From Scatophagus argus (lineage: Eukaryota; Chordata; Actinopteri; Scatophagidae): 64,000 bases of DNA. The DNA lies in the NCBI RefSeq assembly GCF_020382885.2, contig NC_058506.1:23155818-23219817 (forward strand). The letters are read 5' to 3'. The notes beneath the pieces are model-generated. The model did not search any database and was not told the origin of the DNA. It saw only the letters and a program-made list of their open reading frames with translations. A program made the position numbers and the translations under genes. Positions 1 through 64,000 of the stretch are shown one piece after another. Within the stretch, counting starts at the first letter, position 1, and the number at the start of each line of letters is the position of its first letter.

Positions 1-89
1 AAAATGAGCTAGCAAAGTGAGTGTTTTTCTTTTCATTGTGACTTCAAGAGTATTTCCAGATGTATTTTAAAATATAAGTGTTACGTCTT

Positions 90-505
90 GTTTTGTCTTT
101 TGCTTTTGGAATCCATGTGCTATGTTTCATGTCATCTTGTCATGTGTTTCCATGTATGAGGTTCTAAGTTTTTGTCATGTCCTGTTTTATTTTGAAAGCG
201 TCACTTCCCCTATGTGTCTGTTTCATGTAACTTTGCTTTTATTTATCCTGATTGCTTTCTCCTCCCTTAATGTGTTTCAGCTGTTTCTTGTTATGTTGTC
301 TATTTAGTCCTCGTCTTCCCCGTCACTCTTTGTCAGGTTGTTTGTTTGTGTTCATGTGTCCAAGCCAGGATTTTCTAGAGCCACAGAAAGTGTTTTTTCG
401 AGTTCTTTGATTTAAATAAAAGAATATTGTTTTTGGACCTTGGCCTGCCTGCCTTTTGAGTCTGCATCGGGGTTCAGCTCTCTGCGTCAGCGACGCTGTA
501 CCCGT
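90..505 (+). repeat. Interspersed repeat, copy 1 of a two-copy family
   Basis: This stretch matches 33868-34378 over its whole length, with shared blocks such as catgtcctgttttattttga, then gcgtc followed by cttcccct, the tctatttagtcc block, and the terminal tctgcgtcagcgac block. It has no reading frame of note and no tRNA-like boxes. I do not recognise the family. The second copy interrupts an L2 element, which shows that this sequence is mobile or was carried by something mobile. Confidence 0.7.
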
Positions 506-1349
506 TTTGCGACAATAAGTAGAATTAATTACAAATGTATTTGTAAATGTAATGTGATTCAAATTCTTTTTCAGTGTAAGAAAGCTTAACAAATGAGCAT
601 TTTGAATGTAAACAACCCACATCTTCATCACTCGTCATCCTTTCGTCTGTTCTTGGGGGAAGAAGTAAAAGTACAAATACCATAGAGTGAAAATACTTAA
701 CTACTAGTAAAAATTTTGCATTTAAAACTGCACTCAAGAAAAAGATTTTGCTAATTTGCTAACTGTACTCAAAGTGCTGAAAATAAAAGTACTCACAGTG
801 CAATAAAATGTCCTGTTGTGAAAATTCTGTGTGTGGAGTCAGCCAGAGACTTTTTGTTGAAATGAGTGAAAAGGCCATCTTGGAAGCAACCATCCAATCA
901 TGCCAGACAGCCCAAATCTTCTACATCTGGTCCTCAGTAGACTTCATTAAATAAGACAAATTTTAAGGAGTTCGTTGTAGATTAGGTTTTATTGCTGGAG
1001 AAAAGAACAACAAAACTGAGATGGCATCTGGACAGCATCTGATATTTAAAAAATTCATACTTGTGTTACCTTGCAGATGTTGTTTCTTTATTACTCTCCA
1101 CAAACATGGCTGTTCCTATCACTCCTCTTGTCACATCAGCTCAATATCTCCACAATGTAACCAGCGTTAGTTAGTTTTATTCATTAGTTTCGGTCACATT
1201 CCTTTATGTCCCAAACTCTGTTTCATCTGAGACACTCCAAAAAGACACTAACCACGAACAGCCTCTTGTTGGACAAAAAAAAAAACAAACCAAAAAACAA
1301 ACAAACAAACAAACAAAAAAACCAGCTCATTAATCAATATTATACCTTA
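506..1349. other. No gene seen
   Basis: AT-rich sequence without a supported exon. It contains an A-rich, (CAAA)n-like stretch at about 1275-1322 just before the L2 fragment. Confidence 0.5.
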
Positions 1350-2195
1350 CAACGTTCTACTTCTTAACTCAGACAAAACTGAAGTTATTTTGCTGGGCCC
1401 TAAATATCTTAGAAACAAATTATCTAGTGCTATAGCTACCTTGGATGGCATCACCTTGGCATCCAGCCCCACTACAAGAGATCTGGGAGTTATTTTTGAT
1501 CAGGATGTCCTTTAACTCACACAAAGCTCAAATTTCAAGGATTGCCTTTTACCTTTGCAACATTGTAAAAATTAGGCACATTCTGCCTCCAAAAGATGCA
1601 TAAAAACTAGTCCACGCATTTATTACCTCCAGGTTGGACTATTGCAATTCCCTGTTATCAGGCTGACCCAATAAGTCCCTAAAGATACAAGATACAAGAT
1701 AGGTTTATTTGTCACATACACAATCATACACGGTACAATGTGCAGTGAAATTCTTTGTGTCCCTGCTACCAAAAAATAGGTAAATAAAAAATGTTTAATT
1801 TAAAGAAAAAAATAATAAAATTAAAATTAAATTTAAAAAAAGTGAAAATGTGCATTATTTACATGAGTAAAGACTCTCCAACTAATCCAGAATGCTGCTG
1901 CACGTGTACTGACAAAAACTCATTTTAGAGAGTATATTTCTCTTCTGTATTGGCTTCTCTAAACTGGGTGCCTGTAAAATTCACCAGAGCCTTTAGGTAG
2001 CAAACTCCCTTATTATACAATCATCTTCTGGCTTCGGTCCAGGAGAAAGACACCCTCTCTACGTTCAAGAATAGACTTAAAACCTACCTTTTTGATAGAG
2101 CTTATAGTTAGGGCTTGAAGAGTTTGGTCTCAACCTGCTCTATTTGGAAAGTGTCATGAGATAACTTTTGGTGTAATTTGGTGCTGTATTAATAA
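1350..2195 (+). mobile_element. L2-like LINE 3' fragment, interrupted
   Basis: Broken translation of the C-terminal reverse-transcriptase region is visible: a TKVIxxGPKxLR-like stretch, then a DLGVIFDQD-like stretch, then an S-R-L-D-Y-C-N-S-like stretch at about 1630-1655. The same order occurs in the longer copies at 33.1-36.5 kb and 50.8-52.5 kb (-). It ends in the family's 3' segment at about 2130-2190 (Y-rich block, gaaagtgtcatgagat, then a gctgtattaataaa-like end). Several stops and frameshifts make it dead. A second repeat sits inside it at 1682-1866. Confidence 0.75.
1682..1866 (-). repeat. LINE 3'-tail-like repeat nested in the L2 fragment
   Basis: Read on the - strand it ends in gacaaataaacctatcttgt followed by further atcttgt units, the look of a non-LTR element 3' tail. 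A second copy lies at 38943-39115. The L2 sequence resumes directly after it, with the six bases taaaga on both sides, consistent with a short target-site duplication. Confidence 0.6.
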
Positions 2196-2950
2196 AATTA
2201 ACTTGACTAGCCTGCTGCTGTGTTTCCTGTATGCAAATTTAATTTGGGGGGACATTTTCATGGGATTTCTAGATTAAAATTCAAGTCAAACTTTAATCCA
2301 CCAGTTTTATGTCCTGCTAGCAACCTACCTGCTCGCAAAGAGATGACAGCAGCTACGGGTCGCTTGCTAGATAATATGGTTACCTGACATCAATTGTTAT
2401 TTTTCATAGCATACTGTTTGCCTTTAACCTCCTCCATGTCTGTTCCAAAGTCTGGGCGTGAACATGACCACTTGTTGATCCTTTGTGTAATAATAAGAGA
2501 GCTCCTTACAGGCAGCAGTTCAGTGGTAGCTGATCCCGTCACCATTAGTGCCCAGTGCTAAAGTTAGCAGCATATTATATGATCTGGATAAACAGCATAT
2601 CAGGCTGGCTAGTGTTGAAAACTAATATTCAAATGCTTGCTAACTAAGATAGCAACAGATACAGGAGCACTATTATGATAACAGCTAGCATGCTAGCTAA
2701 AATAACAAACCTTTTTAGTGAAGCTCTGATGTGTTGTAACAGCAGTCACATAAAGAGGACATTTTGGTAGTTTTTTTTGTTTTTTGTTTTTTGTTTTTTG
2801 CAGCAGGGTTTTGTTTATGACAAATGTCCTAACCCCTCAGGGGTCCCTACCTCTGCTACTTGCATGTTTGCCATTGTGTTGCTGTGTTTGGTTACAGTCA
2901 CAGACCTGACTGTGTGTGCAAACTCTGTATTTACTGGATGAATCAGAGCT
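2196..2950. other. Upstream region of the P2Y gene, no gene seen
   Basis: No exon is supported here. It holds a T-rich (GTTTTTT)n-like stretch near 2770-2802. Short GAT triplet repeats follow at about 2953. Confidence 0.4.
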
Positions 2951-2959
2951 GATGATGAT

Positions 2960-5502
2960 GATGATGATGGAGTGAACGGAGCAGAAAGGTTGGAGGTAGA
3001 GGAGGAGGGACCGATGTGGTCACTGTACTCGCTAAGCCTCAGATAACGAGAGGCAGAGTGAGAAGGAGGAGAAAGTGAGACGTTTAAAGCTTCAGTTGTT
3101 TCTCTGGAGGAAAAGGTGAGTGATTTACTACCACATTTACATCATTCAGCATTTACTGATTAAAGGATAGTTTGTGAAAATATTGTCGATTCAGAACATT
3201 AAACAACAGCCATACTACTGAACACATTCAAGCTCAGCTCGCATATTTATATTCATTACCTTTGACTTTTTGGTTTCTCATTGAAAATGAGTTTGTAAAT
3301 GAGTATGTAACATTTTGTGTTGTGAAGAGTATAACATCCTTGATTGTTTTGTCTAAACTGTTATGATTTATTAACAGAAACACTTTGATAGAAGAGTTAG
3401 TAAAAAAAAAAAACAACAATAGAATAAAGTATTAATTTGACAGATATTTAGCAGAAACTGTACAAAAGATCTCAGAGCAGAGCCGTCAACTCTCTATTCT
3501 GTATTTAAAACATTTTTAACTCTCCGTGTGTGTTCTATTCAGGGCAAACAGCTAGGAGCTGCACTTTGAGCACCTCCTCCTCTTCCTCTGCAGTCCTGTA
3601 TTGGGTTTCATTCCTGCAGTTCTGACTGAATGAATGCTGATCAATTATTTACAGGGAAGCTGAAGGTCAGGAGAGAAACCTCAAGAGACCCTTCAGCCCT
3701 GAAACAGACACTTCTGAGCCACAACTCCACCCACAAGACCTGAGGAGACAAGAACAAGAGGACAGTCGAGACAAGGATGACAACTGAAGGTAGGATCAAA
3801 CCCTCTGATTCAGATCACATTGACGTTCTGAATGTGAAATACTGGCACCTAATTGGCCAAGCAGTTGTTATGCTTAATTCACGCTGTTTTAATTCAGATT
3901 TAGTTGAGTCTTTGCAATTTAATTGCATTGAACTGGTCTAACCAGACAGATTTCCAGCTGAGGTACACCAGCAGGTACAAATCCAGCTTGGACATCTCTG
4001 GTGTAAATATATGCACAAGTGGCCAGTTGACCCACTGCCATCTCAATCCTCTGTCCCATTAACAGCTCTGTTGGACAGCATATGAGCAAATGCACTGATG
4101 ATATTTAACTGAGGAGGAGGAGGCTGCTGTGTGTAATAGTGATGTGCAGATTGCAGGGTTGGGCAGGTGGGTTATAAAAGCTACGTTCTGATTAACAACA
4201 GGTGGGCTGCAAACCGGTGACATAATGAATCTTCATATGAGTAAAACATTAATTTGATGGCCAGCAGCATAAACGATAAGTTGATCTCTCCATGAAGAGA
4301 CGGTGTGAGCGTTAATGCACAGCAGCTTAGCTTCGCTGGTCATCTAAAGCTCCTGACTCACAGACAGGATTTGATGTTAATTCATGTTCTGTGTTCTTCT
4401 GCACATCCAAAAGCTCATAATCTGACCAGGTTCAAACAGTTAAACCAACAGTGTGACTAACTACACCTCATTTTAAGAGGGATGGATGCAAGCCATGCCA
4501 GCAGCTCTACGAGGTCTTACATGGGCACATCAGTGTGTTACCATGCTAACATTAACTATTTAGTAGTAAAAACAAATTCCAACTGAGGTTGGTGGGAATG
4601 TAGTTTTGCAGGTGTTTGGTGAGCATGCATGTATTTAGATGTATTAAAGTGTGGTCCGAAAATTATTTTTTTGTGGGTTGATAAAAAAGTCCATTAATGA
4701 CTTAAATCATAAAACTGTAACCTACACTTCAGGAACTCAAATTCCACCCACCAAAAATGTATAGCATATCCTACTTCCTCATCATGTGCTTTTCTGTCTA
4801 CCACTACAGCGCTTTCCTGACCATCCATGTCTTTATATCAGTCCTCAGCTTTGCCTTGTATGATTCCGATGAAGGGTTTTAACTTGAGGTAAAGCTGACC
4901 TGACTCTGAACACTCAGGCACAGTTCCTGCTCTACTCTGTAGTGACAGCACAGTCTTTTGCACAAGAGTCACAGTCTTCTTGAAAAATGAATTGTTCCAG
5001 CAGTGACTTTATTTGACACTTTTGTTCCACAGCATGAGCTTGAATTTAAATCCAGAACGAAAAGCCTCAATACACCACATACCTGCCATACTAGAAGGCT
5101 ACGTGAATGCAGGAAGGTTTCCGGAAAGCTTAGTTAATGATTGAGGAGCTAATTGAGCGAAACATGCCTTCATCAGCAAAATGCTGGTGGTACATTCTGA
5201 ACAGACCTTTTCAAACTAATGACAGTGTTTTCTTTACCCTCTTTATCACAGGTACTATGTCCACATGACCAGTGAATGGATCAGTGAATGGCCAACAGAC
5301 AGAGATTAGATTAGATTAGATTAGATTAGACAGACACACAGACTGACTGACAGACACACACACACACAGACAGGCAGACAGATGAGAGGCAGGACTAATG
5401 AATAAAATGTCCATTAGTGACCAGCGTTGAGTCCAGTGAAGAAGCTGAGATGACGCCTGAAGAACCTGCACTGATCCAGCTCTGCCAGAAGTAGCCTTCA
5501 AC
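2960..5502 (+). promoter_or_regulatory. 5' leader exons of the P2Y gene with an upstream ORF
   Basis: Three leader segments can be joined by good splice sites: one ending at 3115 (aaaag/gtgagt), one at 3655-3789 (acag/ggaagc ... tgaag/gtagga), and one from 5252 (tcacag/gtacta) that runs into the coding exon. The first exon's start is a guess. After splicing, an ATG at 3777 opens a nine-codon upstream ORF that crosses the junction and stops at 5266-5268, well before the receptor ATG at 5503. Such an ORF could lower translation of the receptor; that is inference. A (GATTA)n run sits at about 5303-5330. Confidence 0.45.
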
Positions 5503-8500
5503 ATGGGACTAAGCCAAGCCTCCAACCTCACTCCAGACATCAGTTTGGCGGCAGCTGTAGTGGCAGCAATCAGTCATACCAACACATCGGGCATTTTGCC
5601 CACGTCGTCCCTCCCTCCATCATCCTGCAGCATTGATGAGTCCTACAAATACGTCTTCCTGCCTGTGTGTTACTCACTGACATTCCTCTTCAGTCTCACT
5701 CTCAACTCCGTGGTGTTGCTGCGCTCCTGCCGTCACCATGATGGTTGTTGTGGCGGTGGCGGGCGACGCTGGAACACCTCACTTATCTACATGGTGAACC
5801 TGGCCACCACCGATCTGATGTATGGTCTGTCGCTGCCCTTCCTAGTGGCAAGCTACATGCTGAGGGACCGCTGGGTGTTTGGGGACTTCATGTGCCGCCT
5901 TGTTCGCTTCCTCTTCTATTTTAACCTTTACTGCTCCATCTTCTTCCTCACCTGCATCTCTGTGCACAGGTAGGAAGCTCCAGAGGGTGAACACAGGTGC
6001 TTTTAGCTGATTCTTCTTCTGGTGGTTAAATGTCAGTCGCAAAAAAGACATGCTGCTTTGCTTTGTCTTGCTTTGGGAATTTTACTTCATTGGGTAAAGA
6101 ACAAAATGTGAAGAAATAACAGTGTTGACATTATATCAATGACGTTATGCCCATGTATGGTGTATCTACTGAAGTTAGCATCCTAACTAGCTAGCCACGA
6201 CCTGCCCCGTCTGTAATACCACTTTGTACCTCTGGAGGGAGATCTATACAAGATGAGAGTTCCCTGAGTTTCACAAAGCTTTCTTAGAGTTTAGTGTAAA
6301 ACAAATCATAAATCATCAATAAATAACCATAAAACCATCTTGAATTGTCCAGTAATGTGAACACTCAAAAGTCATTAACGCGGGAATCTTTCCTATCCAT
6401 ACCATCAATACTGTATGATGTAAACGCAGTATAAATGTGACATGTCCCCAGTGAAAAGTCATAGTCCTCATGAGCAGTTGAAATGTGGAAGACAGAATCA
6501 GAATTCCTTTATTTATAATCAGTAATCAATAATATGATTATTTATAATCAGAAAGACACTGAAACAAAGAATCTGCATTGTCTCAGTATCTCGGTTAAAC
6601 TTGTTCGAACAGGAATTTTTTGAACATAACCTAGAATGTGGATGATGAGTGATGTTCTACTACTGTAGGTACTGTCAACAACTTACACATTAGAACTGAT
6701 AAAGACCCTTTTCCATCCATTCTTCACATGTTTGTTCTTGTACTTTTGGTTTTGAAAAGACTAAAAAAGGCAGAACATTTCAAACTCGTTGTTCACAGAG
6801 TGTCTGTTGCTTATTATCCTGATTTTTAAGCTGTGGTCAGATTAGAGTAGATAAGTTCAGATTCAACTTTATATCACTATGCAGAGGTGCAAAGCCAATG
6901 AAATGCAGTCACTGTTTGAGTTTATCAAACAGTTCCTTTGGCCAAAATATCTCCTCAGTTCTCCTTGAAAACTCAGAAAGTATAGGTGCTTTAAAAATCT
7001 CCTCAGCTCACACTCATAACTGGAGACAAGTTTCCTATATGCCAGATGTTTCCAGATCTTACCAAAAGGTCTGTTGTCATGTCAAAGAAGTCCAAACTCG
7101 GTCTTTCTAGAGATTCTGTCTGAACCTTTGCGGTCATCTTGGGGGTCTGCTTATATACTTCCCTGGCAACGTTAATTTTTGACTATTCCTTTCATGTGCT
7201 TTTTGAACTTTGACTTGCTTAATGTATCACAGCTACACATGCTAACAAGGCTAATTCAGCAAGCTGACTCTCCTGACCTTTGAGCCAATCAAGATCTGAT
7301 GTAATGTTTGGAAAAGGGCAGAGTTAGCTGATTGGATTGACTTCAGAGCTGAGTGAGCTGGGTTTAAGTTCACACCAAGTTTCCTTCTTCTGTGTTCACA
7401 TTTTATCACACAAACCTACAATCTATATGCAGCTCACTGGCGACAAAACATCAGTATGGACATTAAGATTCAGGCTGGAAAGTCAACAACAGGCTTAAAC
7501 AAAGAATGGACTGTTGGACAGCTTTTCATTCAACTAAAAACATGAACAAGATGCATTTTAGAGGCGGCACCGTAGACAGACACAAATTCACTCCTGCTGA
7601 TGTGGACTGAGGCAGGAGGAAGAGCAGGGACACCAGAGGAACAGTTCCCATTTAACACTGAATGTACTGTCTCAGAGTGACGAAAGCTGTGAAACCACAC
7701 ATGATGAAAAGCAGTAATCAAATATTTAAAAGTAAGAGGTGTGAAGTCAGAATCCTGGTGACTAAGAAGAAGAACTTCTTTGTGAGCGGATGAGTATCTA
7801 AGATCCGAGTATTAACAGATCTCTGCTCAGCCTCTTCATCCACGGTGACGTGTGCAGCTGACATTTACCGTTAGTGCATGCAGTCATAAATGTTTCCTTT
7901 GGATAATTTTGTGTCTGTCTACCTTAAACAAACTGAAGGCAGAAAGTACCTTTACATGAATATTGGAAAATGATCCTCAAGGCACCTCATGATTATTCTT
8001 TTAAAAGCCTCTTTTTTCTTTACTCTGTCTCCAAAATGGTAGAGAAAATTCAGTTTCTGAATGTGATAAAACCTTTTGTTGTAGTCTGGAGTCTGTGTGT
8101 GTGAATATACTGAGCTCAAAATAAGCAGAAAAACCCTCAACTGAGCACCTGAGATTATTAAAGTGTCCGAAGTATTTTTTAGTTTTTAAATGGTGGATTG
8201 GAAGTGACCTCTGGGTGTCTGTCTGCAGGTACCTGGGGATCTGCCATCCAATGAGGACCATCACCCTGGAGAGCAAGCGGGTGGTGAAGGGGACCTGTGC
8301 ATTGGTGTGGGTGGTGGTGTTCGTCCTCACTTGCCCCATCTTCAGGTTTGCCCAGACAGGATATGTTCGTCGAGGAGGCAGTGGGGTTGTCGAGCCTGGG
8401 GGGGCAAGGCAAGGTGGGAACAATAGTGGATCTCAGTTGGAAGACCAGGAGGGATACGTGAACTGCTGGGATGATGCCATCGACAAGGAGTTTGCCGACT

Positions 8501-9144
8501 ACGTCCCCTACGGCATCGTCCTCCATCTGCTGGGCTTTTTTGTGCCCTTTGTCATCATTGCCTGGTGTTACTCTCAGGTGGTCAGGACAATATTCCAGAC
8601 CCTGCGCTCCGCTCCCAGTTCAATAGAGGGCGGAGAGGATGGACCAGTGGGAGATGGAGCAGCAGAAGGAGTTAGAGAGCGGGAGAGAACCTCAGTCTCC
8701 ATTTCTGGATCACAGTATTCACACTATATCCGTCGGCGACGGAAATCCATTAAGACCATTCTGACCATCACGCTTCTGTTTGCACTCTGTTTCCTGCCTT
8801 TCCATGTGACCCGAACGGTGTTCCTGCTTCTGAGGCGGGGGCAGCTCGGTGGTTGCAATGTTATGAAGACCGTTTCCATCTGCTACAAGGTCACCCGGCC
8901 GCTCGCCTCATGTAATGCCTGGCTCAATGCCCTCCTCTACTTCCTGACAGGGGATAAGGGTGCCTCCTGCTGCTGGCCAGCAGAACGTACTGTCCGCAGA
9001 GATCATTGGAATGGCTCCCTTTGGTGGCCACTGAAGATTCTGAAAAGAGAGGTAGTGGGTGAAGAGGACCAGGAGGCGGCCGAGAAGGTTGAAAGGGACG
9101 CGCACAATGAAAATGAGTCCAAGTCTTCAAGAGTCATCTTCTAG
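5503..9144 (+). CDS. P2Y purinoceptor (P2Y2/P2Y4-like), class A GPCR
   Basis: Two coding exons, 5503-5969 and 8229-9144, give 460 residues with seven membrane segments. P2Y receptors are plasma-membrane receptors for extracellular nucleotides. Family signs: Cys in the N-terminal tail and in the third outer loop, the LVRFLFYxNLYCSIxFLTCISVHR stretch ending TM3, FHVTR in TM6 (H348, R351) and YKVTRPLAS in TM7 (R379), all typical of nucleotide-binding P2Y2/P2Y4 receptors. The N-terminus has NLT and NTS glycosylation sites. The second outer loop and the third inner loop are long and low in complexity, which makes the protein longer than usual (about 375 residues in human P2Y2). The intron (phase 2) cuts the Arg codon of the TM3 HRY motif. 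TM7 has NALLY instead of D/NPxxY. Poly(A) signals lie at 9546 and 9601. The exact subtype cannot be settled by eye; P2Y3/P2Y6-like remains possible. Confidence 0.9.
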
Positions 9145-10019
9145 ATGGTTTAGGTCCTGGTTTCTTAAAAACTGAAAATGACTGGTGAGGCAGCAGGAAA
9201 ACCTTCAGTAGTTCAACACAAAGCTACTCAGTAACACTGGATCTTCCATCTAAATTCAGAGAAAGTTTTAAATGAACCTCCAGAAAATCTGCCAAAGAAA
9301 ATGTGATTTAACAGACGTTTGAAACCCTTAAAAGAGCTCCAGTCAAATGAGGGAAAGCATTATGAAAATTATACACTTGTGAGTTTCATGTAGGAACACT
9401 AACACACATCCATCACATTGTGTTGCATTTTGCTTCCATCCAAACTTTTCCACCCCAGCCAAACCTTTTTTATACTTTCAAGTATACATAAATTAGAAAA
9501 TGTGCATTTTGATGGGAATGCACTGAATGATAGTAAACAATGCTTAATAAATGTTGGCTTACCGGAGTCAAATTCCTTGTTTGTACACACAAACTTGGCC
9601 AATAAAGCTGATTCTGATTCTTAACACCAAATCTGAAAAATTAAAAAAAGTCGATAAGAAATGCTTGACACTAATACAGCACAAACTGAAGACATGCTGA
9701 CAGTCTATGAAACAGGAAGTTTGTGAAAAAGAAAAAACTGTGGAGTCTGACAACATTTATTGAAATCAGCTGCCTTCAACAATCACGACTAATTCACCAA
9801 ATGCTCACATTAAATTTATTTTGCAATCAGAACGATTGAATTATTGTCTTCATGTCCTCAGAATACTGAACTGTGGCCTTCAACGAATTTCCTGAAATTA
9901 AAATCCCCTTTTGTCCCTGACGCTCTCAGTGTGAAGCACTTTGATTTGACATGCATGTATTAAGATTTTGGATTGAGATACGTGGACGTCTTCATGCTTT
10001 TAGGTGTGTCAGCGTTATT
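9145..10019. other. 3' UTR of the P2Y gene and unremarkable spacer
   Basis: Contains AATAAA at 9546-9551 and 9601-9606. The second lies in a ccaataaagctgattctgat end, the kind of 3' tail seen in several LINE remnants of this window. No gene is seen from 9625 to 10019. Confidence 0.5.
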
Positions 10020-10031
10020 GAAAGCGGCTCA

Positions 10032-10391
10032 TCCATCCATCCATCCATTTTCTATACCGCTTATCCGTCAGGGTCGCGGGGGAGCTGGAGCCTATCCCAG
10101 CTGACTACAGGCGAGAGGCGGGGTTCACCCTGGACTGGTCGCCAGTCAATCACAGGGCCAACACACAAAGACAAACAACCACACACTCTCACACTCACAC
10201 CTAGGGGGCAATTTAGAGTAGCCAATTAACCTAATGTGCATGTTTTTGGTATTGTGGGAGGAAGCCGGAGAACCCGGAGAAAACCCATGCAGGCACATGG
10301 AGAACATGCAAACTCCACATAGAAGGGCCCAGACCGGGATTCGAACCTGGAACCCTCTTGCTATGAGGCGACAGTGCTAACCACTGCACCT
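10032..10391 (-). mobile_element. tRNA-headed SINE, copy A (- strand)
   Basis: On the - strand the head carries a tRNA-like B box (ggttcgaatcc) and remains of an A box (gcagtgg). Then comes the family body (reverse of gactggcgaccagtccaggg and cagctgggataggctccagc) and a (GGAT)n tail. It is flanked by 12-bp direct repeats gaaagcggctca at 10020-10031 and gaaagtggctca at 10392-10403, one mismatch, as expected for target-primed insertion. Other copies are at 23.3, 35.3 and 45.3 kb, with partial ones at 30.5 and 49.3 kb. Confidence 0.85.
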
Positions 10392-10403
10392 GAAAGTGGC
10401 TCA

Positions 10404-11221
10404 ATGAAGCAAAATGAAATGACACGGTTTGCAGACTGCATACGATGTCCCATGATGGACACTATTTTCCCACAGTGCAAAGTGTATTATTTTGGTTTGG
10501 TTTTCTACTGGCCCTTAAACCAGACTCTGACACTTGGGGATGGATTTGACTGAGAGGTTTGTGTCTTTTTCTCATGTTAGTCCTGGAACATGTTGTTAAT
10601 AACACGTCATGTTACCAAGCTGCTCTGCGGTCTGCAACACGCTCAGGTTTCCTGTCACTCATTTTGACGATTAACTGGATTAAAGTCTGTTGGTGATGTC
10701 AGCTGTCTGTGTGTTCATGGTTTAATGTGTTCGCTTGTCATCAGAGCACATTTCTTTTGATCCACAACTCTTAATTCACACATTTCCATCTAAGTTAGAC
10801 ATTTTTCACAGTCTCGTTAATGGGCCAAAACTATTCAGACATCTGAATGTCAGTCTGCTGTCTGCTGTAAACACACAAATAATCCTTTGAAAATCTTTTA
10901 TAACAAGAATTTATTGAAATCAGTGAAGCAGATCAGAATAAGTGACAAATTCAGGACAGTCAGAACACAGCCAGTCACCATTTAATCAACATTCAATCAA
11001 CAGCAGATAATCAATACTGTGAGGTGACGGACAGAAGACAGTTAGCAGTGAGGTGTGTCCATTGGTCAAGTTTTAGTAAAAGCTGCTTTATGTCAGAAGA
11101 GATTAGTTACTACGATCATCATCAATCTCTATATCTCTACAAGTTCTATCATATTTATAAAATGTCCTACACTGTGTTATATTGTGGCGTTTTTTAAAAT
11201 TTTCTGTTAAATCTGTCATCA
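10404..11221. other. Spacer and 3' UTR of the FMO gene
   Basis: No exon seen. A poly(A) signal for the - strand FMO gene (tttatt on +) lies at 10910-10915, which would give a 3' UTR of about 320 bases. Confidence 0.45.
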
Positions 11222-14200
11222 TCAGTTGATCAGCTCCCACTCGGTGTCACTAATCAGCCTATAGTTGAGTCTGCGATATTCTTGGGGGTGTATTCTTCGC
11301 TGTCGCCAAACCTCTTCGTACAGGCTGCGAGTGACCGGCGGCAGCGGTGGGAAGCCAGCGATATGAGCCAGCGTCTGGCAGTAGTCCCACTGATCCTGCT
11401 GTATCATCAGCAGGTGGCGCTGCTGGACCCCCCGCTCCAACTTCTCCTGCAGCTCTTGCCGGACCTCGTGCTCCATCTGGGCCACAGGCGGCAAAGTGAC
11501 TGAGCCGTCCAACACGGCCAGGGCAAACTGGACCTGCAGAGACCAGACAGGAGAGCGTCACTTGGATGTCACTGATCTGAGATTATCTCAGCTCATCTTA
11601 TTAACGAGCAACACCGACACCCACCGTGAAACTGAACACTCACCTTCTTAATTATTTCACATTTACACTCAGAAGCTCGCAGAATAAAAACCACAAGACA
11701 GACAAACATCTGATAGAAAAGAGACTTAAAATGGTGAAAAAATGGTGGCTTGGATTAACCCCAACACCCATCCAGTCGAAGCCCTCCTTTCAGTTTTTTG
11801 ATGTTTGAGCGGCAGTGAAGCTAAAGGCAGCATCACCGTATTCAGGCTGGTGTTCCACAGGGCTTGACCGTTGGTCCCCTCCCATTACATGACAGACAAA
11901 TCAATGCAGCTCTGCGTCAAATCTCTGCTTTGGATAACTACAACTCTTCTCATCACCACCCAGCTGCTGCAAGAAAAGCTGATCCCGGTCGAGCTTGTGA
12001 TGACACTTACAGGACTGACTGTAATGACACCAGCTCTGTGTTTAAAGGACTTGTTTCCTCGGGATTCACTTTTTTCTTGATGTTTTTTAATTTAGATTTT
12101 TTGTGGAATGTAAATGTATTTGGTATTGTTTTGGATTTCTCTCTTCCTCGTTCTGTGTTCTCCCGCCTGTAAAACACTTTTTACCTTCTGATTTGTTAAA
12201 TTTGCTTCAGTTCAGCTCACCTGACAGTTGAAGGTGGGGAAGGGGCAGATCATCTTGCAGATGCTAATGAAGAATAGTGAGGGGAAGGCTGGGGGCATCA
12301 GGAAGCGGTACAGCGGAGACACCAGATGGTCCTGGATCTCCAGACCCAGCTGAGCCCCATCCAGGAACGGAAAACTGAAGTTGTAGCCCGTGCAGAACAT
12401 CAGAATATCAGCTGTGTCCACCGACCCGTCCTGGAAGAGGTCGTCTACATTTTAACATGTGGTTCAGTATTGTTTGTATGCAGAGCAGATGCAATAAAAG
12501 AAAGCAGGTCTAACCCAAACCCTGACAGATGTGCAGGAACAATCAGATCAGAGGAGTGATTTCAGAGAATTCCTTAGTTTTCTAGTGTTTATGTGTGTTC
12601 ATGTATTTTCTGTAAGGTTCAAACAAAATTCCAAACCTGTTGAACGTGTTGTGAACAGAACATCATGTTAATCAGGAAGTCAAAGTGAAATTAATGTAAA
12701 ATTCATCAACCAGGCATCAAATCAGTCAGGATTAACACAGGTGGAGGTGGAGGTGGATGGGTACAGATGGAGGTGGATGGGTACAGATGGAGGTGGATGG
12801 ATACAGGTGGAGGTGTATGGGTACAGATGGGGGCGGAGGTGGACGGGTACAGGTGGAGGACGATGGGTACAGGTGGGGGTGGAGGTGGACAGGTGGAGGT
12901 GGAGGTGGATGGGTACAGATGGAGGTGGATGGGTACAGATGGAGGTGGATGGATACAGGTGGAGGTGTATGGGTACAGATGGGGGCGGAGGTGGACGGGT
13001 ACAGGTGGAGGACGATGGGTACAGGTGGGGGTGGAGGTGGACAGGTGGAGGTGGAGGTGGATGGGTACAGATGGAGGTGGACGGGTACAGGTGGAGGTGG
13101 ATCGGTACAGACGGAGATGGAGGGGTACAGGTGGAGGTGGACGGGTACAGGTAGAGGTGGACGGGTACAGGTGGAGATGAAAGGGTACAGGTGGAGGTGG
13201 ATAAACAGGTATGGATGCTGTGAAAGTCATTCGTGTTGAGTCCACACAACCAAACAGGGTCAGACTTAATGCAGATCAGTGCTAATCTGACGGCAACCTG
13301 AAAGCGAAGACTGCCATCCTGGTCGACCGCCACCACTGGACTGGACTGTCGAATGCCAGGAGGAAGAGGAAAGGTGAAACGAGGAAGTCCGTGACTCAGA
13401 GTCACCTGGAGAGAAGAGACAATGTCAGAAAAAAATACACTGAAATCTGTCTCTTCTGTTGGCCTCTTTAACAAAGTGACACCTGCAAGAATTGCCTACA
13501 GGTGGCGCTACAGCAACACGTCTATTAGGTATCACTGGCTAGGGGGGGCACGCCTGCTCATCACAGTGCCCACATGACCAGTCGACCTAAGCTGCCTGTC
13601 TCTCTGGGCCATGTGTGTGTCTCCATGTGTGTGTGTGTGTGCATGTGGAGGGCCCAGTGGTTGGAAGGGGGATTCAAACCCAGAACCTTCATATTGCTGC
13701 CCGACATTAAAAACACATCTAAATGGTCCTGGTCCTGAGCCTGTCCAGACTGGGGTGTTCTCTACTGGCTGTTCTGTCAGTGATCTCGTTTTTCTGTAGG
13801 TCTCATTACTATCTGCTACGAAAGCAGAGAGGAGAGAGGAGTGAGGATGAGAACTGTCTGAGTCCTGATTTGAAAAATCAGGCGACTGAACTAAAAGGTT
13901 TGGTGTCAGGCGACATCGTCAGCGAGGTCGTCTGACACACCAGCTGTTACCTGAGCACCAACTTTGGCCAGCTCGATGGAGATGTCCAGTCCTGAAGCCT
14001 TGGCTCCCAGGACCACCACTGACTGACCCGAGAACGGCTCTGCGTACCTGTAGTCATGACTGTGGAGCACCTTTCCTACAAGCAGACAGCACTGACGTGA
14101 GCTTCATCAGAGCAGAGGCAGACAGGTTAGCTTAGCTTAGCACAAAGACTGGAAGCAGAGGGAAACTGTTAGTCTAACTGAACACTATCTTACCAACAAG

Positions 14201-15778
14201 CTGTGAGTTAAGTTATACTAAGCTAGGCTAAAGCTGATGAAGTTCTGGTCGAAATGTTGTGCACTGATTCTTAGTTTATTCAGTTGTGTCCAGTTTGTCT
14301 TTGGCTTTCAAGTCAGTTTCACGACATCACAGCAGTGACCACACAAGAATCAGACAAACTATGAACAGGAAGTGAAAATGACTAATGGCAGCAGGAACAC
14401 ATGAATCCTGGAGTCCACTGGTCCTGCTCAGATTTTTCTGGGACAGAAGCAGTCCTGAACAGGAAGTAGTTCTGATCAGACAGGACTGACTGGACCTTCT
14501 TCACCGTACTGACGTCACACAGGAATCAAACATGAAGCACTCGTTTCTACATACAGCAGCTACATAGTCAAAGGTCAGTCAGAATGTCTGACTGGTCAGC
14601 ATACGTGCACTGTACCTGTAAAGTTCTCTATCCCAGGTACGTCTGGGACGTGAGGGTTTGAGTAGTGCCTTCAAAACACACAGAGAACAAACATTACAAC
14701 ATACAAACAAACACCTGTGTTTATCTGTAGCAACAGGAAGTAATGACTGTAAAACACGACGAGACCGCCTCACCCCGAGCAGATGAAGACAGAGTCAAAG
14801 CACTCGGTCTTTTGACAACCTGATGAGTCAGATGATATCACTTCCCACACTGTCTTTGTCTCCTGCTCTTTGGTTGTCATGACAACAGGCATCACTTTTT
14901 CCACAGCTGTGTTGAACTGCCACAGGGAAGCAGAAGAGAAGAAGAAGAGTTTGACTGTCAGAGTGAGTTTGTTGAGCCTCATCATGACAGCTCCTCCCCC
15001 CAGCGAGGGTGACTCACCCTGATGTGGGGCCGGATGTTGTGGCTCTGACAGTACCTGTCCAGGTACCTCTGAACCTCCTGGTGGGGCAGAAAGCTCTTCA
15101 GGTGGTTCTCAAAGGGGAAATCTGGGAACATCATCACCTCCTTAGGCAGGTTGGTTCTGTTGGAGGAAGAGGATCAGGTCCGGCTAATACATTGATTGTT
15201 CGGTAGTGAGACATGTGGTCCCACTGAGCCAGAGGACAAAGTGTCTCCTTCACAGAGTTTGTTCAGTCCAACCAACAGTCCAAAGCTCAACATGATCACA
15301 AACACATTGAGAGGAAAAGCTTCACATCCAGCACACGTTTTTACAGGAGAAAACACCGAACGCATCATCAATACAGCTGATCAGGTACTGACTCGTGGAC
15401 TGATGGTTCAGCTGTGCTGTGTGAACTGCTGGGGAGTTTCATTTAGTCTTTACTCTACAAGTGTTAGTGTGTAAAGTCAGCTGTCAGACAAAAGTTGTAC
15501 TGAGCTAAAAAAAAAATACTCCCTCTGCAGGTGCTGGAGTACACACTGAAGGTACCTGGCACGTACCTGAGGTCTCGGTACATGCTGCTGTGTATCGGCT
15601 GGCCGTTGTCGTACGTCCCGACTCGTTCGTCGTAACACCAGGTGCCGCCGATGTTGTCGGTGAGCTCGAACACCACCGGGGGGGCGAAGGTATTCAGACG
15701 GGACAGGATGTGTCTCGCTGCACAGAGTCCCGCCGCTCCGGCACCGACCACCGCCACCCGCTGCAGCATCTTGGACAT
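11222..15778 (-). CDS. Flavin-containing monooxygenase, FMO GS-OX-like
   Basis: Eight coding exons (- strand): 15778-15567, 15156-15018, 14916-14774, 14668-14616, 14075-13951, 13405-13298, 12430-12221, 11533-11222. They total 1302 bases, 433 residues, closing in frame at TGA 11222-11224. FMOs use NADPH, FAD and O2 to oxygenate soft nucleophiles (S or N). Seen: FAD-binding GAGAAG at residues 12-17, an ICSGHYSNPHVPD-like stretch, the FMO signature FxGxxxHxxxY at 181-191, an NADPH-site GAKASG at 206-211 and CTGY at 273-276. Length and the tidy N-terminus fit the GS-OX-like group rather than the 530-residue mammalian FMO1-5, whose C-terminal membrane anchor is absent, so the enzyme is probably soluble. 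The start is preceded by an acceptor (cctgtcag), implying a non-coding first exon that ends at 16248. One intron carries the minisatellite at 12.7-13.2 kb. Confidence 0.92.
12737..13205. repeat. Higher-order GT/GA-rich minisatellite in an FMO intron
   Basis: The basic unit is about 20 bp (gtggaggtggatgggtacag) with 6-bp variants. A larger 152-bp block starting acaggtggaggtggaggtgg begins at 12737, 12889 and 13041. The first two copies look identical by eye; the third diverges after about 40 bases. All six frames are open across it, which yields meaningless WRWMGTDGG-type or STSTCTHPPP-type ORFs. Confidence 0.9.
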
Positions 15779-16330
15779 CCTGACAGGAAGAAAGTGGCTG
15801 ATAAACAGGACAGCTGTGTCCAGGTGTCCCCCCTCTGTCCACAGAGACAGAGAGACAGACGGCTGTCCCTGCTCACCCAGCAGGCTACACGCACGTTTCG
15901 TGTAACTCATCATGTGGGCAGTCAGCAGTTACCAAATGCAGTTAAAAAGTACAACATCTCCCTCTAAATTGCAGTACAAGTATAAAAATCACCCCACACC
16001 TGTACTTCAGTGGAGTAATGGAGTCACTACAACCAACAACCTGCAGGTTGCTGCATGTCAAAATACACGCAGTCCTACAAGAAGTACACACACACACACA
16101 AATGAGAAAGTCAGAGATGTGTGTGTGTGTGTGTGTGTGTCAGTCTCCCTGCAGCCCCGACACACACAATCTGCTCACTTCACGCTGAATGAAAACTCAC
16201 AGCACACAGAGTCCACACATTTGATCTCAACGGGAAGAAAAACTCACCTGAGGTCTCGTTAGCGGCTGAAATGCAGTCTGATTAAATCCTGCCGCATCAT
16301 CACTTAAATACTATGAGGTCAGCGAATGTG
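15779..16330 (-). promoter_or_regulatory. FMO 5' non-coding intron and leader exon
   Basis: A donor read on the - strand (gacctcag/gtgagtt) places the end of a non-coding exon at 16248. The matching acceptor is directly before the ATG at 15778. The intron has CA/GT runs at 16088-16100 and 16120-16140. The leader exon's upstream limit is not visible. Confidence 0.45.
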
Positions 16331-16468
16331 GCGACCTTGAACAGCCGCCGTTTAACCCATTAACGACCAACGACTCTGCACTAACTTGAAGCTCAAACAT
16401 TTGAACCAACTGACCGTTAAACTTTACTGAGCTGTCAGTCACCTGCTGTCATCACAAAATAACCAACA

Positions 16469-16503
16469 CCTGATCCTGATCCTGATCCTGATCCTGATCC
16501 TGA
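16469..16503. repeat. Hexanucleotide repeat (CCTGAT)n
   Basis: About six tandem units of ctgatc. Confidence 0.9.
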
Positions 16504-16624
16504 GTCCAAAAACACATCTGAACATCCAGCAGACTTGAGAAGAGACAGAAAACAGAAAAGAGAAAACAGAGAAGATCACAAAGTTCAACCAAAACTTTCC
16601 ACTCAGATTACGTGATGACCTCTG

Positions 16625-17192
16625 CTCCACACTCACACACACTCACATACACACTTTCTCTCTCACACACACTCACATACACACTTTCTCTCTCACACAC
16701 ACTCACACACACACTCACATACACACACACTCACATACACACTTTCTCTCTCACACACACTCACATACACACACACTCACATACACACACACACTCACAT
16801 ACACACTTTCTCTCTCACACACACTCACATACACACACACACTCACATACACACTTTCTCTCTCACACACACTCACATACACACACACTCACATACACAC
16901 TTTCTCTCTCACACACACTCACATACACACACACTCACATACACACACACACTCACATACACACTTTCTCTCTCACACACACTCACATACACACACACAC
17001 TCACATACACACTTTCTCTCTCACACACACTCACATACACACACACACTCACATACACACTTTCTCTCTCACACACACTCACACACACACTCACATACAC
17101 ACTTTCTCTCTCACACACACTCACATACACACACACTCACATACACACACACACTCACATACACACTTTCTCTCTCTCACACACACACACTG
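16625..17192. repeat. CA/CT minisatellite
   Basis: Roughly 570 bp of alternating cacacactcacatacaca and ctttctctct modules, with period variants of about 22, 44 and 66 bp. Open frames across it (His-Thr-rich on +, Val-Cys-rich on -) are artefacts of the repeat. No gene. Confidence 0.92.
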
Positions 17193-17859
17193 AAACCTTT
17201 AATGATATAATTTAAGTAGGTATTTAGTTTGATTTGCAGTCAGCCCTCGACACCCACATCCTTGTCTCCTCTGTCCTCCATCCTTTCCTCTGTCCTCTGT
17301 CCTGTCAGCACTTTCACAGTCTGGAGGTTCAATAAAAACGTCTCTGTCTCTGATGTGTCCTTATCAGTCCAGTCACCTCCTGGGAAGCAAAACGTTTCTA
17401 AGAATCAGATTATCTCATTTACAGCATGTCTTCTGATGTGCCGCCATTAACACAGACAGGGAGACAGACGGGGAGACATACAGGTAAAAAGACAGGGAGA
17501 CAGAAGGAGAGACAGTGTCAAACTGCACTACATATTTAATAAAACAAACAGCAACTGCATTTCATAGGCCAAAGACAAGCATCTGTTTTTAACCTCTCAG
17601 AGTGTGTGACTCATTTGAAGACGGCTGGTGCATCCGGGGACAAGTGCTGCGTCCACAGATGGAGACAGCTGTCAGTGGCTCAGATTGTGTGCGTGTGCGT
17701 GTGCGCGGGGGGGGGGGGACACTGTGGAAAATGTCCACTCAATGTGAATACTGGACCAGCTTTTCATTTGAGTCCATACTGAGAGTTCAGGCGTCACAGT
17801 CTACATCTAAACGATGAAAATCAGAACTAGTCAAACCACAACAAGAGGACGTGAAGACA

Positions 17860-18130
17860 AACGTTGTGACCTCACGCTTTGACCCGGACATCACAGCGGA
17901 TGAATTCGGCTCGGTTCGGCTTCAAGCTGCCCTAACGGAAATCACAGCCTCTGTACAATGAGTTGCTGTTAGCTAGCAGCGGGTCAGAGTAAAACAAACT
18001 CGATTCGGATCAGTTCGGAGTTTTACCGTCGACTCCGTCGGTCGTGGAGACCAGCACCCAGCGTCCACTCAGCAGCGAGGGTCACGTGACAGGCCGGTAA
18101 TACGTCGGGAGCAGCCGCTGGGGTCCAGGA
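17860..18130 (-). promoter_or_regulatory. CpG-rich promoter-like segment
   Basis: This is the one clearly CpG-rich patch between the FMO and med31 genes, with many cg dinucleotides and a perfect gtcacgtgac palindrome at 18081-18090. A possible - strand donor (gtcgacg/gtaaaact) ends near 18026, so it could hold an alternative or true first exon of the FMO gene. The assignment to FMO is inference from strand and position. Confidence 0.4.
18081..18090. promoter_or_regulatory. GTCACGTGAC palindrome (E-box / CLEAR-type site)
   Basis: A perfect 10-bp palindrome around CACGTG. It equals the optimal CLEAR motif bound by MiT/TFE factors and also fits USF or MYC/MAX binding. It lies in the CpG-rich patch. 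Confidence 0.55.
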
Positions 18131-18360
18131 GGTAACCTCCTCCCCGGGGCCTTCACAATAAAAGCACTTCAAAATTTAAAATGAATAAAAAATAGTAGTC
18201 AAAACTGTCCCGTCGATCCGCACTTTATAATGAAGATTTTTTAAATTTTATTTTGGCTGCAGTTATTTCTAAAAACATGACTCATTACATAAACACTGAA
18301 ATAATCGTTTTAATGAAATGATACATTTTAACGTATTAAGAGCTGAATACGTAATGAATT

Positions 18361-18405
18361 TCCCCTCAGGGATAAATAAAGGAATTCTGATCCTGATTCT
18401 GATGG
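18361..18405 (+). repeat. LINE 3'-tail remnant
   Basis: cctcagggataaataaagga followed by attctgat repeats, the usual 3' end of truncated fish non-LTR elements. Similar ends occur near 20095, 20468, 21425 and 60440. Confidence 0.55.
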
Positions 18406-19192
18406 GTAATCAGCAAACACATTTACAAATACAGACTTGAGTTTTCTTTAACTCCAAATGTTAAAGAGTCAGTTCAAAGGAGGAAACGAAATGAGTTTGT
18501 TATCGTCGGAGTTAAATATTGTGGATCACTTTTTAGCATTCTGTTTGCTCATGAGGCTCTCAGATGATAACCAATAAGATAACCCATAACGTAACATTGT
18601 TATACTTTACAGAAGTTCATCTCCCGAGCACCAAAGGCTGAGATGTACACTAAAACTGGAAGACGTGAAGTCAAAGGAAGCACTTTGGCTTTGTATTATC
18701 AGCTCTATTGATTGGCTGTTTGTTATCTACTGATAACCGCTCAGTCTCATCAACTATAATTTACTGTCCAGATATGTGTTGTGCTTTACTGCTTCACATT
18801 TCAGTCTGCAGCTGCTGCGCGACCACCTCAGAAACACAAACATTTAACACTGAGGTTGACACAACAAAGTTCTCTGATCCTTTATTTGTTACCAGTGAGC
18901 TTAAGAACATCTGATCAGAACGTTCAGTCACAGTTCCACTCTTGAAATCCATCACAGGACGTTCAAAAGAGGCCAGAGGGACCGTCACTAAACTAAGCAG
19001 TATCATTAACTCCATACATTGACCTGTCGCCATGACGAACGGTTTGTCCACCGTAGAGCGCTGACGTGTCCCACCCAGCACCTCCTGGTCCCAGGTCTTC
19101 ACTAACCACAACACCACAAAACTGCATCATGTTTTTAAACTCTCAAGCATCAAAAGTCCAGAATGAGTCGAACTCCTCCCCCAGTGACATCA

Positions 19193-21529
19193 TCACTTGG
19201 TGGCGGCGTTCCCGTGCGGCGGCGGCTGCTGCTGCGGCTGCTGTTGCTCGGCCAGTGCCTGCTGCAACCGAGTCCGCTTCCTGGAGTAGTGCTGCCAGTG
19301 CAGCAGCTGCTGCTCGTCGATGAACTTGGCACACTGAGCGTTGACCAACTCCTTCCTGAAGTGTTCGTACTGCAGCAGCTCGAGCATGTGGAGACAGTGA
19401 GGATACCTGGCGGAGAGGAGAGGAGAGGAGAGGAGGAGGGGGGAAGAGGAGAAGAGGGAAGCAGAGGAGATGAGGGAAGGGGGAGGAGAGGAGAGAAGGA
19501 TGAGAGGAGAGGAGGAGAGGAGAGGACAGGAGATGAGAGGAGACGGGAGGAGGGGGGAGGAGACTAACATCTTCCATGGTGGATGACTCGACATTTGGTG
19601 TGTGTGTCAGCAGGATGTTGTATCAGTAAACTGTGTGAGTGTTTGTGGTGGTGAAGGATCATGTGATTGGTGACATACTTGAGGAACTTGGCGTACTCAG
19701 GCTCCTTCCAGTACAGCAGGTACTTCAGGTAGTTGATGAAGGGTCGTTCCCTCAGGACGCCTCTCTGAGCCAAAACTGAACACACAAACAAACAAACAGG
19801 AAGTCAGGCTCAGCAGACAAGACGGTTCTGTTTGACACAAAGCCTCTAAATCAGTAACAGAGTCACACTTTGTCTAAAGCGTCATGTTGGGACAGTAAAC
19901 AGTGAAGCTGATCACTTCTATCATATCTGCATATTTTATGGTCATTCTGTATACACTTCTTTTTTATTGTTTTTATTTTATTTTTAATTCTAGCTTATTT
20001 GTTACTTATCTGTTTCTAGCTTTAATGCTACTCTAGTAGCACATTGTGCACTGTCTTGTTATTTGTTCTGCTGCTGTAACAACTTAATTTCCCTCCGGGG
20101 ATCAATAAAGTCTTATTTTATCTTGTCTCACCTCTGAAGAGGCTGACAAGAGAAAACATTTTCACAGCCTTTTCAACTGGAACCACTGGACTCCTTAGAA
20201 CTCAGCTCAGAGGAAATCATTTTGCTCCTCCTTCAGACAAGGTTCTCTGCAAGCACAGAAACCTTGAGTGACTGAACAGGAACCAGAGCCAGAAGGACCA
20301 AGTGGCTCAGTCCGATTCTTAAATTGCTGTCTCACAGAACAGATTATAAAGTGTGACTGCTTGTGTATAAATCACTCTACAGCACAGCAGGTTCTTAGAT
20401 CTTTAGGAAGCAGTGGAGTTGAGCCTCAAGTCAGAACCAAACAGGATGAAGCTGCTTTTCAAGAATTTCCTTTCAGGGATAAATAAAGGAATTCTGATTC
20501 TGATTCTTTTAGCTGACAGGGAACCAACTTCCAGATGATCTGAAATGTTCCCCCATCTTCAGCTACAGTGTGAACTGAAGCTCTGCTGTTCCCTCTGACT
20601 GAACTTGGGGTAACCTAACCTAGTTGTTTTTATTTCTTTAAATGGATTTAAATGTGAATGACTTAATTGCCTGTGTAAAGCGCTTTGCGTATGAAATGTG
20701 CGGCCTTAAAAATGAAACAGCCGACGTGAATTCAAGCAGCAGAAACTCTTAAAGAACCACTACAGTTAGCTGGGAGTGAAGCTGCTGGCAGCCCTTCACG
20801 TGTGCAGGCTGATGAAGAGACAAACTGACACTGGAGGGGACGTCTCACTCACAGTTCAGGTAGTTTGGGTTGGCCAGGCACTGGACGAACTCCAGCTCTG
20901 ACTGGAACCGGTTCCTGGCCTGCTCCTCTGGACCAGGAAACACAACACAGATTTAAAATGATATTCTGAAACAAGGTATGATTCGGTGTGAAGACGTGAC
21001 AGAAATTTAGGACATGTGAATCATTATTTCACTAAATCAGGTCAGAAAAGAAGATCCCACACGTCTTCCTCAGTGTCACAGTTCATCAATAACACTAATG
21101 CTTCATTCCCTTTTGTTTTTCTCACCTTTGTAAAAGAAGTTCAGAGACATAAAAATGTTTTCTTCGTCGTGTAAACAACTGAATACCTGAACGAACTTTA
21201 GTCCTTCACTGATTTCACATCAGTCTTGGGTCATAATAAATACGACTGTCCTTAACACGATCATCTCTGCTGTAGTTTGAGCACTCACTTTTGTACTACC
21301 TCCAGAGCCATATTTATTTTACTTATCTTATTTTATTTTATTCTATTATTATGTTACTCGTTCTTACGTTTTATGTATGCACTGATCACTAAGACAAATT
21401 CCTAGTAATGTGAAATCTCTTCACTTATACGGCAATAAAGACAATTCTGATTCTGATTCTGACGGTATGCTAACAAGCTAACCCTAGCGAGTCATGTAAT
21501 TACTTTAGCGGCTACAAACCTGTTTCCAT
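19193..21529 (-). CDS. med31: Mediator complex subunit 31
   Basis: Four coding exons (- strand): 21529-21520, 20927-20853, 19775-19679, 19406-19193. Total 396 bases, 131 residues, the same length as human MED31. MED31 (Soh1) is a small, highly conserved nuclear subunit of the Mediator middle module that links transcription factors to RNA polymerase II. The signature is plain: ELEFVQCLANPNYLN, then FINYLKYLLYW, then HCLHMLELLQYEHFRKELV, then a basic helix with HWQHYSRKR, and a Gln/Pro-rich tail. The first exon codes only Met-Glu-Thr plus one base; the alternative acceptor four bases away would break the frame. A poly(A) signal (tttatt on +) lies at 18881-18886. Intron 3 holds a polypurine tract. 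A short ORF diverges from its 5' end. Confidence 0.96.
19413..19563 (+). repeat. Polypurine (GGAGA)n tract
   Basis: About 150 bp of almost pure G/A on the + strand inside the last med31 intron, close to the acceptor of exon 4, which on the - strand therefore has a very long polypyrimidine tract. Mirror symmetry of the ggagaggagagg units could allow triplex DNA. Confidence 0.85.
19932..20130 (+). repeat. LINE 3' end remnant in med31 intron 2
   Basis: AT-rich 3' region ending in aatttccctccggggatcaa then taaagtcttat, a truncated non-LTR tail. Another such tail (gggataaataaaggaattct) ends near 20512. Both lie within intron 2 of med31 (19776-20852). Confidence 0.5.
21425..21465 (+). repeat. LINE 3'-tail remnant in med31 intron 1
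   Basis: ggcaataaagacaattctga followed by ttctgat units. Confidence 0.5.
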
Positions 21530-21995
21530 GAGGACAGATGAAGCCTTGAAAACAGCAGAAAGGCAATGTCTAGATGACAACGTTAGCTGTTCGACTGACA
21601 CACAGACAAAGTTTCTCGGCGTTAGTCTTTGTTGCTATTTAATCACAGTCGCAAAGAGTGCGAAACCATATTTGCCGCAAATCAGTGCTATTTCCGTCAT
21701 TTTCCGTCGGTTTACGGTAGCTGTCGTTCATTTTCTGAACACCAGAGGGAGACATTTCACAAGAAGCTCCCGACCGAGTGAGACACGGAGCAAGAGACAG
21801 ATGGAGCCAACTTATTTTGAAAGTAATCTGAGTGAGACCTCTGCAGCCGCAGCTGTGAGACGAGCTGCACAGGAAAGCGCAAAGTTAAGTCCACTAAATG
21901 TCCTTGTGTTTGTCACGAACGGGCTCAGATTTTTACTGGACGTGTCTGACAACATTATGGAAAGGATCCCATCAGAGAGAAACCTTTTGGTTTGA
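21528..21995 (+). CDS. Possible small gene divergent from med31
   Basis: An open frame of 155 codons, head-to-head with med31. The first ATG (21528) overlaps the med31 ATG on the other strand, so the true start is more likely downstream; an in-frame Met at about 21800 would give 65 residues beginning MEPTYFESNLSE. The C-terminal 90 residues have normal, charged, helix-prone composition (AAAAVRRAAQESAKLSP, then LNVLVFVTNGLRFLLDVSD), and the ORF stops at 21993-21995. An AATAAA follows at 22037-22042. Codon content looks more protein-like than the first 60 codons. I do not recognise a family. In human a small uncharacterised gene (C17orf100) lies beside MED31, but I cannot show that it is the same. 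Confidence 0.4.
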   Translation: MRTDEALKTAERQCLDDNVSCSTDTQTKFLGVSLCCYLITVAKSAKPYLPQISAISVIFRRFTVAVVHFLNTRGRHFTRSSRPSETRSKRQMEPTYFESNLSETSAAAAVRRAAQESAKLSPLNVLVFVTNGLRFLLDVSDNIMERIPSERNLLV

Positions 21996-22009
21996 GGACA
22001 GGATCCTTG

Positions 22010-22041
22010 TTATTTAAGACAAGACAACTTGTCTTAAATAA
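22010..22041 (+). terminator. Perfect 14-bp hairpin overlapping a poly(A) signal
   Basis: The arms ttatttaagacaag (22010-22023) and cttgtcttaaataa (22028-22041) pair perfectly around the loop acaa. AATAAA at 22037-22042 overlaps the second arm. It sits 15 bases after the stop of the divergent ORF. It may be a transcript 3' end structure or part of a mobile-element junction. Confidence 0.5.
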
Positions 22042-22053
22042 ATAAGCGTTGGG

Positions 22054-22082
22054 TGACGTATTGCGTATTACGTCACTTCCTG
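22054..22082. promoter_or_regulatory. Inverted CRE-like half sites plus an ETS-like site
   Basis: tgacgta at 22054-22060 and tacgtca at 22069-22075 form an inverted pair, followed by cacttcctg. They lie directly upstream of the LINE ORF1 and could be its 5' promoter or a host element. Function is inference. Confidence 0.3.
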
Positions 22083-22281
22083 TTCTTGCACTACTCATTC
22101 ACTTGCTAGCGTTTGGTGTTCGGTGGTATTGGTGTACTTCAGTCGACATATTTTGTGTTAGCTTTTACTGTGGCTGGTTCTTACAAATAAGTACACAAGC
22201 ACTTTAAGAAAAGTTTATTAACCGCACGATCATCTAGATTCTTTACGTTCTGTTTGTCGTTCAGCTTAGCTTAGTGCTAAC

Positions 22282-23154
22282 ATGGCTTCTTCCACTCACT
22301 CTCCCTCTGCCTCTCCCTCTCCCGTCTTCTGTAAGGTGTGTGAAATGTTTAGCTATTCCTCTGCCTCCTTTAGTGAGAGTGAGATGTGTAGAAAGTGTAG
22401 TTTATTCACAGCTTTGGAGGCGAGGCTAAGTGAGTTAGAGGCCCGGCTTCGTACTGTAGATCACAGTCCATTAGTCCCGACAGCTAGCCAGCAGCAGTTA
22501 GCCTGTGCGGACCGGCCTACTTTAGCTACTTTAGCTGATGTCAGTCAGGGAGGTTGGGTGGCGGTTTGACAGAAGCGTAGTCCAAAACAAAGGCCCGTGG
22601 TTCACCACCAACCGCGTCATGTGTCTAACCGCTTTTCCCCACTCAGCGACACACCCGCTGAGAAACCGACCCTGGTTATTGGCGATTCTGTTTTGCGATA
22701 TGTGAAGCCGACACCAGCGACCATAGTCAAATGCATCCCGGGGGCCAGAGCGGGCGACATAGAGGGCAATTTAAAGCTGCTGGCGAGAGATAAGAGTAAA
22801 TATGGTAAGATGATAATTCACGTCGGCGCTAATGACACTCGGCTACGCCAGTCGGAGGTCACCAAAGTTAATATTGAGTCGGTGTGTAATTTGGCAAAAA
22901 CCATGTCGGACTCCGTAGTGTTCTCTGGTCCCCTCCCGAATCTGACCAGTGATGACATGTTTAGCCGCATGTCATCGCTCCGTCGCTGGCTGTCACGGTG
23001 GTGTCCAGAAAACAACGTGGCCTTTATAGATAACTGGGAGACTTTCTGGGGAAAACCTGGCCTCATTAACAGAGACGGCGTTCATCCCACCTGGGGTGGT
23101 GCGGCTCTTATTTCTACCAATATGGCCAAGTTTATTAGACAACCAACACCCTGA
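22282..23154 (+). pseudogene. LINE ORF1 relic with zinc-finger, coiled-coil and SGNH hydrolase
   Basis: One frame from ATG 22282 to stop 23152-23154 (about 290 codons) is interrupted only by TGA at 22567-22569. The N-terminal half has CxxC...CxxC (CKVC and CRKC) followed by a heptad-like FTALEARLSELEARL coiled coil. The C-terminal half is an SGNH/GDSL hydrolase: GDS nucleophile block ([10 protein letters not shown]), conserved Gly (PGARAGDI), HVGAND, a SGPLPN stretch, and the catalytic DGVHP block. ORF1 proteins of this make-up are known from L2/CR1-clade LINEs such as zebrafish L2, where the esterase domain is associated with the RNA-binding ORF1p. No ORF2 (endonuclease/RT) follows; the copy is cut off after the stop and a - strand LINE tail starts 12 bases on. 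Confidence 0.8.
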
Positions 23155-23165
23155 CAACCAAAGTT

Positions 23166-23790
23166 GCAACAAATGAACTTGACTTGACTTGACTTGACTT
23201 AACTTTATTTATACAGCCCATTTTTACAAGCAGTTTGTCTCAAAGGGCTTAACATAACATCAGCAACATCCTCTGCCCTTCGACCCTCACATCAACTGAG
23301 GAAAAACTCCCAGAAAAACCTTTAACAGGGAAACACTGAGGGGCGGCACGGTGGTGCAGTGGTTGGCACTGTCGCCTCTGCATGTTCTCCCTGTGCCTGC
23401 GTGGGTTTTCTCCGGGTTCTCCGGCTTCCTCCCACAATACCAAAAACATACACATTAGGTTAATTGGATACTCTACATTGCCCCCTAAGTGTGAGTGTGA
23501 GAGTGTGTGGTTGTCTGTCTTTGTGTGTTGGCCCTGCGATTGACTGGCGACCAGTCCAGGGTGAACCCTGCCTCTCGCCGTAGTCAGCTGGGATAGGCTC
23601 CAGCTCCCCCGCGACCCTGACGGACAAACGGTATTGAAAATGGATGGATGGAAGGGAAACACTGGGAGAAACCTCAGGGTGAGCAACAGAGGAGGGATCC
23701 TTCACCCAGGACGGACAGACATGCAATGGATGTTGTACAGGCAGGAAAGCAGTTAACAACATGAGATGTGGGATAGATAGGGAATGTTCA
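23166..23790 (-). mobile_element. LINE 3' UTR fragment (- strand), interrupted by a SINE
   Basis: On the - strand the element ends in an aaataaagttaagtcaagtc-type tail at 23166. Its ggaaaaactccc and gggaaacactgggagaaacc blocks resemble the L2-like 3' region at about 50890-50930. The SINE copy B splits it at 23339-23652. Confidence 0.6.
23339..23652 (+). mobile_element. tRNA-headed SINE, copy B
   Basis: A box tggtgcagtgg is near the start; the B-box region is deleted, with the sequence jumping from gtcgcctc to tgcatgttctccctgtgcct. The body and ggatggatgg tail are intact. Flanking 12-bp direct repeats agggaaacactg lie at 23327-23338 and 23653-23664. Confidence 0.85.
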
Positions 23791-23799
23791 GTCAGGGGA

Positions 23800-25520
23800 G
23801 AGCTGATGGAGGCTGATGGAGGCTCCTGGTGGGCAGGCAGGGCCGTGAACAGTGAACGCAGGAGCCGCAAGTTGGTTGATTTAACCAGAAACAGCCTCTT
23901 TCACTCCTGCCACATACCAAACCAAGAAAACAATAATTTACAAACTTCATCCAAACTTGTCACTGAGTTGAACTCACAGAGTTCAATGTGAACATAATGG
24001 GAGAGGAGTGAAAAGGCGGACATCAGAGAAGCAGCAGGGAAAACAGTGAACAGCCAGAATATTTTCATGTCCAACGTGGATAATTTGAGTAATTAATAAT
24101 GGTATAAACTGATAGAAAAGCCTTGTCTTAGTATTACTGCTTTAGTTATACAGTCAATGGTCTGTGGTCACATATTTCTTTATAGATGAGCTTTTATTAA
24201 CATGAAATGTTAGTAACAAGATGGTACAAAACTGTGGAGGTTCCATATTTACAACACACATTCACTCACTTACATGTTACCAAATAAAAAATTGTGTAAA
24301 TAGACAACAATACAAAGCTTACAGTATACTTTCAAACAAGACAGTTCCAATTCACAGGGATAAGAGTTTTTATTCTTCTGTTATCTCATCAGGTCAGAAA
24401 AGTTCCCTCAAGATCCCTCAGATCAGTTTGTTCTGACCTGGAGTCAGATCCTAAATAATATTTGTAAATAAAGCTACTGCCTAAAAACAAATAATGATCA
24501 GTGAAGACACTAAAAGAGATGGTTCTATCAGTCATATCTATGATTATTATTTTCACAAGCGACTGGTGTCAGTGTGATAACGTGTTAGCCACAACTACTT
24601 ATACTGTATATATTTATCTATTTATACTGTTATCACTTGATATTAGTGAGTTGTTGTTGTTGTGAGTTTTTTTTTAAAAAAAAATCATTTTATCTTACAC
24701 TTTATCTGTTGTCTCACTGAAAATTTCAGTGTACAGCTGTGCAATGATAATAAAAGCCATTCTGTTCTCTTGTAGCTATACTTTATAAAGCGATAATATG
24801 TGAGTGTTGTGCTTACAGCTTGTTCTATTATCTGCAAAAGGTCAGATATATAAATAAATGGTTTTTAAATTAAATAAATTAACTTTAAAACTGGAGGAAT
24901 TAAACAGAAAATGCAAAATGGATAGTTTTACATCACTGCCATCTAAATCTGCTGTAGACAGGTTTTGAATTACAAGCCTCCCAGTGGAAAGGTGTAATCC
25001 CTAATGTTAACTTTAATTTAAAACCCCTGCAGGACGTATTGAGTCTTACTGACACCAACTTAACACTGACTGAAAATCAGCAAAATTAATCAGTGCAGTG
25101 ACGAGTTTGACATGGCTCTGTTGTTGTTGGACAGATGAAGATGTGGACTTGAAGCTGATTTTACTGAGGAAGACATTTTAGGAAAGACATTATCTGTTTT
25201 ATTGAGACTTGGCACTTATGACATTATGGCATCAGTATTATCTGAACGCTACCACCATGTACTGTTGGTATGCATTAAACTGCAGCTTTGGAGTTTTAAC
25301 ACTAATTATTTATTTTAAACTATTAATGCCTGACAAACCAAACAAACAAACAAACAAAAAACAAACAAAAATCAAACTGGTGAGAAGGTCCCAACTTCAA
25401 GACGAAGTTTCTGGTGGCTCAGAACTAGCAGCCCGAACTGCAGTGTGGACATAACAAACAAATTTCCTGCTGGGAAATTTAATCCAAACCCTCATAGTTG
25501 AGTTATGAAGGCTGCTGCTC
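23800..25520. other. Spacer between the LINE cluster and slc13a5, no gene seen
   Basis: AT-rich, with a polyA/T run near 24670-24685 and a (CAAA)n-like stretch at 25339-25370. Candidate - strand poly(A) signals for slc13a5 (tttatt on +) include 25198-25203. Confidence 0.45.
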
Positions 25521-28500
25521 CTACACAGGTGCAGTGGTGTTGGCCCATGATGGGAAGGAGTCCAGGCCAAACATGACGCGACCCCAACTGTTGATGGCCA
25601 GACTGATGCAACCAATGCCAATGATGTTCATCACCACACCTGACTTTGCCTGTAGGGGTTGCAATGGAGGAAGATGTTATCATGACTTCATGGCTGGTCT
25701 GAAAAGTCTCTTTCCCCCATCCTAACAAAAGCAGGACTCACCATGTCAGACACTTTGAGGAAACCGTAGGAGAAGACGATGGCGTTGGGGGGTGTGGCCA
25801 CTGGCAGCATGAAGGCGAATGAGGCGCTGAGGGTGCAGGGGATCATCACGTACAGAGGGTTCAGGCTTATGGACTGTGACTGGCTCAGGACACACACAAA
25901 AAGACAGTTGTCCTTCAGTATATGTCAATAACGAGTGTTTTGTGTCCATTCACAAAGTTACAAAGCCCAGACTACACACGCCTCATCAGTCGTCCAGACT
26001 TTACTTCTATGTCACCATGCAACACAGCACCATCTGCAGGTGAAAGTCCTGCCCATCTCACCATCTGCTGTTAAGGTTATTGTCTGTCTTGTCTGTCTGT
26101 TGTTGGCAGCAACAATCAGCACTACTGTTTTCACAGAGTCCATCTGAGGAGACTCAGTGGGAAGACGAATGCTAGACTGCTGAGGGACAGTCAGGACAAT
26201 TTGTGTGAGCGTTCAGCCTCTGTTAAAGCCACATGAAGAGGTGGTCGGGTGGATGTTGACCACTGTATGAAGCTGTGGACGGCACGAGATAAACAAATGA
26301 AACATAATAAATAAATTTTTCTGATCAAATGTTTCTTTTCTTTTTCTGTTCTCTTCTCATCTGCTCCTTAACTTCAGTTTCTTCTGCTTTACTGATTTTT
26401 CTGTTAAGGTCAAACATCTGCAGTGAACAGATGTGAACATGCTGTCTGTGCCACATGTGGATGAGTGTGTTTTTTCATACCATGGAGGCCAGGATTGGGA
26501 GGAAGAGTGTTGCCGTGGCAACGTTGCTTGCACACTCAGTGAAGGTGGCAATCAGGAGGCAGAGGATGACGGCGATGGCCCAGGGAGGGATGGAGTGGAG
26601 CGGCGTCATCTGAGTGCCGAGCCAGCGGGACAAACCCGACTCCTACGGGACAAAACGGCATCAGCAAGTACGATACGAACTGAAGACTCTGCTGAACTTT
26701 AGATTCAAAAGGAGCACACACACACACACACCTCACTGCCTTTGGCCAGAGCAAAGCCTCCACCTAGCAGGAGGACAATGTTCCAGGGCATCTTCTTCTG
26801 AGTCACCTGCCAGCTGAGCAGAGGTGGAGCTGGGCCTCGTGACACCAGTGACTCTGATTGGATGAGAAATGTTTTAAATTACACAGGTGTGGTCAGCGAT
26901 TACTGATGTGGAGTTTCACTTCACTGTAACACGAGCTTTCGGTCTGTCAGACCTTCATCACAGCAAACTCAACTCAACAGTGGACAGGCTCGTAACCAAA
27001 CCAAATAATCCATTCTAGTCATTAGATGCAGTACACCTGTGCACATCATGTGGTCAAAGTTCTGCCTTCTGGGAGTTGTAGTTTTAAGTGCTAAATGAGT
27101 ATTGTGGGTCATACAAATGGAAGCAGCAGAACCCTCAGAACCCTCGTTCAGACCCACAGCCTGAATGTTACCCACAGTGTCAGTCCATAAACACGTTACC
27201 TGTGTGTGTCTGTGTGTTACCTATGTTTTACCTGTGTGTGTGCTTCCTGTGTGTTACCTGTGTTTGAGCTCCTCCAGAAGCAGAGGAAGTGTGGTGGCTC
27301 AGAGGGAAGAACAAACAGCAAAACAGCCACAAACAGAGAGACGGTGGCATCAGTGACGAACCTGCACAGACAAACAGAGAGAAGAAGACGTGATCGGATT
27401 AACAGGTTGTGCCGTCATCTGACTGTTCATGTCATTCATAAAACATCACTTCCCTTGTTGTATTTTCTGTCCATGTGTTTTTAGCAGAAACAGGCAGTGA
27501 ACACATCTTTTAAGTTATGTTGAACATGTTATCAAATAGCTGAGCACGTCCGCCACCAGCTGTCCCAGATGGACCTGATAGTTCGGGTGGAGTTTGTTTG
27601 TGTCTCCTGGTGGGTCTTAGTCCGTGGCCACTGGCAGCATCCCTCTCTGTTAGCTCTATGTTTGGTCTCCACCTCCTCAGTGTATCTGCTGTCTGCAGCT
27701 TGTGCACGTGACAGTGAGGCAGAACAGATAAATGACGTAAAAGCTGAATCATTTTCTTGTCAGTGATTGACATCAGCTGAAGTTTGTCCAGTTGCGTCTG
27801 AGCTTCACTATCAATCTGTGTAAACAGGAAACATGTTGAAATCTTCTCTTTGCACAAACTGCAGGTCCAAGGTGAGTGATGGTCCCACCTCACCTAAAAA
27901 CCAGGCCAAGAGATCATGAATCTGTCCTGCTGCCTTTAACTCCTTGTTTCTCATGATTAGGACAAAGAAACGTCACACTGAGCTGCACCTCAGACCAATA
28001 CCTCTAACACCCACCAACATCTGGCTTTTGTCTTTAGTGTGTAGGGTACAATCTGATGCTGTGATGCTTGTTGGAGTGTAAATAGTTTTCCATCTGTCTC
28101 CAGTCATCGTTCAGTCTTCAGTAAGACCAAATACAAGTCACTCATAGGCTGCGTCTGGCTCCCGCCTATTTTACAACATCTAACAAATAGAGACTTTGAG
28201 TTGGGACCCTAATTGTTTACTCATGTACTCGATATGCACAACTAAAACTGAAAATCCAGGCAGTAACATGTTCCAATCATCGGTATGGTTAGTCATCCTA
28301 ACATCCTGGCTATAGAGATGGTAAAGTTAGTCGCTCGACCTCTTTGTTCCCTGCTGACACATGTCAACAGCTGTTGGATGGACTGTGATGAAATGTGGTT
28401 CAGATATTCATGTTTCCCTCTGGATGAACCGTAGTAATTCTGGTGATCCTCTGACTTTTCATTTAATGCACCATCATGCCAACGTTTTAATGTGTCCAGC

Positions 28501-31500
28501 ACTTTGGTCTAAACACCCGCAGGACTGATGATCACATCAGCCTCAGCACCTTGTGTATATTTATATTAGCTAATGCTAACATGCTAAACTAAGATGGTGC
28601 ACGTGATAAACATTACAATTGCTTGCATTATCATTGTGATAATGCTCATGACACCTCTTCAACTACCTCACACTGCTTCATTCACAGTAGCCTCTTTATG
28701 CTAAAGCTAGCCTGACATTCAAGGCTAATAGGGCTGATGTAGGGTTTGAGTTCCTGACTTCAGACTGGTTTGGTCCTACTTCATTTACATTACTGAATCA
28801 CAAGTTTCAGTACAGCAGAATTAGACTAAAGCAATAAGAGCTAAAACATAAGTAAAAGTGCAAGAGTAGAAAACAGGAGAACATGAGAGAGTGAAGGGGT
28901 GTTAGAGGGTTAGGGTTGTTAGGATGATCCTTTAGTGTGAGAGGTTTACTTACATAATCTTCAAGTTGAATTGCAAATAAAATGTTTTTAAAATGTATGC
29001 CTTGAACAGCAGTGAAAAACTGAGCAGAAAACTGCAGTAGCCAATGAGAGCGAGCTGAAGCATCATCTACCAGATGCTGATGTTAGCTTGTAGCAGCAGT
29101 TTGCACTTGCATTGCTGATCCTGACAAATTCTTTTAGAATAAAATCTGCGTGGTGGATTGTAATCTGGAAGACGTTTGCTCGAGTTTGACCAAAACAGTT
29201 CAGACTCAAGGCTTATGTCAATTCAGTTGTTGGTAACTAAAACAGATTAAAATCTTTGTGATTTTTTTTGATGACAAGAACAAAAACAGAGTTTTTGTTA
29301 ACTAAAAACTGAGATCTAAAAAAGGTAAAAAACCAACGATACAAATACTCCGATGTGAATTCTGTGCCTATTTAGAAAGTAATTATCAGTCAGTGTCTGC
29401 ATATCACAAACTCCTCAGACTTTTCACTGAACTGAAAACATGATGTGGACTTAAAAGGATTTACCAGGACAGGACAGAAATTATTGATTTTTCTCTCTTC
29501 TGAGAATTTTCTTTAATTTCCAAGTCGATGTGTTGAATAAAAACATGACCTGTCAGGACAAACAGATCAATGCTTTGTGTGACCCAGCTGGCAGCTGATG
29601 AATGAGTGTGTGTTGATGTGAAAGCAGGTGACAGGTGAGGGGGTGGAGCCCGCTGAGACGAAGACTGAGATTTCCTATGGCCAACTTGATTGGAAATGAC
29701 CTCAGACCATCTTGTCCTGGTGAGGTGTGGTATGAGGTATCTCATATCTCTCAGTTGTTTAGTCAATCAAACAGTTTCTAGTGTCGTGAAAATCAATCAG
29801 TGCTATATATATAAGTAGTTAAGGATAAAGGCGTCATCTTCTTACAAGATCCATGAAAAATATGGACAGAAACAGGTCTGGATGTGTGGATGAGATGTTT
29901 TCAAATACCAGCTCTTAATCAACATGTTCCTGACAGCCTGGATGACTAATAAACTGAACCTAACACTGAGGTGTATGAATGGTGATGTGTCTGCTTAGTT
30001 TACAAAGTGACAATGAACTCAGCAGAACAAAAGGATTTCCACTTTTACATGTCACAGCTGCTGCAGCCTCTTTTAAGGAGGTCTCATCCAGCATGTGGGA
30101 GATGGTCCCTGAAAGTTTCAATAGGAAAGCTAGAAACCAAAAATATTCTATGAAAAGATCAAATGTCATCTTTGAGTCACTTGTTCAAGTTTGTTTTCAC
30201 CTCATGGTGGTTGCCACTGGCTCATTACTGCCCCCTGAGGACAGCATACACCTGCTGGTACATGGTGGCTGGTGAGAACTGCAGTTGTAGTGGGCGTCTT
30301 TCCTGTTCTCAGCTGATTTCAATAAATTACTGCTTGTGGTCTGGTTTTGGATCGCAGACGTGCAGAATCTGAATGGTAACGTCTAAACACTTCCCACATT
30401 ATTGGTTACAGTAACATTGAGCTTGGAATCTGTTCACACTTGAAAATGTTTCATGAAATCTGCCGTGAATAAATCTGTCACATCTGTTTCATGAATTAAT
30501 TTTCTATACCGCTTATCTGTCAGGGTCACAGGGGGCTGGAGCCTATCCCAGTTGATTACAGGCGAGAGGCGGCGTACACTCTAACCTGAAAATGATTTTA
30601 TTGCTCAAATTAAAGTTACTTAATTCAGCTCTGATTCTGCTGTTGGTTGATCAAAAAATGTGATTCTGTCATTTACAGTAAAACTTTTTTTCAGTGGAGA
30701 TGACTCAGAGTTATAAAAAAGTCTTAAAGAAGATGTGAAGACTGTGAACCTGTGGTACGTTTCATTCACTCAGTATAGCTCTTCTCTTCTTTTTTCCTAC
30801 AATTATGGAAATTGTAAATTGTTTTTTATCGATGCCTAGCTCTGTTTTTCACTATTCACTATTCACTAACCCTAACCCTAACCCTAACCCCTCTGCTGTA
30901 ACAATGTGAATTTCCCCATTGTGGGACCGAAACGAAAATCTTATCTTATCTTATCTTATAATAATGACAGCCTCTGCTGAAGAGTGCAGTTCATATAGCG
31001 ATCGTTTTTGGCTCAGCTCACTAAAGTTTACTGTTTGTTCTCAGGACACGTTCGTTCTGTTTGTTCTTCACCTCTGGTTCCTGTGTGTTCATGGATTTTG
31101 CCCCCAGGTCTGTGTTAACCTGCATCTGGGGTCAGTCAGGCTTCTGAATCTTTTTTTCCACTTTCCATTAATGCAGGATCAGCACTGACTGACTCACACA
31201 GATGTGACAGATTTATTCACGGCAGCGTTTCTGTTAAACAAGAACTCCAGACTGCAGTTTAAAGAAGCTTTCAGTCTAATGATTGAATCTACTGCAGTGC
31301 ACACTGTGTCCACAGAAACATACGGAGGAAACGTTTACGTCAGTGGAAAACAGAAAACTATAGTCCGATTATTATGTCCACAGTTTGTGTTAATCCATGA
31401 AGAGTTTTATTTATATCCCATTTTATTACTGACTCAGACTTGGCCCAGCTGGTGCTTCTCTTTTATAACCATAACATTCAAGTCACAGCAGTGTATGTTC

Positions 31501-34500
31501 AGCAAAACATCTTGCTGTTGTGAAGGTATCTCAAGGATCCTTAAAGAATTTTCTGACAAAGTAGATGAAAAAGTCTGCTGTGATATAAAACCCATTTTTT
31601 TAACCCATTTCTGAAGATGTGACTCTGTTTACTGATCTAAACAAAGAAGGAAGTCAGAAACATAGAAAGTTTTTGCTTAGTTTGTTAAGCCCCGAGCTGA
31701 GCTTTTAGGTACTCACTCGGCCTTGGCATTGAAAACGTGAGTGGCCCAACCATCCATGAAACGCGGGTCTCGTGTGAACCACAGCACCACCATGAGGATG
31801 AAAAGTGCGAGAACGCTGACCTCTGCGTAACTCATTGGGCCCAAACGCCGATGTTCATCCCTGATCACTTCATACGCCCTTTGCTCCTTCTCTGACTGGA
31901 CTGTCCTGCAACCCCACGTCCTCCGTAGGCTACAAGGAATGAAGATCAAAATGTACATTTACCACAAATTAAATTACAAAACCACAGCTTTAATGTGATA
32001 ATGCCATCTGCATGTAAACGATCACACAGTAATCAGTAACATCTGAGGTTTTGGAACTTTACTACGATGCACAGGAAGGTCAGGGTGAAACTGAGTGCTT
32101 TCTGTCAAGCAACTCACTTGCAGCCAATATAGAGAAACTGGAGCCAGAACCAGGCTAGGATCAGCATCAGTATCATGGTGGGGAAGGCGAACGCAAACCA
32201 GGACGCAAAGTTGATCACGTCACCGTTCTGAGGAAAAAGTCTATGAGAAAGAGCAGACGTGAAGTCACAACAGCTTACAGATTTTAAGTTTTTGAATGAA
32301 CAAATGTGAGTCCTGGTGGCTTCTGCTGCTGCAGAAGAATTCAGTTCATTTCAGAAAACACTGATGATTGATTGATAAAAAAAAAAAATTCTGTTTGTTT
32401 TTGGAGCAGTCATGTTTTAGCACTCACTGGTTCATCTGCCCGACCAGAATCAGGTTCGGTCCGGTTCCTGTCAGAGTAGCGATCCCTCCGATGCTGGCAG
32501 CATAGCACACACATAGCAGGAGGCCTTTACTCATCGTCCTCCTCCTCTTCTCCTCTTCATCACTGAGCTGCTCCTTCTCTATCTGACAGGAGGTGTTCTC
32601 CATACACACCACCACTACCACACACAGTTTGTGGAGACAGTTAAAGGACAGATTTCCACACTTCCAATCGTGATTGTGTTACACATCCTGCATCTTTCCT
32701 AAACTGACAGATGGTGGACTCACCAGGACCGTGGCTGGTGCTGTCTGATGGGGGTTTGTCCTGTGGTGTAGGTTTGACTTTGTCCACCTGACCCTGTGAC
32801 AGTACTTGGTGCTCAGGGTACATGTTGTCTGGGGGGTTGCTGATCTTCTCTGAATTGCCTTGTGGTAACATGAGCCCGTTCAGACCTGGAAATGAACATT
32901 CAGAAGTTCAGTGTCCGTCGTCTCTTTAGTCTCTTAATAATCCACAGGCTTTCAGCGTGAGTGAGCCAAATGACATGACGGAGAGAAGACTGGAGCTTCT
33001 GACTCTGGTCATCTTTTGATATTTGATGTTGGTTTTGAAATACTGCATTTGTGCTTTGTTGCTTTGTAAAGTTGTTCCTATCATTCAATCCAAAGTCCAA
33101 AGTCAACTAACATTCATTCGAAAGCCTTATTCTTAGTCTCTCACATCCTACCTGGAAAACAGTACAACCACTTTTTATTGCTGTATTGTACCGCGCTCCT
33201 GGCCCATACTCTGAATTTCCACTGGAATTTTCAGAGTTCCTATAGAGTCACATCCTTAAAACTAATAAAGTAATTATTATGGGCGATTTCAACATCCACG
33301 TGGACGATGGTAACGATCACCTTTGCGCAGCATTTATTTCACTATTAGATTCAATTGGCTTCTGTCAGTGTGTACATAAACCCACTCACTGCTTCAGTCA
33401 CACTCTTGACCTTGTTCTGACATATGGCATTGAAGTAGAACATTTAATACTCTTTGAACAAAATCCTTTTTTATCTGACCATTGCTTAATAACTTTTTAG
33501 TTTGTACTATTTGACTTCATACCACCAAGAAAAAACTCCTACACTAGATATCTGTCTGACAGTGCTGTGGCTAAATTTAAAGAAGCAGTTCTATTGTCAT
33601 TTACTTCAGTATCATGTCCCCATACGAGTGAACAATACAATAATCCCTCTCAAATCAACCATTTCGTGGACAGTGCTGCAAGCTCATTAAGGACAACGAT
33701 AGACTCTGTTGCCCCGCTAAAAAAGAAACGCATAAAGCAAAATAGACTTGCACCCTGGTATAATACAGAGCTTTGCAAATTAAAGCAAAATACCTGAAAA
33801 CTTGAAAGGAAATGGCGTTCCTCCACGCTTATTGAATTTCACTCAATCTGGCAGTACAGTCTTAGTATCATGCCTGGTGTTTTTTTGTTATGCTTTGTCT
33901 TTTGATTTCAGTCCATGTGCCATGTTTCATGTTTGTCTTGTCATGTGTTTCCATGTTTTATGTTCAAGGGTTATGTCATGTCCTGTTTTATTTTGAAAGC
34001 GTCTCTTCCCCTGTGTGCCCTGTTTTCATGTAGCTTTGCTTTTGGTTTTCTCGATTGCTTTCTCCCACCTAATGTGTGTCACCTGTGTCTCATTGTCGTG
34101 TCTATTTAGTCCTTGTCTTCCCAGGTACCTGGGTCAGAGTGTTATTTTTGAATGTCTTCATGTTATGCCAGGATCTGTTTTTTTCTATTCGCCATGACAT
34201 GTTAAGCCAGGAAGTTATGCCACAGATTTTCTTCATAGATCCCACGCTACTGAAGGTGTGTGTGTGTTTTTTTGAGTTTTGCTTTAATTAATTAAAGATT
34301 TTGTTCAGACCTCTGCCTCGCATCACTGCTTTTTTTGACTCTACATCAGGGCTCAACCTTTTCTGCGTCAGCGACACTGACCTACTTGACACTTAGATTA
34401 TATAGGAAGGTCCTACTGACTGCCAGAGCAGCCTGTTACTCGAAATTAATTGAGGATAACAAGCATAATCCCAGGTTTCTCTTCAGCACTGTAGCCAGGC

Positions 34501-37500
34501 TGACAGAGAGCCATAGTGCTATCGAGCCTTATGTCCCTGTGACCCTCAGCAGCAATGACTTTACAACCTTTTTTAACGACAAGATCTTAAACATTAGAGA
34601 CAAAATTCAGCACCTACTGACCTCAGCTGGTACTGATCAACATCCAAACACTGGAACCTTAGAAACAACAGTAGAAACAGATAATCATCTTCACTGTTTT
34701 TCTCCTATTGATCCTCATCAGTAATATTCACTTATATATTCATCCAAGCCAACAACATTCCTCTTAGACCACATCCCTACTAAGTTACTCAAAGAAGCTT
34801 TACCCTTACTTAGCACCTGTCTATTAGACATGATCAATCTGTCCCTAATAACAGGCTATGTACCCCAGTCCTTTAAAATAGCTGTAGTCAAACCTCTCCT
34901 TAAAAACACACACTTGATCCAGAGGTTTTAAGCAACTATAAACCAATATCTAATCTTCCATTTCTTTTCAAGATCCTTGAAAGAACAGACGCCAATCAGC
35001 TATGTGACTTTCTTCGTAATAATACCTTATTTGAGAATTTTCAATCTGGCTTTAGAGCTCATCATAGCACAGAAACAGCATTGGTCAAAGTCACAAATGA
35101 CCTCCTAATGGCATCAGACAAGGGATTTATCTCTGTCCTTGTACTGTTAGACCTTAGTGCTGCATTTGACACCATTGACCACTCTATATTACTGCACAGA
35201 TTGGAACACCTAATTGGCATTAAAGGAACTGCATTAAGCTGGTTTCAGTCTTATTTATCAGATCGATCTCAATTTGTTCATGTTAATTATACATCATGGG
35301 CGGCACGGTGGTGCAGTGGTTAGCACTGTCGTCTCATAGCAAGAGGGTTCCAGGTTCGAATCCCGGTCTGGGCCCTTCTATGTGGAGTTTGCATGTTCTT
35401 CCTGTGCCTGCGTGGGTTTTCTCCAGGTTCTCCGGCTTCCTTTACCAATACCAAAAACATGCACATTAGGTTAATTGGCTGCTCTACATTGCCCCTAGGT
35501 GTGAGTGTGAGAGTGTGTGGTTGTCTGTCTTTGTATGTCAGCTCTGCGATTGACTGGTGACCAGTCCAGGGTGAACCCGCCTCTCGCCCGTAGTCAGCTG
35601 GGATAGGCTTCAGCACCCCCACGACCCTGACAGATAAGCGGTATAGAAAATGGATGGAATTATACATCATCCACACTCACAAAAGTTTGTCACAGAGTTC
35701 CCCAAGGTCCTGTCCTTGGGCCAGTGTTATTCATCCTTTATATGCTCCCTATCAGTGATATTATTAGGAAACACTCCATACATTTTCATTGTTATGCAGA
35801 TGACACACAATTGTACTTGTCAATGAAACCAGAAGAAACAAATCAGCTAGTCAAACTTCAGGTATGTCTTAAAGACATAAAAAACTGGATGACTTGCAAT
35901 TTTTTACTTCTAAATTGAGACAAAACTGAATTTATTGTTCTGTGCCCTGAACACCTTAGAAACAAATTATCCAGTGATATAGCAATGCTAGATGGCTTAG
36001 CCGTGGCCTGAAGCTCCACTGTAAGGAATTTAGGAGTTATCTTTGACCAGGACATGTCCTTTAACTCGCACATAGCAAATATTTCAAAGACTGCATTCTT
36101 TCACCTTCGCAATATTGCAAAAAATAAGGCACATTCTGAGTCAGAGAGATGCAGAAAAATTAGTCCATGCATTCATTACCTCCAGGCTGGATTGTTGTAA
36201 CTCCCTTCTATCAGGCTCCCTTAATAAATCTGTAAAGACTCTCCAGCTAATCCAGAACGCTGCAGCAAGATTACTCCCAAGAACCAGCATGAGAGATCAT
36301 ATTTCTCCTGTACTGGCTTCTCTACATTGGCTACCTGTAAAATTCAGGATAGATTTTAAAATTCTCCTCCTCACATATAAAGCCCTGAGCGGTCAGGCGC
36401 CATCCTGTCTTAAAGAGTTTATAGTTCCCTATTATCCCACCAGAGCTTTGCGTTCTCAAAATGCAGGGGTACTTGGGGTTCCTAGCGTCCTCAAAAGCAT
36501 ATTGGGAATGAGAGCCTTTAGTTATCAAGCTGCATTTCCAGTATTTCTAGTATTATTACTGCTGCAATGCATTTCTGCTTCTGTGCTCCTTCTCTCACGC
36601 TCCACCCCCCTCTCCCTCTCTCTCTTTGTCTGTCTATCTTTCTCTCTCTCTCTCTTTCTTTCACTTATCGTACCTTTCTCCAACATCTTTGGAGTAGCAG
36701 TTTGTGGGATGCTGCTAGTTTTCTCCTCATGTTCTCGGTGCACAATGACACTCTGCCTCTGGTTCTGCAGGGAGGGTTCAGGGTCTGCGTTGCAGTTGAG
36801 CTGATCCAGGATGGCCTGGACAATGGGAACCATCATGGCAGTGGTGGCTGTGTTGCTGATCCACATGGACAGGAAGGCGGTCACTCCCATGAACCCAAGC
36901 ATCAGCCTGGGAGACAGATCAACATCAAAAACCTCTTCAGCAATTGATTAGAGAACCAGAACCCCTGATGATTTAAAACCAGTTAAGGTGTAAAGTCAAC
37001 CAGTGTGACCAATGAACTTTGACACAAGTCTGTGGGAAGTTAGCTCCAAGATGACCGTGACCATGAAGACTCATATTAGCTTTGGCAGAGTATTAGACTA
37101 GAAATAATTTTTTGAATGAGGACTGTGGATTTTGTCCTCCAAAATCGAGTGATTACGGTGTGTGCATATGAACCTTAAGATAACATATGAACCTATAAAA
37201 CACTGTTTTTCATTGACACGTTCTTGAAATTGTGTGTTTCGTTGGTACTGTGTACCCATGCTAGCGTGGCTCCAGAGACAGCAGTTTGTCCGACTTTGGG
37301 TCAACATGAAAAATCTTGATGACAACATTCTTAGTCTCCACAGGACGAGCCCTAAGGACTTTGGTCATCAGGGGTTTCCTCTTAATGTATGTTTCATTAA
37401 GAGCCTTACAGTAAGTACTTGTATTGTAATCCTGTTGTACAGTGAAGCGTACTCACAGGGCAGGTCGGACCCCCACCAGCAGCAGAACTCTGAGTGCAAT

Positions 37501-40500
37501 CCGTTTGTGGAGGTTCCAGTGCTCCACAGCCACAGCCACCATCAGCCCCCCCACAAACAGCATGTTGGTGTCCTTCAGGTACTGCATACACACCTGGACA
37601 AATCAAAGGACAAACTACTTGTCAGCAGGTCTTTGGGACCTACAAAATGAAGGCAAATTAAAGGGGTGAGGATGAGTGAATGTTCAACTAAACAACCCAT
37701 TTACTCCATCATCTTGTTACACAGGAATAATTTCCCAAGAGGAAAGTCTGTCTGTCTGTCACAGAAGTGATAAAAGTAATAAATATGATTTCAAACTGGT
37801 GTATTAAAGGCTATTGTATGAGACTATTGTGAATTCTTTCTTTCTTTCTTTTTAGGAGGAATTTGTCACTGATACTTTACTGCTTTAACTTTGGATTAAA
37901 TCTTTAAACCGCAAGTTAGTTAAAGCCACTACGGAGGTGAGTCAGTTCACTATTTCAGGTTAATCAGTCAGCCTCTCACAGTGTTTGTGACTCCTTTTCC
38001 GTCATCTTCAGCCTTTTTGTTTCCTGTTCTGCAGACTGCTGACTGACTGTTGACTGTGATGCCAATGTTTATTCAGTCCAGTAAAACTCGCTGTCTTCCC
38101 TTACAGAGAAAAAACAGACAGTCAGTCAGTCCTCTGAGGAACCATCAGACCCCTGGAGTAAAAATAGTTATAACTGATCAAGGAATAATTTAACTTGGAA
38201 AATTTGTTTGCAAATTAATGAGTCGTAATCAAATTAAAAAGTTTGATCTAGACCTGCTCTAATTGGAAAGTGTCATGAAACAACTGTTGTTGTTATCTGG
38301 TGCTATATAAATAAATTGAACTGAATTAATGAAAATCCTGAGGATGGTTCAGAACACGCAGATGCAGTTTGATATTAAACTAAAAATCAAACACTGAAAA
38401 TAAAATGAAGGCTACCTCTTTATTTTCTTTTATTTACCTGGCGCTTTGGGGGAATGTGTGTGTGTCCGTCCCCTGACTTACGTCTTTGGATTCCATGATG
38501 CCCAGGACAGGAAACAGGATGGTTGGCAGCAGCGCTGTCACTGCCAGCGGCAACACCTCAGTACACCAGTACACTGCCATGAGGGCGATGACATAAGCAC
38601 AGGCCGCCTCCTGCACACACACACACACACACAGAAATCCTTAAATTAAACCTGACTGAGTGTTGATGAAGGTAAGAAACTGATGCAGCTTTTTCTCCAG
38701 TTGGTGCCATAAAAGCAGAATGAACAGCAAAAGGAGATGATCTGAATGTTTGCACAAAGGAGAACTTTATGTTGCATAAAACCACCTGAAACTGCTTCTT
38801 CCTATTTGTTTACATATATTTAAAGTTGTGTGACTTTCTGGAAAATGAAGCAGCAGTGGTGTAGCAAGCACTCACATCCTGTACTGCAGTAAAAGTACTA
38901 ATGCCACACTGTAAAATTACTCTGCTTTGTGAAAATTTACAAGAGACAAGATACAAGATAGGTTTATTTGTCACACACACACAATCATACACGGTACAAT
39001 GTGCAATGAAATTCTTTTTGTCCCTGCTACCAAAAAATAAGTAAGTAAAATAACAGAAACCTTATAAAAATAATAAAAGTAAAAATGTGAGAATGTGCAG
39101 TATTTACAGTATTTAATTTATGGCAGCAGGGAGAGGAGTGAGTGTCCGGGGTGATGGGGCTGCCTTCAGTAAAAGTATAATTAGAGAAAGTGTACTTAAA
39201 GTTTTCACAGTAGTAGAAGTACTTGTTACAGCGCAGCATCCACTGTGGCTGTTGTGCTGTTCTGTCTGATCCCTGATCAGATGATTCACACCAGAACCCT
39301 GTTATATAATCTATAAAAGCACAAACATGAAATCTGTTTTTGGAGAAACTGTTGAAACAGACTCATGCTGTGGACTCGCAGGCTAAATCTCACCGTATGT
39401 CAGGTCTCACATCTGTCTGTCAGGTCACATGACTGTTCTTGTTCATTTACCTACTGGATTCCAGAATCCAGCTGTGACCGGTCCAATTTCACATAACAGC
39501 CTTCCCCTGTGAAAAAAACGACTGATTTGTGCAGACATGATGATGGTGATGACAGCACCTCAAACTATAAAATAATGCAGGACATGAAATACTGCTAATG
39601 TGCAACAGCAAATCATCTGAAAAACACTTACTTAAGTATATACTTAAATGTTGGTATTCCCTGTGATTTCAAAACTAATTGGTCCCAACTTAGGGACAAC
39701 AAAAGCTGGCGAACCTGCAGTCTTTATTTACTTCACGTGTGCTCAAACTTGCAGGCAGGCATTTCCTGTACCCTGTGGTAACAGTCTAATCACTGCTAAC
39801 GAAAAGATGAAGGTCTTGGTTAAATACTAGAAAAGCTCTTTGTGGGTTTAAAGGATGAACAGTTTGTTGTCACTGGAGATTTCAACTTTACAAATCTCAA
39901 GTCAGTTCTCCCTAAATTCCATCAGCATGTGGACTTTGCAACAAGAGAAGTGAACACGCTGAACCTTGTTTACACAAACATCCCGGTGTATATTGCACAT
40001 CGTGTATCGTGTGGAGCCCCGCCCCCACCTCGGACACTCAAACCACGTCTCTGTTATGCTAATTCTAGCAGACAGATCACTTGTCAAATGTGTCAAACCG
40101 GTTCTCACAGAAAGCTGCTGGACCATACAGACAAAATTCCTGGCAGAGTGCTCAGGGGACATGCAGACCAGCTAGCAGCTGTCTTCACTGATGTCTTCAA
40201 CATCTCCCTGAGCAGTGCCATCATTCCCACATGCTTAAAGTCAACTACCATCATCCCCATACCAAAGAAGACTCCAGTGTCCTGCTTCATAATGAAATGC
40301 TCTGAAAGGCTCACCATGAGGCACACCAAGACCCTGCTGCCACCCTCACTGGACCCCCTGCAATTCGCATATTGTCCCAACTGCTGCACAGACGATACCA
40401 TTGCCACCACCCTCCATCTGGCTCTTATCCACCTGGACAATAAAGAGACATACCGACGTATGCTGTTCATGAACTTCGGCTCAGTCTTCAGCACAAACAT

Positions 40501-43500
40501 CCCACAACATCTGATTGGCAAGCTGAGCCTGCTGGGCCTGAAGACCTCCCTCTGCAACTGGATTCTGGACTTCCTGACAGGGAGACCTCAGACAATCGGC
40601 AGCAGCATCTCCAGCACCACCACACTGAGCACTGCGGCCCCACAGGGCTGAGTGCTCAGTCAACTGCTGTTCAATCTGTTGACTCATTGAACCCCATCAT
40701 AAGGTTTGCTGATGACACAACTGTGGTGGATCTAATCAGAAACAATGATGTTTGATGATTGAGCAACAACAATGATGAGTCTGCATACAGAGAGGAAACA
40801 ACTAGAAGCCTGGTGCAGAACCAACAACCTGTCTCTGAACGTGGACAAGACAAAAGAGATGGTTGTTGACTTGAGGAGAGACTGGGGAACCACATTCCGC
40901 TGACCATCAACGGATCCTCAGTGGAGATCATCAAGAGCACTAACCACTACATACATACTACATACTGAGATGAATTCTTTCCCCAAGCCATCGGACTCCT
41001 AAACTCCCCGGGACAGGACTGACACAGTCACAGTCACACACATACACAAACACGCACACAGTTCACACCTCTGCACTACACCCACTTTAACAACCGCACC
41101 TGAATGTCTTACTGTATTGTCTTGTCCCTCTTGTCTGTCTTGTGCTCGACTGTGTATATACTGTGGATATCCTAGCATATTTTTATTTTTATTTTTTAGG
41201 TTTTCATTCTATATTTATATGTTTGTTCTTTTTTGTATTTCTATTTTGTTTTACTTCTGTGTGACATCCTGGAGGAATGATGACTCCTTGAGCCCTTGAA
41301 AAGCATGTCATCCAAGTACCAAAGACACCTTCTCCAAAGTATTTTGAGTTACATGAAGTGCAGTTTAGTGTGGGGAACACATGAGAACCCGACAGGACTG
41401 CATCACGATGAGGTGAAATAAGCTGGTAAGGAGATACTGCTTTTTTGTCAGAGGCAGCTGAGCTGCTGACAGGAACCTGGAGCCTGGAGAACTCTATCCA
41501 AACACGTCGTCTCTGCTGATCTTTACTTTCATTCATGTAAAGACACACCTGTAGACACACACACACCTGCTGGGATTATGAGTCCATCAAGTGTGGATTT
41601 CTGGGAAAAGTTTCTGAGGAGCAGAAGCTGAAGCAGAAAATGTTCATATGATCATCTTTTAGAATTTTTTTTAATCAGTGATGAAATGGAAAGTACATTT
41701 ACACAAGTACTTGAATATTTTCATTTTATGAACTTTTTTCTTTTACTCCACTACATTTTTGTTGTACTTTTCACTCCACAAAATTCACTTAAACTGTCAA
41801 TGGACCAGTTTCTTAATGTAATAAATGTTGTTTGCACAACTAACGTGGATGTTTGGACCGGGTCCCTGTAAATCTGACTTCCACTCTGCAGGTATGTCTG
41901 CCACCAGGTGTGAAATCAGACTGCTGATTGAGTAAGCCTGGCATCATCTGTGTCGGCTGTCGTGTCTTCTTTAGAGGCTAAATGAATGAAAAAACTTGTT
42001 GGTGTGTTTTTGTCCTGTGCTGTTGGCAGTTGATACACTGAGTGACTTTCTGAACTCTATTTATATAGTGCCAAATCACAGCCAACAGTTGTCTCATGAC
42101 ACTTTGGAGTTAGAGCAGGTCTAGACCAAACTCTTTAATTTGACTGCTTGAAAACAATGTTCCCAGTTCAAATGTATATAAAGTCATTAAAATGAGCTGC
42201 AGCATTAAAGTGATAGATGGATATATAGATAGATAGATAGATACTTTATTGATCCTGAGGGAAATTCAAGATGTGATGAACACATTAATGCATTACTAAT
42301 TATGATCCAGTGTAAACATTTCTCTAAACGTTTCTCTGGACTCAGATGTTCAGTGCTGTCATGTTTTCTTTTGGACTTTTAAACTCTGTTTGTTAATCAG
42401 TGACAGAAAGCTGTGAACATAACCTGCCTGTGCAAACAAGAACCAGAAGCTCCAAACTACAACCAATTTGGCCACTTCAATAATCCAGTTTAGCAAACCA
42501 GCTGACCGGTAGAAATGGGGAGCTATGATGGTTAACTGATAAGGGTTAGTTCAAACTCATCTGACTGTGTTTGGTTGATACCTGATCTACTTTACTCAAG
42601 TACTGCCCTTGAGTAAATGTACTGAGTAAAAGCAGGATTTATGACTGTAGGGAGGATCATCTGATAAGTGGCATGTTGTTCTCAGAGATATTTTCAACTG
42701 AATTTTTATACTGTGGCTCCATATTATCCACCATCATATCATATTTTATTTTTTAACTTAGATTATTTGCTCAAACTATCACATTTTCACTCTACATGTC
42801 CATGTTTTGAAGACTTTAATATTGACTGTTCAGTTAAAATTTACAAACAGTCTCCTAACCCTGGCTGAATAATCGTGCTAACTGATTAATGACCTTGTCC
42901 TCATCTCCTTAAGGGTCTGACAAATATAGTAGTTGTGCATGACACAGACTACATACTGCTACTGATTAAATAATCTGAAATAAACAGTAACTCTCTGGAA
43001 AACAATCTTATCAAATTCAAGTCTAGTCAAGGAAAGTGATTGGGACTGATAGTACAGTAAATCCAAATTAATTGATTAACAATTTCACTCAATCAGTGGA
43101 GGATCTTGCTGAAAAATTGTGAAATGTAATGGAAGCATTTGAGACCTTACAAAGGTTTCTGACACTATGATGCATGACACATTTCAGAACAAAACAAAAC
43201 TTAAACAATCCATTCTTTGCATCACGTCTTCAATGTAGAGAGCAACATGTTAAAATAAATGTGGTGTCCCACAGGGTTGAATGTTAGGATCTCTGCCTTT
43301 CAGCTAATGCATAAATGATTTGCCAACAGCTGGGGGTCAAATGTTTGCTGATGACACACATTCATTATTGTGAGATTCAACAATAATGATCAAACCCCAA
43401 ATGGTAGAAAGATTATCAGTGGGCTTTTCCATGAAGGGAATTAATGAAGGTAAGCCGACAGCACAGATCAAGAGGAAACCACAGGTGTCAGTGATCTGAG

Positions 43501-44330
43501 AGTCTGAGGTTTTGCTTTGTCTCCCAGCACAAATTTGATGAATGTGTTAATAAAAAATGTGTTAATAAAAAAAAGTAAGTAAAAGTAAATCTGATCCGTT
43601 TAAGAATGAGGAAACATTAAAGAAACAGACAAGATATTAAAGCAGCTGTACAGGAACACAGTGATGACAATCTTTTTTCCATTCATCTTTTTCAGTAAAT
43701 TTAATAAAAAGATGAAAGACTGAAAGAGAAGCCAACCTGTGATCACAGCTGAAGCTCAGGTGAGTGTCAACTTTGTATAACCAGGTCACATGATGAATTT
43801 AGACTTTTATTTATTTGCATAACTTACCTGAAGTTGTTTCATTAATGATGAGTTTGTTAAAGGAGAAAAGTCTGACACATAGAAGTACATACTGCACTGT
43901 AGTTCTGCATTTAATTAGTATAGTTACTCACTGCAGAGTCATATTACTAACATAAAATATAATCAGTTCCTACAGATAATAAATATGATTATGGGTTAAT
44001 TAACTGAGCTCCAGACTGAGCACATTAATACATCAGTATCTAACAGAAAAACTTCACGGTCTGAGTCCTCGATCCTGATTGACTGCAGAATGAGTACTTT
44101 ACCTTTGGTACTTTAGGTATATTTTGATGTTAATACTTTTCTACTTGAACAAATTTGGATTTAAACTGGTTAATGTCAGATAAGGTTGAACTGGTCTGTG
44201 CTGGATAAACTGGTTAGTGAACTGGTCAGTGAAATGATCTCACCGTGGTGCTGACGGCGAGCGGCAACAGGATGAATGGGCTGCAGATGAGGATGACGAT
44301 GCTCTTCAACCTCCAGACCTGCTGCAACAT
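25521..44330 (-). CDS. slc13a5: Na+/citrate cotransporter, solute carrier 13 member 5
   Basis: Thirteen coding exons (- strand): 44330-44244, 38610-38482, 37593-37457, 36906-36674, 32885-32724, 32614-32428, 32240-32118, 31929-31717, 27361-27258, 26853-26732, 26642-26481, 25879-25742, 25649-25521. They total 1926 bases, 641 residues, stop at 25521-25523. NaCT imports citrate with Na+ across the plasma membrane (liver and brain in mammals). Seen: [16 protein letters not shown], the first Na+-site motif SNT at 135-137, [32 protein letters not shown], the second motif SNV at 538-540 as in human NaCT, and [30 protein letters not shown]. It is about 70 residues longer than human NaCT; the excess lies in the loop coded by the end of exon 4, exon 5 and the start of exon 6. 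The exon 6 acceptor (gtggtag) is weak but keeps the frame. Introns 1 and 4 are swollen by retroelements. Confidence 0.95.
30500..30576 (-). mobile_element. tRNA-headed SINE, partial copy E
   Basis: Only the 3' 75 bp of the family is left (reverse of cagctgggataggctcc and the ataagcggtatagaaaat end), in slc13a5 intron 8. Confidence 0.75.
30867..30891. repeat. Short telomere-like (CCCTAA)n run
   Basis: About four units of ccctaa in the slc13a5 intron, next to a LINE tail (ccccattgtgggaccgaa then tcttatcttatct) ending near 30960. Confidence 0.8.
30893..30960 (+). repeat. LINE 3'-tail remnant
   Basis: gtgaatttccccattgtggg followed by (cttat)n. A related end, ttccccactgtgggaccaat, lies at 60449-60480. 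Confidence 0.6.
33868..34378 (+). repeat. Interspersed repeat, copy 2, nested in the L2 element
   Basis: Matches 90-505. L2 coding sequence (KLERKWRSS, then IWQYSL) stops before it and resumes after it ([18 protein letters not shown]). Boundaries are approximate; a cttag word lies at both edges. Confidence 0.7.
35298..35657 (+). mobile_element. tRNA-headed SINE, copy C, nested in the L2 element
   Basis: Full-length copy: A box tggtgcagtgg about 10 bases in, B box ggttcgaatcc about 43 bases further, as spaced in a tRNA gene, then body and atggatgg tail. Perfect 13-bp target-site duplication aattatacatcat at 35285-35297 and 35658-35670, within the L2 reverse-transcriptase region. Confidence 0.93.
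36600..36665. repeat. CT-rich tract
   Basis: ctctctct-type simple repeat just inside slc13a5 intron 4, between the L2 end and exon 4. Confidence 0.8.
38241..38325 (+). repeat. L2-like 3' tail
   Basis: The ctagacctgctctaattgga, aagtgtcatga and gctatataaataaa blocks match the 3' end at 2130-2190. The same end lies reversed at 42050-42135. Confidence 0.65.
38943..39115 (-). repeat. LINE 3'-tail-like repeat, second copy
   Basis: Near identical to 1682-1866 (gataggtttatttgtcacac, acacggtacaatgtgca, ccctgctaccaaaaaata). Lies in slc13a5 intron 1. Confidence 0.7.
39846..41290 (+). mobile_element. Rex1/Babar-like LINE fragment, antisense in slc13a5 intron 1
   Basis: ORF2 is open from about 39842 to the stop at 40649-40651: GDFNFTNL remains of the endonuclease end, then linker ([28 protein letters not shown]) and the RT start ([55 protein letters not shown]). 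After the stop the frame continues brokenly with FADDTTVV at about 40704 and [16 protein letters not shown]. The first catalytic Asp of the RT (usual FxDFSSAF) is Asn here, and an internal deletion follows the APQG block, so the copy is dead. Rex1 is the best match by memory of its RT words; it is CR1-related. Confidence 0.8.
42050..42135 (-). repeat. L2-like 3' tail (- strand)
   Basis: tatttatatagtgccaaatc, then gtctcatgacactttgga and gagcaggtctagacc, the reverse of the tail at 38241-38325. Confidence 0.6.
42217..42272 (-). repeat. (TAGA)n with LINE tail
   Basis: atagatagatagataga, then tactttattgatcctgaggg, a common reversed 3' LINE end. Confidence 0.65.
43262..43400 (+). mobile_element. 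Degenerate reverse-transcriptase fragment
   Basis: Remains of a PQG...LGSLPF and FADDT-like sequence (gtttgctgatgacacaca at about 43344) with stops. Too short to place in a family. Confidence 0.4.
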
Positions 44331-44461
44331 TTTCACTCGCAGAAGAAGAACCGACATGGATGATGATGATGGTGGTGAAGGAAAAAATGATGATGATGCC
44401 AGTCTAAATGACTGAGAACTGTATCAAAGAGACTCTTCTCTCTCTTTACTGTACGCACTCA

Positions 44462-44605
44462 GTTTGAAACCCAACTTCTCTCCCTCCCTCCCTCCATCTG
44501 TCTGTCTCTCCCTCCATTTGTCTGTCCGTCTGTCTCTCTCCCTCCTTCCCTCCCTCCCTCCATCTGTCTGTCTCTCTGTCTCTCTCTCCCTCCGTCTGTC
44601 TTTGT
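44462..44605. repeat. CT-rich simple repeat upstream of slc13a5
   Basis: Tandem tccctccctccatctgtctg-type units; a (CA)n run follows at 44672-44700. These lie within 400 bases upstream of the slc13a5 start codon. Confidence 0.85.
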
Positions 44606-45287
44606 CTCATTCTAACACATTTGTGATGCATTTCACAGTCGACAAAATAAATATTAACTTTATGTGAATTACCACACACACACACACACACACACACACG
44701 TTATCTCCACAGGGCAAACACAGGAGAGGAAATCAGATCTCCTGTTTACGTTACACTGAGCTTTTATATTCCTGCACTGATTTAACAGATTTGCATTCTG
44801 AGGAGAAACATCTGATAAGCATGAATGTGACAGACATGAACATGAACATGAAGCCTGATGTTCTACATGTCCTGGAGAACAGTCTGAAGACATCAGGGTG
44901 ATTTTAGAGATTGTTTTACAAGTCTGTACGGTCTCAACAATAAACCTCCACTACGAACAACACCATCTGTCCGCTCTGTGGATTGATAAACTCACAACTT
45001 CTCTGAGTCAGTGACTTTTCATAGTCAGACTGAAGGTAAAACCTACAGTTTTTATTTTTCAGATAAAACATATGGCTGAAACGCTCAGTGTAACATAAAC
45101 TTACCGTCAAAAACGTTACACACACTTTGAACAGGAGTCATATTCATCACAAACCTAACAAAAAACTGCAGCAAATAGCAGAAACGAGAACAAGGATGTT
45201 GAATGAATGTGAAAGTCATAAGAAACTTTACAAGATGAAGAATGTATCAAGTTACACATTACAAATCCCATAATAATAATAATAATA

Positions 45288-45647
45288 ATGGTGGTGCAGT
45301 GGTTAGCACTGTCGCCTCATAGCAAGAGGGTTCCAGGTTCGAATCCCGGTCTGGGCCCTTCTATGTAGAGTTTGCATGTTCTCCCTGTGCCTGCGTGGGT
45401 TTTCTCCGGGTTCTCCGGCTTCCTCCCACAATACCAAAAACATGCACATTAGGTTAATTGGCTACTCTAAATTGCCCCTAGGTGTGAGTGTGAGAGTGTG
45501 TGGTTGTTTGTCTTTGTGTGTCAGCCCTGCGATTGACTGGTGACCAGTCCAGGGTGAACCCCGCCTCTCGCCCGTAGTCAGCTGGGATAGGCTCCAGCTC
45601 CCCCGCGACCCTGACGGATAAGCGGTGTAGAAAATGGATGGATGAAT
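45288..45647 (+). mobile_element. tRNA-headed SINE, copy D
   Basis: A box tggtgcagtgg, B box ggttcgaatcc, complete body and ggatggatg tail. It starts directly at an (ATA)n run (45270-45287), so the target-site duplication is not clear. Confidence 0.88.
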
Positions 45648-46029
45648 GATGATAGAACTATGAGCAATAATACTTTTATATTATTGTTGTTGTTATTTCT
45701 TCATTTTGACTGTATTATTGAATTTATTCTACTGGGCTCAGGGTTGGCTTTGGGTCTTGACAAAATTTGTTCAGACTCATTTAACTGAAACAAAATGGGA
45801 GATAAAATACTAAACTCTGAAGTCACATATGGTTTTCTCCTTTGTGGATCCTGTTGCTTCTTCACTTATAGTCCAGTGAAGTGAAACTTCTGTTTGCCCT
45901 CTGCAGCCACCCAGTGGACACACGTGGGCCTGCGCCTACTTTCCTTTCCTTTTCTTTTGATCAGGACACCCATAAACTATCTTGTGAACATCCCAGTGTT
46001 AGATAATAGGTGTATTTTGTCCTAAAACT

Positions 46030-46292
46030 GATGTGGTCAGCCATGGCCTAGAGGTTGGAGAAGCAGCTTGTGACCCGAGGGTCGCCAGTTTGATTCCCCC
46101 TTGAACTGGCAGGAAAAAACTTGGGTGGGGATGGAGTAATTAATCAATGCTCTCCCCCTCCATTTGTAACAGCTGAGGTGCCCTTGAGCAAGGCACCTAA
46201 ACCCCCATCTGCTCTCCGGGCGCCTGACAATAGTAGCCCATTGCTCCTGGGTGTTTCACGGCACATCACGTGTGTGTTCAATCAGTGATGGC
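46030..46292 (+). mobile_element. Second tRNA-headed SINE family
   Basis: tRNA-like A box tggcctagagg at about 46046 and B box gtttgattccc at about 46090 are tRNA-spaced. A body with ttgagcaaggcacctaaacc follows. The sequence is unrelated to copies A-F. Confidence 0.7.
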
Positions 46293-48738
46293 TTAAAAAA
46301 AGAAGAAAGAAAAATTTCTGTGTATGTAAAAATATACTAACAAATAAAGTTTGAAGAAATCTAAAATGACAGTATGATGATGACAAAGTGACTATCAGAA
46401 GCCACGAAACAGCACACAAACCAAGCAGAGCACACATCGTGCAGCCTGGTGCCATACAACACAATCAGTGCATAGATCATTCACGCAGAGCAATTAGATG
46501 CAGAGGAAAGTATTCACAACCAATTAACAAAAAATATAAAATCTAAAATCAATTGATCCTAATAAGATTTTAATGGAGATTGTATTAAAGTTGGAATAAT
46601 ATTAATATCAGGTGTTGAATATATAAAAATAAAATATTATATATAATAAATATATATTATAAAATATATAAAATATTAATACCCTGTTAAAATACCACTA
46701 CTGAATGTCATGGTGGGATTTTCTTCTGAAATAAAAAATGGTGACATCTGCTGGCAGATGCTTGGTTTTACAGATGGAAAAACTACAAATTAATTGAAGC
46801 TGGGACCGATAAAGCATTCTCATTTTTCTTTGTGAATGTATGTCTTGGAGTTCACGTGAGCCACAGATCTGTGAACTGAATCTGTAGCTTTAGTTATGTA
46901 GTGTTATAGTGACCAAGTAATGACCTGGTGAACTGACTGTTATAGCCCTGTTATAAATAACATCCTGGGTAAAGCAGAGGGCAGGAGATAAACCTGAATT
47001 GGGGTACTAACAGTTATTACATCCTGTCTGTTTGTCTTTCAACCTGTGAAGGAATGTCTTTAAAGCTCCATACAAAGAACCAGAGACACATTAGAAAGTA
47101 TAAAATGAGATGGAGTCTTCAACCAGTGGGGCACAGCTCTGAACTGCTTGCTGCTGTGTGGTTCTGTGTGTTGCCTCCTCTCTATAGAGATAAAAACATT
47201 TTGGTGCATGCTGTCTTCCGGATTTGTTGTGTTTTCCTTTGCTTAACTCACTATAGGCAGAAATGAAATTGCCATAACAACGTAAAAGGCTAACTGTTTG
47301 TTACAGGGTAGCACTGTGGGGGCGTTTAGCTGGAACCACACAGTCAGAACAGAACAAATACCCACCCACACTCTGCTGAATGTGCAGAGTGCCATGAAGG
47401 CCCAAAACCTCAGACTAGCTGAGTCCTGAATATAAGACACATTCAAATGTGTGCCACAATATACTCATACTCTAATCACTACATACATCACCTTGTCATT
47501 CTGCCAGTAGCTGAACGTTGCTGACAGAATGATAAGACGTTGATGATGGAATAACAACAGTCTTGTGGAGACACAGACAGTTTGCTGTGTCTCAGTAACT
47601 GACATGCTAGAAATAACCCAGTTTACTATTGAAGGAATCTGACTGTCACTGAGATGGATTCACTACTAAAACCAAAGTCTACAAAGAGTTTGGCACCAGT
47701 CTGACTGACAGTCTGTCTCTGTATTTTTACATTGTGTTGTGACCACTCATACAGTCAGGATCTGTCCGGGGTTGATCATTAACCAGTCAATAAGTTGCTG
47801 AGTCCAGCCACTACGCAGTCCAGCCTCGAGAAGCTTGACCACATCTGCCCGCACTCTTATTTTATTCATCTCTTCTTTAACCCCTGTACTTTCTGCCTCC
47901 ACAGTATAGACAGACCAGGTGAGTTCAGACCATCTTTGATTTGATATCTTCACTCTAGTCTGTGACTGAAGACAGCTTTGCTGCCAGTCAGTTTCAGTGC
48001 TGCTAAAATCTGTAATTTATAAAGTGGGTCATAAAGATGTTTTTTAATTGTACTTAAGTAGAAAAGATGCCAACAGCATACAGACGGTATATATAATCAT
48101 GTAAACAGTGTCAGTGGATTCATACAGTTCATGTAGTTCAGTGTTTTCTGTGTATTTAGTGTACTGCAATTTGACCAATAAAAGGTTCTGAAACAGTAAC
48201 CTTTAGTCTGCTGGTAAACACAGCAGCCATGTCTGAAACCTCAGCTGACTTAAAACCTGCTGCACAGATACATTATGTACTCCAGGACAATGAAAAAACA
48301 CAAACATTTCAATAGTGCGTTGTTCACAGCTGTTGGCCTGTCGATCAAACACTTTGGTCCAGTCCGAAACATACTGGCAACAACTGAGTGGATTGCTGTG
48401 ATGTATGATCCAAACAGGATGTATCCTAACAACTAATCCCTGGACTTTTCCTTTCACAGTACCAAAAGACAAAATTTAATATACCACAGCTTTTGATAGA
48501 AGTTTGTTAGTGCATGTATAGTACTGTTTCATATTAATTAGATCACTTAAGAGCAGAAATATAGCCTTTGTTGCATCATATCCCTCAAACTCCCCATGGC
48601 TCCATCATGGCTTTCACAGTCTTTTCGTGGTCTGACCAGCAATAATCTGATCTCCCTCATCACTAGTCGAAGACATGTAATCTGGCAGTGATAATGTGGT
48701 AATAATCTAGTAACTGATGATGTCTCTGTGTCTTTCAG
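46293..48738. other. Intergenic region before serpinf2, possible leader exon
   Basis: No coding exon seen. AT-rich sequence at 46590-46680. A - strand ORF at 47747-47953 (NKIRVRADVVKLLEAGLRSG) reads protein-like but has no family I know. On the + strand a donor cagaccag/gtgagt at 47918 could end a non-coding serpinf2 exon that joins the acceptor at 48738. Confidence 0.35.
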
Positions 48739-48753
48739 ACTGGTTGTGTGGAA

Positions 48754-51700
48754 ATGAAGCTGTGTCTTCTTCTTTTCTTGCTTTGTCTCTGCTGTCCAGG
48801 ACTGACAGTAAGAACTAAGTGTTTCTGTTCATTGGCTGTTTAATGGACCAGATATAACCAAACTTTTCAGAAAGTTGTCTGTCTGTCCTCCTGTCTTCAG
48901 GAGGGGCCCAGTGTAGGAAGTCCTGTCAACGAAGAGAAGGCCACAGAGGAGGGTGTCCACAGCTGTGGAGGGAGGAGGTGGTTCAACCCTGATGAACGCA
49001 GGTCAATAGGAGGTGCCATAGAACGACTGGGTTTACAGCTTCTGGAAAAGCTTTCTATAGGTCCACTGCAGCCCAATGTTGTCCTGTCACCTCTCAGCCT
49101 GACCTTTGCCCTTGCTCATCTCACCCTGGGTCAGTTCGAGTTTAATTTCGTTTTTCATAAAAATCAAGAAATCAGTATTCAGCCAGTTGTACGGCGGGAT
49201 TTTTCACTAATTCACATTTCACATTTGGTTGTATACACAACAAAGGTACGACACCAGGTCTTGTTTCCATGTCCTCATTAGGCTCAGACACACTTAATAA
49301 AGTCTAAACATTTCAACTGTGGACCACGGAGCAGTGGATAGCATTGTTGCCTCATAGCAAGAGGGTTACATTGCCCCTATGTGTGAGTGTGTGGTTGTCT
49401 GTCTTTGTGTGTCAGCCCTGTGACTGACTGGTGCCCAGTCCAGGGTGTTCCCTGCCTCTCGTCCATAGTCAGCTGGGATTGGCTCCAGCTCCCCGCGACT
49501 CTGATGGATAAGCTGTATAGAAAATGACTGACATTTCAACTGCCAACAAATGTTTTAATGGCATGCTTTGCATAAAGTCCAACATGAATGCTGGGCTGAA
49601 CCTGACAATCTGATACCCTTCCTGATACCCCATACCCTTCCTCTGATTTCTTCCATAGTGTCACCCTTGATTAATTAGTTTCTGGCGACAGAACATCATC
49701 GTAACATCACTGGGCTGCTAGCATGCCTGCACATTTTAAGTCTGATGTCATAAAACATCAAAGCAGTTCTGCCTCAAGAAATGCCGTCACATGTTCACAA
49801 GTTACTCCATTAATTGTTCCTGCACATTTCTTAGAACAATTTGTTGAGGCTGATTTTTTTTTTCTCTCAGGTGCTCGCAATGAGACAGAGAAGCTGCTGC
49901 TGAAGAGCCTCCATGCTGACAGTCTAACATGTTACCATCACATCCTGGGAGGCCTTCTACCTCACTTCAGAAACACATCGTTGGAATTGGCGACACGCAT
50001 GTACCTGAGACCAGGTGTGTGCTGATGAGTGTTAATGATTGGTTTTAACAAGATTGGTTTAAGTTTTGCCTTATCCATCTTTTCCATTTTCTCTCTTTTC
50101 TCTCAGGATTTGAAGTGAAGGTTTCTTTTGTTGAGGACTCTCTGGCCAGGTATCAACTCCTACAATGCAAATACACCCCGAGCTGCACACATTTCATTTC
50201 AGACTGAACTGGTTGAACTCTAACAGATTCTTTAGGTTCTGATTTTCATGTATATGCACCAAGGAAGTAAAACAACAATACAATTTTTTCCTCTTCAGGT
50301 ACCAATCACAGCCTGTCCCTCTGGTCTCTGTGGATGAGGTCAACCAGTGGGTGGAGAATGCCACCAATGGTCACATCCCCAACTTCTTGCAAAGTATTCC
50401 ACATGATGTGGTGCTTATGCTCACAAATGCTGTGTATTTTAAAGGTGAACCATTGCCCTGAAGTCCCCTCAGTAAAGTCCTTTAAACAGTCAAAGTGAAG
50501 ACAGGCAATCAGTGCACAACGCAGAACAGATGTTTCAGCAGTAATGTGAGTGGCAGGATTTCAGAGGAGTGATGACAGATCAGTTAACTTCTATGAAATC
50601 TCAAATGTGTACCTTCTCAGTTATCTGTTTACGGAGTAACTAAACCCCTAAACCACTTTTTTCAGTTGAAAATCAATTTAAATAGGTACTTAGTAGGGTT
50701 ACTGATTGATTCAGATTCAAAACCTGATTTTCTAGAGGAAAGTAGTTGGATTTTCTGTTTTGTGTTATAAATATGCGTAGCAATTCAATTGAATTTTTAT
50801 TTATATAGCATCTTATACAATCAAAATTGGCTCTAGGTGCTTTACAGAAATCCAGAGCCTGAACCCCTGAGCAAGCAGACAGTGGCAAGGAAAAACTCCC
50901 TTTTAACAGGAAGAAACCCTGAGCAGGACCCGACTCACAAGGGAGAACCATCCTGCTGATAGTCGGCCAGGTGAAGGAGGAGAAGAAGAGGTAGACAGGA
51001 CAGAGAGGATGAAAGAGAGAGAGAGAGAAACATACATGCAATAAACATCATATATTACAAAGGACAAACATGACAGGTTGTTATAAATGGAATTCTGAAG
51101 ATTATGTATTGGTTTTTTAGATGATATGTTGTTCAAGTTAGGTCTAATAGCACTACACAGAAGAACGACATGGGCAGATGTTGACAGTAGACACTGGGTT
51201 TGTCACTGGGTTTGTCAGAGGATGCAGTTCAACATGTAGATCTGGATGGAGAGAAACCTGCAGAAAGATACAGAGAGAGAAAGAAAGGGAGGGAGAGACA
51301 CAAAACTACGAGGACAACTGGACACACAGTTAGTGACAGAAAATAATGAATTATATGTTGATCTGATGAGGGAAGAGGAGGGGAGAGGAAGAAGAGGAGA
51401 GGAGGTAGGGGAGTAAAGATGGTGGTGGTGTTGTGGGGGTGGGGGAACTGCCCTATAGCAGCGTAGCTATGATAGTCACACCTGTTCTACCTGCGGCTGT
51501 CTGCCAAGAAGTGACTGTAACTATGGCTACCAGCCCTACACACTTTGTTTGAGGCTAACTATACGCTTTACTAAACAGAAAGGTTTTAAGTCTGGTGTTA
51601 AAACTGGAGGTGGCGTCTACCTGTCGAACCCAGATTGGCAGCTGGTTCCACAGCAGGGGTGCCTGATCGCTAAAGGCTCGTCCTCACATTCTACTTTTAT

Positions 51701-54700
51701 GAAATCTGGGAACTGCAAGTAAACCTGCACTCTCTGATCTGAGTGTTCTATTGGGAATATATGGGACTATTAGATCCTGCAGGTATGGTGGGGCTAGTCC
51801 ATTTAGGACCTTATATGTAAGTAGGAGAATTTTAAAATCTATTCTGAATTTTACCGGAAGCCAGTGAAGAGAAGCTAAGATGGGGGAGATATGATCCCTT
51901 TTACTGATTCCTGTCAAAACTCCAGCTGCTGCATTCTGGATCAGCTGCAGGCAATTAATAGAGTAATTTGGACATCCTGTTAATAATGAGTTGCAGTAGT
52001 CCAGCCTAGAAGTAACAAAAGCATGGACAAGTTTTTCATCATCACTCTGAGAGAGGACACTCCTAATTTTAGCAATATTATGGTGGTGAAAGAAGGCGGT
52101 CTAAGAGATCTGTTTAATATGGTGGATAAATGACACATCCTGATCAAAGATAACGCCGAGGTTCCTCACAGTCATACTGGAGGCCAAAGTAATGCTGTCC
52201 AGAGAGAGAATATTATCAGCTGTCCTAGTTCTGAGATGTTTGGGGCCAAAAACAATGACCTTAGTTTTGTCTGAGTTTAATAATAAAAAATTGGAGGTCA
52301 TCCAGTCCTTTATGTCCTTAAGACATGCCTGGAGCCTGGCTAATGGCTCTGTTTCTTCAGGCTTTACGGATAAGTACAACTGAGTGTCATCAGCATAACA
52401 ATGAAGGTATATAAAGTGGCTGCAGTGTTGTTGAGAAAGCAATCAATGTCTGCAGTAATATTTGAATCAGTACGCTCTCAATTGCAGTCTACAGGTTGAA
52501 ACGTGCTATTACAACTGAATTCTATGAGTGGCTGAGCTGGAGGCAGATGACATTTTGGAGGCTGCTTATGTCACCAACCACCCTATCACCAACCTGAACC
52601 TCATGAGTTCAGGTTGTCAAAAACTGATTTTACTCACTTGGTAATGATGCTGTGTTTCTCAGGTGAATGGCAGACACGATTTGACCCCATGGTGACCTCT
52701 AAGGGAGTGTTCTATCTGGACAACCAGAACTCTGTGTTAGTGGACATGATGAAGTCTGCCCAGTACCCGCTCCGCCTGCTGGATGATCCAAAACTAGAAG
52801 CACAGGTAACACCGGATTTGGCATGGGTTCATCAGTGATGTTGCTGATACTGTCCATAACCACAAGAGGAATCAACACTTTTCACTCCAATGCATGATTT
52901 TTCTTTTTATCTGTATTCAAAAACAAATATGTGTGTCTCGCATCTTTATGTCTCTCTTTTGTGACCAAATGTCTCAGTTCAAAGAGGACAGTCTGGATTT
53001 TGAACCCTAACCCTCATGAATTCTAATGGAAGAGTAATTTTACTTAGGAGTGATTAAGATTTTGTTTGAATCTGACAAATATGACTTATGATTTTTTTTA
53101 AATCAAATCTGTGGTCATAGCAGAGTTAAGGTTGCATCAAGACCCTGGACATCCTATGTTAGTTTGCATTGTAGGATCCCCAGGACAAGCTGGAAGACAT
53201 GGTTGGCCTGCTTTACTTAGCCTGCTGCCACCGATGTTTAAAGCTTCTTGCCACTTTGACTGAACAGCCAGTCATAGACAAATGTTTTCAGTGACCATGG
53301 TTGAAATAAGTTATGTTTTAAAAATGTTTTTTGTCTTTTTTAATTTTGTTCCTTTTACCTTTTAATCACCATGTATTCCAACAGTCTGTTGAGAGTCAAA
53401 AGTGTGAACTTGAGCAACATAACTGGGACTCAAGTCAGACTTAAATCACAAGTTGATGACTTTAGACTTGACAGAATCAACTCAATTTGGACTCTCAAGA
53501 TTTCTCTTGAACTTTAGCCTTTTGACTTGAAAATAATCAATCACAATTTAAAAAGCCACCAAACAATTACTTTCATTCATTAACTGAATCAACTAACGTT
53601 AACATTATCTGTCCAAATTTAACATCCACCATGCACCAAATGCAGGGGGATTTTCTATTTGGACTATCTCCACACTGGCAGTTTGTACCAAAACAGTAAC
53701 ATAAGAAAACACTGCTGAGAGTATCTACCGTGTTTTGGTGTCGTTTACGGGCAGCTGCTTCTGTCCATTGCTGTCTGTGTTGGAGTTTGATACACATAGC
53801 AACAAGGGCTCCATGGTGCAATTAAGTGCAGCTGGTATACAAAGAATAAATGAATTGAGGCATGGAAAAAGTCTGGATCAGAATTTACAGACAAAGATGC
53901 CACAACTTTCCACTTTGTTCAGCATTTGTAGTTGCACATAGAAGTATAAGTCTATCAAGTCTGCCTTAACTTGGTTTTTGACTTGGGAGTGGAGTACAAA
54001 GACTTGACACATACTTGTGTCAATGACCTTTTGAGTTAGTCCATATGAAATGGAACAAAAAAGGTTCTTTTTTCTTATACAGGTTGCCAGTTTTCCCTTC
54101 AAGGGAAACACCAGCTTCATAATTGTCATGCCCTTGCCAGGCAGAGGAAACGTGTCATCAGTGCTTCCCAAACTGAACATCTCAGACCTTTATGGACGTC
54201 TACCTCAAGAGAAAATAATGCAGGTCAACTTACCCAAGATGAAGCTACAGTACCGCCAGGAGCTCCAAGAAGTCCTGACCAGCATGGGTGAGAATATTAG
54301 CTTCACTAAAGGGAAGAAACAACAAAGGGTGATACACAGCACTAAAGGGCAACATGTTGTGTAGTGTGAGATTTGACAATGGTCAAACACCTTGGACACA
54401 TTATGGAGACATAAGAAGTGGTCAGTTTACAGTAGCCTAAATGTTCCAATCTGGGGAATCAGTGTGATACACTGATACTCTGAAGCGTAAGTAGGCACAT
54501 GTACTGACACCGCTGGTGTGTAGGCTTAATTTTTAAACAACTGGTGAGTATTAATACTGCCTGCTGTACTTTGAACAAGAAATGAGACAACTTCTCTTAA
54601 AGCACACCTTTGATAAAATAAATCACCCAGACTCCCAACAATCCTTTCCTTCCTTGTTGGTGCATTGAACCGTGAGTTTAACTTTCTGTGTCTGCATAGC

Positions 54701-55774
54701 TGCTGGTGTCTGTCAGTTAAACGTTGTTGTTGCTCATGACTATGACTCTTCACCACAGAAAGTATAAATTGTGGACACAGTTTCCACATCTGTAATGTAA
54801 AACCAATGCAGAAGTACCTTAAACCTGCAGTGTTTCTGACATCCAACAGGGGGCGACTCCACCAGTGTCAAGCAGAAGTCTGACTGTATGTGAGCTTACA
54901 AGAAAATGAGTCGACTTCTCAGTTGATTTCTGATCTCAGTAAACAGTTTCCTGACGAGTATATGGTCTCAGTTGCTTGAAACAAGCAACCTATGTTCATT
55001 TAGTGAATAATGATCTCATTCAGAGTCAAACATATCATAAAGCAGGGGGTGACTCAGGGCAAGGGTACCTTGTGATTAACAAGTTGCTACCATAGGGGTC
55101 CTCAGGTTCTCAGCCAGATCCAACTAGGACATCCTCCCTAGATTTTCCCTCTTATCCAGATATGGTCACTTTCTCTTAGAAAAGATTAGGGTTCAGGTTA
55201 GAAGATGATGGCAATGTCCACAATGTTAGTCAACAAACCTATGAGCAATTTCACAGTGGGTTTACACTTTCTGTCCACATGGTCTTTGTGATTACTGTCT
55301 ATGCATAGAATATCTGGCCCTTCAGTCTGTAACTGCCTTCCTGTCTCTCTATCAGGCCTTGGTTCTCTGTTTTCGGGTCCTGATCTTTCTGGGATTTCAG
55401 ACCATCCTCTGAGGGTGACGGATGTTCGCCATGCTAGCACAGTAGAACTCAACGAGGAAGGTGTGGAGGCGTCAGCCACCACTGTTGTTACCTCCACACG
55501 CTCTGTCTCCCTTTTCTCTGTCAACTCTCCCTTCCTCTTTGCCCTTGTCGATGATGCCTCTCTGGCCCCCCTCTTCATGGGCATCGTCACAAACCCCGCC
55601 CCCGACAACGACCGTGTGCTGAATGATGATCCCCATGGCAACAGAACCATGAGTGACCAACCTGTGATGGTGAACAGTAAAGACAGCGACACATTGTGCA
55701 GTGAGATAGAGCCAGCAGAGGGTGGCAGCATGCAGTCATGTAGCGCTCCCACAGGTGACAGTGAACAGCAGTAA
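48754..55774 (+). CDS. serpinf2: Alpha-2-antiplasmin (serpin F2)
   Basis: Eight coding exons: 48754-48807, 48901-49129, 49871-50014, 50107-50149, 50299-50444, 52663-52805, 54083-54287, 55356-55774. Total 1383 bases, 460 residues (human 491). A secreted plasma serpin; in mammals it is the fast inhibitor of plasmin. The first 18 residues form a signal peptide (MKLCLLLFLLCLCCPGLT). Serpin core: NVVLSPLSLTFALAHLTLG, NQWVENATNGHIPNFL, VLMLTNAVYFKGEW, ASFPFKGNTSFIIVMPLPG, and the reactive loop EEGVEASATTVVTST with P1 Arg370-Ser371 (Arg-Met in human), then SVNSPFLFALVDD and LFMGIVTNP. Cysteines before and after the first helices match the human disulfide pair by position. The C-terminal tail typical of this serpin is present (residues 403-460) but has one Lys only. 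The fourth coding exon is just 43 bases. Poly(A) signal at 56106-56111. Confidence 0.95.
49322..49530 (+). mobile_element. tRNA-headed SINE, degenerate copy F
   Basis: Head (ggagcagtggatagcattgt) joined to the body (acattgcccctatgtgtgag) by a deletion that removes the B box. It ends in ggataagctgtatagaaaat. It lies in serpinf2 intron 2. Confidence 0.75.
50785..52480 (-). mobile_element. L2-like LINE 3' half in serpinf2 intron 5 (- strand)
   Basis: On the - strand: [20 protein letters not shown] at about 52400, [49 protein letters not shown] at about 51890, FHKSR, then a long 3' UTR ending in the reverse of ttttatttatatagcatctt at about 50800. Frames are partly intact but broken by stops and an indel near 52090. 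It accounts for most of the 2.2-kb intron. Confidence 0.85.
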
Positions 55775-56111
55775 CAGAGACAGAATCTGCTCCAAACCAG
55801 ACCAGTCAGAACCTGCCTCAGATCTTTCAAAGGAAAAGTTCACCATGTTTGGAGATGCAGCAGTTGTGTTTGTTGCTGAAAGTTAGAACATTGATTTCTG
55901 ATGTGATGAGAATGCTAAAAAATATTCAGTGACTTCATAATACTCTTGTAATACATTTGAAGACAGCAAACAGCAGAGAGAAAATCCACTGAGAGGAAAC
56001 ACAAGACTGTTTCATATAAAACCAAATATTTTCAACTATGCTTTATGATGTTAAAAATCTTTCCTTTGCAGATGTTTTATCTACAAAGTGACAATTTCAA
56101 AAGAAAATAAA

Positions 56112-56770
56112 ACAAAAAGCTGTATTTGTGTTGTTGAAAGAGACTTTAAATTTTGGGTTTGTTTGAAAGAAATTTCAAATAGATTCACACAGAAAAGGAA
56201 GAAAAAGTCCAGAACAGGGAACCAATAATATCAAACTAGTGAAACAATGATTTTAGTCATTCACAGGTCTGGACTTGATGACTGACAACTCTTCATCCTT
56301 CCAGAACTTACCAACTGCATGGTAGTCGAGGTTGAGGTTGGTATTCAAACATTGCGGTGGTCAGGTGGTCATAGGATTCTAGATATCCTTCAGATGTGTT
56401 CTAGAGGTACTTTGGGGGGTTTCAGAGGTCCACAGGAGGTCCCATTCTGCTGTTCTTCCAATCATGTATAAGGTCATCTCAGGTGTCTTTGATGTCAACT
56501 CTGAGTTGATAGCAGTGGTTCAGGTCTTTGATGCGTTTCCTTTGTTTCTCAGGTGAAAGAATTCCCAGCAGGCTTTGGAGCTTTCCTGCCCAGATTAATG
56601 AACTCTCAATGTATAACACTATAAAATAAAAGACCTCTAATGGGTTGGACAGTGATGATGGGAGCAGACTGCACTGGTATTGCTGGTTAAACTCCAGCGC
56701 CCCTTCATGTCTGAAGCTTATTTCTGTCCGTGTTGCGCGCTCCCGGCTCCTCTCCGCCAACTGCGGGGAC
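56112..56770. other. serpinf2-serpinf1 spacer, no gene seen
   Basis: Only about 700 bases separate the serpinf2 poly(A) signal from the serpinf1 promoter. The last part (56700-56880) is GC-rich. Confidence 0.5.
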
Positions 56771-56777
56771 GCGCCGC

Positions 56778-56877
56778 TATAAGCGCAGATCGAGGAGGCG
56801 TCAATGAGGCGAAGCCTCGTCTCAGCTGCAGAGACGGATATTCAGACCGACGCAGACTTTCCAGGAGCGGAGCAGAG
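56778..56877 (+). promoter_or_regulatory. serpinf1: serpinf1 core promoter and non-coding exon 1
   Basis: TATA-like tataag at 56778-56783 in a GC-rich stretch, then a donor cagag/gtgagt with the exon ending at 56877. A start site about 30 bases after the TATA box would give a non-coding exon of about 70 bases. Mammalian SERPINF1 also has a non-coding first exon. Confidence 0.5.
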
Positions 56878-59353
56878 GTGAGTCTTTCTTTCCCTTTACG
56901 CGCAGCTTTCGACTTTTTGATCATTTGCTCTGCGACGTGAAGATAAATTTAGGTTTAATTTGGTACTGCCAAATAGAGATGAAGCACCAGAAAATGTTTA
57001 CAGGCGTCTGTCCAGTATTTGACGAAACAAGCCCTCTCTGCATGATGATTTCAAAACGTTTTAAAGTGTCAGAAAGATGAACTTTCTCCAGTTCATTTCA
57101 GCTTTTCCATCTCAGCTCCTGTCGCTGAGCCAAGAAACACAGTCACAGCTGGAGCTTATCCACTCAACAGTTTATGTAACAGTTCTGATTTCAGCGGAGC
57201 AGACACAGGGTCAGTCCTCTGACACTCTGAAACCAAAATGACTTATGACTTAATCATTAGATACTGCTGTCATTAAATATAATTTACATCTTTATACATA
57301 TTTACGTCTTTGTATGTGTTCTAACTTTTGGTTTTACATTGTTCTCTTGTTATATGGGGAACTTTTTTGCCACAAACATTTCTGTAGTTCTATGGAATAA
57401 TTCGGTGGTCTGGACTGTTTAAAATGTGGTATCAGAGAGTTGATGAGCAGCCAATGAGAAACATTCCTATGAGTCGCAGAGACAAGCAGGAGACTTGCTG
57501 TCTGTCTTCAGTCTGCTGCAGGGCCCTGCAGGTTCCCATCAGTTCTGTTCATATTTTAAACTCCTCAGCGTAGCAGCAGTTCAGACTTAAATTATCCTTA
57601 AAGATCCTTGTGAAACGACTGGTGCATTCAGATGTCCTGCTCAGACTCTGCAGTCTGAATATTGCTGACATGATGGTAAACCTTCCCAAGAAAAGCTCCC
57701 AAACCCCTAAAACTTAGTTTTTTGTGATCAGTTATGTGAAAATTTGTGTTTGAGATCGGGACAAAGGTTGATCTGTTGATCTGATACACTCTGATCAGGA
57801 CTTAAACATGTGACTCTTATGTTTGCTGTGTTGCCTTCATGGTCTGCTGAAAACGTCCGAGTCAAACAGTATTGCATTCAGACTTAAAGGAAAGAGCAGA
57901 ATCTGGGAAAAAAACTGCAACCTCAGAGCTTTTTGGACGACATCTGGATTTCCCATCAGGCGCTGTGTGTGTGTACGTGTGGGGCCTGAGGTTCAGATTT
58001 GTTTTGTAAAACCATGACTGCTGGGTCCAGATGTGTGCAGAAGAACAAAAGAGACATTGTGTGTATGTGTGAGAGAGAGAGTGAGATGAAACTTCTATTT
58101 GACTCCTGAAGAACAAACATTGTAATTCCCTCTCCTAATGACTGGTTTTCTGATGGGCTTGATGAAGGTCTCGATCAGACTCAGGTGGTCTTTGTGGGCC
58201 TCCTTACATCCCGACCCATCACCAGAACAAGTGTTGGTTTTCTGCAGACCACAGATATGTTGAAACTGAATGTCTTTGAAACATTTTATGTTGTGCTGTA
58301 CTGCTGATCTGGTTAATGTAGGGATGAACACACTCGGTCAGGGTTAGGAAAACATTTTGGCTGGAAAAACCTGGTTCTGTTGCTATAAATGCAGCTGGAA
58401 GATGTCGGTTGAAGTAGTCTTGAATCGTGGTCTCTTTCTCTGTCTTTCCTGGGCTTCAGGAAATGTTGTTAATCAACATACAGATTAGCATTTAAGCCAA
58501 ACTACAACCTTTGACTAAACCAAAAAGCTTTTGTTGCCTAAAGCAGAGACATGAGTCTGGACATGAACTCTGGACTCTGGACTCTCAGTCCTGCTCTCTG
58601 AATGTCCACTTGCATCACCTCCCTGTCATGGTACATTAAAGCAATGCTTCATTCGCTCAAGTAAATACCATCCAGCAGCGATTACATTTGGCTGCAGCAT
58701 AATAGCTGAAATAGTATAGTGATGTAGATTTAGATAATTTAGCATCTCTCCCCTGAAATTATACGAAGCACTGCTCTGAAATTATGTGGTTCTGCTGTGA
58801 AAACAAAGGAGGACTTTCCTCTCATTACTGAACGGTTCTGATTTCTTATTCTTTTTATTAGTTTCCTTCTTCATTTGCTTTTTTCTTCTTTTGTTCCTCC
58901 TTGCACTTTTTACTGTGTCTCTATCACGTGTTAGATTTAGTTTAGAGAAAATGCTGAAAAATTCACCACACAGGAGTTGCAGACCAGCAGACAGCAGACA
59001 CACTGAGGAGGTGGAGACCAAACTCTGAGTTAACAGAGAGGGAGGACTGGACTGAGACTCATCAGGAGACACTAACAGACCCCACCTGAACCACCAAGTT
59101 GATCTGGGGCTGCTGGATGAGGACATAATCAGCTGTTTCACACTCCAAATGTTGTTTCTTTTGAAAACCAGTGGGCACAAACAAATTCTAGTTTTTTCAC
59201 CTCACCAAACATGAAAATTCTTTCACCATTAAAAGAAGTTAATGAGTTTCTCCGAGGTCTTGAATCTCTGTCCTCTGTCTCAGCTCCATCTGTCCGCTGT
59301 CTGAGCTCCATCTGTCCTCTGTCTCAGCTCTGGTTTCTGTGTTTGTCCTGCAG
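56878..59353 (+). other. serpinf1 first intron
   Basis: About 2.5 kb without a recognisable exon or large repeat. A 22-bp tandem (ctctgtctcagctccatctg type, three imperfect units) lies at about 59268-59335, just before the acceptor. Confidence 0.5.
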
Positions 59354-59354
59354 G

Positions 59355-62300
59355 ATGAAGCGAGCAGCTTTCTTGCTGGTGTTTGGAGTCATCCTGAGCT
59401 TCTGTCAGGCTCAGGTAGGTCAGGCTCAGCTAGAAAAATCAGTTTCTCACATATACAGACAACAATACATGAATGGCTTTGGCAAAGTCTGAGATTTTGG
59501 TTGTGGCAGCAGATCTTTTGTATGTTTTGATCCATTCCAGACAGAGACAGGAGCTGAAGAGACGGGTGGGGAGGAGGAACATGTGGAGCTCTTCACCACC
59601 CCTCAGACCAAGATGGGTGCCGCTACCTCGGACTTTGGCTACAACCTGTTCCGTGCCCTGGCGAACCGTGAAGCTGCCACAAACATCTTTCTGGCCCCAG
59701 TCAGCGTGTCGGTGGTGCTGACACAGCTCTCCATGGGTGACAACACAAACACACGATTAACTACACCCATACTGGTTCTTAGGTCTGCTGTGGTGTGTGT
59801 GTGGGCCATCAGCCAAACTGTTTCTGTTTATTTCAGTTTTGGTTGCTGCTCCCCAAAACCCACATCATCAGTTGGTTTGATGATGTCTTTTTTCTCTAAT
59901 GCTTATTTTAACTCAACTTAATTGTTTAACTTGCTCAGTATTCATCATACAGCAGTGCACGGAGACACCATGTTTAACTTTGTTTTTCAATATTGCTACA
60001 CATTACACCACTGCACAAGATTACTAATGTCGTCTAAGTTCAGTCTGGACCTCACAGGTAGCAAAATGCTTCCACTCCAAGTCGTCAGCTAAAGAAAATA
60101 TTAAATCTTCATTCTCATGTGCTTTAGAACCTCAGTAGTGCTCAAGATTCGAAGGAAACAAAGATGGTGCACATAAAAATATGACTGAACTTGACCAGAA
60201 TGTGTTACCCCTTGTACCTCAGGAGGGTCTGAACATTCTCAGAGGCAGCTGTTCAGGGCTCTGAGGTACCACACCCTGCAGGATCCTCAGCTCCACAACA
60301 CCCTGAGGGACCTACTGGCCTCGGTCAGGGTGCCTGGAAAAGGTCTGAGCACTGCGGCACGCATCTACCTGGCCCGACGTGAGTTCTTGTAGGAGGATGA
60401 GCTCCACATGTCTGTTCAAGACTTACTGAAACTGAAAACATGACAAATTTCCCCACTGTGGGACCAATAAAGGAAATTCTAAATTCTCCTAACCCCTTTA
60501 AGATCTGTTTACTGCAGAGGAAAACTTCAACCTTGTCAGAAAGAACACAGGAGAGTAAAGAAACTTAAGGAGAGAAACCATGGTTGAAGTGACAGGAAGC
60601 TGAATGAATCACACAGTCAGTAGCCTAACTTCCTCTGTTTATGTGACAGCTCTATCACCTGACACATGTATGTGAGCTTTGAATTTATGGTCTGATCTAC
60701 ATCAGGTGATGAAAGGTCACGCATATACTTTGATGCAAACTGGAGCAATAATGTGTCAGCTTCTCATCTAATCTCATGAATCAGACCTCAGTCAAGCTGC
60801 AGACTCTTGATCGAATGTCTTCTCATAGATGTTCATAGTGCTGCACTGGGTTGTTACAGAGTTCCAATTGTTGACCTGCACACCTGTAAACAGCTCAACT
60901 CGGGTATGATTTTATGCATAACACAGCCCTCTGGACTCAGAAATGTGTTTGGATTTCTGCTGTTAGGTAACCTGACAAGCACTTCATCAATACTAAGCTT
61001 AAAGGCTGTTATTTTGAATCCTCAGTGATTGAGTGCTTTTCCTTCAAGCGTCAGCATTTTTACAAAATTATTCAAATAAGATGAAAAGAGTTCTGGATCC
61101 CATGCTTCCATGATCCCCAATGACAAATTCAGGCCCTTGTTTATGTCCTGTGGTCCATGTTGAAAACAGTCTCAATTCAGATGATTTATTATGGACCCCT
61201 CATGTTAGTTTTTGGTTATGGTTCTTAATTTGTGATGTATCTGTAAGCTGACTCTGTAAGGCGTCTATTGTCAGGACTTCGTCTGAAGCAGGACTTTTTC
61301 ACGCTGGTGGAGCAGCAGTATGGAGTTCGCCCCAAGGCGCTGCAGGGTGGGGCCAGAGATGTAAAAGAAGTCAATGACTGGGTGTCTCAGCAGACAGATG
61401 GGAAGGTCCAGCGCTTTCTGACCTCATCCTTCCCTAAAAACCCTGGAGTGAACGCCATAAGTGCCGCCTACTTTAAAGGTAAGTTGGATTTCAGTTGCTG
61501 CAGTGGTTTGAGGGTCTCCTGGTTGTTAGAACAAGTCATACCCAGTTAATGATGTGTATGATCTCAGATGTTTTCTGGATGTAAACAGGGAAATGGGTGA
61601 CTCGGTTCAGCCAGAGCGGAGCAATGGAAAACTTTCAAGTTGAAGGTGGAACACCTGTCCGGATTTCCATGGTGCAACAGGATAACTACCCCGTGAAGAT
61701 GGGAGCTGACACAGACTTGAGCTGCACGGTGAGTGTTTTCTAGTCTGAAAGCTTACCCTTAGCAAAAAGTAGTTTATTCAAGTGTACTACGAGTATACTT
61801 GTTTTATACTAAAACTCAAGCAGTATACTTGAAGTTTACTTTTTATATACTAAAAAAAGTCTAAGACTAAGTACATTAACGCTTGCACTTACACTTATAC
61901 TTTAATACTAAAGCTTATACTTGTACTATAGTATATTTTTACTTCTTTCTGCCACAACGTACTATTACTTGTTATATCTTGATCCAAGTACAGAATAAGG
62001 TCAAGTCATTGACTCATGCTTACATTTAATTTAGCGGAATAAAAATGTTTTTCACTACACACATTTACTTTGAGGTGTTACCCCTGTTATAGACTTACAT
62101 GTTCAAGATCATATAGTGCTGGAGTTTAAAAGTTTACAGTAAATAATATGTGTGCTCAATTGCATTATCTTTATGTACCTTAAAGACATACACAAAACCA
62201 GAGAAACATTTGACTTGACTTTATTGATCAAGTTCTAGTCCCTTTCTTAAGGGCTTGGCAATGGTGTTATGTACACAGCATCATTTGTTTCAGCAAGAAC

Positions 62301-63962
62301 ACATTTTGTTTTAATCATATCAGGTAAGACAGCATTAACGGTTTCAGTTTTTTTTAACCTCATACAATGGCAGTACATAGAAGACTGTACTTGTGGTATA
62401 CTTTAAGTATACTTCAATAGATGGAGGACTAGAAGTATATAAGTAGTACACTAGTTGCATATAGATGAGTGCACTTGTGGTATACTTGAAAGTGTACTTT
62501 TGTAGACTTAAAATGACCTTATTAAGTGTACTTAAAATATACTTTTATAAACTTAAAAATGTTTAGTTCAAAGAAGTATTAAATTAGTATACTTTCTAGT
62601 ACACTACAAGTACATGGTCCGTAGTATACTTGCTATACTTATACTCAAGCATACTTAATAAAATTAACTTCGAATATACTACTTTTTGCTAAGGATTACC
62701 ATCATTATGTGTCTTTTAAACGACTACAAAATGTACCATCATGTGTCATCATCATCATCACACACGATTTTGAAAACAGGGCTCTTTTTTCAAAGCACAA
62801 TTAATCAAACACCACACCCAATTTGCAGAACACCCCAGCTTGTTTGCAAAATGAAGCACTTTAGCCAAAACTATACACATATTTATGAACATGCTATTTT
62901 GTTTTCATGTCACTCACACAGTCTTTAAAATAATCTGACACAGTTTCAATCAGTTATACACTACTGTAATTAATTCAAAACGCATTTGTAAAATCTCACA
63001 AGACCAATTCTGCTGACTGATGAAAATATTTATTTACCATATACACAATCAACATTACAGTCAACATGGAAAATCAGGAAAAAAATATATGCTTGCTACT
63101 TTAAACACTTTAAACACAACAACCACTCTAACACAAAAATACTGTATAAAATGAGTAATCTGTGAAGAAATGCAAGAATTAGATCAGTGTTGTATGGACC
63201 CAGACTGGCATGACGGTGAAGGATCCCATTCTGGGTAATGGCAGCGCAAAGGGTGATGCTGCCCCCACGCTGCCCTGGCACATTGGTAATAGCCCTGTGC
63301 CCAATTACATTTCTCCCTCTTCTTCTTCTAGCTCCTTCCATTTTTGTTACAGTAAAAGCAGGTGAACTCACCTGCTGCCTTTTTATACTGCTTATACCCA
63401 CCTGATTGGTGTGTTTTCAATTAAGCACAGATGTGTTTGCACAGCAGGTGGATGGCTTTATCCAATTTGTTTATAGGTGGGGTCATTTTGAAAGCCAGAG
63501 CACATCACAGTGCTTAGCTGTGCCTAAAGTTTGAAAATGTGTGTAGCATTTTGCAAATTACTGTTTTGTTTTGTTGTTTTGCAAAAAGTGTTAGGCAGAG
63601 TTTGTGCTTATGATTGTGAAAATCTGGATAAGTGTTTTGCTTCTTGAGTGTAGGGTTGTGTGATCATTTTATTGTAGTGTGTAAACAACCATAAAAAAAC
63701 TGTAATCAGCCTGTAATGCTTGAAACATGAATTTGATGTGGTCGTGTTCAGATCGCTCAGATCCAGATGCAGGATGATGTCAGCATGTTCATCTTCCTGC
63801 CTGATGACGTGACTTCCAACATGACACTGCTGGAGGAGAGTCTTACTGCGGAGTTTGTTCAGGACCTCTCCATGACTCTCCTCCCTGCCAAGGTGTCCCT
63901 CACTCTGCCTGTGCTGAGGCTCAGCTACTCCACAGACCTGCTGCCGTTGCTCAGCGACCTGG
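59355..63962 (+). CDS. serpinf1: Pigment epithelium-derived factor (serpin F1), 3' end outside the window
   Basis: Six coding exons seen: 59355-59414, 59541-59736, 60223-60378, 61275-61478, 61589-61728, 63752-63962. They give 322 codons plus one base; the donor after 63962 (g/gtgagt) leads to the missing last exon with the reactive-loop region. PEDF is a secreted non-inhibitory serpin with anti-angiogenic and neurotrophic roles in mammals. Seen: signal peptide MKRAAFLLVFGVILSFCQAQ, an acidic stretch (ETGGEEEHVELF), the serpin core (NIFLAPVSVSVVLTQLSMG, TAARIYLAR, KEVNDWVSQQTDGKVQRFL, NAISAAYFKGKW, RFSQSGAMENFQV), and KVSLTLPVLRLSYSTDLLP. About 95 residues are missing compared with human (418). 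It is tandem with serpinf2, same strand and order as in human. Confidence 0.95.
60440..60490 (+). repeat. LINE 3'-tail remnant in serpinf1
   Basis: acaaatttccccactgtggg, then accaataaaggaaattctaa. Confidence 0.6.
61757..62694. mobile_element. MITE-like DNA element with perfect terminal inverted repeats
   Basis: ccttagcaaaaagtag at 61757-61772 and its exact reverse complement at 62679-62694 bound about 940 bp of AT-rich sequence full of short agtatactt palindromes. There is no transposase. Flanks both carry ttac (left gcttac, right attacc), so the target duplication is probably short, but it is not certain. It may itself hold a nested LINE tail near 62216-62262. It lies in the intron between the last two coding exons of serpinf1 in the window. 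Confidence 0.75.
62790..63640 (-). mobile_element. Tc1/mariner (IS630-type) transposon remnant
   Basis: A - strand frame within 63096-63401 reads RRRGRNVIGHRAITNVPGQR, then GGSITLCAAITQNGILHRHA, then LGPYNTDLILAFLHRL, which matches the C-terminal DDE domain of IS630/mariner-like transposases as I remember them. Only about 90 residues remain and the catalytic DDE set is incomplete. Outer limits are estimates, from the A/T- and caaaa-rich edges. Confidence 0.6.
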
Positions 63963-64000
63963 GTGAGTTTGGGTCTCAGCAAACACTTCCAGCCTTTTCC

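Follow-up and report, generated by a model that had tools for sequence, protein, structure and literature searches.

The interrupted reading frame at 22282-23154 of the window (the whole 64,000-nt stretch of Scatophagus argus DNA analysed here) very probably belongs to a recent copy of an L2/CR1-group LINE whose insertion site is the tail of an older, inverted family member and which lost its ORF2. The locus looks like an ordinary recent, already damaged LINE insertion and not like a host enzyme under selection. Its parts are listed in Table 1.

Table 1. Parts of the LINE insertion and of the resident inverted copy, in window positions.
Feature	Position	Strand	Basis or remark
Remaining tail of the resident inverted LINE copy: AAGTT and two GTCTT units, read on the minus strand	22016..22030	-	Tail unit as in L028
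Left 5-bp target-site duplication, AACTT	22026..22030	.	Repeated at 23201-23205
Fifteen extra nt at the 5' junction	22031..22045	+	Family copies begin at 22046
5'UTR of the young LINE copy, from the family 5' end (GCGTTGGG)	22046..22281	+	Alignment to fetched copies
LINE ORF1, 291 codons including the final stop, one internal stop	22282..23154	+	302 codons in intact copies
CxxC-x15-CxxC motif, putative zinc finger	22330..22398	+	Pattern match
Short leucine-rich stretch LEARLSELEARL, putative coiled coil	22414..22449	+	Judged by eye from the translation
Point of the 33-nt in-frame deletion relative to the family	22542..22543	+	Alignment to family copies
Premature TGA, private among the copies compared	22567..22569	+	Not present in the 19 copies compared
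SGNH esterase domain, seven of seven named residues	22672..23151	+	Pfam, 4c1b alignment
Nine filler nt at the ORF1-tail junction	23160..23168	+	
LINE 3'-terminal ~12 nt (two mismatches by eye) and 5-bp tail repeats	23169..23200	+	18 of 20 fetched copies align here by their 3' end
Right 5-bp target-site duplication, AACTT	23201..23205	.	
Older 5'-truncated resident copy, same-family 3'UTR, split by 23339-23652	23201..23766	-	
SINE-like insertion in the resident copy	23339..23652	.	12-bp exact direct repeat flanks, 23327-23338 and 23653-23664; related stretches 10033-10310, 35390-35658 and 45373-45644

An esterase-bearing ORF1

The earlier note, made from the sequence alone, had described one frame of about 290 codons broken only by a TGA at 22567, and this description was borne out (291 codons with the final stop). 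The C-terminal half of the frame matches PF13472 (Lipase_GDSL_2) in Pfam above the gathering score of that entry (E 2.9e-9), and it also matches PDB 4c1b (E 1.3e-32), the ORF1 protein esterase of the zebrafish LINE ZfL2-1, to which it is homologous over 156 aligned residues (59 of them identical). All seven residues named for the ZfL2-1 esterase in the excerpted text of PMC3905857 (Ser, Gly, His, Asn, Ser, Asp and His) are kept, namely the catalytic triad, two oxyanion residues and the transposon-specific His191 and Ser228 (ZfL2-1 numbering). At the gating positions 144, 194 and 281, in contrast, the window esterase has Val, Ala and Val as opposed to Ile, Thr and Leu in ZfL2-1. Judged from sequence, the esterase match is far beyond chance and the frame is a LINE ORF1 with an SGNH esterase, of type IV by its esterase residues; the close known system is the type IV ORF1 of L2 and CR1 lineage LINEs, as described in the excerpts of Metcalfe and Casane (PMC4120745). 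The conserved SGNH blocks and the assignment to an esterase-bearing ORF1 of the L2/CR1 kind, both proposed earlier, thus hold.

The CxxC/CxxC finger that had also been noticed corresponds to a C-x2-C-x15-C-x2-C pattern at ORF1 residues 17-39, whereas no such motif is described for ZfL2-1 in the excerpted text of PMC3905857; the N-terminal half of the window ORF1 gave no Pfam match above its cut-off. An AlphaFold2 model of the esterase half, computed from the single sequence, had a mean pLDDT of 43 and was set aside.

The start codon proposed for the C-terminal half did not survive inspection: the codon at 22597, given as ATG, is GTG. The in-frame ATGs 3' of the internal stop lie at 22810, 22903, 22957, 22969 and 23122, that is, all of them behind the codons for the catalytic Ser (22687) and the Gly (22741), and the C-terminal half is therefore without an ATG start for the whole esterase. 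A 33-nt in-frame deletion after 22542, private to the window copy, had been overlooked. Given this deletion and the stop, the window copy probably yields no working ORF1 protein.

Relatives across the assembly

The 570.7-Mb assembly (48 contigs) was searched with the window frame, and 40 of 539 candidates, picked by likeness to ORF1, were scored (499 were left unscored). The resulting 41 rows comprise the window copy and 39 others, one copy occupying two rows, so that the search for near-identical copies recommended by the earlier note did find them. Twenty of the 39 were fetched with their flanks, and for the remaining 19 we took 601 bases each around the ORF1 end. The ORF2 start comes after the ORF1 end in every one of the 39 (20 + 19); many copies with ORF2 attached, which the earlier note had named among the signs of a plain recent LINE fragment, are thus what the scored set contains. 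ORF1 is intact (906 nt, final stop only) in 18 of the 20 fetched copies, the exceptions being L009, which is frameshifted, and L028, which has a different 5' part, and 12 of the 20 carry one open ORF2 frame of at least 1,047 codons. The ORF2 of L010, the only copy scanned, matches the PF03372 endonuclease (E 5.9e-16) and the PF00078 reverse transcriptase (E 6.8e-36). The family as a whole would therefore be an autonomous L2/CR1-group LINE, by its ORF2 with endonuclease and reverse transcriptase behind ORF1.

The copies share their ends. Seventeen of the 20 fetched copies align from window position 22046 or 22047 (L020, L024 and L028 start later), and most other copies are preceded by a CTCCT-type sequence, which the 15 extra nucleotides of the window copy do not resemble. 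The family 3' end is AAATAAAGTT, followed by short tandem repeats and not by poly(A): GACTT in 18 of the 19 listed copies, GTCTT in L028. A 3' hairpin is weakly predicted in the family (z -1.85 for L010, -1.89 for L028). Treating L028 as a sister subfamily was considered and dropped (its first third is not homologous, the remainder is like the other copies), as was a family-wide duplication length from 16 other copies, in which the shared strings (0-8 nt, overlapping the tail) were too mixed.

Relatives outside the genome were sought in viral contigs and genome contigs, in phages by tblastn and in plasmids by blastn, and none was confirmed; tblastn for a further ORF1 within the window gave nothing above chance-level matches.

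The distribution of the copies is uneven. Thirty of the 39 scored copies lie less than 1 Mb from a contig end, where 8.3% would be expected given the lengths of the 19 contigs involved, and the window copy lies ~124 kb from one. A control L2-type ORF2 fragment (40 of 1,326 candidates scored, n=39) was also enriched there, with 19 copies within this distance, 15 not and 5 unknown; the difference between family and control is not significant (p 0.08, or 0.13 with a C10 cluster collapsed). In this genome, young LINEs seem to be concentrated near chromosome ends. At C10:24302703-24447487, five copies (L037, L039, L041, L042 and L045) have the same variant base behind ORF1, which suggests a segmental duplication near a chromosome end.

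A resident inverted copy and its empty site

Directly downstream of ORF1 lies an inverted 3'UTR piece of the same family, which the earlier note had also overlooked. When the flanks of the young copy are joined at 22030/23206, they read as a LINE 3' end without a break and, behind it, a tail of the GTCTT type. The alignment of this empty-site join to other copies crosses the joining point without gaps; L028 has 6 mismatches to it in 143 nt, and 18 other copies have 7-8.

The two pieces differ in divergence. Over 245 nt, the inverted 3'UTR mismatches 19 of the 20 fetched copies at 12-15 sites (L014 has no aligned 3'UTR), whereas the window 5'UTR and ORF1 together have 20-26 mismatches in ~1,113 nt to the 17 copies aligned over the whole stretch; the shorter alignments gave 19 in 988 columns for L020, 17 in 947 for L024 and 11 in 617 for L028. 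For scale, in the same 245 nt L010 has 1-5 differences to 18 other copies, and in ~1,160 columns of the 5' stretch it has 5-17 to the 16 others aligned in full. The inverted 3'UTR was the more diverged piece in Fisher tests on three of the 19 copies, L010 (p 0.0007), L009 (p 0.013) and L028 (p 0.017). In light of the empty-site join, the AACTT on both sides and the greater divergence of the resident copy, we conclude that the young copy very probably inserted within the tail of an older relative in inverted orientation. The duplication is based on the resident tail running through the join and not on a direct-repeat scan, in which the best score of 8 was equalled or exceeded at 343 of 1,252 control placements.

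ORF1 and the inverted 3'UTR are of one family and stand in opposite orientation, as they might had they arisen in one insertion event by 5' inversion. Measured against the piece order expected from the twin-priming model, though, the order here is wrong, the tail of the inverted 3'UTR continues on the far side of ORF1, and a single event does not sit well with a 3'UTR piece more diverged than ORF1. We also count against it that 5' inversions were not seen for ZfL2-1 in either of the cell lines tested, according to the excerpted text of PMC4245944, and give such an origin almost no chance.

At the 5' junction, positions 22031-22041 of the extra sequence are part of an inverted copy of the flank 22010-22023 (14-nt arms, 4-nt loop). 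Akin to the window copy, ZfL2-1 insertions in DT40 cells have duplications of 5 bp, and about half of ZfL2-2 copies carry extra 5' nucleotides, both according to the excerpts of PMC4245944.

Fate of ORF2

Where L010 has ~4 kb from the end of ORF1 to its terminal nucleotides, made up of ORF2 and nearly all of the 3'UTR, the window copy has none of it. The absence of an ORF2 beside ORF1 had been reported correctly: what follows ORF1 is filler and tail, and no relative of the L010 ORF2 was found within ~10 kb, so that the copy is not an autonomous LINE. Such relatives lie in the window at 33.1-36.5 kb (67-72% DNA identity over four pieces), at 51.6-52.5 kb on the minus strand (92% over 855 nt, with its own internal gap) and, more weakly, at 1.4-2.1 kb. 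The first is a decayed L2-type ORF2 (33114-36530; RVT_1 E 2.7e-13 at 34904-35320), broken at ~33860-34330 (by eye) and by a SINE-like repeat at 35298-35658. The second belongs to an internally deleted, 5'-truncated LINE (51154-52478, minus strand), in which the ORF2 end is joined to an earlier ORF2 piece and the 3'UTR is only 71% like that of this family, as opposed to the 92% of the ORF2 end.

The first seven nucleotides of the filler at the ORF1-tail junction equal the family 3'-terminal AAAGTTG (by eye), and the filler in this respect resembles repair with a templated filler.

HAL1 (half-L1) is a multi-copy lineage, and the window copy is like it in being a LINE piece with ORF1 and without ORF2. 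The earlier note had accordingly raised the possibility of an ORF1-only element, in which an ORF1 RNA with its own tail is copied in trans by the ORF2 protein of full-length relatives. The 5'UTR, ORF1 and tail repeats do lie together between the 5-bp duplication, as if inserted in that form. However, with up to 3 mismatches allowed, the ORF1-tail junction has a single match in the 570.7 Mb, so that the many copies with a common junction expected of a HAL1-like lineage were not found and no ORF1-only lineage is seen; the 39 other scored copies all run on into ORF2; and the family 3' region upstream of the last ~12 nt is missing, including the weakly predicted hairpin, which makes a mobile ORF1-only RNA less likely. 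ORF1-only copies with other junctions could be among the 499 unscored candidates. We regard a HAL1-like origin as very improbable.

Private changes and retention by the host

Outside gaps, the window ORF1 is 98.2-98.7% identical (11-16 differences) to 19 copies, which among themselves have 0-16 ORF1 differences (mean 8.2); L028 (87.1%) was excluded from this comparison because its first third is non-homologous. A young copy without ORF2, one of the readings first offered, agrees with these values. Of the seven substitutions private to the window copy relative to the 19, two are synonymous and five non-synonymous, the stop being due to one of the five; the rate ratio of 0.76 does not differ from one (p 0.67), seven changes having little power. 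The earlier note had proposed an ORF1 held by selection and had named neutral changes as evidence to the contrary; with n=7 the changes are indistinguishable from neutral, which bears out the latter only weakly and lends selection no support. The singletons in the 19 copies comprise 19 non-synonymous (one a stop) and 11 synonymous changes (ratio 0.53), and dN/dS was 0.31 against a related-family ORF1 piece in L023 (130 codons, one stop skipped; the piece itself is decayed). This piece (L023:7108-7497) comes from a second, related esterase-ORF1 family with 58% amino-acid identity and one stop, and lies near a copy of the first family.

From these comparisons the source lineage appears constrained, while the window copy gives no sign of a constraint of its own, at low power. 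In a simple decay model with assumed indel rate and ts/tv weights, at most one stop and no frameshift at 1-3% divergence have a probability of 0.54-0.14. We attribute the nearly intact ORF1 to the youth of the copy and to purifying selection on the source lineage, not to host retention.

The LINE copy has a Med31 gene on one side (minus strand; Pfam Med31 E 5.5e-11 in frame 19196-19606) and, by our reading of the frames, an SLC13-like gene on the other (minus strand, from ~25.5 kb). A domesticated hydrolase, that is, an ORF1 piece beside med31 retained by the host as an enzyme, would fit the seven kept residues, the CpG observed/expected ratio of 0.81 for 22040-23176 (mean 0.35 over 315 windows) and the AG at 22645-22646, which closes a run rich in pyrimidines and is a candidate splice acceptor by eye. 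As opposed to these, the frame is interrupted, with no ATG between the stop and the catalytic Ser, and carries the 33-nt deletion, the private changes stand at 5 non-synonymous to 2 synonymous, and near-identical intact copies exist elsewhere in the genome. As for the CpG ratio, it is reached by 8 of the 315 windows, varies within the LINE copy (1.16 in the 5'UTR, 0.43 in 22282-22569 and 0.91 in 22570-23154), and may reflect youth or the promoter of a neighbouring gene. The Texim genes of fish are, according to the excerpted text of PMC4021074, SGNH hydrolases related to CR1 esterases and associated with mobile DNA, with introns and no associated reverse transcriptase; both they and the window ORF1 are fish SGNH hydrolases, the latter being an intronless LINE ORF1. 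We hold domestication to be extremely improbable.

Two further kinds of repeat were seen in the window. A SINE-like family has members 95 to 84% alike at 10033-10310, 23339-23652, 35298-35658, 45290-45644, 49380-49526 and 30499-30582, of which the copy at 35298, within the L2-type ORF2, has tRNA-like promoter boxes and an ATGG-type end (by eye). Long open frames in several frames at 12672-13495 and 16522-17212 consist of tandem repeats and are probably not genes.

Discussion

Target-primed reverse transcription is the established insertion route of LINEs, and the young copy would have entered the resident tail by this route with a 5-bp duplication. Since RNA and target carry similar tail repeats, priming between the tails is plausible. 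The loss of ORF2 and of almost all of the 3'UTR may go back to reverse transcription itself, through a template jump, or to a subsequent deletion whose repair left a short templated filler; least likely, the RNA already lacked them. After insertion, the copy would have gained the stop and the 33-nt deletion. Against this explanation count the two mismatches of the tail piece to the family end and the unlikeness of the 15-nt 5' extra sequence to the CTCCT-type sequence in front of most other copies.

An unlikely version of these events is that the LINE machinery inserted an ORF1-only RNA (5'UTR, ORF1, ~12 terminal nt and tail repeats) without the 3' hairpin, primed by the resident inverted tail. 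If this were true, tail-to-tail pairing would be able to replace the 3' stem-loop that is thought essential in stringent LINEs.

The locus offers a clean view of a self-targeted insertion, with an empty site in an older tail, a 5-bp duplication and a snap-back 5' junction, and illustrates how a frame that sits beside a gene, has no ORF2 and looks like a conserved enzyme can prove to be a young LINE copy from which ORF2 has been lost.
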